From a virus, in the IMG/VR virus record IMGVR_UViG_3300017917_004176, positions 1 through 64,000 of that record: a stretch of DNA of 64,000 bases. One strand, given 5' to 3'. Of the stretch, positions 1 to 64,000 are shown piece after piece. Position numbers and translations under genes: made by a program. Every line of letters begins with the position of its first letter. Positions within the stretch are counted from its first letter, which is position 1. The notes below the pieces were generated by a model, which worked only from the letters and a program-made list of their open reading frames with translations, searched no databases and was not told the DNA's origin.

Positions 1-110
1 TGGAAAATATGACAGAAAACTGGAAATATTTTCCAGAAAATAGGGTTTCCAATTTTTTCCAGAAAAATTGGAAGAAACTTCCAGTGGGGTCTGTCAAATT
101 TTTGTATAGG
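1..110. repeat. TTCCA/TGGAA-rich repeat tract
   Basis: A non-coding stretch dense in short TGGAA and TTCCA words that form overlapping inverted repeats (for example ATTTTCCAG and CTGGAAAT). The same vocabulary returns at 2822-2925, 5268-5312 and 7440-7770. No ORF fits it. An origin, a protein-loading site or a recombination-prone filler are all possible. Confidence 0.5.
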
Positions 111-114
111 TGGC

Positions 115-140
115 AACCCTATCAAAAAATTGTATAGGTT
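115..140. promoter_or_regulatory. Operator-like inverted repeat, copy 1
   Basis: Arms AACCCTAT and ATAGGTT flank an AAAAAA core; an extra half site TTGTATAGGT lies just left at 102-111. It is 20-25 bases upstream of the -35 box at 162. Four related sites precede other rightward promoters, which suggests one DNA-binding regulator. Confidence 0.5.
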
Positions 141-161
141 AAAAAAAATTAAAAATAATAC

Positions 162-190
162 TTGCAATTTATTTCATTATCGTTTATTAT
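162..190 (+). promoter_or_regulatory. Promoter TTGCAA-17-TATTAT
   Basis: A -35 box at 162-167 and a -10 box at 185-190 with a 17-base spacer, 38 bases before the first gene. Several early genes share the TATTAT(AAT) form of the -10 box. Confidence 0.7.
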
Positions 191-228
191 AATAATGTAA
201 GATAAATAAAAAAAAGGTGGTTGTTCAA

Positions 229-525
229 ATGTTGGAATTAAAAAATGTAAATGGTGTTACTTATGATTATGACTTCGATTTGAAGTCAGAAATCTTGTCA
301 GAAAAATTGGTAGATATGTACCAAATTGGTTTTGCACAAGATTATGGAATTACCCTTCAAGATGCAGAAAAAATGTTTCTTGATTATCAGGCTCTATCTA
401 CAAAACAATTGCTTGTGCAGTTGCAGTCACTTGGTTACCTTTCAAATGAAGGCTCTGAAAATCGTGACTACGATTTAGAAATTGAAATGGTAATGTGCAT
501 ACTACTTAACGAACGCGTTAGGTAG
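229..525 (+). CDS. Early hypothetical protein, 98 aa
   Basis: I do not recognise this small acidic protein. The frame is open from a GTG at 217, but that codon lies inside the AAAAAGGTGG ribosome site, so the ATG at 229 (MLELKNVNG) is the better start. No signal peptide or membrane segment is visible. It follows a strong early promoter and precedes another small gene by 34 bases, as expected for a phage early or host-takeover gene. Confidence 0.7.
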   Translation: MLELKNVNGVTYDYDFDLKSEILSEKLVDMYQIGFAQDYGITLQDAEKMFLDYQALSTKQLLVQLQSLGYLSNEGSENRDYDLEIEMVMCILLNERVR

Positions 526-559
526 TATCACAAAAAAAATATAAAAGGTGGAATAAAAA

Positions 560-739
560 ATGAGATACGAATTTGGAATGGAATTGAATGAAATGGAAAT
601 AGCAGACTTAATGAATGAATACTCTGAACTTGAAATGGCAAGAGAATACTACGCTGACGACTATTCAGAACAAGATTTTAATATAGCAGAACGAGCACTT
701 TTTCAAAGGGCGGCAGAACTTCAAGCAAGAATAAGATAA
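560..739 (+). CDS. Early hypothetical protein, 59 aa
   Basis: ATG at 560 follows AAAAGGTGG by 10 bases. The 59-residue product is rich in Glu, Met and Ala and looks entirely helical (MRYEFGMELNEMEIADLMNE at the N-terminus). It has no membrane segment. It probably shares the promoter of the gene before it and ends just ahead of a GC-rich hairpin. Function unknown. Confidence 0.65.
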   Translation: MRYEFGMELNEMEIADLMNEYSELEMAREYYADDYSEQDFNIAERALFQRAAELQARIR

Positions 740-740
740 C

Positions 741-763
741 AGGAAGGGCTTTACAGCCCTTCC
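741..763 (+). terminator. Hairpin GGAAGGGC/GCCCTTCC
   Basis: An 8-bp perfect GC-rich stem with loop TTTACA directly after the 59-aa gene. The following T-run is weak, so it may be a weak terminator or an RNA 3' end protector. Confidence 0.5.
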
Positions 764-827
764 ATATATTTCCAAAATAACGAAAAATTTCGTTGCTAAA
801 ATCTTCAAAAAATGCTTGACATTTTTT

Positions 828-847
828 GCCATTCGCACGCGAATGGC
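828..847. repeat. Palindrome family member 1 (9-2-9)
   Basis: GCCATTCGC-AC-GCGAATGGC: 9-bp arms around two bases, preceded by CTTGACA. First of nine palindromes whose arm sequences differ but stay complementary. It sits in the expected 5' part of a leftward RNA starting near 854. Confidence 0.7.
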
Positions 848-860
848 AAGTTTGATGCGA

Positions 861-889
861 ATTTTACCACGAAAAATTGCATATGTCAA
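861..889 (-). promoter_or_regulatory. Leftward promoter TTGACA-17-TAAAAT
   Basis: On the minus strand TTGACA (plus 884-889), a 17-base spacer and TAAAAT (plus 861-866). It points left into palindrome 1, away from the rightward promoter at 934-962, giving a divergent pair in the gap before the 90-aa gene. Confidence 0.65.
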
Positions 890-933
890 GAGTTTTTTTC
901 AAATAATTTTTTTATTTTTTCCCAAAAAAAGTA

Positions 934-962
934 TTGCTTTTTTGCTTGTATTCTTGTATTAT
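934..962 (+). promoter_or_regulatory. Promoter TTGCTT-17-TATTAT
   Basis: -35 at 934-939 and -10 at 957-962, 17-base spacer, 34 bases before the 90-aa gene. Box and spacing match the promoter at 1422-1450. Confidence 0.7.
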
Positions 963-996
963 TAAAGTATCAAATAAACCAAAGGGGTTATGAAAA

Positions 997-1269
997 ATGA
1001 AAAGAGAAACTATGATGAATTGGATTGCAAGTGTTGATGAAATGGCGGCTACTTGGTCTCAAAAAGAATTGGAGTTTGAAATGAACAAACCAAAAACTTT
1101 TGACCCAGAAATCGTTGATGACTTAATCGACACTATACTCGACTACTGCATAGAAAATGCAAAAAATCGTACTCTGTCTCACCCACACTCTTGGGAACTT
1201 ATGAGACTTATGGGAGTACCACAACAAATCATTGATGATGAGGAGTTGGGAGACTTTCCTATCAGATAA
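997..1269 (+). CDS. Early hypothetical protein, 90 aa
   Basis: Single-gene transcription unit with its own promoter (934-962), an AAAGGGG ribosome site and a terminator immediately after the stop. The product (MKRETMMNWIASVDEM...) is soluble, acidic and mostly helical by eye. No domain is recognised. The layout of one small gene per promoter and terminator is typical of host-takeover regions in large Bacillus phages; the role is inferred from context only. Confidence 0.7.
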   Translation: MKRETMMNWIASVDEMAATWSQKELEFEMNKPKTFDPEIVDDLIDTILDYCIENAKNRTLSHPHSWELMRLMGVPQQIIDDEELGDFPIR

Positions 1270-1342
1270 AAAAGCCGAAAGGCTTTTTTTATTTTATAAT
1301 TGACAAACGCTCGGGGCACGCGAGATCGCGTGCTATTTTTGA
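1268..1342 (-). ncRNA. Predicted leftward small RNA 2 (about 75 nt)
   Basis: Bounded by a perfect leftward promoter (1349-1377) and a terminator that is symmetrical on both strands (1270-1290). It contains palindrome 2 at 1316-1333 (GCACGCGA-GA-TCGCGTGC). No start codon with a ribosome site is visible. The predicted product is a two-hairpin RNA with a U-tail. Ends are estimated from promoter geometry. Confidence 0.5.
1270..1290. terminator. Bidirectional terminator AAGCC-GAAA-GGCTT
   Basis: A-tract, GCC stem with a GAAA loop, then T-tract. It reads as an intrinsic terminator on both strands, so it would end both the 90-aa gene and the leftward RNA from the promoter at 1349-1377. Confidence 0.8.
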
Positions 1343-1348
1343 TGAGAA

Positions 1349-1377
1349 ATTATACGCGAAAAATTAGAGTATGTCAA
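1349..1377 (-). promoter_or_regulatory. Leftward consensus promoter TTGACA-17-TATAAT
   Basis: On the minus strand a perfect TTGACA (plus 1372-1377), 17-base spacer and perfect TATAAT (plus 1349-1354). The segment ATTTTTCGCG before the -10 is shared with the leftward promoters at 1764-1792 and, as ATTTTTTCGTG, 2159-2187. Confidence 0.8.
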
Positions 1378-1421
1378 GAGTTTTTTTAAAAAATTTTTTT
1401 TAATTTTCCTATAATTTATAG

Positions 1422-1450
1422 TTGCTTTTTTTGTAGTAGTCATGTATTAT
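1422..1450 (+). promoter_or_regulatory. Promoter TTGCTT-17-TATTAT
   Basis: -35 at 1422-1427, -10 at 1445-1450, followed by AATAGTATAA as in the other early rightward promoters. Drives the 71-aa gene at 1484. Confidence 0.7.
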
Positions 1451-1483
1451 AATAGTATAACAAGCAAAGGGAGACGATAAACA

Positions 1484-1699
1484 ATGACACAAAAAACGCG
1501 CTACGAGGTAAACTTTGAGGGGTTGCATTTTGAACACGAAGTAGGCACTCATTATATATGGGTGCGCGAGGTTGGAAAGGGTCCAGATAGCGAGGCTATC
1601 GACTGCATGTCGTTTCAGTGGGAAAAAAATCAAACTGAATTAACTCGACCTGAATTTCTTTCTAGGGTGCTTCGCTACAATGCCGAACTACTAAAATAA
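1484..1699 (+). CDS. Early hypothetical protein, 71 aa
   Basis: ATG at 1484 follows AAAGGGAGACG. The 71-residue product (MTQKTRYEVNFEGLHFEHEV...) is soluble, with an early part likely beta-rich and a helical C-terminus. I recognise no family. It has its own promoter and its own terminator, whose stem begins at the stop codon. Host-takeover gene by position only. Confidence 0.7.
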   Translation: MTQKTRYEVNFEGLHFEHEVGTHYIWVREVGKGPDSEAIDCMSFQWEKNQTELTRPEFLSRVLRYNAELLK

Positions 1700-1757
1700 G
1701 CCGAAAGGCTTATTTTTTTTATCGTTCGAGCCTCTCGCGATCGAGAGGCATTTTTGA
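1694..1757 (-). ncRNA. Predicted leftward small RNA 3 (about 64 nt)
   Basis: Lies between the leftward promoter at 1764-1792 and the symmetrical terminator AATAAGCC-GAAA-GGCTTATT at 1696-1720. It contains palindrome 3 at 1730-1749 (GCCTCTCG-CGAT-CGAGAGGC). Same architecture as small RNA 2 but with different stem sequence. Confidence 0.5.
1696..1720. terminator. Bidirectional terminator AATAAGCC-GAAA-GGCTTATT
   Basis: An 8-bp stem with GAAA loop that starts in the stop codon of the 71-aa gene and is followed by eight T. The A/T flanks make it usable from both sides. Confidence 0.8.
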
Positions 1758-1763
1758 CATAAA

Positions 1764-1792
1764 ATTATACGCGAAAAAATGCGAAATGTCAA
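1764..1792 (-). promoter_or_regulatory. Leftward consensus promoter TTGACA-17-TATAAT
   Basis: Minus-strand TTGACA (plus 1787-1792), 17-base spacer, TATAAT (plus 1764-1769). Divergent from the rightward promoter at 1837-1865. Confidence 0.8.
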
Positions 1793-1836
1793 TAGTTTTT
1801 TTTGAATGTTTTTTTAATTTTTCCCTAAATTATTTA

Positions 1837-1865
1837 TTGACTTTTTTTACTCTTTTATGTATTAT
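1837..1865 (+). promoter_or_regulatory. Promoter TTGACT-17-TATTAT
   Basis: -35 at 1837-1842 and -10 at 1860-1865 followed by AATAGTATAA. Drives the 56-aa gene at 1900. Confidence 0.7.
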
Positions 1866-1899
1866 AATAGTATAAATAAAAAAAAGGTGGTTTTCAAAA

Positions 1900-2070
1900 A
1901 TGTTAAAATCCGAGTTTGTTGTCCAAGTTTCAAATGACCTTATTATTGTGACTGATTTAGTCACAGGTGAGCGCTGGGAAACTTCTCACGAGTACCTTGC
2001 CGATATTATGCAAGTCTTGACTGACCGCGTTAAATACGCAGTCGAAGACTTCGCAGAAAAACAAGAATAA
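1900..2070 (+). CDS. Early hypothetical protein, 56 aa
   Basis: ATG at 1900 with AAAAAGGTGG 13 bases upstream of the ATG. The 56-aa acidic protein begins MLKSEFVVQVSNDLIIVTDL and ends in a helical charged tail. No family recognised. It has its own promoter and a terminator directly after the stop, the same unit structure as its neighbours. Confidence 0.65.
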   Translation: MLKSEFVVQVSNDLIIVTDLVTGERWETSHEYLADIMQVLTDRVKYAVEDFAEKQE

Positions 2071-2152
2071 AAAAAGCCGAAAGGCTTTTTTTATTTTACA
2101 AAAAAAAACCTTGACATTTTTTTTGCCTTGCGCTGGCGCAAGGTTTTTTTGA
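2069..2152 (-). ncRNA. Predicted leftward small RNA 4 (about 84 nt)
   Basis: Lies between a perfect leftward promoter (2159-2187) and the symmetrical terminator at 2071-2094. It contains palindrome 4 at 2126-2143 (CCTTGCGC-TG-GCGCAAGG). Third complete promoter-hairpin-terminator unit of this design. Confidence 0.5.
2071..2094. terminator. Bidirectional terminator AAAAAGCC-GAAA-GGCTTTTTTT
   Basis: Same stem-loop as at 1270-1290, directly after the 56-aa gene. Symmetrical A and T tracts suit both directions. Confidence 0.8.
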
Positions 2153-2158
2153 TGCAAA

Positions 2159-2187
2159 ATTATACACGAAAAAATAAGAGTTGTCAA
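2159..2187 (-). promoter_or_regulatory. Leftward consensus promoter TTGACA-17-TATAAT
   Basis: Minus-strand TTGACA (plus 2182-2187), 17-base spacer, TATAAT (plus 2159-2164). Confidence 0.8.
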
Positions 2188-2290
2188 TAGTTTTTTGAAA
2201 AAATTTTTTTATTTTTCCTATAATTTTTTATTGACTTTTTATTGATAATTTGAGATGATAATAATACCAAAAGAAAAGGAAGTGTTAAAA

Positions 2291-2764
2291 ATGAAGGAAA
2301 TGATTTTTATTGATTTAGATGATACTATCGCGGAATTTGAACTCGGGGGTGGCAAAGAAAAAATGCACGAACAAGGTTTTTTTAGAAACTTGGAAATGAA
2401 ACACCAAGCAAAAAATACCATTCATTTTTTGAAATATGTATATGACGGAAATATCCATATTCTCTCAATGTGTATTGATACACCATATTGCAAAACTGAA
2501 AAAATGGAATGGGTACGCGAACACTTGCCATTTATCAAAAAAGAAAATATCCATTTGATTATGGGAATATCAAAAGCCGATTATGTACTAGAAAAGTTTA
2601 ATCTTTCTACTCTTGAAAATCTTACTCTAATTGATGACTATAAAGTCAATTTAATAGAGTGGCAAAATAAAGGTGGTCGCGCTATCAAGTTTGGAAAAAC
2701 AATAAAACAAAATCGCCCATACGAACAAATGAATGATTGGTGGATAGGCTTGAACCTTGTATAA
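2291..2764 (+). CDS. HAD-superfamily 5'(3')-deoxyribonucleotidase-like protein
   Basis: The N-terminus carries the HAD nucleophile motif DLDDT (residues about 7-11), and near the C-terminal third there is a second acidic pair, LIDDYKVN, typical of the Mg-binding end of the fold. At 157 aa it is close to phage 5' nucleotidase-like proteins, which dephosphorylate deoxynucleotides. ATG at 2291 is chosen because AAAGGAAG lies 9 bases upstream; the frame stays open upstream to 2255. Likely role is trimming nucleotide pools early in infection. Substrate not determined from sequence. Confidence 0.65.
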   Translation: MKEMIFIDLDDTIAEFELGGGKEKMHEQGFFRNLEMKHQAKNTIHFLKYVYDGNIHILSMCIDTPYCKTEKMEWVREHLPFIKKENIHLIMGISKADYVLEKFNLSTLENLTLIDDYKVNLIEWQNKGGRAIKFGKTIKQNRPYEQMNDWWIGLNLV

Positions 2765-2780
2765 GGTTCAAGTTTTTTTT
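2749..2780 (+). terminator. Terminator CTTGAACCTT/AAGGTTCAAG
   Basis: A 10-bp perfect stem with loop GTAT and eight T. The stem contains the last codons and the stop of the HAD gene. Confidence 0.85.
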
Positions 2781-2809
2781 ATGCAAAAAAAACACTTGAC
2801 AATTTTTTG

Positions 2810-2827
2810 CCAGTCGCAGGCGACTGG
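2810..2827. repeat. Palindrome family member 5 (8-2-8)
   Basis: CCAGTCGC-AG-GCGACTGG, preceded by CTTGACAA. Unlike members 1-4 it is not followed by a leftward promoter; TTCCA-rich sequence follows instead. Confidence 0.65.
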
Positions 2828-2925
2828 AAAAATTTGGAAAAAATGGTAATTCCAATTTCTACCAGTCCAAAAAATTACCATTTTTTTCCAAAAAATTTTT
2901 TTCCCAAAAATTTCCAGGAACCCCC
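2822..2925. repeat. TTCCA/TGGAA-rich tract
   Basis: Short inverted repeats such as TGGTAATTCCA and ACCATTTTTTTCCA, the same word set as 1-110 and 7440-7770. Non-coding. Confidence 0.45.
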
Positions 2926-2948
2926 CTTTAAAAATTTGAATGGGTGGT

Positions 2949-2974
2949 AACCTATACAAAAATTTGGATAGGTG
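2949..2974. promoter_or_regulatory. Operator-like inverted repeat, copy 2
   Basis: AACCTATACAAAAATTTGGATAGGTG read as two arms, ACCTATACAA and TTGGATAGGT. It lies 13 bases before the -35 box at 2987. Confidence 0.5.
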
Positions 2975-2986
2975 TGTTTTTTGCGC

Positions 2987-3016
2987 TTGACTTTTTTTTG
3001 CTTGGGGTGTTATACT
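2987..3016 (+). promoter_or_regulatory. Promoter TTGACT-18-TATACT
   Basis: -35 at 2987-2992, -10 TATACT at 3011-3016, 29 bases before the SprT-like gene. Confidence 0.6.
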
Positions 3017-3044
3017 TATAGTAGACAAAAAAGGGGGTGTAAAC

Positions 3045-3488
3045 ATGAAAACAAAAATAAGCATAAGCAACGCAACACAAGAGCAACGCAAAATTATAAA
3101 GCGCGTAACTGAATTTGTAGCGCAAGAACTTTTTCCGCGCCATCATATCTATATACAATATACCATGAAAAACTTGGATGCCTATGGGTACTGCATATAT
3201 ACATATGACAATATAAAACCAAGACACTTTACCATTGAATTGGAAAAAAACATGAATAAAAAACTTTTGACTGAAACTATAATACACGAACTAATTCATG
3301 TAAATCAAATGGCGCGTGAAATCTTAAAAGATAGATATGGTATCAATGAAAAAGAGCAATTTGTAGAATTGAAAAAAATATGGAAAGATAAAGATTATAC
3401 AAGCGCGCCTTATTCAAGGCAACCTTGGGAACGACAAGCATATCGAATGGAAAAAAAATTAATGAAAAAATGGAGTGTGATGAAATGA
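3045..3488 (+). CDS. SprT-like zinc metallopeptidase, copy A
   Basis: The 147-aa protein has the zincin motif HELIH (residues about 85-89) in a helical context like SprT/Spartan-family minimal proteases. The two His would bind zinc and the Glu would be catalytic. The C-terminal half is basic and could touch DNA. The stop overlaps the start of the exonuclease gene by ATGA. A diverged copy of both genes lies at 5437-6603. An RBS AAAGGGGGTG precedes the ATG. Phage SprT-like proteins may remove protein from DNA, but the target here is unknown. Confidence 0.65.
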   Translation: MKTKISISNATQEQRKIIKRVTEFVAQELFPRHHIYIQYTMKNLDAYGYCIYTYDNIKPRHFTIELEKNMNKKLLTETIIHELIHVNQMAREILKDRYGINEKEQFVELKKIWKDKDYTSAPYSRQPWERQAYRMEKKLMKKWSVMK

Positions 3489-4180
3489 GAAAAAATTATT
3501 TTTTGTTAGTTGATACTGAAACTGCGGGAACATTTGCTGAAAAATGGGTATATGATATTGGTATAGTTGTTACTGATAGAAAAGGCAACATTCAAAAGCA
3601 ATACGCATTTTTAGTAAAAGAAATTTGGGAAAATAAAAAAGCAATGAATAGCGCGTACTATCGTGAAAAAATACCTACATATACAAAAGAAATAAAAAGT
3701 AAAAATTATGAAATAAAAAACTTTGCCGATATTCTAGAAACAATTTATTCACTAATTGATGAATATCAAATAAAAACAATAACTGCCTACAATTTAGTTT
3801 TTGACTTAGATGCCCTACAAAAAACAAGCCAAGCAATTTTAGGCGAAACGCACAAGTTTGAAAAATTAAAAAAATTGTGTATATGGTCGTTTGCTTGTGA
3901 AGTACTTTACACGCAAAAAACTTATAAAAAAATTGCAACACAACAAAATTGGTTAAAAGAAAATACAAATAATTTAATGACTAGCGCCGAAGTTGGTTAT
4001 AGATACATTACAAAAAATTATGACTTTATCGAGGAACACAAAGGCATACATGACGCGCTAATCGAAAATAAAATACTAGCAAAATGTTTTGCGCAAAACA
4101 AAAAACATATTTCAGGTGTGATAAGTCACCCATGGAAAATACCAAATGGAAAAATGAAACTAGCCAAAAAAAATGGCTAG
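3485..4180 (+). CDS. DnaQ-like DEDD exonuclease family protein, copy A
   Basis: A 231-aa protein with ordered DEDD motifs: Exo I DTET near residue 10, Exo II YNLVFDLDAL near residue 100, and a C-terminal HDALIEN. In classical DEDDh enzymes the last motif is HxxxxD; here the acid is Glu, and the paralog has the same change. The ATG at 3485 overlaps the preceding stop, so the two are probably translationally coupled. Its last bases form one arm of the terminator. Activity as a 3'-5' nuclease is inferred from family; the Glu swap leaves this open. Confidence 0.6.
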   Translation: MRKNYFLLVDTETAGTFAEKWVYDIGIVVTDRKGNIQKQYAFLVKEIWENKKAMNSAYYREKIPTYTKEIKSKNYEIKNFADILETIYSLIDEYQIKTITAYNLVFDLDALQKTSQAILGETHKFEKLKKLCIWSFACEVLYTQKTYKKIATQQNWLKENTNNLMTSAEVGYRYITKNYDFIEEHKGIHDALIENKILAKCFAQNKKHISGVISHPWKIPNGKMKLAKKNG

Positions 4181-4187
4181 TTTTTTC
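4158..4187 (+). terminator. Terminator ACTAGCC/GGCTAGT
   Basis: A 7-bp stem plus T-run that includes the stop codon of the exonuclease gene. The equivalent position after copy B has a stem with a different sequence (ACTAGGC/GCCTAGT). Confidence 0.8.
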
Positions 4188-4201
4188 TTGACATCGTTCT
4201 T

Positions 4202-4221
4202 GCCCTTCGAGATCGAAGGGC
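4202..4221. repeat. Palindrome family member 6 (9-2-9)
   Basis: GCCCTTCGA-GA-TCGAAGGGC, flanked by TTGACA at 4188-4193 and TGTCAA at 4230-4235. No -10 box is seen on either strand. Confidence 0.65.
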
Positions 4222-4256
4222 ATGTTTGTTGTCAATAGTTTTTTGCAATTTTTTAC

Positions 4257-4280
4257 AACCCATACAAAAAATTGAATAAG
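4257..4280. promoter_or_regulatory. Operator-like inverted repeat, copy 3
   Basis: AACCCATACAAAAAATTGAATAAG; left arm strong, right arm degenerate. 24 bases before the -35 at 4304. Confidence 0.45.
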
Positions 4281-4303
4281 TCTATTTTTTTATCCCAAAA
4301 TGC

Positions 4304-4332
4304 TTGACTATGTATTTTTTTTAGTGTATTAT
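4304..4332 (+). promoter_or_regulatory. Promoter TTGACT-17-TATTAT
   Basis: -35 at 4304-4309 and -10 at 4327-4332, 27 bases before the 34-aa gene. Confidence 0.7.
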
Positions 4333-4358
4333 TAGAGTATGAAAAGGAAGTGATATTT

Positions 4359-4463
4359 ATGCAAAAAGTTTTGGATATTCTTAACCCAAAATACACAAAT
4401 GATGAAACTATTAAAATGGCTTTTCGTTGTGTAAACTTGGCAATTCAAATGTTGAGTAGATAA
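4359..4463 (+). CDS. Mini-protein, 34 aa, copy A
   Basis: ATG at 4359 after AAAAGGAAGTG. The product ends MAFRCVNLAIQMLSR and resembles the 33-aa product at 6805-6906, which supports coding. It looks like one amphipathic helix. A 10-bp hairpin (4451-4478) encloses the stop codon, and the paralog has the same arrangement with a different stem. Function unknown. Confidence 0.55.
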   Translation: MQKVLDILNPKYTNDETIKMAFRCVNLAIQMLSR

Positions 4464-4478
4464 AAAAATCTACTCAAC
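4451..4478 (+). promoter_or_regulatory. Hairpin enclosing a stop codon, copy A
   Basis: GTTGAGTAGA, loop TAAAAAAA (begins with the stop), TCTACTCAAC. No T-run follows; instead the ribosome site of the next gene does. It may govern translation of the PQ-loop gene or read-through. Confidence 0.5.
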
Positions 4479-4498
4479 AAAAAAAGGTGGTGGCAAAA

Positions 4499-4750
4499 AT
4501 GTTTGACATTTTAGTTTTAATTGGTGGTTTAGTTGTTGCTTTTGGAACAATTCCACAAATTGAACAAATGGTTAGAACAAAATCAGTCAATGATATAAAT
4601 CTAACAAATGTTATTTTAACCCTAGTTGGTATAGTAATGATGATGACATATTCTATTCATTATAACTTAACATTTTTAATTTTAGCAGACTTTATAAACT
4701 TTGTTCTAGTCCTAGTAGTTTTAATTTTACGCTTGCACTATGCCAAATAA
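4499..4750 (+). CDS. SemiSWEET / PQ-loop small membrane transporter
   Basis: An 83-aa, three-helix membrane protein. Helix 1 ends with the PQ motif (GTIPQ, residues about 17-21), followed by the basic segment MVRTKSVNDIN, helix 2 and helix 3. Length and layout match bacterial SemiSWEETs, which act as dimers and move sugars or other small solutes. The ATG at 4499 has AAAAGGTGG 10 bases upstream, so the frame start at 4487 is not needed. It sits between the 34-aa gene and a regulator-like gene and is absent from the second copy of this module. Substrate unknown. Confidence 0.65.
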   Translation: MFDILVLIGGLVVAFGTIPQIEQMVRTKSVNDINLTNVILTLVGIVMMMTYSIHYNLTFLILADFINFVLVLVVLILRLHYAK

Positions 4751-4761
4751 TATGGTATAGT
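4733..4761 (+). promoter_or_regulatory. Promoter TTGCAC-17-TATAGT
   Basis: Overlaps the end of the PQ-loop gene; -10 at 4756-4761. Gives the 126-aa gene its own start. Confidence 0.6.
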
Positions 4762-4807
4762 GTAAGAGTAAGGCAAATAAAAAAATCTAAAAAAAGGGGT
4801 GTTGTCT

Positions 4808-5188
4808 ATGATGACAAACAAACAAGTTTTTATTTCAGAAATTGAAAACTTAAAATCTCAATTATCTGAAAATGCTCAAAATTATTTTGAGCAAGTAGTA
4901 AAGGCAAAAAAAGTAAATCGCAAGGAAAAAGAAAAATCAGAAATCTTAAAATCTGAAATCTTAAAGTTCCTACAAGAAAACAAAAATAAAATGTTTTCTC
5001 GCGATGAAATTGCAAAATCACTTTTTGACAATGCCGATATTGATGAACAATATCTGCTAAATGATAAAAATGAAATTGCCTACAATTCCATTACTGCTTT
5101 TGCAAATCAACTCGCCGAACTTGGAACAATTTCCAAAATGGAAGTCAAGCAAGGCAAGACAAAAAAAGTCAAGTACTTTTTGAAATAA
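4808..5188 (+). CDS. Possible winged-helix protein, paralog 1 of 3
   Basis: A 126-aa, lysine-rich protein. Residues about 30-45 include VVKAKKVNRKEKEKSE. The C-terminal part, with SITAFANQLAELG then a basic beta-like tail (KQGKTKKVKYFLK), suggests a winged-helix fold. Paralogs are at 6979-7359 and 8382-8747. RBS AAAGGGGTG lies 7 bases before ATG 4808; the frame start at 4799 falls inside it. DNA binding is inferred from charge and shape only. Confidence 0.55.
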   Translation: MMTNKQVFISEIENLKSQLSENAQNYFEQVVKAKKVNRKEKEKSEILKSEILKFLQENKNKMFSRDEIAKSLFDNADIDEQYLLNDKNEIAYNSITAFANQLAELGTISKMEVKQGKTKKVKYFLK

Positions 5189-5210
5189 GCCGAAGGGCTT
5201 ATTTTTTTTT
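5184..5210 (+). terminator. Terminator AATAAGCC-GAAG-GGCTTATT
   Basis: 8-bp stem with GAAG loop starting within the stop codon, followed by eight or more T. Confidence 0.85.
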
Positions 5211-5238
5211 GTTAAGGGTACTTGACAAAACGCCCGAG

Positions 5239-5256
5239 CCCTTCGAGCTCGAAGGG
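5239..5256. repeat. Palindrome family member 7 (perfect 18-mer)
   Basis: CCCTTCGAGCTCGAAGGG, a perfect palindrome, preceded by CTTGACAAAACGCC and followed by GTTTTTGG. TTCCA-rich sequence follows at 5268-5312. Confidence 0.65.
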
Positions 5257-5349
5257 AGTTTTTGGTAAAGATGGTAATTTCTGGAAAAATTGGAAGCCCA
5301 ATCTTTCCATTTTTTACCTTATCACTTTTTCCCAAAAATGTCAAGTCTT

Positions 5350-5374
5350 ACCCATACAAAAAATTGATAGGGTT
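5350..5374. promoter_or_regulatory. Operator-like inverted repeat, copy 4
   Basis: ACCCATACAAAAAATTGATAGGGTT, arms ACCCAT(A)CAA and TTGATAGGGT, ending 4 bases before the -35 box at 5379. The closest operator-to-promoter spacing of the five. Confidence 0.55.
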
Positions 5375-5378
5375 ATGC

Positions 5379-5407
5379 TTGACAACCCTTGACAAAAATG
5401 AGATACT
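5379..5407 (+). promoter_or_regulatory. Promoter TTGACA-17-GATACT
   Basis: -35 at 5379-5384, -10 at 5402-5407. A second TTGACA at 5389 overlaps. Drives SprT-like copy B. Confidence 0.6.
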
Positions 5408-5436
5408 AGATAGAGATAAAAGAAAGGAGATTTTTT

Positions 5437-5874
5437 ATGCGTACAAAAATAGCAATTTATGGGGCTACAAAAGAGCAAAGAAAAATTGTTCAAGGCGTTG
5501 TACAATTTATGGTAAGTGAATTGTTTCCACGCTATCAAGTAAGAATTGATTTTTATTTCAAAACACTTGACGGGGTAATGGGATATTGTGATTATAAATA
5601 CGATAATTATAAACCTCGTGATTTTCAAATTGAAATAGAAAAAACTTTATCGGATAATTTGCTAGTAGAAACTATCATTCATGAAATGATACATATTGAG
5701 CAAATGGTTACAGAAAAATTAAAATATCGATATGGTAAGATTTTTGACTTGAAACAATTTTGGTATGATAGAGATTTTTCAAATGCAGAATACGATAAGC
5801 AACCTTGGGAAAAAGACGCGTATAAAAGAGAAGTTGTTTATATAAAAAAACTTGCCAAAGTATTAAAAGTTTGA
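5437..5874 (+). CDS. SprT-like zinc metallopeptidase, copy B
   Basis: A 145-aa paralog of the protein at 3045-3488. It shares the start (MRTKIAIYGATKEQRK against MKTKISISNATQEQRK), the zincin motif HEMIH and the C-terminal QPWEKDAYKRE block. RBS AAAGGAG precedes the ATG. The next gene is the matching exonuclease, 45 bases on rather than overlapping. Likely a tandem segmental duplication followed by divergence; both copies keep the zinc and catalytic residues, so both are probably active. Confidence 0.65.
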   Translation: MRTKIAIYGATKEQRKIVQGVVQFMVSELFPRYQVRIDFYFKTLDGVMGYCDYKYDNYKPRDFQIEIEKTLSDNLLVETIIHEMIHIEQMVTEKLKYRYGKIFDLKQFWYDRDFSNAEYDKQPWEKDAYKREVVYIKKLAKVLKV

Positions 5875-5919
5875 TAAGATTAAAGAGTAATAAAATTATA
5901 AAATTGGAGATGATTAAAA

Positions 5920-6603
5920 ATGAAAAATTATTTTTTGCTAGTAGATGTTGAAACAACGGGGGGCTTTTCTGAAAAATTGATTTACGATATTGGAATATGT
6001 GTAACTGATAGAAAAGGAAACATTCAAGAAAAATACGCGTTTTTAATTGATGAGATTTGGAACGATAAAGACTTAATGAGCAATGCGTATTATAAAGAAA
6101 AAGTTCCTACTTATCAAGTTGATATTGATAACAAAACTTATGAAATAAAAACTTTTCTTGAAGTCTTAAATATCATGTACGCGTTAATTGATAAGTACAA
6201 AGTAAAAACAATATCGGCTTATAACTTAATGTTTGATTTAGACGCGTTGAAAAAAACAAGCGAAAAACTTTTACAAGAAAAACACGATTTTGAAAAATTA
6301 CAAAAATTATGTATATGGTCATTCGCTTGTGAAGTTCTTTATACTCAAAAAACTTATCAAAAAATAGCAGTCAAACAAAATTGGGTAAAAGAAAAAACTC
6401 AAAACTTATTGACGAATGCAGAAGTTGGCTATAAATACATAACTAAAAATTATGATTTTATAGAGCAACATAAAGGCTATCACGATATGATGATAGAAAA
6501 TGAAATACTTGCTAAATGCTTTTCACAAAACAAAAAACATCTATCGGGAATGCTTGTCCACCCTTGGAAAATACCAAATAAAACTAGGCTAAAAAATGCC
6601 TAG
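5920..6603 (+). CDS. DnaQ-like DEDD exonuclease family protein, copy B
   Basis: A 227-aa paralog of 3485-4180, similar along the whole length (shared LCIWSFACEVLYTQKTY block and the C-terminal HPWKIPN). It has DVET at Exo I, YNLMFDLDAL at Exo II and HDMMIEN at the last motif, again with Glu where DEDDh enzymes have Asp. RBS GGAGATGA is 9 bases before the ATG. Likely a nuclease acting early in infection; substrate unknown. Confidence 0.6.
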   Translation: MKNYFLLVDVETTGGFSEKLIYDIGICVTDRKGNIQEKYAFLIDEIWNDKDLMSNAYYKEKVPTYQVDIDNKTYEIKTFLEVLNIMYALIDKYKVKTISAYNLMFDLDALKKTSEKLLQEKHDFEKLQKLCIWSFACEVLYTQKTYQKIAVKQNWVKEKTQNLLTNAEVGYKYITKNYDFIEQHKGYHDMMIENEILAKCFSQNKKHLSGMLVHPWKIPNKTRLKNA

Positions 6604-6611
6604 TTTTTTTG
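6582..6611 (+). terminator. Terminator ACTAGGC/GCCTAGT
   Basis: 7-bp stem with A-rich loop and T-run, overlapping the stop codon of the exonuclease gene, matching the arrangement at 4158-4187. Confidence 0.8.
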
Positions 6612-6635
6612 TTTGTCTATTGACAAACGCCCTTG

Positions 6636-6653
6636 CCCTTCGAATTCGAAGGG
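6636..6653. repeat. Palindrome family member 8 (perfect 18-mer)
   Basis: CCCTTCGAATTCGAAGGG, preceded by TTGACAAACGCCCTTG and followed at 6671 by TTGTCAAG. Confidence 0.65.
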
Positions 6654-6688
6654 GAAGTTTAATTGTCAAGACAATTTCACAATTTTTT

Positions 6689-6712
6689 TGAACCCATACA
6701 ATTTTTTGAATA
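6689..6712. promoter_or_regulatory. Operator-like inverted repeat, copy 5
   Basis: GAACCCATACAATTTTTTGAATAA; left arm matches copies 3 and 4, right arm weak. 26 bases before the -35 at 6738. Confidence 0.45.
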
Positions 6713-6737
6713 ACCCTATTTTTTTTCCTAAAAATAC

Positions 6738-6765
6738 TTGCTTTTATTATTGTATAGTGTATAAT
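6738..6765 (+). promoter_or_regulatory. Promoter TTGCTT-16-TATAAT
   Basis: -35 at 6738-6743, -10 at 6760-6765, 40 bases before the 33-aa gene. Confidence 0.6.
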
Positions 6766-6804
6766 AAGAGTGTAAGGAAAATTGATATAAAGAAGGTGTT
6801 TTAT

Positions 6805-6906
6805 GTGGTTAAGGTTGTTTACAGAGTTTTACCTAAATTGGCTGATGAGGAAGTAATTAAACTTGCTATCCGAATTATCAATTTGGCTTTGACAAGCATG
6901 AGATAA
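6805..6906 (+). CDS. Mini-protein, 33 aa, copy B
   Basis: The GTG at 6805 gives VVKVVYRVLPKLADEEVIKL at the N-terminus, which aligns by eye with the 34-aa protein at 4359. The overlapping ATG at 6803 opens another frame and shows no such match, so GTG is preferred. RBS AGAAGGTG is 7 bases upstream. As in copy A, a hairpin encloses the stop. Function unknown. Confidence 0.5.
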   Translation: MVKVVYRVLPKLADEEVIKLAIRIINLALTSMR

Positions 6907-6919
6907 AAAATCATGCTTG
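6893..6919 (+). promoter_or_regulatory. Hairpin enclosing a stop codon, copy B
   Basis: CAAGCATGA, a loop that holds the stop, then TCATGCTTG. Same place as 4451-4478 but with unrelated stem sequence. Its right arm overlaps the -35 box of the next promoter. Confidence 0.5.
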
Positions 6920-6946
6920 ACAAATCAAAAAAAATCATGGTATAAT
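6917..6946 (+). promoter_or_regulatory. Promoter TTGACA-18-TATAAT
   Basis: -35 at 6917-6922, -10 at 6941-6946. Drives the 126-aa gene at 6979. Confidence 0.75.
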
Positions 6947-6978
6947 AAAGTATACCAAAAAAAAAGGAGATGTTTTTT

Positions 6979-7359
6979 ATGATGACACAAAAACAAATGT
7001 TCATCAAAGAAGTTGAAATGTTGAGAAACCAACTTTCACAGGAAGGTCAAACCTATTTTGACCAAGTAGTAAAAGCGAAAAAAGTCAATCGCAAAGAGCA
7101 AGAAAAAGCAACTGCTATGAAGTCTGCTATTCTTGAAGTATTGACTGCTAGAAAAGGTCAGTTTCTAAATCGTGTTGAGATTATGTCTCAAATCGAAAAA
7201 CTTGACCTAGTATCGCCAGAGTTTTTGTACAATGATAAAGATGAATTATCATTCAACTCTGTAACTGCTTTTGCTAATCAGTTAGTAGAGCAAGGCAAAC
7301 TTGACAAGCAAGAAGTCAAGCAAGGCAAAGTCAAAACTATCAAGTATCGACTAGTCTAA
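6979..7359 (+). CDS. Possible winged-helix protein, paralog 2 of 3
   Basis: A 126-aa paralog of 4808-5188 with the same order: helical N-terminus, VVKAKKVNRKEQEKA, a central helical part, SVTAFANQLVEQG, and a basic tail KQGKVKTIKYRLV. The ATG at 6979 is chosen because the upstream ATG at 6970 lies inside AAAAAGGAGATG. It has its own promoter and terminator. Probably DNA-binding; not shown. Confidence 0.55.
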   Translation: MMTQKQMFIKEVEMLRNQLSQEGQTYFDQVVKAKKVNRKEQEKATAMKSAILEVLTARKGQFLNRVEIMSQIEKLDLVSPEFLYNDKDELSFNSVTAFANQLVEQGKLDKQEVKQGKVKTIKYRLV

Positions 7360-7387
7360 AAAAAAAGGGGAAACCCTTTTTTTTTGC
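7358..7387 (+). terminator. Terminator AAAAGGG-GAAA-CCCTTTT
   Basis: A-tract, GGG-GAAA-CCC stem, nine T; begins at the stop codon. Likely works in both directions. Confidence 0.85.
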
Positions 7388-7414
7388 TTTGAAAAAACTT
7401 GACAAACGCCCTTG

Positions 7415-7432
7415 CCTCTCGATTTCGAGAGG
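7415..7432. repeat. Palindrome family member 9 (8-2-8)
   Basis: CCTCTCGA-TT-TCGAGAGG followed by TTTTTG, preceded by CTTGACAAACGCCCTTG, the same upstream block as member 8. Confidence 0.65.
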
Positions 7433-7439
7433 TTTTTGA

Positions 7440-7820
7440 ATTTTCAGAATTGTCTGACAATTCAGAAACTTCCAAATTTTGGAAAATTTTCCAGTATTTT
7501 CTTTCCTGAATCCAGGACCCCCTCTATATACGAATTTAGATACCGCCCGCGCGCTTTCCAGCGGTTTTCCAGATTTTTCCAATTTTTCTAAAAATTGGAA
7601 TTTCCAAATTTTTCCAATTTTTCCATGAGGCCGATTCCTGGAAAAGGACCCGCCCTATATACGCAAATCAAACGGAGTCCGCTCGTAGTCCAGCGGTTTC
7701 CAGGATTTTCCAAATTTTCCAAAATTTTGGAATTTCCAAATTTTTCCATTTTTTCCAGAGGCGTAATTCCTGGAAACAGGAGGGGCCTATATAACCAAAT
7801 CACTCGGAAATCCGATCGCT
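7440..7820. repeat. Three near-repeats rich in TTCCA/TGGAA
   Basis: This non-coding stretch holds about three copies of a 130-150 base unit. Each has a run of TTCCAAATTTT/AAAATTGGAA words, then CCTGRAnnAGG, then a CTATATA segment (7528, 7652 and 7789), and two carry TCCAGCGGTTTCCAG-like blocks. Open frames on both strands here are caused by the repeats. Candidate origin or protein-binding array. Confidence 0.55.
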
Positions 7821-7932
7821 CTCCATCGGTTATCACACCAGGAGCCAGCTGTCAAGTATTTACACGACTCCGATTTCTTTCCGCCCGACCGCCCCGCCCT
7901 TCTGGAAACACCACCCCCCCGCCTGACATCGC

Positions 7933-7961
7933 TTGACAAATGGGAGCCTTTATGTTATAAT
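7933..7961 (+). promoter_or_regulatory. Tandem promoter 1 of 5, TTGACA-17-TATAAT
   Basis: -35 at 7933-7938, -10 at 7956-7961, both perfect. No gene follows directly; the next promoter is 60 bases on. Confidence 0.75.
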
Positions 7962-8020
7962 AGAATTGATTGCCTATTTTTTATTCTCCCATACCACAGC
8001 CGTCCCGCTTCGAGGGTGGC

Positions 8021-8049
8021 TTGACAATCCCGCTCCATCATGCTATAAT
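8021..8049 (+). promoter_or_regulatory. Tandem promoter 2 of 5, TTGACA-17-TATAAT
   Basis: Perfect boxes at 8021-8026 and 8044-8049, followed by TATTATATAA, a downstream signature shared with many promoters in the window. Confidence 0.8.
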
Positions 8050-8107
8050 TATTATATAAAGAAAAAAATCTTTTTATGGGGAGCGGGAGCCGCACTTCTG
8101 TGAGCCC

Positions 8108-8136
8108 TAGACAAAATGATTTTTCTATGTTATAAT
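8108..8136 (+). promoter_or_regulatory. Tandem promoter 3 of 5, TAGACA-17-TATAAT
   Basis: -35 at 8108-8113, -10 at 8131-8136, then TATTATATAAGG. Confidence 0.7.
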
Positions 8137-8193
8137 TATTATATAAGGTTGAGATTTGTTAAAACTGATTTCGAGCGAGAGTTCTGGTGAGTG

Positions 8194-8222
8194 TTGACAA
8201 ATTGAAAATCTTATGGTATAAT
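8194..8222 (+). promoter_or_regulatory. Tandem promoter 4 of 5, TTGACA-17-TATAAT
   Basis: Perfect boxes at 8194-8199 and 8217-8222, then TATTATGTAAGG. Confidence 0.8.
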
Positions 8223-8301
8223 TATTATGTAAGGTTGAAAAAGTTAAAAAACACCTTACGAACTTCGGTTCGCGAGCAAGTAGTCGGCCTTCGGAAAAAG
8301 G

Positions 8302-8330
8302 TTGACAAAATGTTTCAAGCATGATATAAT
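8302..8330 (+). promoter_or_regulatory. Tandem promoter 5 of 5, TTGACA-17-TATAAT
   Basis: Perfect boxes at 8302-8307 and 8325-8330, then TATCATGTAAGG; 51 bases before the gene at 8382. Between promoters 4 and 5 a GAACTTCGGTTCG hairpin is visible. Confidence 0.8.
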
Positions 8331-8381
8331 TATCATGTAAGGTAAAAAAAATATATTATAATTCAATGGGGGGCTATTCGT

Positions 8382-8747
8382 ATGTCGAGAGCACAATTTG
8401 TACAAGAAGTAGAGAAAATGGAGTTGTCACCAGAAGCGAAGGCTTATTTCGCGAAGTCTTTCAAGGCACCACGCGTGAACAAGAAAGAACAAGAAAAAGC
8501 ACAGGCAATGAAAGACGCTATCCTTGCAGTACTCGGCCAGTCAGATGACGCATTAGACCGCGAGACAATCGCCAATGCTATCAACGACGCAGCCAATCTG
8601 CCAGAAGAGTACTTGGTCAATGACAAGGGCGACCTTGCTGTCAACTCAATCACTGCATACGCTAACCAATTAGTAGCAGAAGGTTCTGTTGTTAAGGTAC
8701 AGGTTAAAGTAGGCAAAGCGAAACGCGTACACTACAAATTAGCGTAG
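8382..8747 (+). CDS. Possible winged-helix protein, paralog 3 of 3
   Basis: A 121-aa paralog of the proteins at 4808 and 6979 (shared RVNKKEQEKA, the SITAYANQLVAEG block and a basic C-terminus KAKRVHYKLA). Its codons end in G or C much more often than those of its paralogs, so it probably has a different recent history. RBS GGGGGGC lies 10 bases before the ATG. Five stacked promoters feed it, suggesting very high early expression. Function not established; a DNA-binding early protein is plausible. Confidence 0.6.
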   Translation: MSRAQFVQEVEKMELSPEAKAYFAKSFKAPRVNKKEQEKAQAMKDAILAVLGQSDDALDRETIANAINDAANLPEEYLVNDKGDLAVNSITAYANQLVAEGSVVKVQVKVGKAKRVHYKLA

Positions 8748-8754
8748 TAGTACG

Positions 8755-8920
8755 GCGACGGGAGTGGGGAAACTGCGTCTAGTATACGCAGAGTGTGTGT
8801 GGCACACCACTCCTAGCATTTTCCGACCAAAAAGTGCCTATATATGCCATTATATAGCACATTTACGGACATAGAGAGAGGTAGGTCTATTTACAGAATA
8901 GGCTTCTACCTCTCTTTGTG
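8755..8920 (+). ncRNA. Structured RNA region downstream of the strongly transcribed gene
   Basis: Three consecutive elements. First, a three-way-junction-like fold at 8761-8813: outer stem GGAGTG/CACTCC holding CTGCGT/ACGCAG and GTGTG/CACAC. Second, a GTGC(C)TATATA/TATATAGCAC hairpin at 8834-8860. Third, a long AGAGAGGTAG/CTACCTCTCT hairpin at 8875-8915 with an inner 7-bp stem. No ORF with a ribosome site is present. It could be a 3' UTR, a processed RNA or an elaborate terminator. Confidence 0.45.
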
Positions 8921-8987
8921 CTGTATATAAAGGTGGGTTACGGCTCCGTACAAGAACCGAAAATATATAAGAAAAAAGGTGGTATTT

Positions 8988-9923
8988 TTGATAAGAAAAA
9001 TTGGAATAATTCTCTTTTTTATATTATTTATAGGACCTGTTTTGGGAGGAATAATGAAAACAGGAGAATACTCAGCAGATAAAAAAGAAGAGAATGTTAT
9101 AATAGAAGAAAAAAAAGATGTATTATTAGGTTATGATGAAGAACTAATAGAAAACCTAAAAGAACAAATGCCGTCTATATCTGAATATATAGAAGAAAAT
9201 AAAGAAGGAATAATTGAAGCCTCGAAAACACATTGCGAAATTGCAAAAAATATAGGAACAATGGAGGAAATGTTAGATTTAACAATAATTTCCATAGTGG
9301 CATCAACCCCATATCCAGCAGAACAAAAACTCATGGCAACTATAATAGGAATTGGAATGAGACACTATTGTTTAGATGAGGTAGAAAGACTTCTAAAAGA
9401 AGATATACCAAAAAAAGAAGATAATAGTATAAAGTATGAGATATATGAGAACGATTATATAGAAGTGAAATCATTAAAAAAAATAGCCTGTGACAAATCA
9501 TCAATTATAAAATATCTAATAACAACAGAAACAATTTCTCCTAATGATGATGGTTTTATATCACATCAAAAAATAGTAGATAATACACTCTGCTATAAAG
9601 CAACTATAAAAAATAATACAAACCAAACAATAGTTGGAATATCAACAGGAATATCAGAAGGAGGCTATTATTATAATCTATTCTCACTAGGTGTTTATGG
9701 AATTGGATATCCATATTCAGAGAAAGAAGCACTTTCTCTAAAAAAAGGAGATAGCCTAGAAATAGATATTTTTGTTTCAATAAAATATGATTTATGGCTT
9801 AACAACATACCGAGCTACAACAAAGAAAATTATGTGGACATATATTTATCCTACATAGTATCAGAAGTAAATGAAAAGTCTTTTTTTGATAACGAACAAC
9901 CAATAGTAAGAATATATAAATAA
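8988..9923 (+). CDS. Secreted or membrane-anchored protein, 311 aa
   Basis: Start taken at TTG 8988, 6 bases after AAAAGGTGG; the frame start at 8979 lies in that ribosome site. The N-terminus is a strong hydrophobic segment (IGIILFFILFIGPVLGGIM) that fits a signal anchor. Then come an acidic helical part and a C-terminal part likely beta-rich (NNTNQTIVGISTGISEGG). Very AT-rich codons. No family recognised; superinfection exclusion or envelope function would fit an early secreted phage protein but is speculation. Confidence 0.6.
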   Translation: MIRKIGIILFFILFIGPVLGGIMKTGEYSADKKEENVIIEEKKDVLLGYDEELIENLKEQMPSISEYIEENKEGIIEASKTHCEIAKNIGTMEEMLDLTIISIVASTPYPAEQKLMATIIGIGMRHYCLDEVERLLKEDIPKKEDNSIKYEIYENDYIEVKSLKKIACDKSSIIKYLITTETISPNDDGFISHQKIVDNTLCYKATIKNNTNQTIVGISTGISEGGYYYNLFSLGVYGIGYPYSEKEALSLKKGDSLEIDIFVSIKYDLWLNNIPSYNKENYVDIYLSYIVSEVNEKSFFDNEQPIVRIYK

Positions 9924-9932
9924 CTAATCATA

Positions 9933-9962
9933 TTGACAAACTATATTTTTTCATGTTATAAT
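9933..9962 (+). promoter_or_regulatory. Promoter TTGACA-18-TATAAT
   Basis: Boxes at 9933-9938 and 9957-9962, then ATATATATAAAA. Drives the gene at 9992. Confidence 0.75.
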
Positions 9963-9991
9963 ATATATATAAAATAAAAAAGGGGTGTTTT

Positions 9992-10561
9992 ATGTTATTT
10001 TTAAGTAACATTTTCGCAATACTTTCAGTCGCTGCCTTAATCGCACTAATTGTCGGACTATTCAAACCCGACCTCGTGCTACCCAAGAGTTTCACCAAGC
10101 GAACTCGACCTATCGTATTCTTATTCTACTTTATTGCTATAATCTTGTCAAGCACAATCAGTGCGGCCTTCGACCCAACATCTAACACAGATGATATCGC
10201 GATTGAAGACAAAGAGAAACCAGACGATAAAGAAGAACCGAAAGAAGAGCCAGTCAAAACTCCCCAATATACAGAATTTGATATGCTCACAGAAATACAA
10301 CAAGAAACCTATATCGGCGAGTATATGGAATGGGTAGGAATTGTTTCTTCTGTTGAAACAGAATGGGGACAATATGTTATCTACTTGTGCGTAAGTGATG
10401 ATTTTTGTATAGAAGGATTTGGCGACTTTAAAGCAGAAATGAAAGAAAATGAAGAAGTATTGCTAAAAATTAAAAAAGGCGATATTCTAACTATCAAGGG
10501 TAAGTATGACGGAAAGATTTTTACACACACCCTCATCGACGCCAAAATCGTCAATAAGTAA
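9992..10561 (+). CDS. Membrane protein with possible OB-fold domain, 189 aa
   Basis: Two hydrophobic segments (residues about 5-25 and 38-58), a charged Pro/Glu/Lys linker (residues about 70-92), then a C-terminal domain with the pattern YMEWVGIVSSVETEWGQYVI and KKGDILTIKGKYDG. This alternation resembles the small OB-like domain ('tRNA_anti-like') found in secreted proteins. The lipoprotein at 12504 has a similar domain. RBS AAAAGGGGTG. Its role at the cell surface is inferred. Confidence 0.55.
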   Translation: MLFLSNIFAILSVAALIALIVGLFKPDLVLPKSFTKRTRPIVFLFYFIAIILSSTISAAFDPTSNTDDIAIEDKEKPDDKEEPKEEPVKTPQYTEFDMLTEIQQETYIGEYMEWVGIVSSVETEWGQYVIYLCVSDDFCIEGFGDFKAEMKENEEVLLKIKKGDILTIKGKYDGKIFTHTLIDAKIVNK

Positions 10562-10566
10562 TCCTA

Positions 10567-10595
10567 TTGACAAACCTGAAAATATATATTATAAT
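10567..10595 (+). promoter_or_regulatory. Promoter TTGACA-17-TATAAT
   Basis: Boxes at 10567-10572 and 10590-10595 followed by ATATATATAAGG. Starts a leader of about 200 bases before the next gene. Confidence 0.8.
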
Positions 10596-10604
10596 ATATA
10601 TATA

Positions 10605-10806
10605 AGGTTATTTTTCCTGCTCGTAAAAAACTTCTCCCATCTGAGTTAGCAGGTTCCACGATGGTTTCAATACCACTACATCAGTCAAGGCTGAGCAGGA
10701 AGGTTCGAGCCCTTCTAGTAGTATATGGTCTTTTTGTAATAAAATAACCATACCTTTTGCTAATATATTTAGGGGAAACCCTAATATATAGTAAGGGGGC
10801 TATTAG
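10605..10806 (+). ncRNA. Structured leader RNA
   Basis: A non-coding leader with a long-range 7-bp pairing CCTGCTC (about 10619) with GAGCAGG (about 10693), an alternative partner AGCAGG at about 10648, a T-arm-like hairpin GAAGG-TTCGAGC-CCTTC, a TATGGT/ACCATA stem and a GNRA hairpin TTAGGG-GAAA-CCCTAA just before the ribosome site at 10794. The competing pairings are what a regulatory leader would show. It is not a normal tRNA: no anticodon arm fits. Confidence 0.4.
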
Positions 10807-10808
10807 TT

Positions 10809-11054
10809 ATGAAACAGAAACAAGGCGAAGACAAAATTGCCCGTATCGTAGCATATGGTGCGATTGGTCTAGTGTTAACTATGGCAATCCTAGAATTTGG
10901 TAGAGTATTCTTTCTTGCTGCGGTCACAGGCATCAACTATCCTGTCAATGACTCCATCATACAAGTTCTAACTGCATTCGGTTCATCTTTAATAGGTGGC
11001 GCAGTTGGATATATCGCAGGCACTAATGCTGCCAACAACAGCAATAAGAAATAA
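10809..11054 (+). CDS. Small two-helix membrane protein (holin-like size)
   Basis: An 81-aa protein: short charged N-terminus, hydrophobic helix at residues about 12-36, a turn (GINYPVNDS), a second glycine-rich helix ending in AGTNAANNSNKK. RBS AAGGGGG. The two-helix layout with a polar tail is common among small phage membrane proteins, including some holins. Its position in the tRNA region, far from lysis genes, does not support a clear call. Confidence 0.5.
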   Translation: MKQKQGEDKIARIVAYGAIGLVLTMAILEFGRVFFLAAVTGINYPVNDSIIQVLTAFGSSLIGGAVGYIAGTNAANNSNKK

Positions 11055-11059
11055 CTCTC

Positions 11060-11087
11060 GGGGGACTTGTTCCCCCAACTTTTTTTT
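11060..11087 (+). terminator. Terminator GGGGGA/TCCCCC with T-run
   Basis: 6-bp GC stem followed by CAACTTTTTTTT. Its T-run runs into the first three bases of tRNA-Asn, so termination and tRNA transcription may compete. Confidence 0.6.
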
Positions 11088-11156
11088 GGAGTAGTTCAGT
11101 GGTAGAACATCTGGCTGTTAACCAGAGGGTCGTAGGTTCGAACCCTACCTCCAAAG
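11085..11156 (+). tRNA. tRNA-Asn (anticodon GTT)
   Basis: Acceptor TTTGGAG/CTCCAAA, D arm, anticodon arm TCTGG-CTGTTAA-CCAGA and T arm GTAGG-TTCGAAC-CCTAC; discriminator G. CCA is not encoded. Confidence 0.95.
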
Positions 11157-11157
11157 T

Positions 11158-11229
11158 CGCGGGATAGAGCAGTGGTGGCTCGTTGGGTTCATAACCCAAA
11201 GGTCGTGGGTTCAAATCCCACTCCCGCAA
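11158..11229 (+). tRNA. Initiator tRNA-fMet (anticodon CAT)
   Basis: Acceptor CGCGGGA against TCCCGCA leaves the C1-A72 mismatch that marks bacterial initiators. The anticodon arm TTGGG-TTCATAA-CCCAA has the three G-C pairs next to the loop that direct it to the P site. T arm GTGGG-TTCAAAT-CCCAC, discriminator A, no CCA. One base after tRNA-Asn. Confidence 0.93.
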
Positions 11230-11254
11230 TAAAATAAAAAAAGGAGGCGTGTCT

Positions 11255-11443
11255 ATGGGCAGCAAAATACAATGCAAGAAATGTCTTGATATCATTCAGT
11301 CTGAATATAGACACGACTTCAAGTGGTGCAGTTGTAAGTCCATCTATATAGATGGGGGCTCTGACTATACTCGTATTGGTGGTAATATCGAGAACATAGA
11401 GTTAGACCCAGAGAAGTTCAGATGGGGTACCCAAGTGGTTTAA
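11255..11443 (+). CDS. Small zinc-finger-like protein, 62 aa
   Basis: ATG at 11255 follows AAGGAGG by 7 bases. It has Cys pairs CKKC (residues about 7-10) and CSC (residues about 24-26), enough for one zinc site, and a conserved-looking IDGGSDYTRIGG segment. I recall small proteins of this kind in phages and Firmicutes as a domain of unknown function. The last 23 bases, stop included, lie inside the tRNA-Ser gene. Confidence 0.65.
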   Translation: MGSKIQCKKCLDIIQSEYRHDFKWCSCKSIYIDGGSDYTRIGGNIENIELDPEKFRWGTQVV

Positions 11444-11508
11444 GGGGCTTGTTTGCTAAACAAGTAGGTCGCTCGTGCGGCGCGTAGGTTCAAATCCTAT
11501 CCCCATCG
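11421..11508 (+). tRNA. tRNA-Ser (anticodon GCT)
   Basis: Acceptor GATGGGG/CCCCATC, anticodon arm CTTGT-TTGCTAA-ACAAG, a long variable arm and T arm ending AATCCTAT. Discriminator G. Its 5' end is also coding sequence of the 62-aa gene. Confidence 0.93.
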
Positions 11509-11511
11509 TAC

Positions 11512-11584
11512 GAACCATTGGCTCAGTTGGTAGAGCATCTGACTTTTAATCAGAGGGTCGGTGGTTCAAGTCCACCATGGTTCA
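11512..11584 (+). tRNA. tRNA-Lys (anticodon TTT)
   Basis: Acceptor GAACCAT/ATGGTTC, anticodon arm TCTGA-CTTTTAA-TCAGA, T arm GGTGG-TTCAAGT-CCACC, discriminator A. Confidence 0.95.
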
Positions 11585-11585
11585 T

Positions 11586-11695
11586 AGGCGCCCAGGGAAA
11601 TGGCAAAAACTCTCCCGACAACACAACAATAACCTACTAACATGGTGCAAGTCCAAAGCCTTCACGGGCAGTAGGTGGCGCTCGATATGTTTATA
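11586..11695 (+). ncRNA. Unknown structured RNA inside the tRNA array
   Basis: Outer stem GGCGCC (11587) with GGCGCT (about 11678), inner hairpin GGGA/TCCC, and a second domain CCTACT/AGTAGG holding GGTGCAAGTCC and GCC-TTCACG-GGC. No ORF with a ribosome site. The GGTGCAAGTCC ... CGGGCAGTA words recall a cobalamin riboswitch core, but the B12 box is missing, so I do not make that call. Confidence 0.4.
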
Positions 11696-11713
11696 TGCCT
11701 GGAGGTGCTTTAT

Positions 11714-11866
11714 ATGGCTTTGAATAAAGCAATAGCAAGTGGAAAAGAAAAGCGCCAACCATACAGGAAGGCAAAGACTATTGATAAGCAGTGCAGAAAT
11801 CATGGAACTTGTAGATGGTGTTCTGGAAATAGACAACACAATAGTAAAAAAAGAATGTTATACTAA
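11714..11866 (+). CDS. Small basic Cys-rich protein, 50 aa
   Basis: ATG at 11714 after TGGAGGTG. Begins MALNKAIASGKEKRQPYRKA and carries CRNHGTCRWC with a later His, a likely zinc knuckle. I recall similar short basic proteins in many phages and actinobacteria without a known job. The stop lies one base before tRNA-Thr. Could bind RNA, given its charge and location, but that is a guess. Confidence 0.6.
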   Translation: MALNKAIASGKEKRQPYRKAKTIDKQCRNHGTCRWCSGNRQHNSKKRMLY

Positions 11867-11867
11867 C

Positions 11868-11939
11868 GCCATCGTAGCACAACGGCAGTGCAACTGACTT
11901 GTAATCAGTAGGTTGGAGGTTCAAATCCTTTCGGTGGCA
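11868..11939 (+). tRNA. tRNA-Thr (anticodon TGT)
   Basis: Acceptor GCCATCG/CGGTGGC (one G-T pair), anticodon arm ACTGA-CTTGTAA-TCAGT, T arm GGAGG-TTCAAAT-CCTTT, discriminator A. Confidence 0.94.
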
Positions 11940-11945
11940 TCTTTT

Positions 11946-12016
11946 AAGGGCATAGTTCAATGGTAGAATAGAGGTCTCCAAAACCTCGGATGGAGGTTCG
12001 AATCCTTCTGCCCTTG
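11946..12016 (+). tRNA. tRNA-Trp (anticodon CCA)
   Basis: Acceptor AAGGGCA/TGCCCTT, anticodon arm GAGGT-CTCCAAA-ACCTC, T arm GGAGG-TTCGAAT-CCTTC, discriminator G. Confidence 0.94.
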
Positions 12017-12035
12017 TTGCAAAAAACAAAATAGG

Positions 12036-12064
12036 TTGACAAAACCTAAAAAATGATTTATAAT
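12036..12064 (+). promoter_or_regulatory. Promoter TTGACA-17-TATAAT
   Basis: Boxes at 12036-12041 and 12059-12064, then TATTATATAAG. A fresh start inside the tRNA array, about 70 bases before tRNA-Glu. The leader at 12080-12134 includes GTGGGTTCGATGCGTCCCAT, a T-arm-like hairpin. Confidence 0.8.
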
Positions 12065-12134
12065 TATTATATAAGTTATTTTTAATTGTCTGGTTTGCAG
12101 TGGGTTCGATGCGTCCCATCAAAACGCATACCAA

Positions 12135-12206
12135 GGCCTATTAGTCAAGTGGTGAAGACGCTGCCCTTTCACGGCAGAGTCACAGGTTCGAATCCTGTAT
12201 AGGTCA
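12135..12206 (+). tRNA. tRNA-Glu (anticodon TTC)
   Basis: Acceptor GGCCTAT/ATAGGTC, anticodon arm CTGCC-CTTTCAC-GGCAG, T arm ACAGG-TTCGAAT-CCTGT, discriminator A. Confidence 0.94.
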
Positions 12207-12207
12207 T

Positions 12208-12281
12208 CGAGGGTTGGCTTAATTGGTTAAAGCACTCGTCTGATAAGCGAGAGATTGTGGGTTCAAGTCCCATACCCTCAA
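12208..12281 (+). tRNA. tRNA-Ile (anticodon GAT)
   Basis: Anticodon arm CTCGT-CTGATAA-GCGAG, D arm GCTT/AAGC, T arm GTGGG-TTCAAGT-CCCAT. The acceptor CGAGGGT/ACCCTCA leaves position 1 (C) opposite position 72 (A), an initiator-like mismatch in an elongator tRNA. Discriminator A. Confidence 0.9.
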
Positions 12282-12338
12282 TAAGAAAGAAGGTGTCATG
12301 TATAGACAGAGAACAGCAACATATAGAAATCTCATATC

Positions 12339-12461
12339 GTGACGCAGAAAGAACAGAAAGACAGGTTCAACAAAATCTATCAGTGGCGAAAGATAAACGC
12401 AGTCAAGACAATAATCTGCCCTCGGATGGTGGAACTCCACGCAAGGGTGTTGCAAGGGTGA
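12339..12461 (+). CDS. Possible small ORF, 40 aa
   Basis: GTG at 12339 opens a 40-codon frame (TQKEQKDRFNKIYQWRKI near the start) that reads like protein. However, no clear ribosome site precedes it and the segment 12424-12475 also folds into three hairpins (GTGG/CCAC, GCAA/TTGC, AGGG/CCCT). A 14-codon ORF from ATG 12299, with AGAAGG before it, overlaps its start by GTGA. The region 12282-12503 may be coding, structured RNA or both. Confidence 0.3.
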   Translation: MTQKEQKDRFNKIYQWRKINAVKTIICPRMVELHARVLQG

Positions 12462-12503
12462 AAGGCCCTGCCTGATACGATTTTTTATAGGAGATGGTAA
12501 AGA

Positions 12504-12914
12504 ATGAAAAGAGTTGCACTCGTGGCGATACTTTCATTGTTTACAATAGGTATAGGAAGTTGTGCGGCTGAACCTCAATTCATAAGCACAGACTTCCACA
12601 CATTTGAGGCCGAGTTTGTCAATAAAACTGAATATCAGAAAACTGACTACTGGGCCCAAATCAAAGGCAGGTATGTCAAGTGGACTGGTGTGGTGCTCGC
12701 TGTTCGTGAGGATGGCAGTATACTTATTGACATAAATCATCTTGAATTTGGAGTGGCAGAAGTTCTGCTCTCAACTGGCGAACCATCAGAAGTTTTGGCG
12801 TCCATCAATAAAGGTGACACAATCACTTTTATAGGTCGCCTCAACAGATTTGAGTATCGTGAGATTGGGCAGTACTTCTACTACCTATCAGTCGGGCAAA
12901 TAATTCCCGAATAG
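12504..12914 (+). CDS. Lipoprotein with possible OB-fold domain, 136 aa
   Basis: A clear lipoprotein signal: basic MKR, hydrophobic core, lipobox IGSC with Cys20. The mature part has the pattern YVKWTGVVLAVREDGSILID and NKGDTITFIGRLNRFEY, similar in spacing to the C-terminal domain of the membrane protein at 9992. RBS AGGAGATGG. Exported and anchored outside the membrane; surface lipoproteins in phages often block superinfection, which is possible here but not shown. Confidence 0.6.
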   Translation: MKRVALVAILSLFTIGIGSCAAEPQFISTDFHTFEAEFVNKTEYQKTDYWAQIKGRYVKWTGVVLAVREDGSILIDINHLEFGVAEVLLSTGEPSEVLASINKGDTITFIGRLNRFEYREIGQYFYYLSVGQIIPE

Positions 12915-12930
12915 GCATTTCCGTAAAATG

Positions 12931-12959
12931 TTGACAACTTTAATTTTATATGATATAAT
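12931..12959 (+). promoter_or_regulatory. Promoter TTGACA-17-TATAAT
   Basis: Boxes at 12931-12936 and 12954-12959, then TATTATATAAG. The leader that follows (12980-13060) can pair AGTCCC with GGGACT around a CTGG/CCAG hairpin. Confidence 0.8.
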
Positions 12960-13074
12960 TATTATATAAGTTAAAGTTTATTAGTCCCTTATGTCTGGTG
13001 CACCAACCAGAAGAACTCTCTATCCTGCTTGTGGGACTTTCAGGGTAGCACTTTATATACAAGGAGGGAAACTT

Positions 13075-13611
13075 ATGCCGAATTGGTGCGACAATGTAGT
13101 TTATATCTATAAGTCTGAGCATGTTTCTCCCGACCTATATAAAGAGTTGGTGAGGGCTTGTGACGACAGTCGCTTACTCGACTTTCTACATCCTATGCCC
13201 CAAGAGTTGCGTGATGGTTACGCGGCCAACCATTCAGATGATAGATGGTATCACTGGGCCAACAAACACTGGGGCACTAAATGGGATGTGGACTCACCCA
13301 CCGTATTCAAAGACGACGATTACTCAATAGGTATATCGTTCTCTACGGCATGGGCAGCCCCACTAGGGGCTTTCGAACACGCACACAACAAGTGGGGATT
13401 AGAATATCATCTAATGTTCCATGAGCCGGGCGTGGAGTTGCTTGGCGAGGCAACTCATCATGGAGAAGAGTACTACGACTTCCCTTCGAACTGGGACTCA
13501 AAAGAAGACATCAAGAATGCTCTTCGACGCATCCCACAGGAAATCATAGATGCTTTCGACTTGAAGGAATTGTGGCGCGAAATCTACAATGATAATCGTG
13601 AAAATCGCTAA
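13075..13611 (+). CDS. DUF1281 (YubB-like) family protein, 178 aa
   Basis: Starts with the signature MPNWCDNVVYIY and continues with FSTAWAAPLGAFEHAHNKWG, typical of the ferredoxin-like YubB/DUF1281 proteins found in phages and plasmids. Rich in Trp and His. ATG at 13075 follows AAGGAGGG; the frame is open further upstream into the leader but without a ribosome site. Higher GC than nearby genes. Family function is unknown. Confidence 0.7.
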   Translation: MPNWCDNVVYIYKSEHVSPDLYKELVRACDDSRLLDFLHPMPQELRDGYAANHSDDRWYHWANKHWGTKWDVDSPTVFKDDDYSIGISFSTAWAAPLGAFEHAHNKWGLEYHLMFHEPGVELLGEATHHGEEYYDFPSNWDSKEDIKNALRRIPQEIIDAFDLKELWREIYNDNRENR

Positions 13612-13682
13612 TCCTATTTGACTCATCAAAAACTCTGCACAGATGTTTGGATAGGTTTCCTCTGTGCCCCGCCAAAAAGAAT

Positions 13683-13714
13683 AGACCATGGGTTGCGCGC
13701 CCGTGGTCTTTTTT
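13683..13714. terminator. Bidirectional terminator GACCATGGG/CCCGTGGTC
   Basis: 9-bp stem and T-run between convergent genes, with an A-tract on the other side that suits leftward transcription too. Confidence 0.85.
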
Positions 13715-14158
13715 TTATTGTGTCGTATGAAACTGCGGCAGAGCCTTCACGCGCCTCCATCTGCGGTCCTCATACTCAACCTGTTTCTGTATAATACCCT
13801 TCTCTTCTAATAGGTTAAAGTATTTGCCTATGGTGTTGCGGTGTACTCCTAGTTGCCGAGAGAGATTTGAATATGATGGTAGGAAATATCCATCTCGTTC
13901 CATCACTATTTCATATAAAGTATATAGCACTACATAATCTATCTTCTCACCAAAACCCCACTCGCGCCGAGCATGGCCCTCAAAAAGAAATATATCGAGA
14001 GATGACAAAGTGACCACAGCCGATGACCCCCTGCCTTTAACAGCAAAATGAGTTGTGTATCTTTGCCATTTCTCTATATATTTTTTTCTGTCTTTCGAGA
14101 ATGTTTTATAGGGCATTCCGATTATCTCTAATAGTTCTAATAAGGTCAGGGTTTTCAT
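13715..14158 (-). CDS. Winged-helix transcription regulator, leftward, 147 aa
   Basis: The only leftward gene in the first 52 kb. The C-terminal half has a helix-turn-helix of the replication-initiator or GntR kind: PSYSNLSRQLGVHRNTIGKY, then LLEEKGIIQKQ as the wing start. The N-terminus (MKTLTLLELLEIIGMPYKTF) may be a second HTH. RBS AAAGGAG. A 24-bp inverted repeat overlies its promoter region, which suggests autoregulation, and a rightward promoter lies back to back. Likely a repressor or switch for the small-gene operon to its right; inferred. Confidence 0.65.
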   Translation of the reverse strand: MKTLTLLELLEIIGMPYKTFSKDRKKYIEKWQRYTTHFAVKGRGSSAVVTLSSLDIFLFEGHARREWGFGEKIDYVVLYTLYEIVMERDGYFLPSYSNLSRQLGVHRNTIGKYFNLLEEKGIIQKQVEYEDRRWRRVKALPQFHTTQ

Positions 14159-14193
14159 TGCGACATCTCCTTTGAGTTTTCCGATTAAAATGT

Positions 14194-14217
14194 GCTATTA
14201 TATATATATTTAATAGC
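14194..14217. promoter_or_regulatory. Operator candidate GCTATTA/TAATAGC
   Basis: Perfect 7-bp arms around ten A/T bases. It overlaps a leftward -10 box (TATAAT on the minus strand) with a weak -35 TAGATT 17 bases away, and lies just left of the rightward promoter at 14241. Confidence 0.6.
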
Positions 14218-14240
14218 ATAATCTAGTCGGGAAATTTTAC

Positions 14241-14269
14241 TTGATAATTTTGTAAATATATGGTATAAT
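14241..14269 (+). promoter_or_regulatory. Promoter TTGATA-17-TATAAT
   Basis: Boxes at 14241-14246 and 14264-14269, then ATATATATAAG. Heads the small-gene operon 14301-17575. Confidence 0.75.
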
Positions 14270-14300
14270 ATATATATAAGATAAAAATAGGGGGAATAGT

Positions 14301-14747
14301 ATGAGCGACATCAAAATTAAGAGTTATTATTATGAAGAGCCCAATCAGGAATATATAATGAACTTGGGGTGGGCCATCGAACAAGATAATGAAAATAGTA
14401 ATAACGCCTTGTATTTACAAATCAAAGACAAGTTAGGTAAAAAGAATTGGGACACCATGTATCACAAAGAAAAGATAGATTTCATAATGACTGCTATGGG
14501 CGCCGACTCTCAAACTGCCGAACTTATGGTTGGTTATTATAATTGGAAACACTGCAAAAATAAAATCAGTCATGTTAAAGCCGCATTCTTTGATTGCGAA
14601 ATGGACTTCATGGAGGCGCAGTTTGATATTCATAGTCTTAAATATAATTTGCAGTCTGCTAAATCTACAAAACGCAAGTCTAGCAAGAGCAACAATAATG
14701 ACGATAATTTTGGCGGCGGCTTTTTCGCAGGGAGGTTATGGGGATAA
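14301..14747 (+). CDS. Hypothetical protein, 148 aa
   Basis: First gene of a tightly packed rightward operon. The protein is soluble with a helical middle, and ends in a low-complexity tail: a Lys/Ser/Asn-rich segment then DDNFGGGFFAGRLWG. RBS AGGGGGAA. The stop overlaps the next start (TAATG). No family recognised. Confidence 0.65.
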   Translation: MSDIKIKSYYYEEPNQEYIMNLGWAIEQDNENSNNALYLQIKDKLGKKNWDTMYHKEKIDFIMTAMGADSQTAELMVGYYNWKHCKNKISHVKAAFFDCEMDFMEAQFDIHSLKYNLQSAKSTKRKSSKSNNNDDNFGGGFFAGRLWG

Positions 14748-15022
14748 TGTATTATACACAAAAATGGGTTATGGACGACTACTATCATGTGGCGCACCCG
14801 AACCAAATCAATTTACAACATTGGCGCTATCCAGCGATAGACTTGGGGTATACGCAAGTTGTAGATTATATTCAATTCTTAAAAGCAAATTATACGAGTG
14901 TGCGGGTGCGTGTCAATCGTGACTACAAAGGCAAGTTGGTTGGTCTGCTTATTGATTTCAAAGACCAGACTGAATGCGATAATTTAGTTCAAATCCTAAA
15001 TGAAAGGAGTGCGGCCCAATGA
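14747..15022 (+). CDS. Hypothetical protein, 91 aa
   Basis: ATG at 14747 overlaps the previous stop as TAATG; GGGAGG lies 11 bases upstream. A nearer ATG at 14738 is too close to that ribosome site. The protein starts MYYTQKWVMDDYYHVAHPNQ and is rich in Tyr and Gln with a basic middle. Unknown function. Confidence 0.6.
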   Translation: MYYTQKWVMDDYYHVAHPNQINLQHWRYPAIDLGYTQVVDYIQFLKANYTSVRVRVNRDYKGKLVGLLIDFKDQTECDNLVQILNERSAAQ

Positions 15023-15216
15023 AAAATTTTAACCTTCTATTGAGTGAAGATGAAGTAAAATCTATATTAACTGCTATTGATAGCAGGTATGCGGAATTAG
15101 ATGAAGCATTGGCTTACTTAAACCAAGAAAAGTATGGCGACATGTACGACGACATTATAACTGAAATGGAATACTATGATGGTCTTGCCAAGCGACTTGA
15201 AAATCTTTTGAAATAA
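15019..15216 (+). CDS. Small acidic helical protein, 65 aa
   Basis: ATG overlaps the preceding stop as ATGA. Acidic, probably a helical hairpin (LLLSEDEVKSILTAIDSRY). The segment downstream holds a consensus promoter on the opposite strand pointing back over this gene. Unknown function. Confidence 0.6.
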   Translation: MKNFNLLLSEDEVKSILTAIDSRYAELDEALAYLNQEKYGDMYDDIITEMEYYDGLAKRLENLLK

Positions 15217-15255
15217 GTTTATTTTTCAGTCGTCAAGTTTCTTTATTATATTTAT

Positions 15256-15285
15256 ATTATAGCACAAAATAATCGGAATTGTCAA
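15256..15285 (-). promoter_or_regulatory. Leftward antisense promoter TTGACA-18-TATAAT
   Basis: Minus-strand TTGACA (plus 15280-15285), 18-base spacer, TATAAT (plus 15256-15261). It reads antisense over 15216-14301 toward the leftward regulator at 14158, a layout like a lambda PRE promoter. Confidence 0.6.
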
Positions 15286-15305
15286 GTACAAAAAGGAGGT
15301 GCCCT

Positions 15306-15446
15306 ATGGATACTTTAATTGGTATCCTGTGGACAACATGGGAGTTAGTTAATATAGCATTTTGGTTATTTATATTTGTAGTATTTATTGCCTCTATATG
15401 GCATTGGAGTGAAATAGTTTGGAACAAATGGTTTAATCGACAATAG
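15306..15446 (+). CDS. Small membrane protein, 46 aa
   Basis: ATG at 15306 after AAGGAGGTG. One long hydrophobic helix rich in Trp (WTTWELVNIAFWLFIFVVFI) and a basic C-terminus (NKWFNRQ). First of a series of very small membrane proteins in this operon. Confidence 0.65.
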   Translation: MDTLIGILWTTWELVNIAFWLFIFVVFIASIWHWSEIVWNKWFNRQ

Positions 15447-15457
15447 GAGGAAAGAAT

Positions 15458-15676
15458 ATGTTAAACACTAGACAAGATGAAATAAAGATTTTGGCCGCAT
15501 ATTATGATGAAATGTATAATAAGTTAGACGATGATGTTCATGAATTATACCATGCTATTGAACAAAATGTCAAGCAACTTGAAGAGTTAAAGAAAGAGCG
15601 TAATAAATATGAGGCGCTTGTTCTTGCTTATGAGTATGAATTAGAGCGATTGCAGCGAGGAGGTCTAACTCTATGA
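15458..15676 (+). CDS. Coiled-coil protein, 72 aa
   Basis: Charged throughout with heptad-like Leu spacing (IEQNVKQLEELKKERNKYEA), so probably a coiled coil. RBS AGGAGGAA. The stop overlaps the next gene by four bases. Unknown function. Confidence 0.6.
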   Translation: MLNTRQDEIKILAAYYDEMYNKLDDDVHELYHAIEQNVKQLEELKKERNKYEALVLAYEYELERLQRGGLTL

Positions 15677-15930
15677 TTAGGTCAGCACAAGATATTCGCA
15701 GTGAAATGCAAGAGACAGAGGATTATAAAAGAATTGTAGAGAAAGAAGTTTTTAATGTTATGCGCGCTATCGAGTCTGCAAAAGAGCGTGGATTCACAAG
15801 TACATGTTTTAGTGTGGCTCATCAGTATAAAGACGAGATTAAAAAAATGTTTTTAGTCAAAGGATATTCGTTTAGACCAACAGGATATATTGGCGGCGTC
15901 TGGCAACAGACTGAACATATTTGTTGGTAA
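15673..15930 (+). CDS. Hypothetical protein, 85 aa
   Basis: ATG overlaps the previous stop; AGGAGG within the preceding gene serves as ribosome site. N-terminal half helical and charged, C-terminal half aromatic and glycine-rich (FRPTGYIGGVWQQTEHICW). No match recognised. Confidence 0.6.
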   Translation: MIRSAQDIRSEMQETEDYKRIVEKEVFNVMRAIESAKERGFTSTCFSVAHQYKDEIKKMFLVKGYSFRPTGYIGGVWQQTEHICW

Positions 15931-15964
15931 GATAATTATAATTTAGACAAGGTGGTTTTTATAT

Positions 15965-16072
15965 ATGATACACACATTAGTCAATACTATTGGTTTGCAG
16001 AATATACTAATTCTAGTAATTGGTTCCATAGCAGTATTTATGGGCTGCATTTATCTTGAAAGGAAAGGGTGA
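15965..16072 (+). CDS. Small membrane protein, 35 aa
   Basis: ATG at 15965 after AAGGTGG. One hydrophobic helix (LILVIGSIAVFMGCIYL) and a short basic end. Overlooked by length filters but with good signals and operon position. Confidence 0.5.
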   Translation: MIHTLVNTIGLQNILILVIGSIAVFMGCIYLERKG

Positions 16073-16077
16073 TTTGC

Positions 16078-16368
16078 ATGAATAAATATCGAGTATATCT
16101 ATGGTTCGACGAATATAAACGAATGAACGCAAACGAACTTCTCAACTATGCGGCGAACGCTGTTCGTTCCAAAGATGCAGAAGAGTTAGAGTACGACTTG
16201 GTTGAAGAAGGTTTATATAAAATAACCTTTAAGTTCAAGTTCGAAATCGAAACTGATAATATGTTTGGTGCATTCCAAAGTCTATCCCAGCACCTAGATA
16301 GCGCGACACGCATGCAAATTGTAAAGGTAAAAGATGATGAGAAATCCATGGAAGAAGTTTCGCAATGA
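16078..16368 (+). CDS. Hypothetical protein, 96 aa
   Basis: ATG at 16078 with AAAGGAAAGGG upstream. Mixed alpha/beta look: MNKYRVYLWFDEYKRMNANE, then a beta-like stretch YKITFKFKFEIET. No family recognised. Overlaps the next small ORF by 35 bases. Confidence 0.6.
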   Translation: MNKYRVYLWFDEYKRMNANELLNYAANAVRSKDAEELEYDLVEEGLYKITFKFKFEIETDNMFGAFQSLSQHLDSATRMQIVKVKDDEKSMEEVSQ

Positions 16369-16453
16369 GTGGGCGATAAAGCCAGTGACGAAAATAAAAG
16401 AAAGTAAAAAGATTTACAATAGAAAGAAAGAGAAGAGGGTGGCGGCCGAATGA
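16334..16453 (+). CDS. Small basic protein, 39 aa
   Basis: ATG at 16334 inside the end of the previous gene, with AAAGGTAAAAG ahead. Highly basic (SKKIYNRKKEKRVAAE at the end). Its stop overlaps the next start (ATGA). Coding is supported by its placement in a chain of overlapping genes; function unknown. Confidence 0.45.
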   Translation: MMRNPWKKFRNEWAIKPVTKIKESKKIYNRKKEKRVAAE

Positions 16454-16557
16454 TGGGAACTCTGTTTGTTTGGGTTCTGGCTCTCGGACTTTGGTTCGTT
16501 GTGGCCCCACTCTTCTTGTTGCTTTTAATTATTATATATAATTTAACTAAAAAATAA
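16450..16557 (+). CDS. Small membrane protein, 35 aa
   Basis: ATG at 16450 overlapping the previous stop, with AGAGGGTGG upstream. Nearly all hydrophobic (LFVWVLALGLWFVVAPLF) with a short NLTKK tail: one membrane helix. Confidence 0.55.
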   Translation: MMGTLFVWVLALGLWFVVAPLFLLLLIIIYNLTKK

Positions 16558-16569
16558 ATAGGTGTTCTT

Positions 16570-16737
16570 ATGAAAAGACAATGTGATGTTTGCGGCGAAA
16601 CTCATGGGTTTGAGAACTGGTGGTCTTTGCGCAGCCTAGAAACTAGAAAGGTTGTTGTTGAAGGTCATAGAAAATGTGTGGATAAGTTCAAGGAAGATTA
16701 TCAGAACAATCCACCTAAAAGGGGGAAACACAAATGA
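16570..16737 (+). CDS. Small Cys-containing protein, 55 aa
   Basis: ATG at 16570. An N-terminal CDVC pair (residues 5-8) with His12 and a later Cys could form one zinc site. C-terminus basic (PPKRGKHK). Its stop overlaps the next start as ATGA. RBS is weak (AGGTG). Unknown. Confidence 0.55.
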   Translation: MKRQCDVCGETHGFENWWSLRSLETRKVVVEGHRKCVDKFKEDYQNNPPKRGKHK

Positions 16738-16946
16738 GTTATATCCAAGAAGGTATAATTTATGCTACACAAAAATATAAGAGTTCTAGAATGCTACATT
16801 ATTCTTTGGCGGCATTAGAAACAGAATATATGATGGCTATTTTAGAAGAAGAATATGAAAATCATTTAAAGGAGTGCTACTTGAATGGCTGGGAACCTCA
16901 ATGCGTAGTTGATTTCCTAGTCGGGAGAGTGGCGAAATGTTTATAG
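16734..16946 (+). CDS. Hypothetical protein, 70 aa
   Basis: ATG overlaps the previous stop; AAAGGGGG lies upstream. Helical, acidic middle with two Cys near the end. It overlaps the lysozyme-like gene by ten bases, which suggests coupling. Unknown function. Confidence 0.6.
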   Translation: MSYIQEGIIYATQKYKSSRMLHYSLAALETEYMMAILEEEYENHLKECYLNGWEPQCVVDFLVGRVAKCL

Positions 16947-17575
16947 TTATAACTGCTATTATGATACTTGTTAATATAATTATAAAGATGTGGCATAAGA
17001 AATTTGAAATTCTGGCGCTCACATCTTTTATTTTTATATTTTCAAATCTATCAGAGCTGAATTCTTGGGTTGGTGTTAGATATGATAATGATGGTGTTGT
17101 AATAGCACAAGAACTAACACCAAGAGATAGTATAACAAGAGAAAAAAATTTAGGTATATATGCTTCTGGTTTTTGCGATACTGATCTTGAATGTAAGATT
17201 ATAGACATAGCCAACTATGCATACTGGGGTGGGTTTCGAGGAAACACTTTAAATGAGGCGATAGCAGTTGCGTTAGCAGAATCAGCTGGCGACCCCAAGG
17301 CAGTAAATGTAAATAAAAATAAATCTCGCGATATTGGGCTCTGGCAAATTAATACTTCTGCACATAAGTGGGCAAAAGAAAAAGATTTATATCAACCTTA
17401 TTATAATGCGCACGCAGCCTTTAAGATTTATAAATCTAGCGGCTGGCGTGCTTGGTATGCCCATACTCCTCTTCGTGGAAAATATGGCTCAAATCCAAGA
17501 TATATATACTATAAAAAAATTGTGGATAAATATATGAAAGAATTGACATTCAATCCATATCTTGATAAAAAATAA
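16937..17575 (+). CDS. Membrane-anchored lytic transglycosylase-like protein, 212 aa
   Basis: Two hydrophobic segments (residues about 2-17 and 24-40) precede an SLT/lysozyme-like domain with catalytic Glu115 in AVALAESAGDPKAVN and the classic continuation DIGLWQIN, then FKIYKSSGWRAWYAH. Such enzymes cut the glycan strands of peptidoglycan from outside the membrane. Being anchored and sitting in an early operon, it may help locally rather than act as the main lysin. Overlaps the preceding gene by ten bases. Confidence 0.75.
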   Translation: MFIVITAIMILVNIIIKMWHKKFEILALTSFIFIFSNLSELNSWVGVRYDNDGVVIAQELTPRDSITREKNLGIYASGFCDTDLECKIIDIANYAYWGGFRGNTLNEAIAVALAESAGDPKAVNVNKNKSRDIGLWQINTSAHKWAKEKDLYQPYYNAHAAFKIYKSSGWRAWYAHTPLRGKYGSNPRYIYYKKIVDKYMKELTFNPYLDKK

Positions 17576-17590
17576 AAAATATGTTATAAT
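17562..17590 (+). promoter_or_regulatory. Promoter TTGATA-17-TATAAT
   Basis: -35 lies in the last codons of the transglycosylase gene; -10 at 17585-17590, then TATTATATAAG. Confidence 0.75.
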
Positions 17591-17622
17591 TATTATATAA
17601 GATAAAATTGGAGGTTTTGTTT

Positions 17623-18096
17623 ATGACATATGATTATATGACACTGCGTAGGCAACAGCCCTACATCTTCAAAGATTTTCAGGATATGGGTATAGACCAA
17701 ATCTATTTTCAAAGGTTAGAAGAATTAGTAGAAGACAAGGAGTGGTTTACAATGAATACACAAGAGAGAGTAAAGTTTCTAATGGAGAATGTCCAAGGGT
17801 GCGATGAGAAGTTTGCCAAAGTATTGGCTGACTTTGATTTAACTTCCAAACAATTTATTCCAACAAAAAAAACTGAAACTAATTGGGGACCTAAGCTAAA
17901 AGATACACAAGAGTTAAATAAAGTAGCACTTATTATAAAAGAGAAGTTTGGCAAAGAGCCATTTAAGTCTAGGGACTTATCTACTCATATTAACTTTTTA
18001 AGTTCTGCCCAGTTACCTTCTCGTCTTCGTAAACTGGTCGAGTCAAATGCGCTTGTCGATTTAGGTGGCTCGCCAAAGAGCTATCAATTAAAATAG
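17623..18096 (+). CDS. Hypothetical protein, 157 aa
   Basis: ATG at 17623 after TTGGAGG; the in-frame TTG at 17608 is upstream of that site. The C-terminal third (KSRDLSTHINFLSSAQLPSR then LRKLVESNALVDLG) looks like a winged helix. The N-terminal part is helical and aromatic. Possibly a DNA-binding protein; no family named. Confidence 0.6.
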   Translation: MTYDYMTLRRQQPYIFKDFQDMGIDQIYFQRLEELVEDKEWFTMNTQERVKFLMENVQGCDEKFAKVLADFDLTSKQFIPTKKTETNWGPKLKDTQELNKVALIIKEKFGKEPFKSRDLSTHINFLSSAQLPSRLRKLVESNALVDLGGSPKSYQLK

Positions 18097-18106
18097 GAGG
18101 TACTTA

Positions 18107-18184
18107 ATGGGTTGGGGTGAACTAATTGCCTGTTTAGTAGTATTTATAATTATAATTTGGATTGGAAAAATACCAAATCGTTAG
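18107..18184 (+). CDS. Tiny membrane protein, 25 aa
   Basis: ATG at 18107 after TAGGAGG. One helix (LIACLVVFIIIIWIG) with a KIPNR tail. Good ribosome site and operon position, but very short. Confidence 0.45.
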   Translation: MGWGELIACLVVFIIIIWIGKIPNR

Positions 18185-18195
18185 GAGGCGTTAAT

Positions 18196-18360
18196 ATGTT
18201 CGACTGGATAAATGTTCAGCCGTGGTTGTTTTGGTTTCTAGTTGGTGGGTTAACGCTTTCCATCATTATGGAAATTGTTTATTATTTCAGAATACAAAAA
18301 ATCAAACGAGTGCTACAAGCATTTCTCGGCATAGAGTTTGAGAAAGGGGACGACGAATGA
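18196..18360 (+). CDS. Small membrane protein, 54 aa
   Basis: ATG at 18196 after TAGGAGG. One hydrophobic helix (WLFWFLVGGLTLSIIMEIVY), then a basic then acidic tail. Stop overlaps the next start (ATGA). Confidence 0.6.
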   Translation: MFDWINVQPWLFWFLVGGLTLSIIMEIVYYFRIQKIKRVLQAFLGIEFEKGDDE

Positions 18361-18452
18361 AAAAAATGATTTATGAAGGAGTAGTTATTTCTTCTGTGAT
18401 AATGACCATTCTAGTTCTTTTGCTTAATGGTTTTTATCTTTTAACTCGATAA
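18357..18452 (+). CDS. Tiny membrane protein, 31 aa
   Basis: ATG at 18357 overlapping the previous stop. Basic start MKKM and one helix (VVISSVIMTILVLLLNG). A terminator follows at once. Confidence 0.5.
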   Translation: MKKMIYEGVVISSVIMTILVLLLNGFYLLTR

Positions 18453-18482
18453 AGCAAAGTCTTGACGGCTTTGCTTTTTTCT
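18452..18482 (+). terminator. Terminator AGCAAAG/CTTTGCT
   Basis: 7-bp stem and T-run after the 31-aa gene. The loop contains TTGACG, the -35 box of the next promoter. Confidence 0.8.
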
Positions 18483-18490
18483 TTTATAAT
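18462..18490 (+). promoter_or_regulatory. Promoter TTGACG-17-TATAAT nested in a terminator
   Basis: -35 at 18462-18467 in the terminator loop, -10 at 18485-18490. Starts the UV endonuclease transcript just where the previous one ends. Confidence 0.65.
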
Positions 18491-18511
18491 TAAATTATGG
18501 GGTGATTTTAT

Positions 18512-19429
18512 ATGACAAAAATTATACATGGTTATGCTTGTGTTTCTGAGTTGAATCCAACTATAAAAACAGGCTCTACATCAACACTAACTTATATCAA
18601 TAGACAAGACGCATCTACTCGCGGCTCTTATTTGCAAACAAAAGCACAAGCAAATATTACTAACTTGCGCAAACTATTGCTCAAAAACTTCGACAATAAC
18701 TTGCTCGCTTATCGCTTACCTGACGACTTTATGCCAATGGCAGACTTGGGTTATTATGACTGGAAATCTTTATACTCTTCTCAGCTTGCAGACATAGGCT
18801 CTCTAATCAATGCTTATGATATGCGCATCTCGTTTCATCCTTCGCAATTCTTTGTGCTTAATTCTGCACAAGACCACACAGTTCAATCTACTATACACAA
18901 CCTCAACATATTCGCAGATATTCTTGCCTCATTCAAAGTTGACCATACACCTACTCTTTTACTTCATGTTGGTGCACTCAACTCTTATCGTAATTGGCAA
19001 GAAGCATCTGACGCTTTTTGTGCTAATTATCAAAAGTTAAATGACAATGCCAAAAAATTTCTTGCAGTAGAAAATGACCAAACTTCTCATAGTACTCAGT
19101 CTTGTCTTCGTATCCACGAACAAATTGGCATCCCAGTAGTTTTTGATAATGAGCATTACAAGTTTAATCCAACACCAAATCTTTCTTTTGATGATGCTCT
19201 TGCTGCGTCTCTCGCAACTTGGAAAGACCGAACTCCCAAAGTTCATCTTTCATCTCATAAAGAAGGTTCAACTCGTCATGCCCATGCAGACTGGTTGCTA
19301 CCACAAGATTATCTACAAGTTTATAATATAGTATCACAATCTGCACACAAAGAAGTAATCATTATGTCCGAAGTAAAAAAGAAGGACGCTGCAGTTGTAA
19401 AATTACTTGATGATTTGAAAAAATTATGA
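18512..19429 (+). CDS. uvsE: UV damage endonuclease UvsE/UvdE
   Basis: A 305-aa TIM-barrel repair enzyme that nicks DNA 5' of UV photoproducts. Landmarks in order: SFHPSQF, LLLHVGALNS, AVENDQ, VVFDNEHYKF, KVHLSSHKEG with HAHAD, and the metal-binding IIMSEVKKKDAA. These supply the His, Glu and Asp ligands of the metal cluster in this family. Length fits bacterial UvsE. RBS is weak (GGGGTG). It would protect phage DNA after light damage. Few phages carry UvsE; T4 uses an unrelated enzyme. Confidence 0.9.
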   Translation: MTKIIHGYACVSELNPTIKTGSTSTLTYINRQDASTRGSYLQTKAQANITNLRKLLLKNFDNNLLAYRLPDDFMPMADLGYYDWKSLYSSQLADIGSLINAYDMRISFHPSQFFVLNSAQDHTVQSTIHNLNIFADILASFKVDHTPTLLLHVGALNSYRNWQEASDAFCANYQKLNDNAKKFLAVENDQTSHSTQSCLRIHEQIGIPVVFDNEHYKFNPTPNLSFDDALAASLATWKDRTPKVHLSSHKEGSTRHAHADWLLPQDYLQVYNIVSQSAHKEVIIMSEVKKKDAAVVKLLDDLKKL

Positions 19430-19435
19430 TATAAT
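19407..19435 (+). promoter_or_regulatory. Promoter TTGATG-17-TATAAT
   Basis: -35 lies within the end of uvsE; -10 at 19430-19435 overlaps its stop region, then TATTATAGATAA. Confidence 0.65.
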
Positions 19436-19478
19436 TATTATAGATAAAAAAATAAATTAAATTAGGAGTGTGTTAATT

Positions 19479-20615
19479 ATGGACCAAAAACTATTAGATA
19501 TTTTTTCAAAGACACTAGATGTATCTACCGCCGAGTATGTCCAGACCATTCTCGAGAATTATTTTAAGGAGTTAAAAGAAGACCCAGCCAAATACAATGT
19601 TCAAGTTGGCTCTCTATCTTTAATGGCTTCAAATACTAAAAGCCTGCCAATCTATATGATGTCATTAAATCCAGAAACTAAAAAAGAATATATGAAAATA
19701 TTGCTTGAAGCAGATATAGATTATATTATGTCTTTTAGTCTTTCAAAAGAAAGACATCATTTATACAAAGACTTTTTAACATGCGCCGTTCTTTTTGGGG
19801 ATATTGAAAACATGGTTGAAAAAATCGTTGACGATTTTAATAAAAAGTTTATTATCTATAAAGATGGTGGCTCTTACACCGCGACACAGTATGTTTCTCC
19901 ATCTACTTTTGAAACAATAATCAATTCTTATATTTCAGGCAACTTGGCAAATACTCTTTTCAATTCATTTACTTATGACGATGCAAGCACTTTAATAAAA
20001 TATGTGCAAGATAATTATGTTACTAAAAAGACTATTATGACACTTTTGTCTTTGCCATTTATAAACATCATGAATGTGCCAATAAAATACTCTTCAACAT
20101 TTTTGGACTTAGTAGAGATGGGTTATTTTAAGACCTCAGAAAACATGTATGGAAAGCCTGTGTTCCCTGGCTCATATTCAAGGTCATATGTTGTAGATAA
20201 ATTAAAAGATGCAAATCTTTTCTTGACAAAAGATTGTCTTGAATATATACAAAGTAATTCTATTTTATTTGAAGTTTATGATTTTGTCACAGCATTTCAA
20301 ATTAAAGACTATGATGCATTTCAATATATGAATGACAATGTATTGACTGTATTTAGACATTCAGGAAGTCAATCTTCATTATCTGAATTTATCAAAACAG
20401 AAGATGATTTTAGAAAAATAGGAAATTTGCATTTCTATATTACACCAGATGTTCTTAAAAGTTCTATCGAGATTATAAAACAAAATCCACAATTAATTAA
20501 AGAGTATGCTGGCAAAATATTTCCTGTGCAATCTTACTATAATGAAATTGCATTTGATAACTTAAATACAATTCAATCACATATTAAACTTAAAGATTTT
20601 TTAAGAATAATTTAG
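19479..20615 (+). CDS. Hypothetical protein, 378 aa
   Basis: ATG at 19479 after TAGGAGTG. A large soluble protein, mostly helical by eye, without signal peptide, membrane segment or motif that I recognise. It is the first of four consecutive genes (to 24239) that probably form one operon, together with two GWRSCH paralogs and a metallohydrolase. Repeated helical pairs could indicate an alpha-solenoid or ankyrin-like array, but this needs structure prediction. Confidence 0.65.
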   Translation: MDQKLLDIFSKTLDVSTAEYVQTILENYFKELKEDPAKYNVQVGSLSLMASNTKSLPIYMMSLNPETKKEYMKILLEADIDYIMSFSLSKERHHLYKDFLTCAVLFGDIENMVEKIVDDFNKKFIIYKDGGSYTATQYVSPSTFETIINSYISGNLANTLFNSFTYDDASTLIKYVQDNYVTKKTIMTLLSLPFINIMNVPIKYSSTFLDLVEMGYFKTSENMYGKPVFPGSYSRSYVVDKLKDANLFLTKDCLEYIQSNSILFEVYDFVTAFQIKDYDAFQYMNDNVLTVFRHSGSQSSLSEFIKTEDDFRKIGNLHFYITPDVLKSSIEIIKQNPQLIKEYAGKIFPVQSYYNEIAFDNLNTIQSHIKLKDFLRII

Positions 20616-20627
20616 GGAGGGGCTTAT

Positions 20628-21812
20628 ATGTTCAAATCAAAAGAAGAATACATTCAAACTATTGGCGAGATGTTAAGCCAAATAAATACAAGAGAAATAG
20701 AAAAACTTATTTTGTCCTCAGCAGATGCTGATAGCATAGATATAAAATTTCATCTGAATGCTTGGGCTGGTAATAAGGCTCATTTATATCGTATGTTTGG
20801 TAATAAGTTTAGAATAGAACAAGAAGTAGATAATAATGTACCAGAGTCAGAGTTTAGAAATGATTTTGATATTTTTGAAAGAAATTATTTGGCAGCTGAG
20901 CCACGAGCAATTTTACTTCATTATTTCTTAAAATCATTTGTTAATAAAGACGAGATGATTAAAAATGAAATTTCTAGGGATATTGTGTTATATGGACTTA
21001 AGCTTCAAACAGGTACAAAAATATCTCGTATTATGTCTAAATTATTACCAGCAGATTTAATAGATAAAACTCAAACTGCATACTCTATGTTTCTACAAAA
21101 GTTTAATGGTAAAGGCAAAGCAATAATTTCTATTCACCCAATAGACTATCTTACTATGTCTGAAAATACATCAGGTTGGCGTTCATGCCATGCGCTTGAT
21201 GGTGAATATCGCGCAGGTACATTGGCATATATGATGGACACAACTTCTACAATTGCGTATGTTACTAATAGTAAGTTTGATAAGAGTTATGTTGAGTGGC
21301 AAGATGGCACTAGAAAAGTTGCTAAAATGTCTATCGACAATAAGAGTTGGAGACAAGTCGTTTTATTTAAGGCTCCTAGATTTGAAGAGTATTTAGAGCA
21401 TTCTGTTCCATTTGCTGTTCAATCAAGACAATATCCAGCTATTATAAATAGTTATTCAAATGCTGTTTCAAAATTAATTGAAGATGTTATGTCCTCTAAT
21501 CTTGGAGATACATATTCTGTTCGCAAAAAACTTTCTGTTTCATTTTTACAAGAATTGGTTGAGAATGAAGACGGCGCAGTTTGGTATAATGATATTTATC
21601 ATGGTTCATTTGATTATGGTCGAGCAGTATATCAAACATCAAAATATAATAGTACAGAAGACCTTGCTCGAGATAATAAATTTTCTACTGCCATAGTTGG
21701 TTATGAAGGCATACCTTGTGTTTGTGGCTGTCGCTCAGCTATTGATGAAGGAGATACACTTTTAGGTTATGGTCATCGTGATGAGGATTATTGGGATGAA
21801 GACGAGGATTAA
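20628..21812 (+). CDS. GWRSCH-motif protein A, 394 aa
   Basis: The centre carries SIHPIDYLTMSENTSGWRSC followed by HALDGEYRAGTLAYMMD (residues about 167-204). The protein at 22950 has nearly the same block, so the two are paralogs. Conserved His, Cys and acidic residues make an enzyme plausible. The C-terminus has CVCGC, a possible zinc knuckle, and an acidic tail. RBS GGGAGGGG. I do not know a described function. The conserved block resembles no catalytic motif I can name. Confidence 0.65.
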   Translation: MFKSKEEYIQTIGEMLSQINTREIEKLILSSADADSIDIKFHLNAWAGNKAHLYRMFGNKFRIEQEVDNNVPESEFRNDFDIFERNYLAAEPRAILLHYFLKSFVNKDEMIKNEISRDIVLYGLKLQTGTKISRIMSKLLPADLIDKTQTAYSMFLQKFNGKGKAIISIHPIDYLTMSENTSGWRSCHALDGEYRAGTLAYMMDTTSTIAYVTNSKFDKSYVEWQDGTRKVAKMSIDNKSWRQVVLFKAPRFEEYLEHSVPFAVQSRQYPAIINSYSNAVSKLIEDVMSSNLGDTYSVRKKLSVSFLQELVENEDGAVWYNDIYHGSFDYGRAVYQTSKYNSTEDLARDNKFSTAIVGYEGIPCVCGCRSAIDEGDTLLGYGHRDEDYWDEDED

Positions 21813-21830
21813 GAAAAGGAGATGTTTTTA

Positions 21831-22940
21831 ATGGTAAATGTAGAATTATTAAAATCTATATTAGTCTTAACACAAGAAGAGTTGCACGATTTCTTGGTTG
21901 ACTTTTTATTAGAATATTATGAAGAAAATAATATGGTTGAGCATCGAGGTAATTTTATATATGTAAAAGGCGAAATCCCTGTTCTTATGGTTGCTCATCT
22001 TGATACAGTTCATACTCATCCACCTGTTTATGATGATATATTTTATGACCAAGATAAACAAGTAATGTGGTCGCCTGATGGTATTGGTGGCGATGATAGA
22101 TGTGGCGTTTATCAGATAATGGAATTGATTTTGTCTGGGTATAGACCTTGTATCGCTTTTACTTGGAACGAAGAAAAGGGTGCTTTGGGTGCTCAGTTCA
22201 TGACAACTAATACAAGATTAACAAGTAAGATAGACCATACTTATATAAACTTTGCTATTCAAATTGACCGACGTGGTTTCAAAGAAGCAGTATATTATGA
22301 TTTAGATAGTCCAGAGTTTGAGCGATATATTTCTGGTTTTGGTTTCGATACAAAGATAGGTAGTTATAGTGATATATCTGAGATATGTCCCGAGTGGGGT
22401 TTTGCTGGTGTCAATGTATCTGCTGGCTATGTTGGTGAGCATACTCTTCAAGAATTAATTTTAATTTATGCTATTGAAGACACTCTTGATAAAGTCAAAA
22501 TGATTTTAGGCGACCAAATGATGAACCCTAAGTTTTATGAATATAAAGAAAAGAAAAGAGCTTTCGCTTATAGCAAATATTCTGGCTATGATTATTATGG
22601 ATATGATGATTATGTGAGTAAATATGAAGATGAAAATAATTATTACTATGACTATAATAAAACAACAGGTCTTCATTACCATAAGAAAAAGCCTTCAAAG
22701 TTTGACCAATCATTTTGTGACACCTGTTATGAATTAAAAAAATATCCAAATGAGTTCTCAACAAAAAAAGATTTTGAAGGAACTTGTTTGGATTGCTATA
22801 AAGCACTTTCTGAAAAAGAAGAGGGTATGTATTATTGTGCTTGCTGTGCAAAATCTTATGAAGCTAAGAACCCAGAGCAAAATCTTTTCTGTTCTGATGA
22901 GTGTAAAAAAACATTTTATGCAAAAGTAATAAAAAGTTAG
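21831..22940 (+). CDS. M20/M28-like zinc hydrolase with zinc-ribbon tail, 369 aa
   Basis: The N-terminal 230 residues have the metallo-exopeptidase pattern: VAHLDTVH (metal His56, Asp58), DGIGGDDRCGVY (bridging Asp), NEEKGALGA (catalytic and metal Glu), IQIDRRG (metal Asp), and VGEHTLQE with a late His. The C-terminal part adds a Tyr-rich linker and Cys pairs (CDTC, CLDC, CACC, CSDEC) that should bind zinc. Start at ATG 21831, 8 bases after AAAAGGAG. Substrate could be a peptide or acylated amine. The fusion is unusual to me. Confidence 0.7.
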   Translation: MVNVELLKSILVLTQEELHDFLVDFLLEYYEENNMVEHRGNFIYVKGEIPVLMVAHLDTVHTHPPVYDDIFYDQDKQVMWSPDGIGGDDRCGVYQIMELILSGYRPCIAFTWNEEKGALGAQFMTTNTRLTSKIDHTYINFAIQIDRRGFKEAVYYDLDSPEFERYISGFGFDTKIGSYSDISEICPEWGFAGVNVSAGYVGEHTLQELILIYAIEDTLDKVKMILGDQMMNPKFYEYKEKKRAFAYSKYSGYDYYGYDDYVSKYEDENNYYYDYNKTTGLHYHKKKPSKFDQSFCDTCYELKKYPNEFSTKKDFEGTCLDCYKALSEKEEGMYYCACCAKSYEAKNPEQNLFCSDECKKTFYAKVIKS

Positions 22941-22949
22941 AGGTGTAGT

Positions 22950-24239
22950 ATGAAAGACATAGATAAACTTGAAGTTGATATTATACGAACCATAGGTAAA
23001 AATACTTACACTTCTATGCCCTATTTCGATATTGAAATCTATAAAAAGAAAAAGGGGGAGTTCTATCAAGACTTTGGTGGTAATTATTGGATAGAGAAAA
23101 AAGATGTTCATGTAGAAAGAGATGCTCAATATTTAGAGGAAAGATATAATGTTTTTATTAAGAAACTAAGGATGCGCTCTACAACAACAGACTTAGCAAA
23201 CTTTATTGAGGCGAACGGTATTACAGGTTTTTATAATAATTTTGTTTCTATCACAGAGGCGTCTTTTAGAGATGAGAAAGTAGTCTTTCGTCGTGGCACC
23301 AAGCTATCCAAAGTCTTTAAGTCTTTAATAGGAGATTCTCAATATCTGTTTGAAGAGTCTCTTGAAGATATAAGAAATGAATATTCTGCTATTATAGGAC
23401 AAAAATCTATAACAGGTAATTTAAGAATATCAATCCACCCATACGATTATTTAACTATGTCTGAAAATAATAATGGGTGGAGGTCTTGCCATTCTTTGGA
23501 TGGTGAATATGGCTCTGGCGTGCTTTCATATATGGCAGATAAATGTACTCTTGTAGCATATTTATATACAGAAGACAATACTTCTCTTAGACGAATGCCT
23601 GATGATATTTTGTGGAACTCAAAAAAATGGCGCGCTCTAATTTATATGAATAAACAACGAAATCTAGGAGTAATCTCAAAACACTACCCATATCAATTTG
23701 ATGCTCTTGAAAAGGAAGTTTTAGACTTGCTTAAAACAGTATATCCAGGAGAATGGGAAATGAAAATAGAGCCTAGAAAGAAAATAGAAGAGTATCTTTT
23801 TGATTCTGGTTCTTTACATTTTAATGATATTCTAAAATCAAAACAACATAAAGAAGCTACTACTCTTATAAATCGTAGTAAGTTAGGTCTTGCAGATGTA
23901 ATGTTTGTTGGTGGGCCAGTTATGTGTATTGACTGTGGTAGAAATGAAGTTCATATTCAAGGCAATTATCATTGTATAGATTGTTGTGACTATACTTTCT
24001 GTGATCGCTGCGGGGACACAATATATGAAGACGAGGCATCAATACAAGAAAATGGAGGCATTTACTGTGAAAGCTGTCATTACTATGTAATGAGAGAAGA
24101 AGAGATTGAAGAGTCTGTTGTCTGTGAAGTTTGTGGTTCTGACATACCAGATGAAGAAATTGAACTTATAAGATTTACAACACAAGGGGAAGGTGGGTGG
24201 CGCTTGACTTGTCATTCTTGTCAAACAGGTCAAGTATAA
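22950..24239 (+). CDS. GWRSCH-motif protein B with zinc fingers, 429 aa
   Basis: Paralog of 20628-21812: residues about 157-190 read SIHPYDYLTMSENNNGWRSC, HSLDGEYGSGVLSYMAD. After about residue 325 it carries at least three Cys4-type units (CIDCG...CIDCC, CDRCG...CESC, CEVCG...CHSC). RBS GAGGTG is 6 bases before the ATG. It sits nine bases after the metallohydrolase stop, so the set is likely co-translated. Function unknown; the zinc fingers suggest nucleic acid or protein binding. Confidence 0.65.
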   Translation: MKDIDKLEVDIIRTIGKNTYTSMPYFDIEIYKKKKGEFYQDFGGNYWIEKKDVHVERDAQYLEERYNVFIKKLRMRSTTTDLANFIEANGITGFYNNFVSITEASFRDEKVVFRRGTKLSKVFKSLIGDSQYLFEESLEDIRNEYSAIIGQKSITGNLRISIHPYDYLTMSENNNGWRSCHSLDGEYGSGVLSYMADKCTLVAYLYTEDNTSLRRMPDDILWNSKKWRALIYMNKQRNLGVISKHYPYQFDALEKEVLDLLKTVYPGEWEMKIEPRKKIEEYLFDSGSLHFNDILKSKQHKEATTLINRSKLGLADVMFVGGPVMCIDCGRNEVHIQGNYHCIDCCDYTFCDRCGDTIYEDEASIQENGGIYCESCHYYVMREEEIEESVVCEVCGSDIPDEEIELIRFTTQGEGGWRLTCHSCQTGQV

Positions 24240-24240
24240 T

Positions 24241-25089
24241 ATGATAAAAGCAGATGTTTATTTTTTTGAAAATATGAAAAAATTACTAGATACAAAAAAT
24301 GTAAATGTTGATGAAAATCCTCGTGCTAGATATGGAGATGGCACACCTGCCTTCTCCCATTTTATCACACAGGTATATGAAGAATATGATATTTCTAAAA
24401 ATGAATTTCCTCTAATTACATTAAGAAAAATTCCTGTTCAGTCTTCTATAAAAGAAATCTTCTGGATATATCAAGACCAAACTTCTGACTTAGAAGTACT
24501 GGAAAAAAAATATGGAGTTACTTGGTGGAGAGAGTGGGAGTCAAAGAGTGTACCTGGCACAATAGGAAATAGATATGGTCATAGCGTAAAAAAGTTTGAC
24601 CAAATAAATAAACTTATTTCTGAATTAAAAACAAATGCTTATAGTCGTAGACATATTATATCTCTTTGGGATATGGATAGTTTTTCTGAAACAGATGGTT
24701 TACTACCTTGCGCTTATGAAACTATATGGTCTGTTCGCAATGTTAAAGGCACTAAATATTTAGATGCAACTTTAATACAAAGAAGTTCTGATTATTTGGT
24801 TGCTAATCATGTAAATAAAATTCAATATGTTGCTCTACAAATGATGCTTGCTCATGTTTGTGACATGAAGCCAGGAAAGTTTGTACACTTTGTTCAAAAC
24901 TTACATATATATAATAAGCATAGATTAGGTGGATCTGAATTAATGAGACGCACTCCCGCTTCTCAACAACCTATTCTAAAACTAAAGCCCGATACACCAA
25001 AAGATTTTTATCAAATAGGTATTGACAATTTTGAATTATTGTGTTATAATATAGAATATCCCCGAATAAAATTCGATTTAGCCATATAG
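24241..25089 (+). CDS. thyA: Thymidylate synthase (ThyA family)
   Basis: A 282-aa protein with the ThyA order: TLRKIPVQSSIKEIFWIYQ, GTIGNRYGHS, RRHIISLWD, catalytic Cys157 in LLPCAYET, QRSSDYLVANHVN, QYVALQMMLAH and HIYNKH. The PCxYET form is the one I recall from B. subtilis ThyA rather than PCH of E. coli. The Asn of the dUMP-selecting position is kept. It methylates dUMP with methylene-THF, which SHMT (29967) regenerates. A dUMP hydroxymethylase is an alternative, since those share the fold. Confidence 0.85.
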   Translation: MIKADVYFFENMKKLLDTKNVNVDENPRARYGDGTPAFSHFITQVYEEYDISKNEFPLITLRKIPVQSSIKEIFWIYQDQTSDLEVLEKKYGVTWWREWESKSVPGTIGNRYGHSVKKFDQINKLISELKTNAYSRRHIISLWDMDSFSETDGLLPCAYETIWSVRNVKGTKYLDATLIQRSSDYLVANHVNKIQYVALQMMLAHVCDMKPGKFVHFVQNLHIYNKHRLGGSELMRRTPASQQPILKLKPDTPKDFYQIGIDNFELLCYNIEYPRIKFDLAI

Positions 25090-25220
25090 TCGCTAAACGG
25101 TGGAATTTACATCACATATAGGTAAAAAAAGAGTGCTGAAATTTTTCGGGATTGGTTGAAAAAGATTAACCTGAAATTAATAGTTTTCAAATATATAACC
25201 AAAGAAAAGGAGAGTTATTT
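25090..25220 (+). other. Non-coding leader, no clear element
   Basis: 131 bases between thyA and the next gene. I see a partial pairing (GGTTGAAAAAGATTAACC) but no consensus promoter or terminator with a T-run. Confidence 0.3.
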
Positions 25221-25424
25221 ATGGAGTTACAAATTCAGTCTACAAAAGAAAAGTTAATAGGTGTCTGTAATGAAAGTGGATTGCCTGCAGGAGTTTTAGC
25301 ATTAGTTTTCAAAGATTTATTATTAGAACTTGAAGCTATTGCTGCAAACAATTTACGACAACAAGCTGCAGCCGCACAAGAACAAGCCACTCCGCTGCCT
25401 GAAGGCCCAGAAGTTACTGAGTAG
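25221..25424 (+). CDS. Small helical protein, 67 aa
   Basis: ATG after AAAAGGAGAG. A helical core (LPAGVLALVFKDLLLELEAI) followed by an Ala/Gln-rich low-complexity tail. No family recognised. Confidence 0.6.
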   Translation: MELQIQSTKEKLIGVCNESGLPAGVLALVFKDLLLELEAIAANNLRQQAAAAQEQATPLPEGPEVTE

Positions 25425-25452
25425 TAGAAAATTGTAAAATAGGGTGATTGCC

Positions 25453-25695
25453 ATGTCAAGAAGTTTCAAGATTTCTAACTTCTATTGTATTCAGTGTGCT
25501 AATAAAATCTCTCTTCCAAGGAAAGCTTCTTCTATAAGAGAGAAAGGGCATCTAAAAAAATTACATTGTGTTAAATGTCGATGCGAAGTTAATCATTATG
25601 AAGTTCGCGAATTTGATGTAGATTTTTCATTAGATGATTTTAAGAATAAGATTATAGCAGGAGGCTTTCCAAGTGAGAAAGATATACAAATATAA
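25453..25695 (+). CDS. Small zinc-ribbon protein, 80 aa
   Basis: ATG at 25453. Two Cys pairs, CIQC (residues about 12-15) and CVKC plus a following Cys, separated by a basic loop: a zinc ribbon. I recall similar short proteins in Bacillus phages. It overlaps the next gene by 23 bases. Role unknown. Confidence 0.6.
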   Translation: MSRSFKISNFYCIQCANKISLPRKASSIREKGHLKKLHCVKCRCEVNHYEVREFDVDFSLDDFKNKIIAGGFPSEKDIQI

Positions 25696-26098
25696 TGATG
25701 AAACAAAGGTTTCAGAAGTTATTTTTAGTAAGGGTAAGATTAGAGCAAGGGCTAAATCAAAACCCCATAAAGATGATTTTCAATACGCTAATAAAATAGT
25801 GGGTCTTCAAATCACAGAATTCAAAGCTTTAATGAAATTCTTGTCCAAAAGAGTTTCGTATAAAGAAGCTAAAATACAAAAGTTAAAAAATCAAATCGAA
25901 AGTATAGAAAAAGAAATTGAAGCCGATAAAGCAGAGGTTTCAGAAATTGCAGAAATCTTAAAAGATTATGTTGAAAAGAAGCATGATTTTTATGAGCAAC
26001 TAAGAAATCCTAAGCCTAGAATTCAATGGAAAGAACTAACTGAAGATATGATGAATAAAGACTTTAAAGAAGTTCTTGATGCCCAAGACAAAAAATGA
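25673..26098 (+). CDS. Coiled-coil protein, 141 aa
   Basis: GTG start at 25673 with GGAGG 8 bases upstream, inside the previous gene. Basic N-terminus, then a long charged coiled coil (residues about 60-115, KLKNQIESIEKEIEADKAEV). No family recognised. Followed at once by a terminator. Confidence 0.6.
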   Translation: MRKIYKYNDETKVSEVIFSKGKIRARAKSKPHKDDFQYANKIVGLQITEFKALMKFLSKRVSYKEAKIQKLKNQIESIEKEIEADKAEVSEIAEILKDYVEKKHDFYEQLRNPKPRIQWKELTEDMMNKDFKEVLDAQDKK

Positions 26099-26127
26099 TG
26101 TGATATTTTTTATCGCATCTTTTTTTT
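26096..26127 (+). terminator. Terminator GATGTGATA/TATCGCATC
   Basis: 9-bp stem with one G-T pair and eight T, overlapping the stop of the coiled-coil gene. The next promoter starts right after it. Confidence 0.85.
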
Positions 26128-26128
26128 G

Positions 26129-26158
26129 TTGACAGCATTCTAGATTTTGTGGTATAAT
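26129..26158 (+). promoter_or_regulatory. Promoter TTGACA-18-TATAAT
   Basis: Boxes at 26129-26134 and 26153-26158. Start of the nucleotide-metabolism operon led by nrdJ. Confidence 0.75.
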
Positions 26159-26197
26159 ATAAATATAAATACTAGATGTAGTAGGAGATGGAAAAAA

Positions 26198-28534
26198 GTG
26201 TATAATGTTTTATCAAATGAATTTTTAGAGAAGTATGAAGATTTTAGTCCAAATATGAATGAGCTTGGAAAGTTTGTTTATTTGAGAACATATTCAAGAT
26301 ACTTAACTAGCGAAAATCGAAGAGAGAATTGGAAAGAAACTGTAAAGCGCTCTGTTGAGTTTAATATAAAACAAGAGTTAGACCACTTAACAAGACAAGG
26401 TATGCCTATAACAAAATATAAAAAACAGCGTATTGAACAAGAGGCACAAATGTTTTTTAATTCAATGTATGGGCTTAACCAATTTTTAAGTGGGCGAACT
26501 ATGTGGGTTGGAGATAGTAGTAATTCTGGTATTCAAAAATTTGCAATGGCAAACTTCAATTGTGCCTATACTAAAGTAGAAAAATGGGAAGATTTGGGAG
26601 ATTTATTTTATGCTCTTTTAGTTGGTACTGGTGTTGGCTTTGGATGTCGATTAGAAAATGCAGAGAAACTTGCGCCTATCAGACGCTTTGGTTACTTAGT
26701 TAAATTCAAAGATTATAATTATATTGGCTTCCCTGGAATGATTAGCGAATCTTCTTTAAGCCTAAGTCAAGATACTGCAACCATTGTAATCGGTGACAGT
26801 AAAGAAGGTTGGGTTGGCTCATTAAATATTTTCCTTTCACTATTGACAGATAAAAAATATGACTATATTAAATATATAACACTTGATTTTGATCATGTTC
26901 GCCCTAATGGAACTCCATTAAAAACATTTGGTGGAACTGCATCTGGTCCAGAACCTTTAAAAGAAATGTTCGAAGGAATTCTTAAAGTTATTAGAAATGA
27001 ATACGATCCTGACAATCTAGCCGATCCAATGATAGATGGAAAAAATCCTGCGTATGTAAAAGTTCGTCCTGTTCATATTATGGATATTGCTAATCTAATT
27101 GGTTATAATGTTGTTGTTGGTGGCGTTCGTAGAACAGCTGAAATTTTCTTGCTTGATGAAAATGATATGGAGTCTGTATTTGCAAAGTTTGGATTAAATG
27201 GGCTTTGGACACAAGAACACTATGATAAGTTTACTAAGATTTGGGATATGATTAAAGCAAGTGGTATGAGATATCCAGAGCAAAGATTTTATAAAATGAA
27301 AGATGATTTTTTATCCAAGGGTTTTTATGAAGGAACTGGCTTTCATCATCGCAGAATGTCAAATAACTCAGTAGCATTTATTGAAAAGCCTGCAAAAGAA
27401 TATGTTATGCTTTTAGGTGAAATGATGCAACTAGAAGGCGAACCTGGAATGATTAATTTATATGAAGCTGCTCGTAGAATTTTTGCTGCTATGGGAATAA
27501 GTAATCCAGGACATGAATCAATTTGTGAAGTGGCCAAAGAAATAGGTTTAAATCCTTGTGCCGAAATTATCCTGTTTTCAAAAGGATTATGTAATCTAAC
27601 CACTGTCAATGTTAAGAATTTCGTAAAACAAGAAAATGGAAAACATGTATTAGATATTCAAGGTCTTTTGAATGCTCAAGTTTTATCTGCTCGGGCAGGC
27701 CTTCGCATGACTCTGATTCAACTAGAACTTCCTGAGTGGCATCGAGTTCAATCTACATATCGTTTAACAGGATGTTCATTAACTGGTTATCAAGATGCGC
27801 TTGAAATGGTTGGCTTAACAAAAGAAGATGAAAAAGCTTTACTGGCGGCTCTACGTAAAGTAGGGCAAGATGCTGTTAATCAATATGCAGATGAGCTTCG
27901 CATTCCCGCTCCTTTGTTTGTCACAGCTATTAAACCAGAGGGAACTCTTTCTCAGGTTGCTGGTGGAGTAAGTCCTGGACTTCACTTTTCTCATGCACCT
28001 TATTATATTCGACGCATTCGAATCAATGCTCGTGACCCATTAGCTCTAGCAGTTAAAGAATCTGGCTGGACTATTAATCCTGAGGTTGGAACTCCTGGCG
28101 ATACCTATGAAGAACAAATGAAAAATGCTCGCACACTAGTTATTGATTTTCCTATTGCAAGTGGTGCGTCAAGAACTAAAGATGATGTTTCTGCTTTAGA
28201 ACAATTTGAAATATATAAAACATTTCAAAAATATTATACAGATATGAATACTTCAAATACAATCACAGTTAAGCCTGATGAATGGACTGGATTATTCGAA
28301 CAAATCTATGAAGACTGGGATCAATATGTTGGAGTTTCTTTCTTGGCTTTAGATGGTGGAACATATCAATTAGCGCCATATGAGACCATTACAGAAGAAA
28401 AATATAAAGAATTATCTGCAGTTCATAATCCTCTGAGATTAGATTTACTTCAAGAGTATGATTTAAAACTATATTCTGAATTATTAGATGACACGATGGA
28501 AGGCTGCGAAGCTGGAGTTTGCCCAGTAAGATAA
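26198..28534 (+). CDS. nrdJ: Class II (B12-dependent) ribonucleotide reductase
   Basis: GTG start at 26198, 778 aa. It reduces ribonucleoside triphosphates to dNTP precursors using adenosylcobalamin instead of oxygen or an iron partner. Cys122 in NFNCAYT, Cys454 in NPCAE (radical) and Cys465 in LCNLTTVN have the spacing of the Lactobacillus monomeric enzyme (408/419). The C-terminus CEAGVCPV is the CxxxxC shuttle pair reduced by thioredoxin, which this operon also encodes (33196). LVGTGVGFGCR and KPEGTLSQVAGGVSPG are further landmarks. Host must supply B12. Confidence 0.93.
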   Translation: MYNVLSNEFLEKYEDFSPNMNELGKFVYLRTYSRYLTSENRRENWKETVKRSVEFNIKQELDHLTRQGMPITKYKKQRIEQEAQMFFNSMYGLNQFLSGRTMWVGDSSNSGIQKFAMANFNCAYTKVEKWEDLGDLFYALLVGTGVGFGCRLENAEKLAPIRRFGYLVKFKDYNYIGFPGMISESSLSLSQDTATIVIGDSKEGWVGSLNIFLSLLTDKKYDYIKYITLDFDHVRPNGTPLKTFGGTASGPEPLKEMFEGILKVIRNEYDPDNLADPMIDGKNPAYVKVRPVHIMDIANLIGYNVVVGGVRRTAEIFLLDENDMESVFAKFGLNGLWTQEHYDKFTKIWDMIKASGMRYPEQRFYKMKDDFLSKGFYEGTGFHHRRMSNNSVAFIEKPAKEYVMLLGEMMQLEGEPGMINLYEAARRIFAAMGISNPGHESICEVAKEIGLNPCAEIILFSKGLCNLTTVNVKNFVKQENGKHVLDIQGLLNAQVLSARAGLRMTLIQLELPEWHRVQSTYRLTGCSLTGYQDALEMVGLTKEDEKALLAALRKVGQDAVNQYADELRIPAPLFVTAIKPEGTLSQVAGGVSPGLHFSHAPYYIRRIRINARDPLALAVKESGWTINPEVGTPGDTYEEQMKNARTLVIDFPIASGASRTKDDVSALEQFEIYKTFQKYYTDMNTSNTITVKPDEWTGLFEQIYEDWDQYVGVSFLALDGGTYQLAPYETITEEKYKELSAVHNPLRLDLLQEYDLKLYSELLDDTMEGCEAGVCPVR

Positions 28535-28546
28535 GGAGGAAGTTTT

Positions 28547-29962
28547 ATGAAATATGATGTTTTAATCGTTGGAGCAGGACCTACTGGTATTTTTGCTGCA
28601 TATGAACTTATAAATAAAAGCCCCAATCTAAAAGTATTGGTTTTGGATAAAGGACATGAAATTACAAGACGCAATTGTCCTATATTAGAAGGTAGAATAG
28701 AAAAATGTCCACCACCAGCTGGTAAGAAAGATTATGCTGGATGCTTGCCTGCTTGTTCGATAACAAGCGGGTTTGGTGGAGCTGGAGCCTATTCTGATGG
28801 TAAGTTTAATATAACTTCTGAGTTCGGGGGATGGATGTCCGAATACCTACCCCCCTCTCAAGTTTTAGATTTAATTAAGTATGTAGATAAAATTAATCTA
28901 GAAATGGGCGCACCCCTAGAAAAGACTAACCCTAATTCTCCATATATAAATGAGATAGAAAAAAAGGCTATTTCGGCTGGTCTTAAATTATTGAAGGCAG
29001 AAGTAAGACATCTTGGAACTGAGCTCAATTTAGAAATCTTAAAAAGAATATATGATTCTTTGAAAAATAGAGTTGAGTTTAGATTTAAGACTGAAGTTAT
29101 TGATATTGAATTTCAAGATAATCAAGTTCAATCAGTCGTCACTAATAAAGGAGAAGTTTTACACGCAGAAACCTTTATTATATGTCCTGGTCGAGATGGT
29201 TCTATTTGGTTAAAAAACTTATTATCAAAACAAAAAGTTAAGTTTACAAACAATCAAGTAGATATTGGAGTTCGAGTTGAAACTTCTGACGTTATTATGT
29301 CTGACATTAATAAACACTTATACGAGGCCAAGTTTATATACAATACTTCCTTCGGAACAAAAGTAAGAACTTTTTGCTCAAATCCATCTGGTCATGTTGT
29401 AGTAGAAAATCATTCTGGAACAATGCTTGCAAATGGTCATTCTTATAAAGACCCTGTTTTGGCAAGTACAAATACAAACTTTGCTCTTCTTGTCTCTCAT
29501 GTTTTTACAGAGCCATTTAATCTAACTAATGAATATGCTCATGAAATTGCAAGACTTGCAAACCACCTTTCAAATGGTGGATTGATTATTCAAAAGTTTG
29601 GAGATATAATGAAAAATCGTAGAAGCACAGACAAGAGAATAAAAGAAGGGTTTGTTGAGCCAACATTAAAAGAAGCAGTACCAGGTGATTTAGGATTAGC
29701 TCTTCCATATGTGACCATGAAAAGTCTGATAGAAATGATCGAAGCTCTTGATGTAGTTACTCCAGGAATAGCTTCTGAACATACATTATTATATGGAGTA
29801 GAAGCAAAATTTTATTCTTCTCGTCCACAGGTAGACAAGACTTTTAAAACTTCCATTGATAATTTATATGTTGGTGGAGATGGCGCAGGTCTAACTCGAG
29901 GATTAGCACAAGCTAGTGCATCGGGAGTTTGGATTGCTAGAAATATATCTGAAAATAGGTGA
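28547..29962 (+). CDS. FAD-dependent oxidoreductase (COG2509-like)
   Basis: A 471-aa flavoprotein. N-terminal Rossmann site [14 protein letters not shown] with the acidic partner in LVLDKG, then [14 protein letters not shown], a second nucleotide-binding strand [10 protein letters not shown], and the C-terminal FAD motif [13 protein letters not shown]. This order matches the uncharacterised FAD-dependent dehydrogenase group COG2509. RBS AAGGAGGAAG. It lies between nrdJ and glyA, so a redox step in one-carbon or nucleotide metabolism is likely; the substrate cannot be read from sequence. Confidence 0.75.
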
Positions 29963-29966
29963 ACAC

Positions 29967-31166
29967 ATGAGAGATACTAAAATACTAGATTTAATAAACA
30001 AAGAAGCAAAAAGACAAAAAAATAATATAGAGCTCATAGCTTCTGAGAACTTTGTTTCTCAAGATATTTTATTGGCTCAAGGTTCCATACTCACAAATAA
30101 GTATGCAGAAGGATATCCTGGAAGCAGATACTATGGTGGGTGTGAATGGGTTGATGAAGTAGAGCGAGTTGCAATAGAAAGAGCAAAACAATTATTCGGC
30201 GCTGAACATGTTAATGTTCAACCACATTCTGGATCACAGGCAAATACTGCAGTTTATTCTGCGCTTTTAACTCATGGTGATGTTGTTTTGGCAATGGACC
30301 TTGCACATGGTGGACATTTAACTCATGGAAGCCCAGTTAATTTTAGTGGTAAAACATACAATTTTTATCACTATGGAGTTGATAAAGAAACTCATTTAAT
30401 TGACTATGACCAGGTAAGAGAACAAGCTAAAAGACTTCAGCCAAAAATGATAGTTGCGGGTGCAAGCGCATATTCAAGAATAATTGATTTTGCAAAGTTT
30501 AGAGAAATAGCAGATGAAGTAGATGCTTATTTAATGGTTGATATGGCTCATATCTCAGGTTTAGTTGCAACAGGTGCGCATCCAAGTCCAGTACCATATG
30601 CAGACTTTGTTACGTCAACAACACATAAAACCCTAAGAGGTCCTCGCGGTGGAATAATACTAAGTAAGAAAGAATATGGTCCTGCTATAGACAAAGCGAT
30701 TTTCCCTGGTATACAAGGAGGTCCTTTGGTTCATGTTATAGCAGCTAAAGCCATATGTTTCAATGAGGCATTAGATCCATCATTTAAGTTGTATATTGAC
30801 AAAGTTGTTAGGAACTCAAAAAGATTTGCTCAAAATCTTCAAAACAATGGATTTGAAATTATTTCAGGTGGAACTGATAATCATCTTTTTTTAGTTAACG
30901 TTGCTAAAAAAGGACTTACAGGAAAACGAGTAGAAGAAAGTCTAGATGAAATAGGTATAACTCTAAATAAAAATTCCATTCCTTTTGACGAACTATCTTT
31001 TAAAGTGACTAGTGGTGTTAGAATTGGAACAGCCGCCGTAACCACCAGAGGTTTTGATGCTATTGAGATAGATGAGGTCTCAGAGATAATAACTGACTTC
31101 CTCGGCAATAAAATAACAAAACAAGAAGCTAGTGATCGAGTCAAAGACTTGACCTACGTATTCTAA
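29967..31166 (+). CDS. glyA: Serine hydroxymethyltransferase
   Basis: A 399-aa PLP enzyme converting serine and THF to glycine and methylene-THF. Landmarks: [41 protein letters not shown], and [12 protein letters not shown] with PLP-lysine K221. ATG at 29967, just after the FAD gene ends (4 bases), with AGGTGA as ribosome site. It supplies the cofactor for ThyA. Slightly shorter than host GlyA (about 415). Uncommon in phage genomes. Confidence 0.92.
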
Positions 31167-31183
31167 AAAAGGAGAACAAAAAT

Positions 31184-31675
31184 ATGGCAAATGTAAGTCC
31201 TAAGCTTGTAGAGATGTTGAATCAACAAATTGCACATGAAGGCTTAAACTCTCAAAAATATGCTTATATTGGAGCATGGTTGCAAAACAAAGGATTAAAT
31301 AAAATTGGTGCACACTTTTTTCCAGGACAAACTGATGAAGAAAGAAGTCATCAAGATTTAATTCGTGATTATTTAATTAAAAGAAATGAAAATGTTCAAT
31401 CTTATGTTATTCCAGAATTTAAAATGGAACTGTCTGGCGTAACTCAAATTGCTCAATTTTATTTAGCAACAGAGCAAGAAACAACTGCAAAATTAAAAGC
31501 TATCGCACTAGCTGCTTTTGCAGAAGGAGATCTTTTAACTTTTGATTTTGCTATGGACATGGTTCATAAACAATTAAATGAAGAAGATGAGGCTATTACT
31601 TTCTTGGATAAAGCTATTATGGCTGATGATGCTCCAGAAGTATTATTGCTTTGGGATGCAAATTTTTCACTATAA
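31184..31675 (+). CDS. Ferritin (non-haem, FtnA-like)
   Basis: A 163-aa four-helix protein. Ferroxidase ligands are present with FtnA spacing: Glu19, Glu53 and His56 (DEERSH), Glu97/99 (ATEQETT), Gln130 and Glu133 (HKQLNEE). Ferritins oxidise ferrous iron and store it in a 24-mer shell. RBS AAAAGGAG. It sits between SHMT and two phage-type genes, within the metabolic run that also contains haem proteins. Could limit oxidative damage or hold iron for QcrB/QcrC; inferred. Confidence 0.88.
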   Translation: MANVSPKLVEMLNQQIAHEGLNSQKYAYIGAWLQNKGLNKIGAHFFPGQTDEERSHQDLIRDYLIKRNENVQSYVIPEFKMELSGVTQIAQFYLATEQETTAKLKAIALAAFAEGDLLTFDFAMDMVHKQLNEEDEAITFLDKAIMADDAPEVLLLWDANFSL

Positions 31676-31693
31676 TATAAAGGGGGGTTTAAA

Positions 31694-32551
31694 ATGCCCT
31701 TAAAAAGAGATAGTTCTGATAAGTCTTTTAGAATGAATGTTTCTTTCTTAATAAGAGAGGGATATCTACAAGAGCAAGCTGAATTAATTGCTTTACAGAT
31801 ACAGAAAAAATCTGCATCTCGAGTTGTGACTGCAGAAGAAAAACTTTCTCAAATTGATTTTATTGAACTAGAAAAAATAATGGATAGTATAGAAGCAATT
31901 GAAGATGAGAATGATCAATTGAGTAAAAGATATGATATGGGTAGTATAAAAGATATTGGCCCAAGTGGAAAGCATTTAATATACTATACTACTGAAACAA
32001 AAGATCTTCAACTTCTAGAAGACGTAAAATTTTGGAATATGTTTATGGATGAATTGGATTCTTTCCCTTATGAAACTCATATTGAAAACGAAGAAGATAG
32101 AATTATTATTGTATCGAATATTCATGAAGAAGATGAATATGAGTTTGGAAAAAAGAAAACTGGTGCTAGTACACCAGCTCCAGCAAAAGATAGAATAAAA
32201 GGCAGTGAAAAAAATAAGCCTGGAACTGCAAAAGGTCCTGGTGGAGATATTGATATTGATGAAAGTACAGAAGCTGGATTAAAAAATAAAGTTTCTGAGC
32301 ATAATGAAAAAATGAAAAAACTTGGAAAGCCAGACTGGTCTAAGGCTACCTTGGGACAGCTAAAAGCTGTGTATAGAAGAGGTGCAGGAGCATACTCACA
32401 ATCTCATAGACCTGGTGTGTCTAGAGGTGCATGGGCGATGGCAAGAGTCAATGCATATTTGTATCTTTTAAAAAATGGTAGACCTAAGAGTAAAAACTAT
32501 GTAACAGACAATGATTTACTTCCAGAAAAACACCCAAAATCTACAAGATAA
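31694..32551 (+). CDS. Hypothetical phage protein with C-terminal YRRGAGA domain, 285 aa
   Basis: The N-terminus (SSDKSFRMNVSFLIREGY then QEQAELIALQIQ) matches the start of the next gene's product (SDKAAQANIRTLIKEGYPRE), so the two share a domain. The C-terminus VYRRGAGAYSQSHRPGVSRG with WAMARVNAYLYLLKNG resembles a small phage domain I recall as DUF5824. A Lys/Gly/Pro linker joins them. RBS AGGGGGG. Function unknown. Confidence 0.65.
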   Translation: MPLKRDSSDKSFRMNVSFLIREGYLQEQAELIALQIQKKSASRVVTAEEKLSQIDFIELEKIMDSIEAIEDENDQLSKRYDMGSIKDIGPSGKHLIYYTTETKDLQLLEDVKFWNMFMDELDSFPYETHIENEEDRIIIVSNIHEEDEYEFGKKKTGASTPAPAKDRIKGSEKNKPGTAKGPGGDIDIDESTEAGLKNKVSEHNEKMKKLGKPDWSKATLGQLKAVYRRGAGAYSQSHRPGVSRGAWAMARVNAYLYLLKNGRPKSKNYVTDNDLLPEKHPKSTR

Positions 32552-32568
32552 AAAAAGGAGGTTATAAC

Positions 32569-33177
32569 GTGCCATTAAAGAAAAGTCCATCTGATAAGGC
32601 TGCACAAGCCAATATCAGAACTTTAATTAAAGAGGGCTATCCTAGAGAGCAAGCCGTAGCTATAGCTCTAGATATCCAAAGAAAAGAAGCTGAAAAGACA
32701 AAAGCAGAGCTAAAAACTCCGCAACAAAAAATTGAAGAGATAGATTTTAAGGCTCTTCATGACGAGCTTCTTTCTGCAAAAGCTATCAAAGATCCGCAGC
32801 ATGGACACTCAACTCGCTATGCATATGTTGGAACTGTTGCCGATTTAACTCCTAGTGGAAAGCACTATATATATTGGTCAGAAGATCACTCAAATCCAGA
32901 AATTGAAGCAGATGTTGAATTTTGGTCTATGTTTGAAGCAGAGTTAGAAAAATTTGATTTTCCTGTTTGGTTGGAAAATAATAAAGATGAAATTCTATTG
33001 GGCGCTTATTTTGCAGAAGATCAAAACTTTGTTGAACAACCTTCTGATGCTATTGAGGCTATGACAACTGAAGATTCAGTTGTAATAGATGAAGAGACTT
33101 CATATCAAGTAAATAATGAAGATGCTGAAGAAAATTCTCTTGGTGCTATATTAAATAAATTAATTACTAAAAAATAA
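32569..33177 (+). CDS. Hypothetical phage protein, 202 aa, N-terminal paralog of previous
   Basis: GTG start at 32569 with AAAGGAGG 7 bases upstream. Shares with 31694-32551 the N-terminal 30 residues and the middle segment (PSGKHYIYWSE against PSGKHLIYYTT; VEFWSMFEAELEKF against VKFWNMFMDELDSF), but lacks the C-terminal domain and has an acidic tail instead. Likely arose by duplication. Unknown function. Confidence 0.65.
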   Translation: MPLKKSPSDKAAQANIRTLIKEGYPREQAVAIALDIQRKEAEKTKAELKTPQQKIEEIDFKALHDELLSAKAIKDPQHGHSTRYAYVGTVADLTPSGKHYIYWSEDHSNPEIEADVEFWSMFEAELEKFDFPVWLENNKDEILLGAYFAEDQNFVEQPSDAIEAMTTEDSVVIDEETSYQVNNEDAEENSLGAILNKLITKK

Positions 33178-33195
33178 ATTTGAGGAGTAAGTAAT

Positions 33196-33456
33196 ATGAA
33201 AATTATTAAATTTTCTGCAGAATGGTGTGGCCCTTGTAAAATGTTAGATAAACAATTACCCCAAGTAATTGAGCATTTTGAATCCAAGGGAATCGCTTTA
33301 GAAATTGAAAAAATAGATATTGACTTAGACAAAGAAAAAGCTGAGCAATATGATATTATGGGAGTTCCAACTTTAATCTTGGAACCATCTCAAAAAAGAT
33401 TAGTTGGTTATATGCCAGCTGCAAAATTAATCGAGGAACTTGAAGCACAAAATTAA
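33196..33456 (+). CDS. Thioredoxin
   Basis: An 86-aa minimal thioredoxin with WCGPC (Cys11, Cys14) after a beta strand, and the cis-proline GVPTLIL. Shorter than the usual 105 aa, like many phage versions. RBS GAGGAG. The class II reductase upstream is re-reduced by thioredoxin at its C-terminal Cys pair, so this is its likely partner. Confidence 0.88.
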   Translation: MKIIKFSAEWCGPCKMLDKQLPQVIEHFESKGIALEIEKIDIDLDKEKAEQYDIMGVPTLILEPSQKRLVGYMPAAKLIEELEAQN

Positions 33457-33485
33457 TTGACAAAATATAATATTTTTGATATAAT
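33457..33485 (+). promoter_or_regulatory. Promoter TTGACA-17-TATAAT
   Basis: -35 overlaps the thioredoxin stop codon; -10 at 33480-33485, then TATTATATGG. Confidence 0.8.
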
Positions 33486-33524
33486 TATTATATGGTCTTA
33501 TTTTTATAAAAAAGGAGAGTTATT

Positions 33525-33710
33525 ATGTCCAATAAAAAATTATTCTTTCAATGTTTCTCAATTAACTTTCATCGTTTTCTAAAAGCAAATGGTCTAAGAG
33601 CGATGAGCAAAAATGTCCACGCAAATGGAAAAACCTTTTGGGTTTATGAGCGCACAGAACAATTTGAAAAATGCCTTAAAATTTGGCACGATACTAAGCC
33701 CGTGAAATAG
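33525..33710 (+). CDS. Small hypothetical protein, 61 aa
   Basis: ATG after AAAAGGAGAG. The pattern FFQCFSINFHRFLKANG then GKTFWVYERTEQFEKCL recalls a small Firmicutes/phage domain (DUF5659-like) of unknown role. Own promoter just upstream and a new promoter directly after the stop. Confidence 0.6.
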   Translation: MSNKKLFFQCFSINFHRFLKANGLRAMSKNVHANGKTFWVYERTEQFEKCLKIWHDTKPVK

Positions 33711-33711
33711 G

Positions 33712-33740
33712 TTGACAAATCCTTATATTTTTGATATAAT
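33712..33740 (+). promoter_or_regulatory. Promoter TTGACA-17-TATAAT
   Basis: Boxes at 33712-33717 and 33735-33740. Drives the BMP lipoprotein and probably qcrB-qcrC, as no terminator is evident between them. Confidence 0.8.
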
Positions 33741-33778
33741 ATAATTGTAATACAAAATAAATATAAGGAGAATTGTCT

Positions 33779-34852
33779 ATGCAAAAACGTTTTATTCTTA
33801 TCTTTTCAATCTTTGCAGCACTTTCTTTAGTTCTTTCTGCCTGTGGTGGAACGACTGAAGAAACTAAGTTTAAAGTTGGTATGGTTACTGACGCTGGTAC
33901 GATTGATGACAAATCTTTCAACCAAGGAACTTGGGAAGGTGTTTTAAAAGCTGGTAGTGATTTTAATTTAGATACTGTATATCTAAAACCAACTGGAACC
34001 ACTCAAGCAGATTATCTAAGAGAAATCACAAATTTATATGATACTGGTTACAAGCTTATTGTAACACCAGGCTTTAAATTTGAAACTACTATTTTTGAAG
34101 CTCAAACAAAATATCCTGATGCAAAATTCATTTTAATTGATGGATATCCTCATGCAGGAGATTGGGCTCCAGTAGTTGGAGAGAATACAGTTTCTATCTT
34201 CTTCGCAGAACATCAATCGGGCTTCCTAGCTGGTTTGGCTACTGCACTAGAAATTGGAACTGGTAAGGTTGGTTTTATTGGCGGTATGGAAATTCCTCCA
34301 GTTCAAAAATTCAACTGGGGCTTCCAACAAGGTGTTGCTTATGCAAATGCTAATTTTGGAACTACAGTAACTATTGCTCCAGAAGATGTTGTTTATCAAG
34401 GTTCATTCGATAATGTGCAAGCTGGTAAAACTATCGCTGCTGCTATGTATGAACGCGGAGTTAAAGTTATCTTTGCTGCTGCAGGTGGAGTTGGCGTAGG
34501 TGCTATCTCTGAAGCTAAAGATCGTGCATTAGCTGGCGAAGAAGTATGGATTGTTGGAGTAGATGTTGACCAATATGCTGAAGGAGTTTATACAGATGGT
34601 AAGTCAATCATCTTAACTTCTGCTATGAAATATATTGATCAAGCTGCGTATGATATGATTAAAGCTGAATTAGATGGAACATTCCCAGGTGGAGAAATCT
34701 TAACTTTCGATGTTACAAATAATGGAGTAGGTATTCCAAAAGAAAATCCTAATCTTTCAGCTGAAACTGTTGGCAAAGTAAATGAAGTTCTTGAATTATT
34801 AAAAGAGGGAACTGTTACTGTATCTGCTGAGCAAGGCAATTTAATTAAGTAA
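33779..34852 (+). CDS. BMP-family (PnrA/Med-like) nucleoside-binding lipoprotein
   Basis: A 357-aa exported lipoprotein: basic MQKR, hydrophobic core, lipobox LSAC with Cys22. The mature part begins FKVGMVTDAGTIDDKSFNQG, the hallmark of BMP substrate-binding proteins, and keeps WGFQQGVAYAN, FAAAGGVGVGAI and IVGVDVDQ. These proteins bind purine nucleosides (or act as kinase regulators) on the outer face of the membrane for an ABC importer; no importer gene is in this window. ATG at 33779 follows AAGGAGAA. Looks host-derived. May feed nucleosides to the phage or occupy a surface receptor. Confidence 0.88.
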   Translation: MQKRFILIFSIFAALSLVLSACGGTTEETKFKVGMVTDAGTIDDKSFNQGTWEGVLKAGSDFNLDTVYLKPTGTTQADYLREITNLYDTGYKLIVTPGFKFETTIFEAQTKYPDAKFILIDGYPHAGDWAPVVGENTVSIFFAEHQSGFLAGLATALEIGTGKVGFIGGMEIPPVQKFNWGFQQGVAYANANFGTTVTIAPEDVVYQGSFDNVQAGKTIAAAMYERGVKVIFAAAGGVGVGAISEAKDRALAGEEVWIVGVDVDQYAEGVYTDGKSIILTSAMKYIDQAAYDMIKAELDGTFPGGEILTFDVTNNGVGIPKENPNLSAETVGKVNEVLELLKEGTVTVSAEQGNLIK

Positions 34853-34943
34853 TATATCTTTAAGTGGTGCTATCTGGCGGCCCACTCTAAAAAATAAAAG
34901 CCAGAGTTTTATTATAAGGGCGAATTTAAAGGAGTGATGATCC

Positions 34944-35618
34944 ATGTTAAATCGCATTTATGACTGGATTGATGAGCGCCTAGATATTACACCTATTTGG
35001 CGAGATATCGCCGATCATGAAGTCCCAGAGCATGTAAATCCCGCACATCATTTTTCTGCATTCGTATACTGCTTTGGAGGACTTACATTTTTTGTTACTG
35101 TCATACAAATATTATCTGGAATGTTCTTAACAATGTACTATGTTCCAGATATTGAAAATGCTTGGCAATCGGTTTACTATTTACAAAATGAAGTTGCATT
35201 TGGACAGATTGTTCGTGGTATGCATCATTGGGGTGCAAGTGTTGTTATTGTTATGATGTTCTTACACACACTTAGAGTTTTCTTTCAAGGTGCCTATAAA
35301 AAACCACGCGAAATGAATTGGGTAGTAGGAGTTCTAATCTTCTTTGTTATGTTGGCCCTTGGTTTCACTGGATATTTACTACCATGGGACATGAAAGCAT
35401 TATTTGCTACAAAAGTTGGCCTGCAAATTGCAGAAGCAACACCATTTATAGGACCACTATTGAAAACATTATTAGCTGGATCAGCAGATGTTGTTGGGGC
35501 TCAAACATTAGCACGATTCTTTGCGATCCATGTATTCTTTCTACCTGCAGCACTTTTTGCCTTATTAGCAGCTCATTTTATTTTTATTCGCAAACAAGGC
35601 ATATCAGGGCCTTTGTAA
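34944..35618 (+). CDS. qcrB: Menaquinol:cytochrome c reductase, cytochrome b subunit
   Basis: A 224-aa membrane protein that reads almost residue for residue like my memory of B. subtilis QcrB, with the same length. Four hydrophobic helices. Haem b ligands are His94/His108 and His196/His211, with the 14 and 15 residue spacing of cytochrome b6. Cys43 (VYCFGG) is the site of the extra covalent haem in the b6 type. The complex passes electrons from menaquinol to cytochrome c and moves protons. The Rieske gene qcrA, normally directly upstream, is absent here. RBS AAAGGAGTGATG. Confidence 0.95.
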   Translation: MLNRIYDWIDERLDITPIWRDIADHEVPEHVNPAHHFSAFVYCFGGLTFFVTVIQILSGMFLTMYYVPDIENAWQSVYYLQNEVAFGQIVRGMHHWGASVVIVMMFLHTLRVFFQGAYKKPREMNWVVGVLIFFVMLALGFTGYLLPWDMKALFATKVGLQIAEATPFIGPLLKTLLAGSADVVGAQTLARFFAIHVFFLPAALFALLAAHFIFIRKQGISGPL

Positions 35619-35642
35619 GTTGAATAAGGGAGATGAACATAT

Positions 35643-36404
35643 ATGCAACGCGGAAAAGGAATGAAATTTGTTGGAGATTCTCGCATATCAGCAGATCGAA
35701 AGCCAAATATACCAAAAGATTATTCAGAATATCCTGGTAAGACAGAGGCTTTTTGGCCGAATTTTCTTCTTCGAGAATGGATGGTTGGGTCAGTATTTTT
35801 AATTGGATTTTTATTTTTAACTGCCGCACATTCAGCCCCACTAGAAAGAATTGCAGATCCAACTGATACAAACTACATACCATTACCAGACTGGTACTTT
35901 TTATTTCTATATCAGCTATTGAAATACACATATGCCTCTGGTCCATATACTGTTATTGGTGGACTAGTGCTTCCTGGAATTGCCTTTGGAGCATTACTTT
36001 TAGCGCCATTTTTAGATCGTAGTGAGCATAGACGCCCATGGAAACGACCTTTGGCTACTTCATTTATGCTATTAGGAACAGCTGCAACTATCTACTTAAC
36101 GTGGGAGTCTGTAGTAACAACAGATTGGAATAAACGAGAAGAACAGGGAAAAATTGTGGAAGAAAAAGAAATTGATACAAAAGCAGAAGGATATATATTA
36201 TTGTCGAATAATGGTTGTATATCTTGTCATGGAAATGATTTGGCGGGTGGCGCTGTTGGCCCAACATTAATTAATACTGGACTAACTTCTGAAGAAATAA
36301 AATCAATTGCGATTAATGGAGTAGGCAATATGCCTGCTGGAATATTTAAGGGCACACAAGAAGAACTGCAAATATTGGCTGATTATTTAGCCGAATTAAA
36401 ATGA
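35643..36404 (+). CDS. qcrC: Menaquinol:cytochrome c reductase, cytochrome b/c subunit
   Basis: A 253-aa fusion as in Bacillus QcrC. The N-terminal part is subunit-IV-like with three helices and the quinol-site PLPDWYFLFLYQLLKYTYA region (PDWY in place of PEWY). The C-terminal part, outside the membrane, is a small cytochrome c with CISCH (Cys192, Cys195, His196) and a likely Met ligand in GNMPAG. No stop, frameshift or truncation. RBS GGGAGATG. It follows qcrB by 24 bases, the usual host order. Confidence 0.95.
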   Translation: MQRGKGMKFVGDSRISADRKPNIPKDYSEYPGKTEAFWPNFLLREWMVGSVFLIGFLFLTAAHSAPLERIADPTDTNYIPLPDWYFLFLYQLLKYTYASGPYTVIGGLVLPGIAFGALLLAPFLDRSEHRRPWKRPLATSFMLLGTAATIYLTWESVVTTDWNKREEQGKIVEEKEIDTKAEGYILLSNNGCISCHGNDLAGGAVGPTLINTGLTSEEIKSIAINGVGNMPAGIFKGTQEELQILADYLAELK

Positions 36405-36431
36405 TATGAATTTGAAGGGTAGAGCGCCAAA

Positions 36432-36599
36432 ATGAAGGGTAGAATGGTTAAAATATTAAAAGAACATGGAATTAGAAGAGATCCTGAGACTCTTGAAAAA
36501 CTTGAAAGAATAAAGACTCATCGAATTATAAACCTTTATTACAAAGAAATTGTAGACAAAGGGCTCTTAGATTCAGTTGACAAAAATAAAAATTCATGA
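36432..36599 (+). CDS. Small basic protein, 55 aa
   Basis: ATG at 36432 after AAGGGTAGAGCG. Product MKGRMVKILKEHGIRRDPET and onward is basic and helical; I recall similar short proteins in Bacillus phages. It marks the return to ordinary phage genes after qcrC. Its 3' end overlaps the next promoter. Function unknown. Confidence 0.55.
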   Translation: MKGRMVKILKEHGIRRDPETLEKLERIKTHRIINLYYKEIVDKGLLDSVDKNKNS

Positions 36600-36605
36600 T
36601 ATAAT
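36577..36605 (+). promoter_or_regulatory. Promoter TTGACA-17-TATAAT
   Basis: -35 within the end of the 55-aa gene, -10 at 36600-36605. Heads the recombination/replication block. Confidence 0.8.
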
Positions 36606-36640
36606 AGGTATATAATTAAATAAATGGAGGAATAAATTCA

Positions 36641-37477
36641 ATGAAAAAAATGATTAACAAGACAGTAGTTGAAGGCGTTTTGCTTGAAAAAGAATTACGC
36701 TCTGGTGTGGCAGAAAAATCTGGAGTGAAGTATATTGCAGGCAAATTACATCTTGAAACTGAAGATGGCAATACTATTTCAGTAGAGCTTTATGAAGGAG
36801 AAAAAACTTCAAAAGGTCTAGAAAATCCTAAGTTTGCTACTTTAAAAAGCATTTATGATAATGCTAAAACAAAGCATAGTGGTGCAGAAAAACCAACTCT
36901 TTTAAAGATTAATTCTGCATTTGGAACAAATGATTGGTATAATAAAGAAGGAGAGCTTGTTTGCTCTTTAGTAAATAAAGGTGGATATATTAATGTTGTA
37001 TCTGCTACATCTCCTAAATCTGAATTTGAAGTAGATGTTGTTATTCAATCAGTAGTTCCTGAGATTCGCAATGAAGTAGAAACTGGTCGCGCTTACGTTA
37101 ATGGTTTAATTTTTAACTATGCTAACCAAGCCCTTCCTGCTAAGTTTGTTGTTGATAATCCTAAAGGTGTAGCTTTCTTTGCTGCTCTGCCAAAAAATAC
37201 TTTTACTCGCGTTTGGGGAAAACAAGTTAACTCTAGTGTAACTTCTGAGCGCATGGAAGAGTCTGCTTTTGGCGATGCTAAAGTTGCAAAAACTTCTTAT
37301 ACTCGTAAAGAGTTTGTTATTACTGGTGCACAAGTTGAACCATATGATGACATGCAATTAACTGCAGATGAACTTAATACTGCTATTCAAAATCGTAATT
37401 TAGCTATGGCAGAATTAAAAAATCGAACAGTATCAAAAGAAACTTCAAAACCAGCTTTTGGTGGATTCTCATTCTAA
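36641..37477 (+). CDS. Probable single-stranded DNA-binding-type protein, 278 aa
   Basis: Beta-rich protein (KYIAGKLHLETEDGNTISVE, then FTRVWGKQVNSSV) with a glycine/aromatic C-terminal end KPAFGGFSF. It sits directly before a Sak4-like ATPase, where phages often carry an SSB or annealing partner. The fold could be an OB pair. Call based on context and composition rather than a definite motif. RBS TGGAGGAA. A weak hairpin GGGCGAA/TTCGCCC follows at 37483. Confidence 0.5.
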   Translation: MKKMINKTVVEGVLLEKELRSGVAEKSGVKYIAGKLHLETEDGNTISVELYEGEKTSKGLENPKFATLKSIYDNAKTKHSGAEKPTLLKINSAFGTNDWYNKEGELVCSLVNKGGYINVVSATSPKSEFEVDVVIQSVVPEIRNEVETGRAYVNGLIFNYANQALPAKFVVDNPKGVAFFAALPKNTFTRVWGKQVNSSVTSERMEESAFGDAKVAKTSYTRKEFVITGAQVEPYDDMQLTADELNTAIQNRNLAMAELKNRTVSKETSKPAFGGFSF

Positions 37478-37573
37478 TATTTAGGGCGAAGAAATTCGCC
37501 CCTAGATTTGAGGGCTTTAAGATTTAAAGTCTTGAAATGTAGTAAAAATATAAAAGAAAAGGTAGGAAAAACT

Positions 37574-38542
37574 ATGTCAATTTTTGATATTAAGCCGCAT
37601 CAAGTAAGTCGAGATTTGCGTGGATACTCTGTATTGTTTTATGGAGAACCAAAATCTGGTAAGACTACAACAGCTTCTAAGTTTCCAAAGTCGCTCATCA
37701 TTGCCTTTGAAAAAGGTTATGCTGCACTTCCTGGAGTTAAAGCTGCACCAGTTAATAGCTGGGGAGACTTCTTAAAGATTCTTCGTGAATTAAAAGATCC
37801 ACGAGCAAAAGATCTTTATGAAACTATTATCATTGATACTGCCGACATCGCTTATGATTATTGTGAGCAATATGTTTGTAATATGAATGGTGTTGACGCT
37901 ATCAATAAAATTCCTTTTGGTGGAGGATATTCTCAAGTTTCAAAAGAGTTTGATTCTAAGCTTCGTACAATTATTCAACTAGATTTCGGTTTGGTTTTAA
38001 TTTCACATGCTACTGATAAAACTTTCACTTCTGAAACTGGAGAAGAATACCACAAAATCGTTCCAACTTTACCAAATAAGGCTCGCTTAATTGTTGGTCG
38101 TATGTCTGATATTATTGGATATTCTCGTGGAGTAGAAACTGCAGAAGGCAATAAAACTATGTTGTTTATGCGTGGAACTCAACGATTTGAAGCAGGATCC
38201 CGCTTCAAGCATACTCCAGATGCTATCGAATTTACTTATCATAATCTAGTAGATGCTATTGCAGATGCTATTGATAAGCAAGCTCAAGAAGATGGAGGTC
38301 AGTTTGTTGTCGAGTCAAAAGACAACATCTATAAAAAAGTCGATTTAGACTTTGACTTTCTCATGGAATCATTTCAAGAAATCGTTAATGACTTACTTGA
38401 AAAAGATAAGGCAAAATACTTCCCTCGCATTACAGAAGTTGTGGAGCGCCATTTGGGTAAAGGCAAAAAAGCCAGTGAAATGACTCGTGATCAAGCCGAA
38501 CTATTAGATATTATCGTTTATGAATTAAGAGAATTGTTATAA
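37574..38542 (+). CDS. Sak4-like RecA-fold recombination ATPase
   Basis: A 322-aa protein with Walker A GEPKSGKTT (residues about 27-35), Walker B ETIIIDTAD (residues about 92-100) and a later IIGYSRG strand. This compact RecA core is typical of phage Sak4-type proteins that help single-strand annealing with SSB. ATG at 37574 is preferred; the frame is open 22 codons further but without a ribosome site. Followed by a terminator. Confidence 0.75.
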   Translation: MSIFDIKPHQVSRDLRGYSVLFYGEPKSGKTTTASKFPKSLIIAFEKGYAALPGVKAAPVNSWGDFLKILRELKDPRAKDLYETIIIDTADIAYDYCEQYVCNMNGVDAINKIPFGGGYSQVSKEFDSKLRTIIQLDFGLVLISHATDKTFTSETGEEYHKIVPTLPNKARLIVGRMSDIIGYSRGVETAEGNKTMLFMRGTQRFEAGSRFKHTPDAIEFTYHNLVDAIADAIDKQAQEDGGQFVVESKDNIYKKVDLDFDFLMESFQEIVNDLLEKDKAKYFPRITEVVERHLGKGKKASEMTRDQAELLDIIVYELRELL

Positions 38543-38551
38543 AAATTAATT

Positions 38552-38575
38552 GGGGAGGCTAACAACCTCCCTTTT
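38552..38575 (+). terminator. Terminator GGGAGG/CCTCCC
   Basis: 6-bp GC stem with loop CTAACAA, then TTTTATTTT. Confidence 0.75.
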
Positions 38576-38594
38576 ATTTTAGGGTGGTATTGGT

Positions 38595-39095
38595 ATGAGT
38601 AGATTAGTAAAATGTTTATATTGCGAAAAAACAATAAATAGACAACAAGAATCTTTTGTTCAAAAGAATTCTCGATATGCTCATACTCAATGCGACCAAG
38701 AGCATAATAGAGAACAATTTGAAAGAGATGGTTTAACTGACTACATTATAAAGCTTTTTGGTGATAGAGTTAATTTTGGAATGGTTGGCAAACAAATTAA
38801 AAACTTTTCTGATGATTATGATTATACTTTATCAGGAATAAAAGGAACTCTTTATTATTGTTATGAAGTAAAAAAGATGAACATTAATATGGCGCAGGGA
38901 ATAGGTATCGTTCCATATTATTACAATGAAGCTAAAAACTATTTTGAAAAAGTTGAAAAACAAAGATTAAATATTGGTGTTGATTTCACTCCATACAAAA
39001 AGAAATCTGTTTATATAAAATCTCCAAGAACATCTGTCCTAAAGCCAGCAGAGTCTTTAGATGATTTGGAAAGGTGGTTGCTAGAAAATGAGTAA
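38595..39095 (+). CDS. Hypothetical replication-region protein with Cys pair, 166 aa
   Basis: N-terminal CLYC (residues about 8-11) with a later HTQC, probably one zinc site. The rest is basic and aromatic, ending in an acidic helix (SLDDLERWLLENE). Overlaps the helicase gene by eight bases, so a helicase-loading or primosome role is possible. RBS is weak (AGGGTGG). Not recognised as a named family. Confidence 0.6.
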   Translation: MSRLVKCLYCEKTINRQQESFVQKNSRYAHTQCDQEHNREQFERDGLTDYIIKLFGDRVNFGMVGKQIKNFSDDYDYTLSGIKGTLYYCYEVKKMNINMAQGIGIVPYYYNEAKNYFEKVEKQRLNIGVDFTPYKKKSVYIKSPRTSVLKPAESLDDLERWLLENE

Positions 39096-40626
39096 TAACT
39101 CATTATATGATACTAAGTCTACTATACAAGTATTAGCAGGATTATACAAAAATCCAAATTTGTTTGATAGATACGATAAATATTCTTTGAGCTGGCAAGA
39201 TTTCAATATTCCTATACATCGAATTATTTTTAATGCTCTTCATAATCTAACTATGCAAGGTGTTAAGAATCCAGGTGTAGTTGATATAGAAAATTATCTT
39301 TTCGCAAGAGCACAAATAAAAGAAATATATGATAAAGAAAATGGGGCGCAATTTCTTCAACATCTCGAGTCTCTTGCGGACTTGAGTAATTTTGACTATT
39401 ATTACAACAGAATGAAAAAGTTTTCTTTGCTTGCGTCTTTTTATGATAATGGTATAGATATTTCTACCATTTATAATAAAGACATTATAGATCCTGCTGT
39501 GAAGCGGAAGCAAGAAGATTATATTGATAATTTATCTATTGATGAATTAGTTTCTATAATAAATAATAAAATAGAAGAAATTACTAAAAGTTTATTAGGA
39601 AGTACGATTTCAGAAACAAAACAAATTGGAGAAGGTCTTTCAGACTTAATTGAAAGCTATAAAATTCAACCAGAAATCGGGATCCCATTATATGGCCCCC
39701 TCATTAATACTATAACTCGAGGTGCTCGATTAAAAAAGTTTTATTTGCGATCCGCTCCAACCGGAGTTGGTAAAACTCGTATGATGATGGCAGATGTTTG
39801 TAACTTTGCAACCGATAAAATTTTTGACTTAACTAAAAATACTTGGGTTGAAAATGGAACATCAGAGCCTTCTTTGTTTATTACAACAGAGTTAGAAATA
39901 GATGAGTGTCAAACAATGGCATTGGCATTCTTAAGTGGAGTGCAAGAGGAAAAGATATTGAATGGCTCATATGATTCTTATGAACATAAACGCATAACTC
40001 AGGCAGCTAAAGTTTTAGAAAAATCTCCATTGTGGATTGAGCACTTACCAAACTTTTCTTTAAGAGATATTGAAAGTGTGATACGTAGGCATGTAAGAGA
40101 GAATGGTGTTCGATATATAGCATTTGATTATTTGCACACTTCATTAAGAATATTAGAAGAGATTTCTCAAAAAGCAAAAGGTATAGCTTTACGAGAAGAC
40201 AATGTTCTTTTTATGATAGCTATTAAAATAAAAGACTTATGTAATGAGCTTGGAGTTTTTATCTTATCTGGTACGCAATTAAATGCAGACTGGGAGAGTA
40301 GAGGAACTTCAAATCAAAACGTACTTCGTGGGGCAAAAGCGATAGCAGATAAAATTGACTTAGGTATTATTTCTGTACCAGTAACAGATGAAGATCGAGA
40401 GTCTTTAAAGAACTTTGTTACAGCCAATGTTTTGCCTATGCCAAATTTAGTTCACCATATCTATAAAAATAGACGTGGGAAATTTAAATCTGTTAAGCTT
40501 TGGTGTAGTGCAGATCTAGGAATTTGCAGAGTAACCCCTTTATTTTTAACTGATGATAATTATAACTTAATTGAAATTGAAGACTTGGATATTATTGTTG
40601 AGAATGAAATAGACTTGACCAAATAA
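39088..40626 (+). CDS. Replicative DNA helicase, DnaB-like
   Basis: A 512-aa protein: N-terminal helical domain, then the RecA-like motor with Walker A RSAPTGVGKTR (residue about 225), Walker B IAFDYLHT, and SGTQLNAD / LRGAKAIADKID motifs of DnaB. It unwinds the fork ahead of the encoded polymerase. Overlaps the preceding gene, so probably coupled. Confidence 0.85.
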   Translation: MSNNSLYDTKSTIQVLAGLYKNPNLFDRYDKYSLSWQDFNIPIHRIIFNALHNLTMQGVKNPGVVDIENYLFARAQIKEIYDKENGAQFLQHLESLADLSNFDYYYNRMKKFSLLASFYDNGIDISTIYNKDIIDPAVKRKQEDYIDNLSIDELVSIINNKIEEITKSLLGSTISETKQIGEGLSDLIESYKIQPEIGIPLYGPLINTITRGARLKKFYLRSAPTGVGKTRMMMADVCNFATDKIFDLTKNTWVENGTSEPSLFITTELEIDECQTMALAFLSGVQEEKILNGSYDSYEHKRITQAAKVLEKSPLWIEHLPNFSLRDIESVIRRHVRENGVRYIAFDYLHTSLRILEEISQKAKGIALREDNVLFMIAIKIKDLCNELGVFILSGTQLNADWESRGTSNQNVLRGAKAIADKIDLGIISVPVTDEDRESLKNFVTANVLPMPNLVHHIYKNRRGKFKSVKLWCSADLGICRVTPLFLTDDNYNLIEIEDLDIIVENEIDLTK

Positions 40627-40643
40627 TAAAAAAATGTTATAAT
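40615..40643 (+). promoter_or_regulatory. Promoter TTGACC-17-TATAAT
   Basis: -35 in the last helicase codons, -10 at 40638-40643. Starts the primase transcript. Confidence 0.7.
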
Positions 40644-40658
40644 AAAAATAAAAAGGAT

Positions 40659-41741
40659 GTGGTTTTTATCTACGATAAAGACCTAGTAAAAATAGAATTA
40701 AAAACCGAAGAAATCCTTAGAATACTGCAAAAGCTTGGTGCGGCAGAGCCATATACGAAAGATGGAAATATTGTTCTTGAAACTATATGTCACAACCCAC
40801 CAGGCGAAGGCAGTAATAAATTATACTATTATCCAAATACAGGATTATTTAAATGCTATACTCATTGTGGCGAAAGCTTTGATATTTATGAGTTAATAAT
40901 AAAAAATAATAAGGCTTCTAATGTTTCAGAAGCAATGAAGTGGATAGATAGAAATATAAAAGGATTTTCTATTAATCAAAATGATTCAGAAGAATGGCAA
41001 ATAACAAAAAGCTATAGAGATTTGTTTTCTATAGAACGAGGATTCAAAGAACAAGATATAATAATTTATGATAAAAAAGTTTTGTCTGTCTTGCCCTTCT
41101 ATATTATTAAAGATTGGCTTGATGAAGGTATCTCTGTTCGAGCTATGCAACAATTTGAAATTAAGTTTAATCCAGTAAATAATTCAGTTATTATTCCACA
41201 CTTTGATATAGATGGAAATCTAATTGGAATTAGACAGCGAACACTAGTAAAAGAAGATGAGATATATGGTAAATATAAACCTGCCACGATAGATGGTAAA
41301 ATGTATAATCATCCTTTATCTGTTGCTGCTTACGGCCTAAACTTAAATAAAGATAATATTAAAAAAAGTAAAATAGCTATTATCTTTGAAGGAGAAAAGT
41401 CAGTTCTTCTTTATGAAAGTTATTTTGGCAGAAAGAGAAATATATCTGTTGCTTGTTGTGGATCATCAATTTCAGAATCTCAAATAGATGAATTGATAAA
41501 AGCAGGCGCGGAAGAAATTTGTATTGCTTTTGATAAAGAGTTTCACTTATTGGGTGATTCAGACTATCAACTTCAAGTAAAACATTTAAATCATATATTT
41601 AACAAGTATAAAGAAAAAGCTTTAATTAGTTTTATATTTGACAAGGAAAATAAGCTTGGTTATAAAGATGCCCCTATAGATAGAGGTGAAGATACTTTCA
41701 TTTATCTTTTTAATCAAAGATTTACATTGAAAGAGGAATGA
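40659..41741 (+). CDS. DNA primase, DnaG-type
   Basis: A 360-aa primase: zinc-binding CHNPPGEGSN...FKCYTHC (Cys44, His45, Cys66, Cys70), linker, and TOPRIM domain with IIFEGEKSVLL and CIAFDKEF supplying the acidic metal ligands. Shorter than host DnaG because the C-terminal helicase-binding domain is missing. The start is uncertain: GTG 40659 lies close to AAAAGG, and an ATC at 40668 has the spacing other genes use. Confidence 0.82.
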   Translation: MVFIYDKDLVKIELKTEEILRILQKLGAAEPYTKDGNIVLETICHNPPGEGSNKLYYYPNTGLFKCYTHCGESFDIYELIIKNNKASNVSEAMKWIDRNIKGFSINQNDSEEWQITKSYRDLFSIERGFKEQDIIIYDKKVLSVLPFYIIKDWLDEGISVRAMQQFEIKFNPVNNSVIIPHFDIDGNLIGIRQRTLVKEDEIYGKYKPATIDGKMYNHPLSVAAYGLNLNKDNIKKSKIAIIFEGEKSVLLYESYFGRKRNISVACCGSSISESQIDELIKAGAEEICIAFDKEFHLLGDSDYQLQVKHLNHIFNKYKEKALISFIFDKENKLGYKDAPIDRGEDTFIYLFNQRFTLKEE

Positions 41742-43480
41742 AAATGAAATATGCTTTAATATCAGAACCAAAACATAATTTAACTACTATAGAACAAATA
41801 TTAGTTAATAGGGGAATTGAGATTTCAAAAATCAATAATTATATAAGAACAACTGATGATGTTTTATATAGTCCCCTATTATTAAACAATATAGAAAATG
41901 GAATTGACATTTTACTGAGTCACTTAGAAAAAAAATCTAAGATACTTTTACAACTTGATTCTGATTGTGATGGATATACATCTGGCGCATTGCTATTAAA
42001 TTATTTATATGCAGTTAATTCTGAATGGTTAAATAATATAGATTTCAGAGTTCATTCTGGAAAAGAACATGGTTTAGACTTTGCGCTAATTGAATCATTA
42101 ACATCTGATGACTATCAATTAATTCTTGTGCCAGATGCAAGCTCAAATGAATATGAAATTCATGCCCTACTTAAATCTAAGAAAATAGATTGTTTAATTA
42201 TTGACCACCATGAAGCTCCTGCTCAATCTGAAAATGCGATTGTTATAAATCCCCAATTAGATGACTACCCAAATAAAAATCTCAGTGCTGTTGGAGTTGT
42301 TTATAAATTTTGTAAACTATTAGACTCAAAACTCGGTGTAGATTTAGCAGACAATTTTTTAGATTTAGTTGCTCTTGGAATGGTTGCAGATATGATGGAT
42401 ATAAGAGAGCTTGAAACTAAGCATTTAATTTCTAAGGGTATTATTAATATAAGAAATCCTTTTATTAAAAGCTTAATCGAAAGACAATCTAATTCTTTAA
42501 AAGATGGATTAAGTCCAAATAGTTTTGGTTTTTATATTGCACCTTTAATAAATGCAACTATAAGAATAGGAACAGAAGAAGAAAAGCTAACTATGTTTAA
42601 AGGCTTTTTAGATAAGTATGCTAATGAAGAAATGGATTCAACAAAGCGAGGCGCCAAGCCAGGAGAAACTGAAACGTTTGCTGATAGAGCTGCTAGACAG
42701 TCTATGAATATAAAAAATCGACAAGCAAAAATGAGAGACGAAGGTATAGCTTTAATTGAAGAGATTATTCAACGAGAATCTTTAAATGACAATAAAGTTT
42801 TAGTTGTTGTTCTAGACCAAGATATAGATAAAAATTTATCTGGTTTAATAGCAAATAAAATAATGTCTAAATACAAAAAACCAGTTTTAATTTTAAGAAA
42901 CAATAATGAAACTTTAAATGGCTCTGCAAGAGGATATGAGAAGTCTGAGTTGCGCGACTTTAAATTATTCTTAAATGATTCTGGATTAGTAAATTATGCA
43001 GAGGGCCACGCTAACGCGTTTGGAGCGGGAATAGATAAGGATAAGCTTGAAAACTTTATCGAATATTCTAATGAACAATTAAAAGATTTTGATTTTAGTG
43101 CAACCCATTTAGTTGATTTTATTTGGGACTCTGAGACTCTAACTTCCCAAGATATTTTTGATGTAGCGAATCTTAGAAGTTTTTGGGGCAAAGGTGTAGA
43201 AGAAGCTTTAATTTGTATCAAGGGATTAAAAGTAACTAAAGATAGAATTGCATTGCTTTCTCCAGATAAAAGCCCTACAATAAAGATTAATTTTAAAGGA
43301 ATTGATTTTATTAAATTTGGTTCGAGTCAACAAGAATTTGAATCTCTTCGTGCTGATACTGGATATATAGAAATCGATATAGTTGGAAAATGCTCTATAA
43401 ATGAATGGAATGGTAATATCACAGCCCAAGTTTTTATTGAAGACTATGCAATCAAAGATACTAAGGCTTGGTATTTCTAA
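41738..43480 (+). CDS. RecJ-like DHH single-strand exonuclease
   Basis: A 580-aa protein of the DHH family. Motif I QLDSDCDGYTSG, motif II LVPDASS, motif III DHHEAP, motif IV VALGMVADMMD, then a DHHA1-like segment (GSARGYEKSELRD; EGHANAFGAG). RecJ degrades single-stranded DNA 5'-3' in recombination and repair. Its start overlaps the primase stop (ATGA); ATG 41744 is an alternative. Confidence 0.85.
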   Translation: MKMKYALISEPKHNLTTIEQILVNRGIEISKINNYIRTTDDVLYSPLLLNNIENGIDILLSHLEKKSKILLQLDSDCDGYTSGALLLNYLYAVNSEWLNNIDFRVHSGKEHGLDFALIESLTSDDYQLILVPDASSNEYEIHALLKSKKIDCLIIDHHEAPAQSENAIVINPQLDDYPNKNLSAVGVVYKFCKLLDSKLGVDLADNFLDLVALGMVADMMDIRELETKHLISKGIINIRNPFIKSLIERQSNSLKDGLSPNSFGFYIAPLINATIRIGTEEEKLTMFKGFLDKYANEEMDSTKRGAKPGETETFADRAARQSMNIKNRQAKMRDEGIALIEEIIQRESLNDNKVLVVVLDQDIDKNLSGLIANKIMSKYKKPVLILRNNNETLNGSARGYEKSELRDFKLFLNDSGLVNYAEGHANAFGAGIDKDKLENFIEYSNEQLKDFDFSATHLVDFIWDSETLTSQDIFDVANLRSFWGKGVEEALICIKGLKVTKDRIALLSPDKSPTIKINFKGIDFIKFGSSQQEFESLRADTGYIEIDIVGKCSINEWNGNITAQVFIEDYAIKDTKAWYF

Positions 43481-43485
43481 AAGAA

Positions 43486-43530
43486 AATGGTTGGTTAATT
43501 AAATATAATCAATCATTTTTTCTTTTTATA
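43486..43530 (+). terminator. Terminator ATGGTTGGTT/AATCAATCAT
   Basis: 10-bp stem with two G-T pairs and a long T-run just after the RecJ-like gene. Confidence 0.8.
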
Positions 43531-43591
43531 TTATACAGCAAGAGAAAAATAAAATATCTCTTAGAGTAAAATTAATAGGAGATGGTGGTTT

Positions 43592-43843
43592 TTGTCTCAA
43601 AATTTAATTGATTTTTTTATTATGCAAGGTCCATATGCAGTCTTGTTTGTCCTACTTTTGGTTCATACTCAAAAGCAGGCGACTAAACGAGAAGAAAGAT
43701 TAATGGAACACCTTGAGAAAACATCACAAACTTTATCAGCTATCCACTTTAACTTAATGGAACTTGAAGCCAAATTAATGGATCAGGACGCTAAGTTAGA
43801 TGAGATATGGGAAGAAATTCAAAATGTCAAGGAGGAAGAATAA
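43592..43843 (+). CDS. BhlA/UviB-type holin-like protein
   Basis: TTG start at 43592 with GGAGATGG upstream. An 83-aa protein with one N-terminal membrane helix (GPYAVLFVLLLVHTQ) and a long charged coiled coil. This is the layout of BhlA/UviB, bacteriocin-associated and phage holin-like proteins. It is followed without a gap by a second small membrane protein; together they may form the lysis pore or a holin pair. Confidence 0.75.
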   Translation: MSQNLIDFFIMQGPYAVLFVLLLVHTQKQATKREERLMEHLEKTSQTLSAIHFNLMELEAKLMDQDAKLDEIWEEIQNVKEEE

Positions 43844-44139
43844 TGTTTGGAATTAACAAAGCAATGTTAGAGTCTTATCTTCGTAGTTTACTTGGACAAG
43901 TTTTTGCAGCAGTAGCTGTAGTAATGGGCGCAGAAGGTCTTGCTAGTCCATTAGAGTTTGGTGCTGGAGAATGGATCTTAGTAGCAAATGCTCTTTGGGC
44001 ATCTTTACTTCCAGTAGCTTTACGCTATTTCAATTCTAAAGATCCAGCATTCGGCCGTGTAGCCGCAACAGTTGGAACTGAAGTTGGAAAAAAACTTGAA
44101 GCAGAAGGCAAAAAAAGAAGTAAAAAAGCAGCGAAGTAA
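43843..44139 (+). CDS. Small membrane protein, holin-like, 98 aa
   Basis: ATG at 43843 overlaps the previous stop as TAATG, with AAGGAGG upstream. Two hydrophobic segments (LGQVFAAVAVVMGAEGLA; WILVANALWASLLPVALRYF), then DPAFGRVA and a Lys-rich tail. The pattern resembles a phage holin family. GC content is above its neighbours. Likely works with the BhlA-type protein. Confidence 0.65.
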   Translation: MFGINKAMLESYLRSLLGQVFAAVAVVMGAEGLASPLEFGAGEWILVANALWASLLPVALRYFNSKDPAFGRVAATVGTEVGKKLEAEGKKRSKKAAK

Positions 44140-44149
44140 ATAAAGTTAG

Positions 44150-44185
44150 GGTTAAGAGCCAAAAGCTCTTAGCCCATTTCTTTGT
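44150..44185 (+). terminator. Terminator GGGTTAAGAGC/GCTCTTAGCCC
   Basis: Long stem with one bulge and loop CAAAA, then ATTTCTTTGTTTT. Confidence 0.8.
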
Positions 44186-44189
44186 TTTA

Positions 44190-44218
44190 TTGACACAATT
44201 TTAAAAATATAGTATAAT
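44190..44218 (+). promoter_or_regulatory. Promoter TTGACA-17-TATAAT
   Basis: Boxes at 44190-44195 and 44213-44218, 20 bases before the helicase gene. Confidence 0.8.
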
Positions 44219-44238
44219 AAATATAGAGGTGAAAAATA

Positions 44239-45327
44239 GTGAATCTTACTGAAGAACAAGAATTAGCCATTAGAGTTGTTAAGCAAAAACTAATGATAGG
44301 CCAACCAATAGTTACTATCGCTGGATATGCGGGTACTGGTAAGACAACACTAATTAAATATATTATAGATGACCTAAGAATTGAAATGAGACAAGTTGCA
44401 TTTGCTACTTTTACAGGTAAGGCTGCATTTGTCCTTCAACAAAAAGGCATTCCTGCTATGACATTACATGCCTTATTTTTTAATTCTTATAGATTAAAGA
44501 GTAATAATTTTATTCATAAAAAAAAGAAATATTTAGATTTACCATATAAACTTATTGTGATAGATGAAATTTCTATGGTAAGTTTAGATATGTTGCAGAC
44601 AGCAGTTTCTTTTAAGATTCCAATAATAGCTCTTGGTGATATTGGTCAGCTTCCTCCAATAGGATATGATAATGGCTTGTTAGCAAAACCAGATGTTGTT
44701 TTAACAGAAATTATGCGACAAGAAAAAGATAGTCCTATCATAGAATTATCATTTAATATACGAAAAGGACTGCCTTTACAAGAACAAGAAAATGAACATG
44801 TTGTTGTTGTAAAAAAAGAAAATATAAATACAAATTATTTATTAGAGGCCGACCAAGTATTATGTGGCTATAATGAAACCAGAGTGTATTTAAATGAAAA
44901 ACTAAGAACTGGATATGAATTACCAGAACCCTTTCCATCTCCAGGAGATAAAGTTATTTGCTTGAGAAATAACTGGGAAAAATTTTCTGATATAAATAAG
45001 CTACCACTTGTAAATGGATCTATAGGATATTTAGCCAGAATAGATAAAAAGATTTCTGAGACGGAAATACAAGCTACTTTTGCCCTTGACTATGTTCAAG
45101 ATGGATATCATAAATTAAATATGACATTCGACTCAAAAAATAAAGATAAGAAGTTTAATGAATTTGATTTGGCTTATGCTGTTACAGTTCATAAATCACA
45201 GGGAAGTCAGTGGAATTCTGTTTTTGTTTTTGAAGAAGTTGTTAATTCTAAGCACCATGCAAAATGGCTTTATACTGCAGTTACTAGAGCAATAAATAAA
45301 ATTATTATAGTCAAGGGAGATTATTAA
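44239..45327 (+). CDS. SF1 helicase, RecD/Dda-like
   Basis: GTG start, 362 aa. Motif I GYAGTGKTT, motif II VIDEISMV, motif III GDIGQLPP, motif IV-V region and VTVHKSQGSQW with the final YTAVTRA. This is the RecD2/Dda type 5'-3' helicase, which can clear proteins from DNA or help origin firing. RBS AGAGGTG. Confidence 0.85.
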   Translation: MNLTEEQELAIRVVKQKLMIGQPIVTIAGYAGTGKTTLIKYIIDDLRIEMRQVAFATFTGKAAFVLQQKGIPAMTLHALFFNSYRLKSNNFIHKKKKYLDLPYKLIVIDEISMVSLDMLQTAVSFKIPIIALGDIGQLPPIGYDNGLLAKPDVVLTEIMRQEKDSPIIELSFNIRKGLPLQEQENEHVVVVKKENINTNYLLEADQVLCGYNETRVYLNEKLRTGYELPEPFPSPGDKVICLRNNWEKFSDINKLPLVNGSIGYLARIDKKISETEIQATFALDYVQDGYHKLNMTFDSKNKDKKFNEFDLAYAVTVHKSQGSQWNSVFVFEEVVNSKHHAKWLYTAVTRAINKIIIVKGDY

Positions 45328-45328
45328 A

Positions 45329-45682
45329 ATGTCGTATGAAACTAAGGGTTATCATGTTATTGCTGATATGTGGACTTGTGACGAAGATATACTGGACAGT
45401 CTACAAAAAATGAGAAAAATTTGCGAAGATGCAATTGAACTAGGTGGAGCTACATTAGTAGATGTTTCATATAAAAAATTTACGCCTCAGGGACTAACGA
45501 TGTTATTTTTATTAGAAGAATCTCACTTAAGTGTTCATACTTATCCAGAACATAGATATATGTCATTTGATTGCTATACTTGTGGCTCAAATACAGACCC
45601 AGTTGCGATTTTTGAGTATGTAAAAAAAGAAGTTGGTTCGGGTTATGTTAAATTAAACTTTTTAAATCGTGGTAAATTTTAA
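45329..45682 (+). CDS. speD: S-adenosylmethionine decarboxylase proenzyme
   Basis: A 117-aa class 1B bacterial form (SpeD/SpeH). EESHLSVHTYPE contains the self-cleavage site Glu64-Ser65, which makes the pyruvoyl group; His70 and Cys85 (CYTCG) complete the site. It makes decarboxylated AdoMet, the aminopropyl donor for spermidine. It is two bases after the helicase stop and 16 before dnaE, so part of the replication operon. Polyamines help package or charge-balance phage DNA. Confidence 0.92.
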   Translation: MSYETKGYHVIADMWTCDEDILDSLQKMRKICEDAIELGGATLVDVSYKKFTPQGLTMLFLLEESHLSVHTYPEHRYMSFDCYTCGSNTDPVAIFEYVKKEVGSGYVKLNFLNRGKF

Positions 45683-45698
45683 TTAGAGGAGGGTTTAT

Positions 45699-48600
45699 GT
45701 GGCTTATACTTCAATTCATAATCACACGCACTATTCAAATTTGCGCTTATTAGATTGCATTATAAGGCCTACAGACCTTATAGATGAAGCTTATAAATTG
45801 GGCTTAAAAGGTATAGCCATAACTGATCATGAGTCTTTATCGGCTCATATTGAAGCTATACAACATTATAAAAAGAAATATCTAAATACTGATTTCAAAC
45901 TTATTTTAGGAAATGAAATATATTTAGTAGATGAAAAAAAGAGCGGTTCTCAATATTATCATTTTATAATTTTGTCTAAAAATAAGACTGGTCATAGAGC
46001 ACTAAGAGAACTTTCTTCAATAGCTTGGAGAGATAGTTATTTTGATCGCGGCATGGAGCGAGTTCCAGTTACTAAAGATGAGCTTAGAGAAGTAGTTAAA
46101 AAATATCCTGGGTCTTTGATGGCAACATCTGCGTGTATAGGTGGAGAGCTTTCTCAAAATATACTAAGATTAATTGTAGCTGAAAATTTAAATGACCAAG
46201 AAAAGATAAAAGAATATAAGTCAAATATAACTGAATTCCTCTTTTTTATGAAAGAAGTATTTGAGAATGATTTTTATCTTGAGATAGCACCAAACTCTTC
46301 AGAGGAGCAACGTATTGTAAATACAAGAATGAAATCAATTTCTAACTTCTTTGAAATACCAATTTTATTTGCCAGCGATTCTCACTATCTAAAAAAAGAA
46401 GACCGTGAAATTCATAAAGCATTTTTAAACTCCAAAGATGGTGAGCGAGAAGTTGATGATTTTTATACAACAGCCTTTTTAATGTCACCCGAGGATGCCT
46501 GGGATTATCTTAAAGAAGACTTTTCTCAAGATGAATTTCAAGAGATGATGAATGTTTCTAATACTATTTATGATAAAGTTGAATTTTATGATTTATATAA
46601 ACCGCAGATAATTCCTAATGTAGAGTTAAACATAAAAGGTACAAAATTCAAAGACTTAGAAAAGTATGAATATGTTTTGGCTCTTTTGAATAGCGATAAC
46701 ATCCAAGATAAATATTGGGCAGAAACTTGTTTAAATAGATTGGCCGAGATAAAACTTTGGAATGATGTTTATCTTTCAAGATTAGATGATGAAGCCAAAG
46801 AGATATATTTAATTTCTAAAAACTTAGATCTACAAATGACTTCATATTATAATACCATGTCCAAGATTATGGATATTGTATGGGAAGGCGGAGATTCTCT
46901 AGTTGGAGTTGCCCGAGGATCTGCCACTGGATTTCTTTCTTGTTATCTATTGCAAATAACTCAATTAGACCCAATAAAATGGAAGCTCCCACATTGGAGA
47001 CATTTAACTTCATCTCGACCAGAGTTACCAGACATAGACTTTGATACTCAAGCCCTAAGGCGAGGTCAAATATTAGAAGCCATCAAAGATTTCTTTGGTG
47101 AAAAGAATGTGTTAAATATTTGTACATTTGGAACAGAGGGTCCGAAGTCAGCTATCTTAACAGCTTGTCGAGGATTAGGAATTGATTCTGATATTGGTTT
47201 ATATTTAACAGGAATGATTCCACAAGAACGAGGCTTTACATGGCCATTACAAGATTGTCTTTATGGAAACAAAGAAAAAGGTCGAGAGCCAATTCATCAA
47301 CTTAAAAAAGAAGTTGAGAAATATGATAAGCTTGAAGAAGTCATTTTAAAGATTGAAGGTCTAGTAAATAAGCGCTCTATACACGCAGCAGGAATTTATA
47401 TATTCAATGATGGCTTTGAAGAAATGAATGCTTTAATGAGAGCGCCTAATGGTCAAGCGATAACTCAGTGGGATATGTCTGACTCAGATTATATGGGCTG
47501 TTTAAAATATGATTTTTTAACTGTTGAGGCACTAGATAAAATTCGTGTTGCCCTAGATCTTTTAATAGAAGATAATTTTATTCAATGGCAAGGCAGTTTA
47601 AAAGAAACATATAATAAATATTTGCATCCAGATATTTTAGATTATTCAACTGAAATGTGGGAAGCTGCCAGTAATGGCGAAGTAATAAATCTATTTCAAT
47701 TTGATACACTAGTTGGTGGTCAAGCTATTAAAAAAGTTAAGCCTAAATCTCTAGAAGATGCAGCATCTGCAAACTCTTTAATGAGATTAATGCCACTTGA
47801 AGATGGAACGGTTCCTGTAGATAAATATATTAAATTCAAAAATGATTTAAAGCTTTGGTATAGAGAAATGAAAAACTTTGGTTTGACCGAAGAAGAAATG
47901 AAAATGCTTGAACCACATTATCTTCCTGTATATGGAGTTCCAAATACACAAGAAGATATGATGGAAGTTTTAATGAATCTAGACTTAATCGGTTTTTCTA
48001 TTGAAGAGGCAAACTATGCTCGTAAGATAGTTGGTAAAAAGAAAATGGATGAAATTCCAAAGTTAAAAAATATGATTTATACAAAAGCTAAAATAAGAAA
48101 AAATGTTGTTGACTATATTTATTATACTGCTATTGAGCCGCAATTAGGATATTCGTTTAGCAGAAATCATACTATGCCTTATACAACAATTGCCCTGCAA
48201 GAATTAAATCTTTTTAATAAATATCCTACTCTTTATTGGAATACTGCCTGCTTAACTATTAATGCGGGTGCGGCAGATGAGGTTGAAGGTAAAGGAACAG
48301 ACTATGCCAAGATGGCTGCTGCGATAGGATATATAAAATCTCAGGGCGTAGAAGTTTCATTGGCCAATATAAATAAATCGAGCTTTGGCTTTAAACCCGA
48401 TTTAAAAAATGATCGAATATTATATGGACTAAAAAGCATTTCAAACTTGGGCGACGATATTTCAAAACTTATAATTGAAAACCGTCCATATGAATCTATG
48501 GAGGACTTTATTGAAAAGTGTAGTCCTTCTAAGACTGCAATGGTTTCTTTAATAAAAGCTGGTGCCTTTGATGAGATTGAAGGCAAGCCCCGAGAAGAAA

Positions 48601-49490
48601 TAATGAAAAACTATATTGCTTCTACTATTGAGGTTAAGAAAAGGATTACTCTTCAAAATATGCCTGTTTTATTACAAGAAGGTTTAATTCCTGAAGAGTT
48701 TAAGTTTGAAGCACAGCTTTTTGAATTTAATAGATACTTAAGAACAAATCTTAAAAAAGGAAATTATTATATTCTTGATGATAGAGCATATCAATTTTTC
48801 ATGAGACACTTTGATCAAGATTTATTAACTATTGCTGATAATAAAGAAGCAATCTTAATTAATAAATGGGACAAGGCTTATAATATTAAAATGTTGAGAC
48901 TTAAAGACTGGATGAAGGATCAGGCTGGTGAATTAATAAGAACTCTTCATACAGATGTTTTTAATAGTGAATGGGAAAAATATGCTAGTGGAAATATAGC
49001 AGCATGGGAAATGGATGCAGTTTGTTTTTATCACTCTTTTCATGAATTAGATAAAGCAGATGTTGATAAATATGGAATATCAAGTTTTTATGATTTACCA
49101 GAAGAGCCTGTAGTAGAAAAATATTTGGAATTTGGTAAAAAGAAAATACCAATTTTTACGACTTATTTAATAGCAGGAACAATGATAGGTAAAGATAAAA
49201 TCAAATCTACTATTTCTCTTTTAACTACTGATGGGGTTGTTTATGTTAAATTTAGACCAGAACAATTTGCTTATTATGACAAACAACTTTCTCAACAGCA
49301 AAGCGATGGAAAGAAAAAGATAATGGAAAGATCTTGGTTTACAAGAGGAAAGAAAGTATTATTGACTGGCTTCAGACGTGGGTCAGAATTTGTACCCAAA
49401 ACTTATAAACATACTGCGACTGAAACCTTGTATCTTATTGATGAGATTACTGAAGATGGGGAGCTTATATTGAGACGGGAGAGATCATGA
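45699..49490 (+). CDS. dnaE: DNA polymerase III alpha subunit (DnaE-type)
   Basis: GTG start at 45699 after GAGGAGGG, 1263 aa. N-terminal PHP domain (SIHNHTHYSN, ITDHESLS), then the C-family polymerase core: GVARGSATGFLSCYLL, the two catalytic Asp in LPDIDFD, the third in CLKYDFLTVE, and NKRSIHAAGIYI. After that a fingers/helix-hairpin-helix region (SLIKAGAFDEIEG) and an OB-like C-terminus. The phage therefore brings its own replicase. The overlapping ATG at 45697 is out of frame. Confidence 0.93.
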   Translation: MAYTSIHNHTHYSNLRLLDCIIRPTDLIDEAYKLGLKGIAITDHESLSAHIEAIQHYKKKYLNTDFKLILGNEIYLVDEKKSGSQYYHFIILSKNKTGHRALRELSSIAWRDSYFDRGMERVPVTKDELREVVKKYPGSLMATSACIGGELSQNILRLIVAENLNDQEKIKEYKSNITEFLFFMKEVFENDFYLEIAPNSSEEQRIVNTRMKSISNFFEIPILFASDSHYLKKEDREIHKAFLNSKDGEREVDDFYTTAFLMSPEDAWDYLKEDFSQDEFQEMMNVSNTIYDKVEFYDLYKPQIIPNVELNIKGTKFKDLEKYEYVLALLNSDNIQDKYWAETCLNRLAEIKLWNDVYLSRLDDEAKEIYLISKNLDLQMTSYYNTMSKIMDIVWEGGDSLVGVARGSATGFLSCYLLQITQLDPIKWKLPHWRHLTSSRPELPDIDFDTQALRRGQILEAIKDFFGEKNVLNICTFGTEGPKSAILTACRGLGIDSDIGLYLTGMIPQERGFTWPLQDCLYGNKEKGREPIHQLKKEVEKYDKLEEVILKIEGLVNKRSIHAAGIYIFNDGFEEMNALMRAPNGQAITQWDMSDSDYMGCLKYDFLTVEALDKIRVALDLLIEDNFIQWQGSLKETYNKYLHPDILDYSTEMWEAASNGEVINLFQFDTLVGGQAIKKVKPKSLEDAASANSLMRLMPLEDGTVPVDKYIKFKNDLKLWYREMKNFGLTEEEMKMLEPHYLPVYGVPNTQEDMMEVLMNLDLIGFSIEEANYARKIVGKKKMDEIPKLKNMIYTKAKIRKNVVDYIYYTAIEPQLGYSFSRNHTMPYTTIALQELNLFNKYPTLYWNTACLTINAGAADEVEGKGTDYAKMAAAIGYIKSQGVEVSLANINKSSFGFKPDLKNDRILYGLKSISNLGDDISKLIIENRPYESMEDFIEKCSPSKTAMVSLIKAGAFDEIEGKPREEIMKNYIASTIEVKKRITLQNMPVLLQEGLIPEEFKFEAQLFEFNRYLRTNLKKGNYYILDDRAYQFFMRHFDQDLLTIADNKEAILINKWDKAYNIKMLRLKDWMKDQAGELIRTLHTDVFNSEWEKYASGNIAAWEMDAVCFYHSFHELDKADVDKYGISSFYDLPEEPVVEKYLEFGKKKIPIFTTYLIAGTMIGKDKIKSTISLLTTDGVVYVKFRPEQFAYYDKQLSQQQSDGKKKIMERSWFTRGKKVLLTGFRRGSEFVPKTYKHTATETLYLIDEITEDGELILRRERS

Positions 49491-50038
49491 TGAAAATTTT
49501 GTTTCCCATTTTTGGGAAATCTGGAAGTGGTAAGAGTCGTATCATTCGAGATATAAAAGAGTTAAAGCCTGAATATAATATTGTTCAGCGAGCAACAACA
49601 AGACCAAAAAGAGAAAATGTAAATGACTATGATTTTTTAACTATACCTGAGTTTGAAGAAAAACAGGAAGCTGGAGAAATTATTGGGGCTTTAGAGTTTA
49701 ATAATTGGTTATATGGAACTTATAAAGATAGTATTCTTGATGATGTTGTTAATATTGGTGCTTATGATATTGATTCAGTAAGAGAGTTGAAAAAAGATCC
49801 TGATATAGAAGTTTATCCAATATATATTGAGGCCACAGACAAAATAAGATTGCTTCGACAATTGAATAGAGAAGAAGAGCCCAATATAAAAGAAATCATA
49901 CGAAGATATAAAACAGATGAATATGATTATCAAGAGATAGATTTTTTTCATATTCCTATTGATAACTCTGGCAAAATTTCAATTCATGTTGTTGTTGCTC
50001 AAGTCTTATTACATATTGACAGAAAAATAAAAAAATGA
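49487..50038 (+). CDS. Guanylate kinase-like protein
   Basis: A 183-aa P-loop protein with GKSGSGKS (residues about 10-17) and RATTRPKRENVNDYDFL, the GMP-binding region of guanylate kinase. Overlaps dnaE by four bases. If active it would turn (d)GMP to (d)GDP and join the dNTP route. Length is slightly below the usual 200. Confidence 0.8.
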   Translation: MMKILFPIFGKSGSGKSRIIRDIKELKPEYNIVQRATTRPKRENVNDYDFLTIPEFEEKQEAGEIIGALEFNNWLYGTYKDSILDDVVNIGAYDIDSVRELKKDPDIEVYPIYIEATDKIRLLRQLNREEEPNIKEIIRRYKTDEYDYQEIDFFHIPIDNSGKISIHVVVAQVLLHIDRKIKK

Positions 50039-50044
50039 TATAAT
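50016..50044 (+). promoter_or_regulatory. Promoter TTGACA-17-TATAAT
   Basis: -35 in the last codons of the kinase gene, -10 at 50039-50044. Confidence 0.8.
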
Positions 50045-50065
50045 ATAAATAAACGAGGTGAAGAG

Positions 50066-50458
50066 ATGGAAAAAGAAATTCGACTTGAAGATTTTGGTAA
50101 AATGGTTTTAAAAAATGCAGAGCCTCTGGATCAATCTATTATAGCAGATAAAATCCATGAGTTTGTAACAGATATGCGGGGCGATATGACTACAATTAAA
50201 AGACATGTAAATTATCTTCTTTTATTATCAAAAGAAGTTGGATATTACAGTGTCTTAAAAATTGAAGATCGTCCATCGCTTGAAGAAAAAATTATGGTTT
50301 ATCTTTTTGAAAGTTCATTTCTAAAAGATGGTGCAATTTGTGATTTTAAAAATATTCAATATATAGAATATAACAAAGAAACTCATACCTTAGAGCTTTG
50401 GGTCGATCAAGTATATTTCTGTCTCTTTGATTTCGATTGGGGGGTAGCAACTCTATGA
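50066..50458 (+). CDS. Hypothetical protein, 130 aa
   Basis: ATG after CGAGGTG. Helical N-terminal half and beta-rich, aromatic C-terminal half (LELWVDQVYFCLFDFDWG). No family recognised. Overlaps the next gene by four bases. Confidence 0.6.
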   Translation: MEKEIRLEDFGKMVLKNAEPLDQSIIADKIHEFVTDMRGDMTTIKRHVNYLLLLSKEVGYYSVLKIEDRPSLEEKIMVYLFESSFLKDGAICDFKNIQYIEYNKETHTLELWVDQVYFCLFDFDWGVATL

Positions 50459-50700
50459 AAACACTTTTAGTTCCATGTTTTAGTTTTACTTTGGGAACCA
50501 CTGGTATTATGCCAGAAGATAAAACTAATTACAAAATTGATAGTATAAATACACCAAGTATTCTTGCAGCCGTGCAAAAAAGTGGAGCAGACAAATTAAT
50601 TTTAGTTGGTCCTGCTTCATTTACACAAAGAATAAAACAAGAGATTCTTGCAACTGAATATAGTTATTTACAAATAGAATTAATGGAGGAAATACGATGA
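50455..50700 (+). CDS. Hypothetical protein, 81 aa
   Basis: ATG at 50455 overlapping the previous stop; GGGGGGTAG serves as ribosome site. Alpha/beta look (MKTLLVPCFSFTLGTTGIMP; ADKLILVGPASF). Unknown. Confidence 0.6.
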   Translation: MKTLLVPCFSFTLGTTGIMPEDKTNYKIDSINTPSILAAVQKSGADKLILVGPASFTQRIKQEILATEYSYLQIELMEEIR

Positions 50701-50894
50701 CACATTTATTAAAAACAATAGATTATATTTTAACTGGATCAGAAGAAGAAGCAGAGTCAATGGTAGCTTCTATTAAATCATCTTCTAGTTATACTGTAAC
50801 TGGTTATTCAATTACAAAAAAAGTTAAAAAAGATTCTGAGTATTTTATCTTAAAAATTACAAAAGAATTTGCCACAGAAAAAGATGTAGTTTGA
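50697..50894 (+). CDS. Hypothetical protein, 65 aa
   Basis: ATG overlaps the previous stop; TGGAGGAA precedes it. Short alternating helix and strands with basic KKVKKDSEY. Unknown. Confidence 0.6.
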   Translation: MTHLLKTIDYILTGSEEEAESMVASIKSSSSYTVTGYSITKKVKKDSEYFILKITKEFATEKDVV

Positions 50895-50916
50895 TAATCA
50901 AGTTAGGAGGAAGCTA

Positions 50917-51546
50917 ATGGCTTATTTAAATCATCCCCTTCCTCCGTGGACTTGTTATATAAGAAATGAGTTTCTTTATAATCATACAAAAGGCCATGGA
51001 GAGCTTACTTTATGCGACGTTCATTCTGTTGCATCAATAGAAAAACGCGTACCACTTTTTGAAGCTTTTCTAGAAAATGGTGTTAATTGGACTCGAAGGC
51101 CATTGCATGCTTTTTGCTGGCGAACAGATGCTCCACCACCAAAGTTAGAACAAGTTATTTATTGGAATTCTTTTTCTCCATATATTGATGTACAAATACG
51201 CCCTAGATTGGCAGGATTACGTGCTGATCTTATAACACCCGATGGCAAGCTTGAAGGTGGAGAATATATGTTTACATTAGATTGGGGATGGGAAAATAAA
51301 GCTATATTAGATTGTAATTTTAGTGAAACTCCTGAGCATAAATGCGCACATCTTTTTAAAATGGATTCTGGTAATTTTTATGCCTATCCTAATAATAGAA
51401 TAATATGGCGCGATGCTGCCTTTACACAAAATAGAATTAAAACAAATCCAGGCTATAAAATAGATTTAACATATTATGCAGTAGAAAATCTTAAACGAGG
51501 AGAAACTGATGATAGTTATATTTATATTATAGAGGAAGATAAATGA
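50917..51546 (+). CDS. Hypothetical protein, 209 aa
   Basis: ATG after TAGGAGGAAG. Trp-rich, soluble, with many Pro and His in the first half (HPLPPWTCYIRNEFLYNHT) and FTLDWGWENKAILDC in the middle. I recall conserved phage proteins of this look with no known function. Likely globular and beta-rich. Confidence 0.6.
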   Translation: MAYLNHPLPPWTCYIRNEFLYNHTKGHGELTLCDVHSVASIEKRVPLFEAFLENGVNWTRRPLHAFCWRTDAPPPKLEQVIYWNSFSPYIDVQIRPRLAGLRADLITPDGKLEGGEYMFTLDWGWENKAILDCNFSETPEHKCAHLFKMDSGNFYAYPNNRIIWRDAAFTQNRIKTNPGYKIDLTYYAVENLKRGETDDSYIYIIEEDK

Positions 51547-51555
51547 GGTATTCAT

Positions 51556-52014
51556 ATGAATAAATTAAGAGGATTTGAAGTTGTTACAAAAGAACATAGA
51601 AAGCATCCAAACTTAGAAATTCAATTACCTATTCGGGGTAGCGCAAATGCCGCGGGATATGATTTATTTAGTCCTATTGATGTAACCTTGGGACCAGAGC
51701 AAAGTATTTTAGTTTGGACTGATGTTAAGGCTTACATGCTAGCAAATGAAGTTTTGGAAATATATCCAAGATCTGGATTAGCTACAAAGTTCGGCATGGT
51801 CTTAAAAAATGGGGTTGGAATTGTAGATAGCGATTATTATTCAAATCAGAGTAATGATGGCAACATAGGATTATTTTTTATAAATAATGGAAAGAGTACT
51901 GCTTATATTAAAGCAGGGGATCGAGTTGCACAAGCTATTTTTAAAAACTTTTTACTTGCAGATGGAGATGAATCTTCAGCTGAGCGAGTTGGGGGATTTG
52001 GTTCTACAGGATGA
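51556..52014 (+). CDS. dut: dUTPase
   Basis: A 152-aa trimeric-type dUTPase that turns dUTP into dUMP for ThyA. Motifs in order: AAGYDLFSP (1), YPRSGLATKFG (2), NGVGIVDSDY (3, catalytic Asp and Tyr), GDRVAQAIF (4), and C-terminal GGFGSTG (5). Overlaps the next gene by four bases. Confidence 0.92.
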   Translation: MNKLRGFEVVTKEHRKHPNLEIQLPIRGSANAAGYDLFSPIDVTLGPEQSILVWTDVKAYMLANEVLEIYPRSGLATKFGMVLKNGVGIVDSDYYSNQSNDGNIGLFFINNGKSTAYIKAGDRVAQAIFKNFLLADGDESSAERVGGFGSTG

Positions 52015-52481
52015 TATATTTAGCCTTAGATCAAAGCTCAAACATAAGTGGATATTCAGTATGGAAAGATAAAAATCTTATTGAGTATGGTAAAGTAAAA
52101 TTTGATGGAGAGTTTATCGACAGAGTTGTTTCTTTAAAAAACTGGATGAAGGACAAAATTGAAGAGCTTGAATCTGAGGGATTGGTAGAAGTTATAATCG
52201 AAGAAATACAAGAGCAAGCAAATATGCAAACATTTAAGATGCTCGCTATGGTGCAAGGAGTTTTGCTTGCCGAGCTTGCCGAACAAAAAATAAAATTTCA
52301 CTTAGTATATGCGTCAAGCTGGAAAGCTAACTCTGGAATAAAGGGTGTAAATAGAACAGAGCAGAAGCGAAATACTCAAGAATATATTTTACAAAAGTAT
52401 GGAAAAAAAGTTACGCAAGATGAAGCTGATGCTATATGTATTGGTGAATATGTTGCTACAAAAATAATAAACTGGGGCTAA
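52011..52481 (+). CDS. RuvC-like Holliday junction nuclease
   Basis: A 156-aa RNase H-fold nuclease: LALDQSSNISGYSVW (first Asp), VIIEEIQEQAN (Glu), and TQDEADAICIGEY (final Asp pair). Phage RuvC-like enzymes cut branched DNA during recombination and before packaging. Last gene of the rightward block. Confidence 0.82.
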   Translation: MIYLALDQSSNISGYSVWKDKNLIEYGKVKFDGEFIDRVVSLKNWMKDKIEELESEGLVEVIIEEIQEQANMQTFKMLAMVQGVLLAELAEQKIKFHLVYASSWKANSGIKGVNRTEQKRNTQEYILQKYGKKVTQDEADAICIGEYVATKIINWG

Positions 52482-52501
52482 TATGCCCCAGTTTTTTTTT
52501 G
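52471..52501. terminator. Bidirectional terminator ACTGGGGC/GCCCCAGT
   Basis: 8-bp stem with loop TAATAT between convergent blocks; T-run to the right and, on the other strand, TTTATTATTTTT. Confidence 0.9.
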
Positions 52502-52502
52502 T

Positions 52503-53834
52503 TTAGTAAATTTTTTCTGCTGTAAGACTCATTGTACCGCCGTTAGTTAGATCATAGTTAATAGCTTGAACCCTATAATCACCTATCATTTTTGTGTCTA
52601 GATCCATTATATTTACAATAGTATCTACATCAATAGAATAGATAGGTATAGAAACGATATTTACTTTTTCATTAAAATTAGTATGTGTATACAATAAATT
52701 TTTTATTGCACTAAATGCATCATTTTTATATTCATAAATTTCGTTATTTAAATAGTCTTGTATTTGGCTTCTTAATACGCTAAAGTATGGGATACCCTTT
52801 GATTTTAATTCTTCTTCTGCCGCGATAGCATCTTTATTATATAATAAAAAATCCATATAAGTATAAGTTAGTCCATTTATTGATACAGATCCTGAATCAT
52901 GTGTCGGAGGAAGGGTTCCAGTTTTTATTGGTTCGCCATTAATTGATGTTCCAGATATTTCATAGTATTTATATATATATTCATTTGGTTGTGTTCCAGA
53001 TATAAGCACTTTAATTATTGAACCCTCAAATACCAAATAATCATCTGTTTTAAAAATTTTAGCATCTTTGAATGGCAAGTCGTTAAAAATAATAATGTTT
53101 TTTCTTTTTCCTTGAAAAGTTTCTGGTGTATCAAAATATTCAATATCAAATATTCTTTGCTCAGAAGTAGTTTCAATTGGAAAATCTAATTCTTCATCTG
53201 GCAGTATAATGGGAGGTGGATTTACATTATCTTTATTTTTTATACTATAGGATAGATATTTATTTGGATTATAGATATTAATCTTATATAAAAAAAGATC
53301 TGGATCCTCATTTTCTTTTATTCCATCTCTTGTTTTATATCCATAAATCGTATTGCCAAAAGATGTATCTGGATTCAAAGGACCTCTACCATCTCTTCTA
53401 ATTTCGTAGTGAAGATGAACTCCAGTTGAATATCCTGTTGTCCCCATTACACCGAGCAATTCATTTTTTGTAACAGGAATTCTTTGTTTTCCATCTACAG
53501 GAGTGGCTGTGTCAGCTGCCTTCTGAAAAAATTTTGAATCTATAGATTTTAGGTGACAGTATAAATGTAGGGCTTTATTTCCATCCCGTATTACTACCAC
53601 ATTTCCATATCCACCAAGACCAGTTTTTTTCTTGCCTTCATCCGCATAGATAACTTCTCCACCAACAAAAGCATATATATTATAGTCTTCACCTTTTTTA
53701 GGAATTAAATCAAAACCACAGTGAAAAACCCATTTTTTATTTACATTATCCCATCTATTTGTAAATAGACTTGTTGAATTATATCTACTAAAATTAGAGT
53801 TTAAATCTCCAACATCTATATCTAGTACGCCCAC
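52503..53834 (-). CDS. Tail protein with M23 peptidase domain, 443 aa
   Basis: N-terminal M23 domain: HCGFDL (His38, Asp42), GLGGYGNVVVIRDGNKALHL, then HLHYEI near residue 140, the zinc site of lysostaphin-like endopeptidases. The rest is beta-rich and structural. Such virion peptidases open the wall during DNA entry. RBS AAAGGAG at the 5' end (right). The M23 part resembles that of the protein at 62098-62838. Confidence 0.75.
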   Translation of the reverse strand: MGVLDIDVGDLNSNFSRYNSTSLFTNRWDNVNKKWVFHCGFDLIPKKGEDYNIYAFVGGEVIYADEGKKKTGLGGYGNVVVIRDGNKALHLYCHLKSIDSKFFQKAADTATPVDGKQRIPVTKNELLGVMGTTGYSTGVHLHYEIRRDGRGPLNPDTSFGNTIYGYKTRDGIKENEDPDLFLYKINIYNPNKYLSYSIKNKDNVNPPPIILPDEELDFPIETTSEQRIFDIEYFDTPETFQGKRKNIIIFNDLPFKDAKIFKTDDYLVFEGSIIKVLISGTQPNEYIYKYYEISGTSINGEPIKTGTLPPTHDSGSVSINGLTYTYMDFLLYNKDAIAAEEELKSKGIPYFSVLRSQIQDYLNNEIYEYKNDAFSAIKNLLYTHTNFNEKVNIVSIPIYSIDVDTIVNIMDLDTKMIGDYRVQAINYDLTNGGTMSLTAEKIY

Positions 53835-53852
53835 AATCTCACTCCTTTTACT

Positions 53853-55448
53853 CTATTCTTCTGGAACCAATGTCGGATACAAACATTTTATATTAGGATT
53901 ATTAAGTGCCTTAATTCTTCTACCTATTGCATTAACAGAGAATCCATTATATGCAGGAGCACCTTCATCAATTATATCAAAAAAGTACTTCCATTTAGAT
54001 GAAAAGCCCTTTCTTAATTTTGAATCAGTTATCTTAAAATCTTTTTGTTCTATCCCTGTATTATCAGATCTCCAAACTCCAGTTGTTGAATCTATTTTTT
54101 TATATATGCCCATTAACTGATCATCTTTTTCCGAAGTGTATTCAAAAAAAGCTTTTAATTCTTCATAATAAGGAGATATTGTCGCACCTGGATTTTTATA
54201 TAGAAGATATTCTGATTGATCTATTAAAAATTGCTGCCAAGGCTGATCATATTTAACAAGTACATCTCCCCAAGATCCATCACTAAATTTTTCATAAAAA
54301 AAGCTTGGAACTACTGGCTTTGAATCTATTACCAAATGAAATAAAAGATTGTCTGCGCCATATACATAAAAATCATTTTTTATTCCTCTCCAATCTGGAT
54401 TATTGGAGTAGGATGAAACTATTCCTTTATCAGAAAAATCATAAGAATAATCAAAAGATTCATAACTAGGAATATAACTATCATTAGATATTTCTTGTAA
54501 ATATTGCAGCTGAGTTGAATACTCTCTAAAAATCATTTTAATTGGTTCAAATTTAAAAAAACCATTTTCATCATAATAAAAATCATAAGACCCAAATAAA
54601 TCTTCTTTGACTTTATTTAAAACTTGAACAACTGTTGAGTTAGACTTAAAACTAAAAGCTCCTTCTACTTGAGAAGCAAATGGAAGATACACGTTAACTT
54701 CCTCTTCTTCTTGAAGCTTTAAGATAGGAGGACTAAAAAAACCTTCTTCTGATTCAAGAGGTATGCCGCTGTCGTTAAAAGTTCTTCTTGTTTCAATATT
54801 ATAATATAAATCTGGAACACTAGATGTAATTTGTTGTATATTTGTTATGTAGATCGGCAAATCGTTTATAATTATTTTTTGCGGATTTTCTGCTCCAAAT
54901 TTAGTCATTAAATCCTTAATAACATAAAAATATGGAATATTTTCTTTTGTGTCTCCATAGGTAAAAGATGTATCTGCTCCAAGCTCTCCGCCTAAAGTTC
55001 CATCCAGCATACTCATTTTATCTTGACATTGCATAGATATAATATTAGAATCAATTCCATGAGAAAAAGAAACTGAAGAAATTAAAAATATACCTAGATT
55101 AAACCATATAATATCATCATCTAAGGCTTCTTTTCTATCATATACATTATTTTTTAATCCTATATATGCTTGAATTTTTTTATTTATTGAAATTTCGTCT
55201 GCTGCAGCAGAAAGAGAATATATATTTCTATCAAGAAAAAATTCTAAGGAAAGGGTTCTTCTAATTGGACTATTGCTTTGAGTTGAAAAATTTCCAGATA
55301 TAATTCTACCCTGGATTTCTTTTATCTTTTCTTCGTCCCAAGATAATAAATTTATTTTTACAAACATGGATCTATCTCTATTTAAAAAAAGAGAATCTAA
55401 AAATAAAGAAGATAGTTCATTGCCTTTTTTGTCAACAGGAATTCCCAT
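53853..55448 (-). CDS. Baseplate/tail protein, 531 aa
   Basis: Starts MGIPVDKKGNELSSLFLDSL; the middle has NLGIFLISSVSFSHGIDSN and ISMQCQDKMSMLDGTLGGEL. This pattern resembles phage tail or baseplate hub proteins (I recall DUF5048) that precede a tail peptidase, as here. RBS GGAGG just right of the ATG. Structural role inferred from order and composition. Confidence 0.6.
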   Translation of the reverse strand: MGIPVDKKGNELSSLFLDSLFLNRDRSMFVKINLLSWDEEKIKEIQGRIISGNFSTQSNSPIRRTLSLEFFLDRNIYSLSAAADEISINKKIQAYIGLKNNVYDRKEALDDDIIWFNLGIFLISSVSFSHGIDSNIISMQCQDKMSMLDGTLGGELGADTSFTYGDTKENIPYFYVIKDLMTKFGAENPQKIIINDLPIYITNIQQITSSVPDLYYNIETRRTFNDSGIPLESEEGFFSPPILKLQEEEEVNVYLPFASQVEGAFSFKSNSTVVQVLNKVKEDLFGSYDFYYDENGFFKFEPIKMIFREYSTQLQYLQEISNDSYIPSYESFDYSYDFSDKGIVSSYSNNPDWRGIKNDFYVYGADNLLFHLVIDSKPVVPSFFYEKFSDGSWGDVLVKYDQPWQQFLIDQSEYLLYKNPGATISPYYEELKAFFEYTSEKDDQLMGIYKKIDSTTGVWRSDNTGIEQKDFKITDSKLRKGFSSKWKYFFDIIDEGAPAYNGFSVNAIGRRIKALNNPNIKCLYPTLVPEE

Positions 55449-55460
55449 TAATTATCCTCC

Positions 55461-57272
55461 TTAGTTAAAATAACCTGGAATATAGTTTCCAGCATATTTT
55501 AATTTATATGTACCAATATTAGTAATTATAGTATCTGGATCTTTTAAAGTTGGAGGGGTATCATAAGAAGCTCCACTTTCAACAACTTGATAATATTCTC
55601 CTTTATATTTTACATATGATCCTTTATAATAATCTGTTAAAGGAGTCCAATTATATATTTTTAAGCCGATTTGAGAAAAATCATATAAATCTCCTTGTAT
55701 TTTTCTAAAACCATAATAATTTAAACTATTAGTATTTATTTCATCTATCTCAGTCATCGTACAAGAAAAAGAATATAATATTCTTCCCATTTCTTCTACT
55801 GGCTCTAACGATATTTCTGTTATCTTAACAACAAACAATCCTTCTGTGTCAGACTTGAAAACTTTTGGTTTTCCATCATATAACCAATCCATAACTTTTT
55901 TTCTGAATTCTCTTTCAACTAAATAGTTTTCATTTTTATTCAAATAATTTTTATCGTTCATTGTAGTTTTAATATAATATTTAGAAGAAACATCGCCAAG
56001 TACTTGTTGAGATCCTTCTAATATAAATTTTTCATATAAAGTATTTATATTAACAACATCAGTTCCATTCATTAATGTGGAGTAAGTCATTCCAGTTAGC
56101 TGTCTTAATGGATCAGCGATCGAAGTAATAAGAGCAGAGAATTGAAATTGTTTATATCCTATATCAGAACTTCTAACAACAAAAGGATATTTTGATCCTA
56201 TTGTTTCTATTACAGCATCTCTTTTTACTTCCTTAAAGCCTGAAATTTTTCCATTATATATGAAATTTAATTGTACTTGGTCTGTTCCATATAAATAAGA
56301 TCCTTCAAAATCAGGAATTATATTAACTCTTTGTCCAATTGGAGTTGTAGCCCCTCTTGATACTACTTTATTATTTGATTTATTTATATTTACAGCTTGA
56401 AGCATATAGGAATATAACATGCCCGGCTCTAATAAATAATCATAAAAATATTTTGGATTTTGAAATTCAGTTACATCAAATAAGGCAATTTGTTTATAAT
56501 TTGAAACACCTTCTGATAAAGAGCTTCTTAAAAGTGCAATTCCATTATTTGATGAGTCAAAACTACCAGCGTCTAATCCTGGCTCTTCTGGACTTCCATC
56601 ATTATTAAATAATCCTCTATAAACAGTAGAATCTTGAATCCAATTTGAATCAAAATATGGACCAATTATGTAAGCATTATCATAAGTTGCTCCAAGTGGA
56701 CTAATATTTGTTTTAATTTTTATATATCCATTTTCTATCGAATGAATTGGCCATTCACGATTAAAACCTGTAGATCCAGATACTCCTGTAATTATAATAT
56801 TATCTCCAGCTGCATAAGTTTGATTTGCTGAATTTGTAAAATAAATATTTGCATAGTCTCCATCTAAAACAATAGATGAGATCGATCTTTTTTCTCCATT
56901 TGATTTTGGTGGATTCATCTTTCCAAAATCTTTTTCTAGGTTAAACAAATCATATCTATAAGTATATGTAACATTTAAAATAGTTTGACTTCCTTCAGTT
57001 ACATTTGGACCAGCACCACTACCTTCGGGAACAAAACCTACGTTAGTTGAAGTTATTTCATAAATATATCTTCCATTTTTTACATTTAATCCTTGAGAAA
57101 TTTCTAACCCTATGGCCCAATCTCTATAAGGAAATACTCCATTATATGCAACGGATTCATCTATAATTAAATTCGAAAAATTTATAAATTTTAATGCATC
57201 TGTCGAAAATCTATTCTCAAAAGTATTATTAATAAAAAGATAGTTTCCATTTATTAATTTGGGAAGTGGCAT
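55461..57272 (-). CDS. Tail protein, 603 aa
   Basis: A large beta-rich, Asn/Tyr-rich protein with a segment AAGDNIIITGVSGSTGFNRE resembling a repeated beta module also seen in the next two proteins. The C-terminus, YNWTPLTDYYKGSYVKYKGE, looks like a carbohydrate-binding (chitin-binding/CBM5-like) WxxxTxYxxGxxVxY element. Likely part of the host-recognition apparatus. RBS AAAGGAGG. Confidence 0.6.
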   Translation of the reverse strand: MPLPKLINGNYLFINNTFENRFSTDALKFINFSNLIIDESVAYNGVFPYRDWAIGLEISQGLNVKNGRYIYEITSTNVGFVPEGSGAGPNVTEGSQTILNVTYTYRYDLFNLEKDFGKMNPPKSNGEKRSISSIVLDGDYANIYFTNSANQTYAAGDNIIITGVSGSTGFNREWPIHSIENGYIKIKTNISPLGATYDNAYIIGPYFDSNWIQDSTVYRGLFNNDGSPEEPGLDAGSFDSSNNGIALLRSSLSEGVSNYKQIALFDVTEFQNPKYFYDYLLEPGMLYSYMLQAVNINKSNNKVVSRGATTPIGQRVNIIPDFEGSYLYGTDQVQLNFIYNGKISGFKEVKRDAVIETIGSKYPFVVRSSDIGYKQFQFSALITSIADPLRQLTGMTYSTLMNGTDVVNINTLYEKFILEGSQQVLGDVSSKYYIKTTMNDKNYLNKNENYLVEREFRKKVMDWLYDGKPKVFKSDTEGLFVVKITEISLEPVEEMGRILYSFSCTMTEIDEINTNSLNYYGFRKIQGDLYDFSQIGLKIYNWTPLTDYYKGSYVKYKGEYYQVVESGASYDTPPTLKDPDTIITNIGTYKLKYAGNYIPGYFN

Positions 57273-57299
57273 AATAAAACCTCCTTTCTATCTTCATAA

Positions 57300-58310
57300 T
57301 TAAACCGTAACGTTTGTATCAAACCATATATAATATCTTCCACCATAGCCTTTTACTGCTGGATCAGTATCAGATATTTTTACCATTAGTGCATTTACAT
57401 CATTAATATACTCAGCAGCTGATCCAAGTTGTGAGTTTAAAACCGATGTAACACTTGTAAATTCATCTTCCATATACTGAGCTAAATATAATTGAATATT
57501 CATAATAGCAGAAGACATTTTATTATAATCTGTTTCTGTTAAAATATAGTTTTGAACATTTGCAGCTTTAGCATTAACTAGATCTGCATTTGTAATAGTA
57601 GGATTAGAGTAATATGTTGCTAATGCCGAATAATATGCTGATAAATGTCCAGCTGCAGTTCCATCTGAAGAATAATCTAATATTTTAAGTTCATCAATAC
57701 TAACTGGAAAAGTGCTTAATCCAAGTGGTATTGGTTGTGTTGCTCCAGTTTTATATTGTTGAACAGCAATTAGTACAGCAGAAGATAGTGACAATAGTGA
57801 AAATCTTAAATATGGAGGAGTGCCTCCAGTATTAATATATTCTGAATTATCAAGTAGAGATAAAACTCTATCAAAGCCGTATCTTAATACTCCTAAATTT
57901 GTACTTAAAGAACCAGTACTATCAAAATTAGATGAGACAGAAAAAGTAAATGTATCATCTGTTTTTTGTGTAATAGTCCACTCTCCATTTAATTTTACTT
58001 GTTCTGTTCCAGTAGCTCCATTAATAAATATTTTATCTCCAACTAAAAAACCATGAGCCGTAGAAGTTCCAACTACTATATTAGAATTTAATGTTACTGC
58101 ATAAGATGTAACAGTTTTAGTTGGAGCAACTCCTGGCTGAGATGTAATTTTTGTACTAATAACACTAGGAGTGTTCTGATCTCTTTTATATATTCCACTA
58201 TTTGAATTATCACTACTAACTAAAAAATAATCTCCAACTCTTATATCTGTCGTATTTTCATTTGCAGTAGCAAGAGTTGTAAACGTTTTTCTAACATAAA
58301 AATAAGCCAT
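57300..58310 (-). CDS. Tail/fibre-associated protein, 336 aa
   Basis: Residues about 75-125 carry GDKIFINGATGTEQVKLNGE and WTITQKTDDTFTFSV, the same module found twice in the 1238-aa protein. The rest is Ser/Thr-rich with a helical end. RBS AAAGGAGG. Structural virion protein by context. Confidence 0.6.
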   Translation of the reverse strand: MAYFYVRKTFTTLATANENTTDIRVGDYFLVSSDNSNSGIYKRDQNTPSVISTKITSQPGVAPTKTVTSYAVTLNSNIVVGTSTAHGFLVGDKIFINGATGTEQVKLNGEWTITQKTDDTFTFSVSSNFDSTGSLSTNLGVLRYGFDRVLSLLDNSEYINTGGTPPYLRFSLLSLSSAVLIAVQQYKTGATQPIPLGLSTFPVSIDELKILDYSSDGTAAGHLSAYYSALATYYSNPTITNADLVNAKAANVQNYILTETDYNKMSSAIMNIQLYLAQYMEDEFTSVTSVLNSQLGSAAEYINDVNALMVKISDTDPAVKGYGGRYYIWFDTNVTV

Positions 58311-58330
58311 TTATTCCTTTTCCTCCTTTA

Positions 58331-61300
58331 TTATAATAATCCATTTTGAGTATTTATTCTATCTACTTTATTATTTGTTAAATCTTTTACATATAAAAAT
58401 AATTTTCCTTGATTTTCTCCAAAAAATAAATAATAATTTAAATTTGAATTAATTTCTGAATAAGAGCCCAAGCCATCTAAATTTCTCATATAAGCTCTAT
58501 AAATATTTACTTTTTCATTTTCATCAATTTTTATTGACTCTTGTCTACTATATCCATTTTGTATATTTAATCTATTAAAAAATTTTATAGCTATATTAGA
58601 AAAAATATTGTCATTTATAGATTTTTTTACAAGCCAAAAATCATTATAATTTTTTTGCACCAAAGGATCTTTTTTAAATGTAATATTTCCAGAAACTTCG
58701 CCGATATTATTTTTAGATAATAATATTGAAGTTCCATTAATAGAAGCAACCTTACTGCCTTCTTTTATTCCAGTGCCTGAAACTAAATATCCAATTTTAA
58801 TGTCATTATTATTCGATACTATAATAGTATTTTTATTTATACTACCAGAGCCAGTTTTGGTTATGGACACAGAATTAATTTCTTTATCTATAAATTTAAT
58901 AGGAATTAAATAATAATCAAATCCATCTCCAGAGGTTAGCTTTGCTATATAATTTGATTCAAAATCTTCAAATGTTTTTGGTATTTTATTTAATGGATTT
59001 ATGCCTGTTACTATTGAATGAACTCCCCATGATGAGTTTTGAGTATTCCAAATTAATAAATTTTTATTTGTCATAAAACCATTCTTTATTACTAGTTTTT
59101 TAGCTAGATTATTTTCATTGCTAAAAGTTATAGTTTTATTAGAAAAATTATTTTTGTTCTCTAAATCTAATGTAATTACTAATCCAGATATAGAAACAAC
59201 TTTTGAACCAGTAGCAATACCGTCTCCATAAACAAGCATTCCTGGAACTATTCCTGTTGAATTATTTACGGTAATTGTTTTATTATTTATAGATCCGCTG
59301 GCAATTTTATCTAACCCATCTATAAAGCCATAAATTGTATCTGAATTGCCTGGTACAAATCTTACTTGATTACCAGACATTAAAAATTCAATTCTTCCAT
59401 TATCAGGATCGCTTAATGCGTCAAAAGCAAGTCCGAGAGGTTTTGAAGTATATTGAGTTGTAGCTTGATACCTAATTTTTCCATTATATCCACTAACAGT
59501 TGAAAATTCAAATGTTATATAATATTTTTTTCCATTTTCAAAAGCAATTGAATTTATCCACTCTATAGAAATATTTGTATAATTTGGAAAGAATCCCAAT
59601 GGACTCTTTTCAAATTCATATGAAGATAGTGGTTTTGATTCATTTACAATTAAAGCATTTCCATCATTATAATGTATAATAAATTGATAGGACTCAATTC
59701 TTTCAAGAGGGTCATCAAATACCCCATTAAAAGAAAAAATTGCTGCATTAATTATATTATTTTGATATAAAGAGAGACCAGTTCTAGAAGTCCATAATGG
59801 GATAGTAGATATACTAGATTGAATTCCTATGTTGGCTAAATTTATTAATATAGGCCTAAATAAAATTTCAGAGGACCAAGGAGATATTTGATTTTGTATA
59901 GTATTTTCAATCCATCCAGTTGTTAAAATTTCTGAAAAAACATTGTTATTATATATAGACCATAAACCATCTGGATTAAAATCTATATTTTCTGTAGATA
60001 ATAAATTAATTTTCTTTAATTGGATTTTATAATATTGGTTCCATCCATATAAAACATCTTTATGTTCATAGTCTATTTCATTATAAAAATCAATAAAACC
60101 TTCATTTGATTCAAAATAAGGCCCAAAAGAAAAAGATACTTGAGGTAAAAATTCAATAGTTTGATCTGTGAAAGTTTGTGCAACTGGTTGATCTAATGAA
60201 ACCTTTATGTAAGATGGTCCATCGTTGGTTATAATTTCTACTTTTGTAACTAAAGTTCCTAATGGAATTGGAGGATTAACTACTTGATTAAGATATTTTA
60301 GGACTTGGCCTGCTCCGATATCATCAATTGTATATCCTGCAGATAGTTTAACAAACTTATCACCAGCAACACCGCTAGCATTTTTTGTTATTTGAGTATA
60401 AGAATTTAAATTCTTATCTAAAGTAACTACAATATATCCATTAAAAGCTAATGATATACTAGTAAAAGTTGCTAAATTTGGAACACTCAAAGTTATTGTA
60501 GTTCCAGATGTTCCAGATATTAAAATTACTCTTGCCCCTATACCAATACCACTTCCCTGAACAAACATTCCTAATTGAATGCCAGTATTACTTGCAACAG
60601 TTATAGTTGACTGACCAACTGTGCCACTACCTGTAGTTGTAACAGGAGTAACAGAAGCTATATTTGTAATTCTAGTATTTTTTGGTATATATGTGTTTGA
60701 ACCAACTAATTGATTAACAGATAAATTTGTAGAATTATTTACTAAAATTTTATTAGAGTCAAAGGATAAAAGAGCTCCTACTTTATTATACGATAAAATA
60801 TATGGCTCTGTGTTAAAAGAAACTTCTTCATTTGTAAATTGAGATGTTGTTTGTCCATTAGATAGAGTGATTGTATAAAGCCCATTCACAGGCCCACTTA
60901 TAGATGAAATTGTAACAGGCTGAGATAAATTTATTGCCGCTATTTTTGCTCCATTAACAATTTGACCTGCTATTAAATTTGTAATGCTTGTTGTTGTAAT
61001 CGCTGTAGCACCAATAGCCGCAGAACTAGCAGTCTTTGTATAAACTATTCCTTTTTCTGCAATTGTTTTATTTGTTTTTATTGTAAAAGTATCTCCTGTT
61101 GCAGAGTCAATTGTCCAAGTTCCATTTATTTTTGCTGCTTCAGTATTTGATAGAGGAACTTCTTTTATTACAATTGAGTATCCAGGTAATAAAGAGTGAT
61201 TATATGATGTTACAACAATAGTAGAAGCATTAGTTACTCCATCACTTGTAAAACTTTGAATTCCACGATATAATAATCCTTTAGTATCTATTGTTTTTTT

Positions 61301-62047
61301 AGATAGTTTAAAAGAGCTATTATCATTAGATATAATAACTGTTCCAGGTGCTATGCCAGGACCTTCAATTTGCATACCAGGCTGTATTGATCTATAATAT
61401 CCACAAGCTCCAATAGAACTTCCAAAATAAGAGTTTTGTAATATTGATTGTGAAACAGAAAAAGTAAAAGTATTTCCATTTATTCCAGTTACAGTCCAAG
61501 TTCCATTTAGTTTTTCTTGTTCTGCTCCAAAAGCACCAATAATTCTAATTTTATATCCAACTTGTAATGGATTTACACTTCCAAAAATAATTCCTATAAC
61601 AGTAGTTCCTGTTGTTTCAACAGTATATTGTTGAATATCTAATGAATTTGGAACATAATTTGAAGAAGTGTAGGAAATAGTATCTACTCCTTTCGACCAA
61701 GCAAGTTGACCTAAAGACAATTCTTTTTTATATGAATTTAAAAAAAGATGAGCAGGAATATCAATATAATAATTATCATCAGTTTGATCCAATCGTGGCT
61801 TTGAAAAATAGTAAGGAATTGAAAATCCTCTTATTGCCAAAGGATTAGATGAATTGGTGGCAGAAACTATCCTTGTTGCTATATGAGTATATGGTTCTAA
61901 TGTTGTAGGCCTTGGAACCAATATACTTAAAAAATTTTCTGAGTTAGAATTCAATGTATCATATGGATTTTCTTTTTCTAGATTTACAATTGCCTTAGAA
62001 TCCCAAGAGCCTATTGAGGCTGGAACTGTTGGTACCGTTAATCCCAT
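58331..62047 (-). CDS. Very large repetitive tail or fibre protein, 1238 aa
   Basis: Beta-rich adhesin-like protein with two kinds of internal repeat. Type 1: GSGTVGQSTITVASNTGIQL (residues about 469-500), SGSINNKTITVNNSTGIVPG (about 912-949) and GSGSINKNTIIVSNNNDIKI (about 1066-1100), each followed by G.G(I/V)..G(S/A)(K/R)V. Type 2: KLNGTWTVTGINGNTFTFSV (about 169-199) and INGTWTIDSATGDTFTIKT (about 306-326). Likely built by module duplication; function in receptor binding inferred. Confidence 0.65.
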   Translation of the reverse strand: MGLTVPTVPASIGSWDSKAIVNLEKENPYDTLNSNSENFLSILVPRPTTLEPYTHIATRIVSATNSSNPLAIRGFSIPYYFSKPRLDQTDDNYYIDIPAHLFLNSYKKELSLGQLAWSKGVDTISYTSSNYVPNSLDIQQYTVETTGTTVIGIIFGSVNPLQVGYKIRIIGAFGAEQEKLNGTWTVTGINGNTFTFSVSQSILQNSYFGSSIGACGYYRSIQPGMQIEGPGIAPGTVIISNDNSSFKLSKKTIDTKGLLYRGIQSFTSDGVTNASTIVVTSYNHSLLPGYSIVIKEVPLSNTEAAKINGTWTIDSATGDTFTIKTNKTIAEKGIVYTKTASSAAIGATAITTTSITNLIAGQIVNGAKIAAINLSQPVTISSISGPVNGLYTITLSNGQTTSQFTNEEVSFNTEPYILSYNKVGALLSFDSNKILVNNSTNLSVNQLVGSNTYIPKNTRITNIASVTPVTTTGSGTVGQSTITVASNTGIQLGMFVQGSGIGIGARVILISGTSGTTITLSVPNLATFTSISLAFNGYIVVTLDKNLNSYTQITKNASGVAGDKFVKLSAGYTIDDIGAGQVLKYLNQVVNPPIPLGTLVTKVEIITNDGPSYIKVSLDQPVAQTFTDQTIEFLPQVSFSFGPYFESNEGFIDFYNEIDYEHKDVLYGWNQYYKIQLKKINLLSTENIDFNPDGLWSIYNNNVFSEILTTGWIENTIQNQISPWSSEILFRPILINLANIGIQSSISTIPLWTSRTGLSLYQNNIINAAIFSFNGVFDDPLERIESYQFIIHYNDGNALIVNESKPLSSYEFEKSPLGFFPNYTNISIEWINSIAFENGKKYYITFEFSTVSGYNGKIRYQATTQYTSKPLGLAFDALSDPDNGRIEFLMSGNQVRFVPGNSDTIYGFIDGLDKIASGSINNKTITVNNSTGIVPGMLVYGDGIATGSKVVSISGLVITLDLENKNNFSNKTITFSNENNLAKKLVIKNGFMTNKNLLIWNTQNSSWGVHSIVTGINPLNKIPKTFEDFESNYIAKLTSGDGFDYYLIPIKFIDKEINSVSITKTGSGSINKNTIIVSNNNDIKIGYLVSGTGIKEGSKVASINGTSILLSKNNIGEVSGNITFKKDPLVQKNYNDFWLVKKSINDNIFSNIAIKFFNRLNIQNGYSRQESIKIDENEKVNIYRAYMRNLDGLGSYSEINSNLNYYLFFGENQGKLFLYVKDLTNNKVDRINTQNGLL

Positions 62048-62077
62048 TTATTGTCCTCCTTTTCTCTTATTACAAAA

Positions 62078-62099
62078 AATAGGGAGCAAGCTCCCTATT
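62078..62099 (-). terminator. Terminator AATAGGGAG/CTCCCTATT (leftward)
   Basis: Stem starts in the stop codon of the M23-LysM gene and is followed leftward by TTTTTTG on the minus strand. Confidence 0.8.
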
Positions 62100-62838
62100 A
62101 TTTTTTGTAATATAATTTGTCACCAATATTTAAAATATTTGGATTTTTTAATAATCTATTTCCAACTAAAGGATTATGCTTTACCGTTTCTTCAATTAAA
62201 TTTTTTTGATCTTTTAAGCCAAGTCTTAAAGTAATTCTACTAAGACTATCTCCAGATTTTACTATATAAAATAAAGGCTCTACCACTTTTACGCCTTCCG
62301 ATTTTACTGATGTATTTATTGTTGAAATTGGCTTAATTTCAATATCAGCTTTTTTAGGAGTTTCTTTTTCAAGAGACTCAAGATATTCAGTTGGATTGTA
62401 TACATGTAATTTAGATACGAAATCTTCTTCTGTTTGTCCTTCTGCTAGCTCAGGAATTGCTTTCCATCCAAAAGAAGGCTTTGATTTTTTACGAATTTCA
62501 TAATGAAGATGAGATCCTGTAGATTTTCCAGTTGAACCTTGAAGACCTACTAAGTCACCTTTTTTCAATTTATCTCCTACTTCCACTTTACACTCATCAA
62601 GATGAGCATAAACATGCAAAGCGCTATTACTATCCAAGACTGCCACGACATTACCATAGCCTCCAAATCCAGAGCCTTTTACTCCTTCTCCAGCAAATAA
62701 TACTTCTCCATCTGTAAATGATTCAATAGGTGAACGATGAGGCTTAACTAGGTCAATTCCTTGATGAAAAGCCTTGCCACCATTAACAGGGTCAATGCGA
62801 AAACCAAACTTGCTTGTAATTTTATATCCTTCAAACAT
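62098..62838 (-). CDS. M23 endopeptidase with LysM domain, 246 aa
   Basis: N-terminal M23 domain with FHQGIDL (His25, Asp29), GFGGYGNVVAVLDSNSALHV, and HLHYEI near residue 111; C-terminal LysM (YIVKSGDSLSRITLRLGL and NILNIGDKLYYKK) that binds peptidoglycan. Free of tail domains, so this may be the true endolysin or a baseplate-associated lysin. Overlaps the fibre gene start by eight bases on the 5' side. Confidence 0.82.
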   Translation of the reverse strand: MFEGYKITSKFGFRIDPVNGGKAFHQGIDLVKPHRSPIESFTDGEVLFAGEGVKGSGFGGYGNVVAVLDSNSALHVYAHLDECKVEVGDKLKKGDLVGLQGSTGKSTGSHLHYEIRKKSKPSFGWKAIPELAEGQTEEDFVSKLHVYNPTEYLESLEKETPKKADIEIKPISTINTSVKSEGVKVVEPLFYIVKSGDSLSRITLRLGLKDQKNLIEETVKHNPLVGNRLLKNPNILNIGDKLYYKK

Positions 62839-64000
62839 TTATTTTATCCTCCAATTGTTTAATTTTATTATTTAATTCTTGAATACTTTTAACTAGCAAG
62901 GGTATTAATTTTGATTGATCGATTTGTTGATAAACAGGATTTCCATTTTTATCAATTGCGTCTTTTTCTCCAGTAACTGCTTCTGGAACATAATTTTGTA
63001 ATTCATGTGCCAAAAATCCTATTGTTTTTATTTTTATTGGATCATCTTTCCAGTTAAAAGTATAAATAGGTATAGATATTATTTTATCTAATGCCTTATC
63101 GTATAATTTTAAATCTTCTTTTAATCTATAATCTGAAGTTCCATTTACAGAAATTGAACCATAATTTACAACTATACTTCCTACTTCTACAGTATTTTGT
63201 GTACCATTGGTTCTAGTAAAAGATATTTTTTTATCCGATGGGCTGGTTGAAGTTTCAACAGCACCCTGAAAAGAAGTAATAGAATCAAATCCAAATTCTG
63301 CAATAGGTGTATTAGCATAAAGAGTGTTGCCATATTTAATGTATAGTGGAACAGAACCTCCTGCTGTAAAAGCCATGTTATTAGATCCTCTTCTATAAAT
63401 TCCAGTATTAGTATCATTTGCAAAACTAATCGATGGAGCAGTAGCGGATCCATCTTCGAATTGTATACTTGAAGCTGAGGCTCCATTATTAAAAACAGCT
63501 ATTTTATTAAAATCTATTGTAGCATTTCCTATTGCTAAAGCGTTTACTCCATTTGAAGAAAAACCCATTTGACCATCGGCCATTTGGTAGATTCCAGTAT
63601 TTGTATCTCCACTAAATGTAATAGATGGAGAAGTTACATTGCCAACTCCAAATGCTACAGTAGCACCAGTTGCTCTTACTAAGCTACCACTGCCTGTTGT
63701 TGATGACCAGGTTGGAACTGTTCCATTTGAAGTAAGGACTGTATTATTTCCTCCAATAGGAAGTCTAGTACTACTATTAGCTGCGTTTCCATAAATTAAA
63801 TCTCCAACATTAGCTATCGGACTTAAATTGTTAAATGCGACAGCTTTTGTTGTTGCTCCTGTACCACCTTTTTCCAATGGAACTGTATTAGAATAAGAAA
63901 GACCAATCCCTGATAAGTCATTATTACCATCTATAGTAAAGGTTCCTATTACATCTCCACCACTAAATGTTACAGTTCGTGCCGTTGTCCATTTTCCTGC
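62831..64000 (-). CDS. Tail fibre with S74 self-cleaving chaperone domain (5' end beyond window)
   Basis: The frame is still open at 64000, so the N-terminus is missing; at least 389 residues are present. The visible part has collagen-free fibre repeats (KGGTGATTKAVAFNNL; TNTGIYQMADGQMGFSS and TNTGIYRRGSNNMAFTA). The C-terminal domain starts with the S74 site SDYRLKEDLKLYDKALDKI and ends in a coiled coil. Such chaperones trimerise the fibre then cut themselves off. Host recognition protein. Confidence 0.85.
   Translation of the reverse strand, partial: AGKWTTARTVTFSGGDVIGTFTIDGNNDLSGIGLSYSNTVPLEKGGTGATTKAVAFNNLSPIANVGDLIYGNAANSSTRLPIGGNNTVLTSNGTVPTWSSTTGSGSLVRATGATVAFGVGNVTSPSITFSGDTNTGIYQMADGQMGFSSNGVNALAIGNATIDFNKIAVFNNGASASSIQFEDGSATAPSISFANDTNTGIYRRGSNNMAFTAGGSVPLYIKYGNTLYANTPIAEFGFDSITSFQGAVETSTSPSDKKISFTRTNGTQNTVEVGSIVVNYGSISVNGTSDYRLKEDLKLYDKALDKIISIPIYTFNWKDDPIKIKTIGFLAHELQNYVPEAVTGEKDAIDKNGNPVYQQIDQSKLIPLLVKSIQELNNKIKQLEDKINV

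Follow-up and report, generated by a model that had tools for sequence, protein, structure and literature searches.

A Previously Undescribed, Repeated Backward Promoter–Hairpin Element at Early Operon Boundaries of Gut Phages

The Early Region and Its Repeated Units

The stretch of DNA analyzed here, referred to as the window, covers positions 1–64,000 of an IMG/VR virus record of 92,171 bp and belongs to a tailed, AT-rich phage whose DNA polymerase has its nearest counterparts in Enterococcus phages and SPbeta. No DNA-level matches to the first 6 kb of the window were found in the phage collection, and an exact search of viral contigs for the window's own promoter motif returned no match. 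Four units (U1–U4), lying beside genes for five small proteins without a Pfam match, are composed of the following features together with the promoters and terminators of the adjacent genes:

816–821, plus strand: U1, compact TTGACA without a −10, adjoining the hairpin
826–849, minus strand: U1, hairpin TTGCCATTCGC..GCGAATGGCAA, a GC-rich palindrome
861–889, minus strand: U1, leftward promoter TTGACA-17-TAAAAT, predicted transcription start ~854
934–962, plus strand: rightward promoter TTGCTT-17-TATTAT, back to back with U1, recognized by eye
1268–1289: U2, terminator with an A run before it and a T run after it, common to the gene at 997–1269
1300–1305, plus strand: U2, compact TTGACA
1315–1334, minus strand: U2, hairpin, containing the GC-rich palindrome 1316–1333
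1349–1377, minus strand: U2, leftward promoter TTGACA-17-TATAAT, predicted transcription start ~1342
1422–1450, plus strand: rightward promoter TTGCTT-17-TATTAT, back to back with U2, recognized by eye
1693–1716: U3, two-way terminator, common to the gene at 1484–1699
1730–1749, minus strand: U3, hairpin, a GC-rich palindrome
1764–1792, minus strand: U3, leftward promoter TTGACA-17-TATAAT, predicted transcription start ~1757
1837–1865, plus strand: rightward promoter TTGACT-17-TATTAT, back to back with U3
2066–2095: U4, two-way terminator, common to the gene at 1900–2070
2111–2116, plus strand: U4, compact TTGACA
2125–2144, minus strand: U4, hairpin, containing the GC-rich palindrome 2126–2143
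2159–2187, minus strand: U4, leftward promoter TTGACA-17-TATAAT, predicted transcription start ~2152
2231–2259, plus strand: rightward promoter TTGACT-17-GATGAT, back to back with U4

The four minus-strand promoters of the original prediction, each facing a GC-rich palindrome (826–2187), were confirmed and are not a product of chance: four of the five TTGACA-17-TAWAAT sites in window positions 1–8000 face a palindrome, while 300 dinucleotide shuffles of the same stretch contained on average 0.013 promoters and never a promoter together with a palindrome. The rightward promoters said to stand back to back with the units are also present, those of U1 and U2 being weaker. The claim that the units end in terminators working on both strands held for U2, U3, and U4 but failed for U1, where the stem at 742–763 lacks a leftward T run. 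In U2–U4, the leftward promoters lead into T-run terminators, giving predicted RNAs of ~64–90 nt.

Between positions 826 and 7433, the window harbors nine palindromes that share the design GCCNNTCG-N4-CGANNGGC, each situated just past the terminator of a gene. The leftward −10 is restricted to the first four of them (U1–U4); the other five, overlooked in the original prediction, all lack it:

2796–2828: U6, TTGACA and hairpin (2809–2828), leftward promoter absent
4188–4235: U5, TTGACA, hairpin (4201–4222), and TGTCAA, without a −10 on either side
5222–5257: U7, TTGACA and hairpin (5238–5257), leftward promoter absent
6620–6669: U8, TTGACA, hairpin (6635–6654), and TGTCAA, without a −10 on either side
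7399–7433: U9, TTGACA and hairpin (7414–7433), leftward promoter absent

A plus-strand TTGACA is found 6–10 nt to the left of the palindrome in eight of the nine copies. Seven of the eight pair positions are Watson–Crick in every one of the nine hairpins, and doubly changed cells number 13, compared with 3.7 in shuffles. The pairing is therefore kept across differing stems in the window, in agreement with the earlier suggestion that structure, and not stem sequence, is retained.

Other peculiarities of this region include early genes present as tandem paralogs, either two (3045–3488 and 5437–5874; 3482–4180 and 5920–6603) or three (4808–5188, 6970–7359, and 8382–8747), an arrangement that looks like the duplication of a block. 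Additionally, five rightward promoters close to the consensus follow one another at intervals of ~85 nt in 7933–8330 (7933, 8021, 8108, 8194, and 8302), with GC-rich leaders between them and a single following gene (8382–8747).

Related Elements in Other Phages

The gene encoding a DnaQ-like exonuclease (window 3482–4180 and 5920–6603) served as a lead to relatives, namely Enterococcus phages H1 and EF1, Phass-1, and 72 viral loci. A scan of the exonuclease-linked loci revealed backward promoters followed by GC-rich hairpins, e.g., in Enterococcus phage H1, where TTGACA-17-TAAAAT precedes CGCTCGCCAGCGAGCG in the same arrangement as in the window. Backward promoters in the H1 record lie near 100,070. 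Searches with two covariance models (promoter plus hairpin, and hairpin alone) yielded a family of 223 distinct hairpins in ~45 related gut phage records, the backward promoter being present in about half of the copies. The hairpin model was positive in 21 of 32 records and in 21 of 21 further records, the latter preselected by the exact promoter–hairpin pattern. This pattern was encountered in 37 viral-contig stretches but in only three in bacterial genome assemblies, so the element is phage-borne. The highest count per genome, 20 copies, was found in G027 (40.7–65.2 kb of 165 kb); another genome, G030, harbors 18 copies (77.9–101.3 kb) along with one opposite-strand echo of an already-counted palindrome.

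The hairpin of the relatives has a fixed length of 27 nt and a partly conserved asymmetric 9-nt loop, while that of the window measures 20 nt; CG steps are conserved in the arms of the hairpin. Since the window version has 20-nt hairpins, the window's record gave no match to the 27-nt hairpin covariance model (R2). What the window version and the relatives' family have in common is architecture and not sequence: several copies on one strand, each with a backward consensus promoter and a hairpin by its start, a convergent gene with its terminator ahead, and a divergent gene behind. In L027, a near relative by exonuclease, a short hairpin accompanies the promoter spacer of the relatives, so that this locus bridges the two versions.

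The search of Rfam at gathering and permissive thresholds returned only tRNAs and chance matches and no family for the element, and no family member was detected in 50 kb of SPbeta. The aggregate folding energy after convergent promoters showed no distinct signal, as the classes had been mixed by crude gene calls. The repeated backward promoter–hairpin element is previously undescribed.

Several other arrangements were documented in the same set of phages. In Phass-1 (L023, 2969–3060 and 5173–5263) and in L057, a GC palindrome is flanked by two consensus promoters pointing at each other, which makes a symmetrical version of the element. In phage H1 (L021), gene-end stem-loops at 5778, 7717, 8509, 10241, 10677, and 11543 contain in the loop or inner stem a TTGACA or TTGACT that is the −35 of the next gene, i.e., a terminator-like hairpin overlaps the promoter. 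Non-coding stretches crowded with one short word and its complement are found in the window (1–90, 2830–2930, and 7440–7770) and in L019 (5560–5680 and 7081–7390), L051, L053, L044, L055, and L039. The packed words differ between lineages (TTTCCA/TGGAAA; TGTAAA/TTTACA; TTATGTAAAC; ACCAATTGGT), and such stretches are possibly the sites of a lineage-specific DNA-binding protein.

Constraint on the Promoter and on Pairing

For an unbiased test of linkage, all strict-consensus promoters in the early blocks were chosen blind to the downstream sequence. The −10 was directly followed by a hairpin (7 or more pairs) in 71 of the 91 element-strand promoters; the corresponding figures were 9 of 260 for gene-strand promoters and 0 of 91 for shuffles. 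Between relatives, 69 of 4518 positions (1.5%) were changed in the backward −35 and −10 hexamers versus 1944 of 6296 (31%) in the spacer, a contrast that is somewhat inflated, since the best hits may include paralogs and promoter coverage was required. The gene promoters behave similarly, with 112 of 9072 hexamer positions (1.2%) and 32% of the spacer changed. Among ortholog pairs (26 in all), the promoter-bearing copies displayed no changes in 168 hexamer positions and 36 in 238 spacer positions. Both the blind linkage and the hexamer conservation indicate that the leftward promoters predicted originally are real, under selection, and tied to the hairpin.

Across the relatives, pairing is kept while the stems change, and at some orthologous sites the whole stem is replaced with the flanks kept. 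The covariation counts of the hairpin model are partly built in, since palindromicity was one of the grounds on which its training sequences were chosen. Diversification of the stems as a means of keeping the copies within a genome distinct was not supported, as the copies from the same genome are slightly more alike.

Compact copies, with TTGACA 5–9 nt from the hairpin and no −10, occur in L099, L109, L110, L112, L115, L129, L130, and L132, as well as in the window (U5 and U8). The compact TTGACA is conserved between orthologs in spite of the missing −10, hence it may do more than serve as a −35.

Placement and Spacing of the Copies

In almost every record, the copies of a genome all share one strand, opposite to the genes, and they are confined to an early block of ~25 kb or less. 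In G027, the copies mark the ends of operons comprising one to six genes. Of the 157 copies that could be tested, 143 point toward a convergent gene, and a divergent gene lies behind 135. In 105 promoter-bearing copies, the hairpin starts 7–9 nt past the −10. The spacing is exact, TTGACA lying 30–31 nt and TATAAT 7–8 nt ahead of the stem. The distance from the backward to the forward promoter falls into narrow classes (~44–48, 58–60, and 68–70 nt), which suggests that the two promoters may be under joint control. A gene-strand T run of 5 or more follows the hairpin in 35 of 83 promoterless copies versus 4 of 87 promoter-bearing ones; a second terminator seems to replace the backward promoter, with termination and counter-transcription apparently serving as alternatives.

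In L075, L076, L077, L036, and other loci, the intergenic DNA between the backward and forward promoters shares a motif, TCCCGAAA or TCCTAAA, close to the forward promoter; the motif often sits inside an inverted pair TTGCACAA..TTGTGCAA, and its counterpart in the window is TTTTTCCC or TTTTTCCT. Inverted word repeats around the hairpins were rejected as a general feature, being limited to some lineages.

Possible Functions of the Element

The units were originally regarded as discrete, terminated small RNAs. As a property of the family, this notion was not supported. The hairpin is equally well paired in the roughly half of the 223 copies that have no leftward promoter, and a T tract reading leftward at the gene terminator is not enriched next to the backward promoter (30% of promoter-bearing versus 34% of other copies, p = 0.75). 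Outside the window, many predicted leftward RNAs have no obvious intrinsic stop at the gene terminator. Moreover, the ratio of G-U to A-C in the family stems is 9:10 versus 52:13 in intrinsic terminators from the same loci (Fisher p = 0.008), the 3:2 in the promoter-bearing subset alone being too small to decide. An early G-U excess (7:2, p = 0.09), seen among a few selected copies, did not survive the addition of further copies and of the terminator control. The similar G-U and A-C counts fit a hairpin needed on both strands, be it as RNA or as DNA.

The family itself, its one-strand orientation, the linkage of promoter to hairpin, the conservation of the hexamers, and the pairing can be regarded as established at the level of sequence. 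The interpretation which we tentatively favor, and consider quite possible, is that of a multi-copy cis-acting boundary module separating or regulating neighboring early operons. Situated past the terminator of one operon and ahead of the promoter of the next, the module would consist of a GC-rich stem-loop and, in about half of the copies, a consensus host-type backward promoter. We infer that this promoter fires during infection toward the end of the preceding operon, yielding an RNA headed by the stem-loop, and that this RNA would act in cis, with the two-way stem-loop also acting locally. As a result, adjacent early operons would be separated, or else the upstream operon would be regulated by convergent or antisense transcription, as is cII by lambda OOP RNA.

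This boundary function is consistent with the blind linkage of promoter and hairpin (71/91), the constraint on the hexamers, and the stereotyped setting of the copies, i.e., on one strand, at operon ends, with a convergent gene ahead and a divergent gene behind. The narrow classes of promoter spacing and the gene-strand T runs of the promoterless copies also agree with it, as does the equality of G-U and A-C, expected of a hairpin used on both strands. However, the leftward stop is not enriched in the promoter-bearing copies, and the predicted U2–U4 RNAs would overlap the upstream mRNA little beyond the terminator. A simple insulator would also leave unexplained the fixed 27-nt length and the partly conserved 9-nt loop of the relatives' hairpin, and the boundary reading does not account for the TTGACA beside the hairpin in compact copies without a −10.

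Alternatively, the units may encode trans-acting small RNAs (decoys, anti-defense RNAs, or regulators), stable molecules of 60–90 nt in which only the shape matters and in which a 5′-terminal hairpin would be followed by an A-rich linker and a terminator hairpin. Selection on the promoter, the hairpin placed 7–9 nt after the −10, and a structure outlasting the stem sequence argue for this possibility, along with the presence of up to 20 copies per genome, the partly conserved asymmetric loop, and the two-way terminators in three of the four window units. Still, the same hairpin in the promoterless half of the copies, the lack of enrichment in leftward termination, the lack of a G-U excess, and the lack of an Rfam match speak against it, and it seems less likely than the boundary module, though a serious alternative.

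The palindrome may also operate at the DNA level, being bound by a phage protein or acting as a DNA hairpin or cruciform, in concert with the adjoining TTGACA or a lineage-specific word; the backward promoter would then be an add-on in some lineages. Such an element would explain why the hairpin is kept without the promoter and the compact TTGACA without a −10, and it accords with Watson–Crick pairing on both strands (9:10 versus 52:13 in terminators), the fixed length (27 nt, or 20 nt in the window), and the conserved CG steps in the arms. On the other hand, the arm sequences are too different for an ordinary operator, whole stems are swapped between orthologs, and none of 16 records contains a Y1 transposase. 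The exact coupling to the promoter and the transcription start also points to transcription. A function in DNA seems about as likely as the trans-acting RNAs and is likewise a serious alternative.

It seems rather improbable that the copies constitute a new class of phage non-coding RNA with up to ~20 paralogs per genome, free stem sequence, and a function in early infection depending on structure only, e.g., as a decoy for a defense protein or a host RNA-binding protein; each such RNA would be the product of a backward consensus promoter and start with a fixed-size hairpin. Recombination cassettes like the PeSL elements of T4, kept for gene shuffling, are highly improbable in spite of the swapping of orthologous stems and of repeats that fall between genes where the early region consists of small, variable genes, since the ends of homologous blocks fall within 40 nt of the hairpins in 2.7% of cases versus 2.4% expected, and the cassettes would not need a constraint on the promoter hexamers.

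Returning to the boundary module and its backward promoters, if these fire, hairpin-headed counter-transcripts would arise at almost every early operon boundary in many gut phages, having been missed by gene-centered annotation. Crowded early genes would be kept apart in a new way, or else phages would possess a new kind of RNA. The family also supplies a sequence model, and similar elements are present in two named isolates, Enterococcus phages H1 and EF1.

Comparison with Known Systems

In type I toxin–antitoxin systems of Gram-positive bacteria such as Fst/par, a gene and a small RNA are convergent and partly share a two-way terminator. Here, by contrast, the neighboring genes are diverse, and the predicted RNA would barely overlap the mRNA. 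The PeSL cassettes of T4-type phages, which Arbiol et al. (2010) are said to have described, reportedly combine a promoter serving the downstream gene with a stem-loop at the boundaries of early small genes. The element described here resembles them in the repetition of promoter plus stem-loop at gene boundaries, but its hairpin-linked promoter points backwards, and recombination breakpoints are not enriched at the hairpins. An origin from REP or IS200-IS605 elements was rejected, as the Y1 transposase (PF01797) was detected in 0 of 16 records, with control genomes positive.

The SPBRE operators of SPbeta are a fixed 15-bp motif at promoters, bound by MrpR (PMC10516654). They too recur between genes, and the DNA polymerase of SPbeta is related to that of the window's phage; in our case, however, there is no conserved sequence motif, and the stems vary with the pairing kept. 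In RNA anti-CRISPRs, or solitary repeat units, a promoter is immediately followed by a non-coding hairpin of the phage (PMC10651486), whereas the hairpins under study have many copies with differing stems, all at operon ends. Mimicry of CRISPR repeats (Racr) was not supported, as there was no match among the Rfam CRISPR repeat families.

The lambda OOP RNA, transcribed from the promoter pO to the terminator tO and present in a single copy, overlaps the end of the cII coding sequence by 52 bases (PMC5869508). The predicted U2–U4 RNAs would end at terminators located at or just after the stop codons; for want of the coding-end overlap, membership in the OOP type is not claimed. The phages studied here also differ from lambda in having many copies per genome and a separate hairpin at the 5′ end of the RNA. 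The short leftward RNA of lambda ends at a hairpin terminator, as would those predicted for U2–U4, but a leftward stop is not enriched across the family. Nevertheless, lambda OOP RNA is the known system that works most similarly: in both cases, a host-type leftward promoter lies between two rightward genes and is convergent with the upstream gene.
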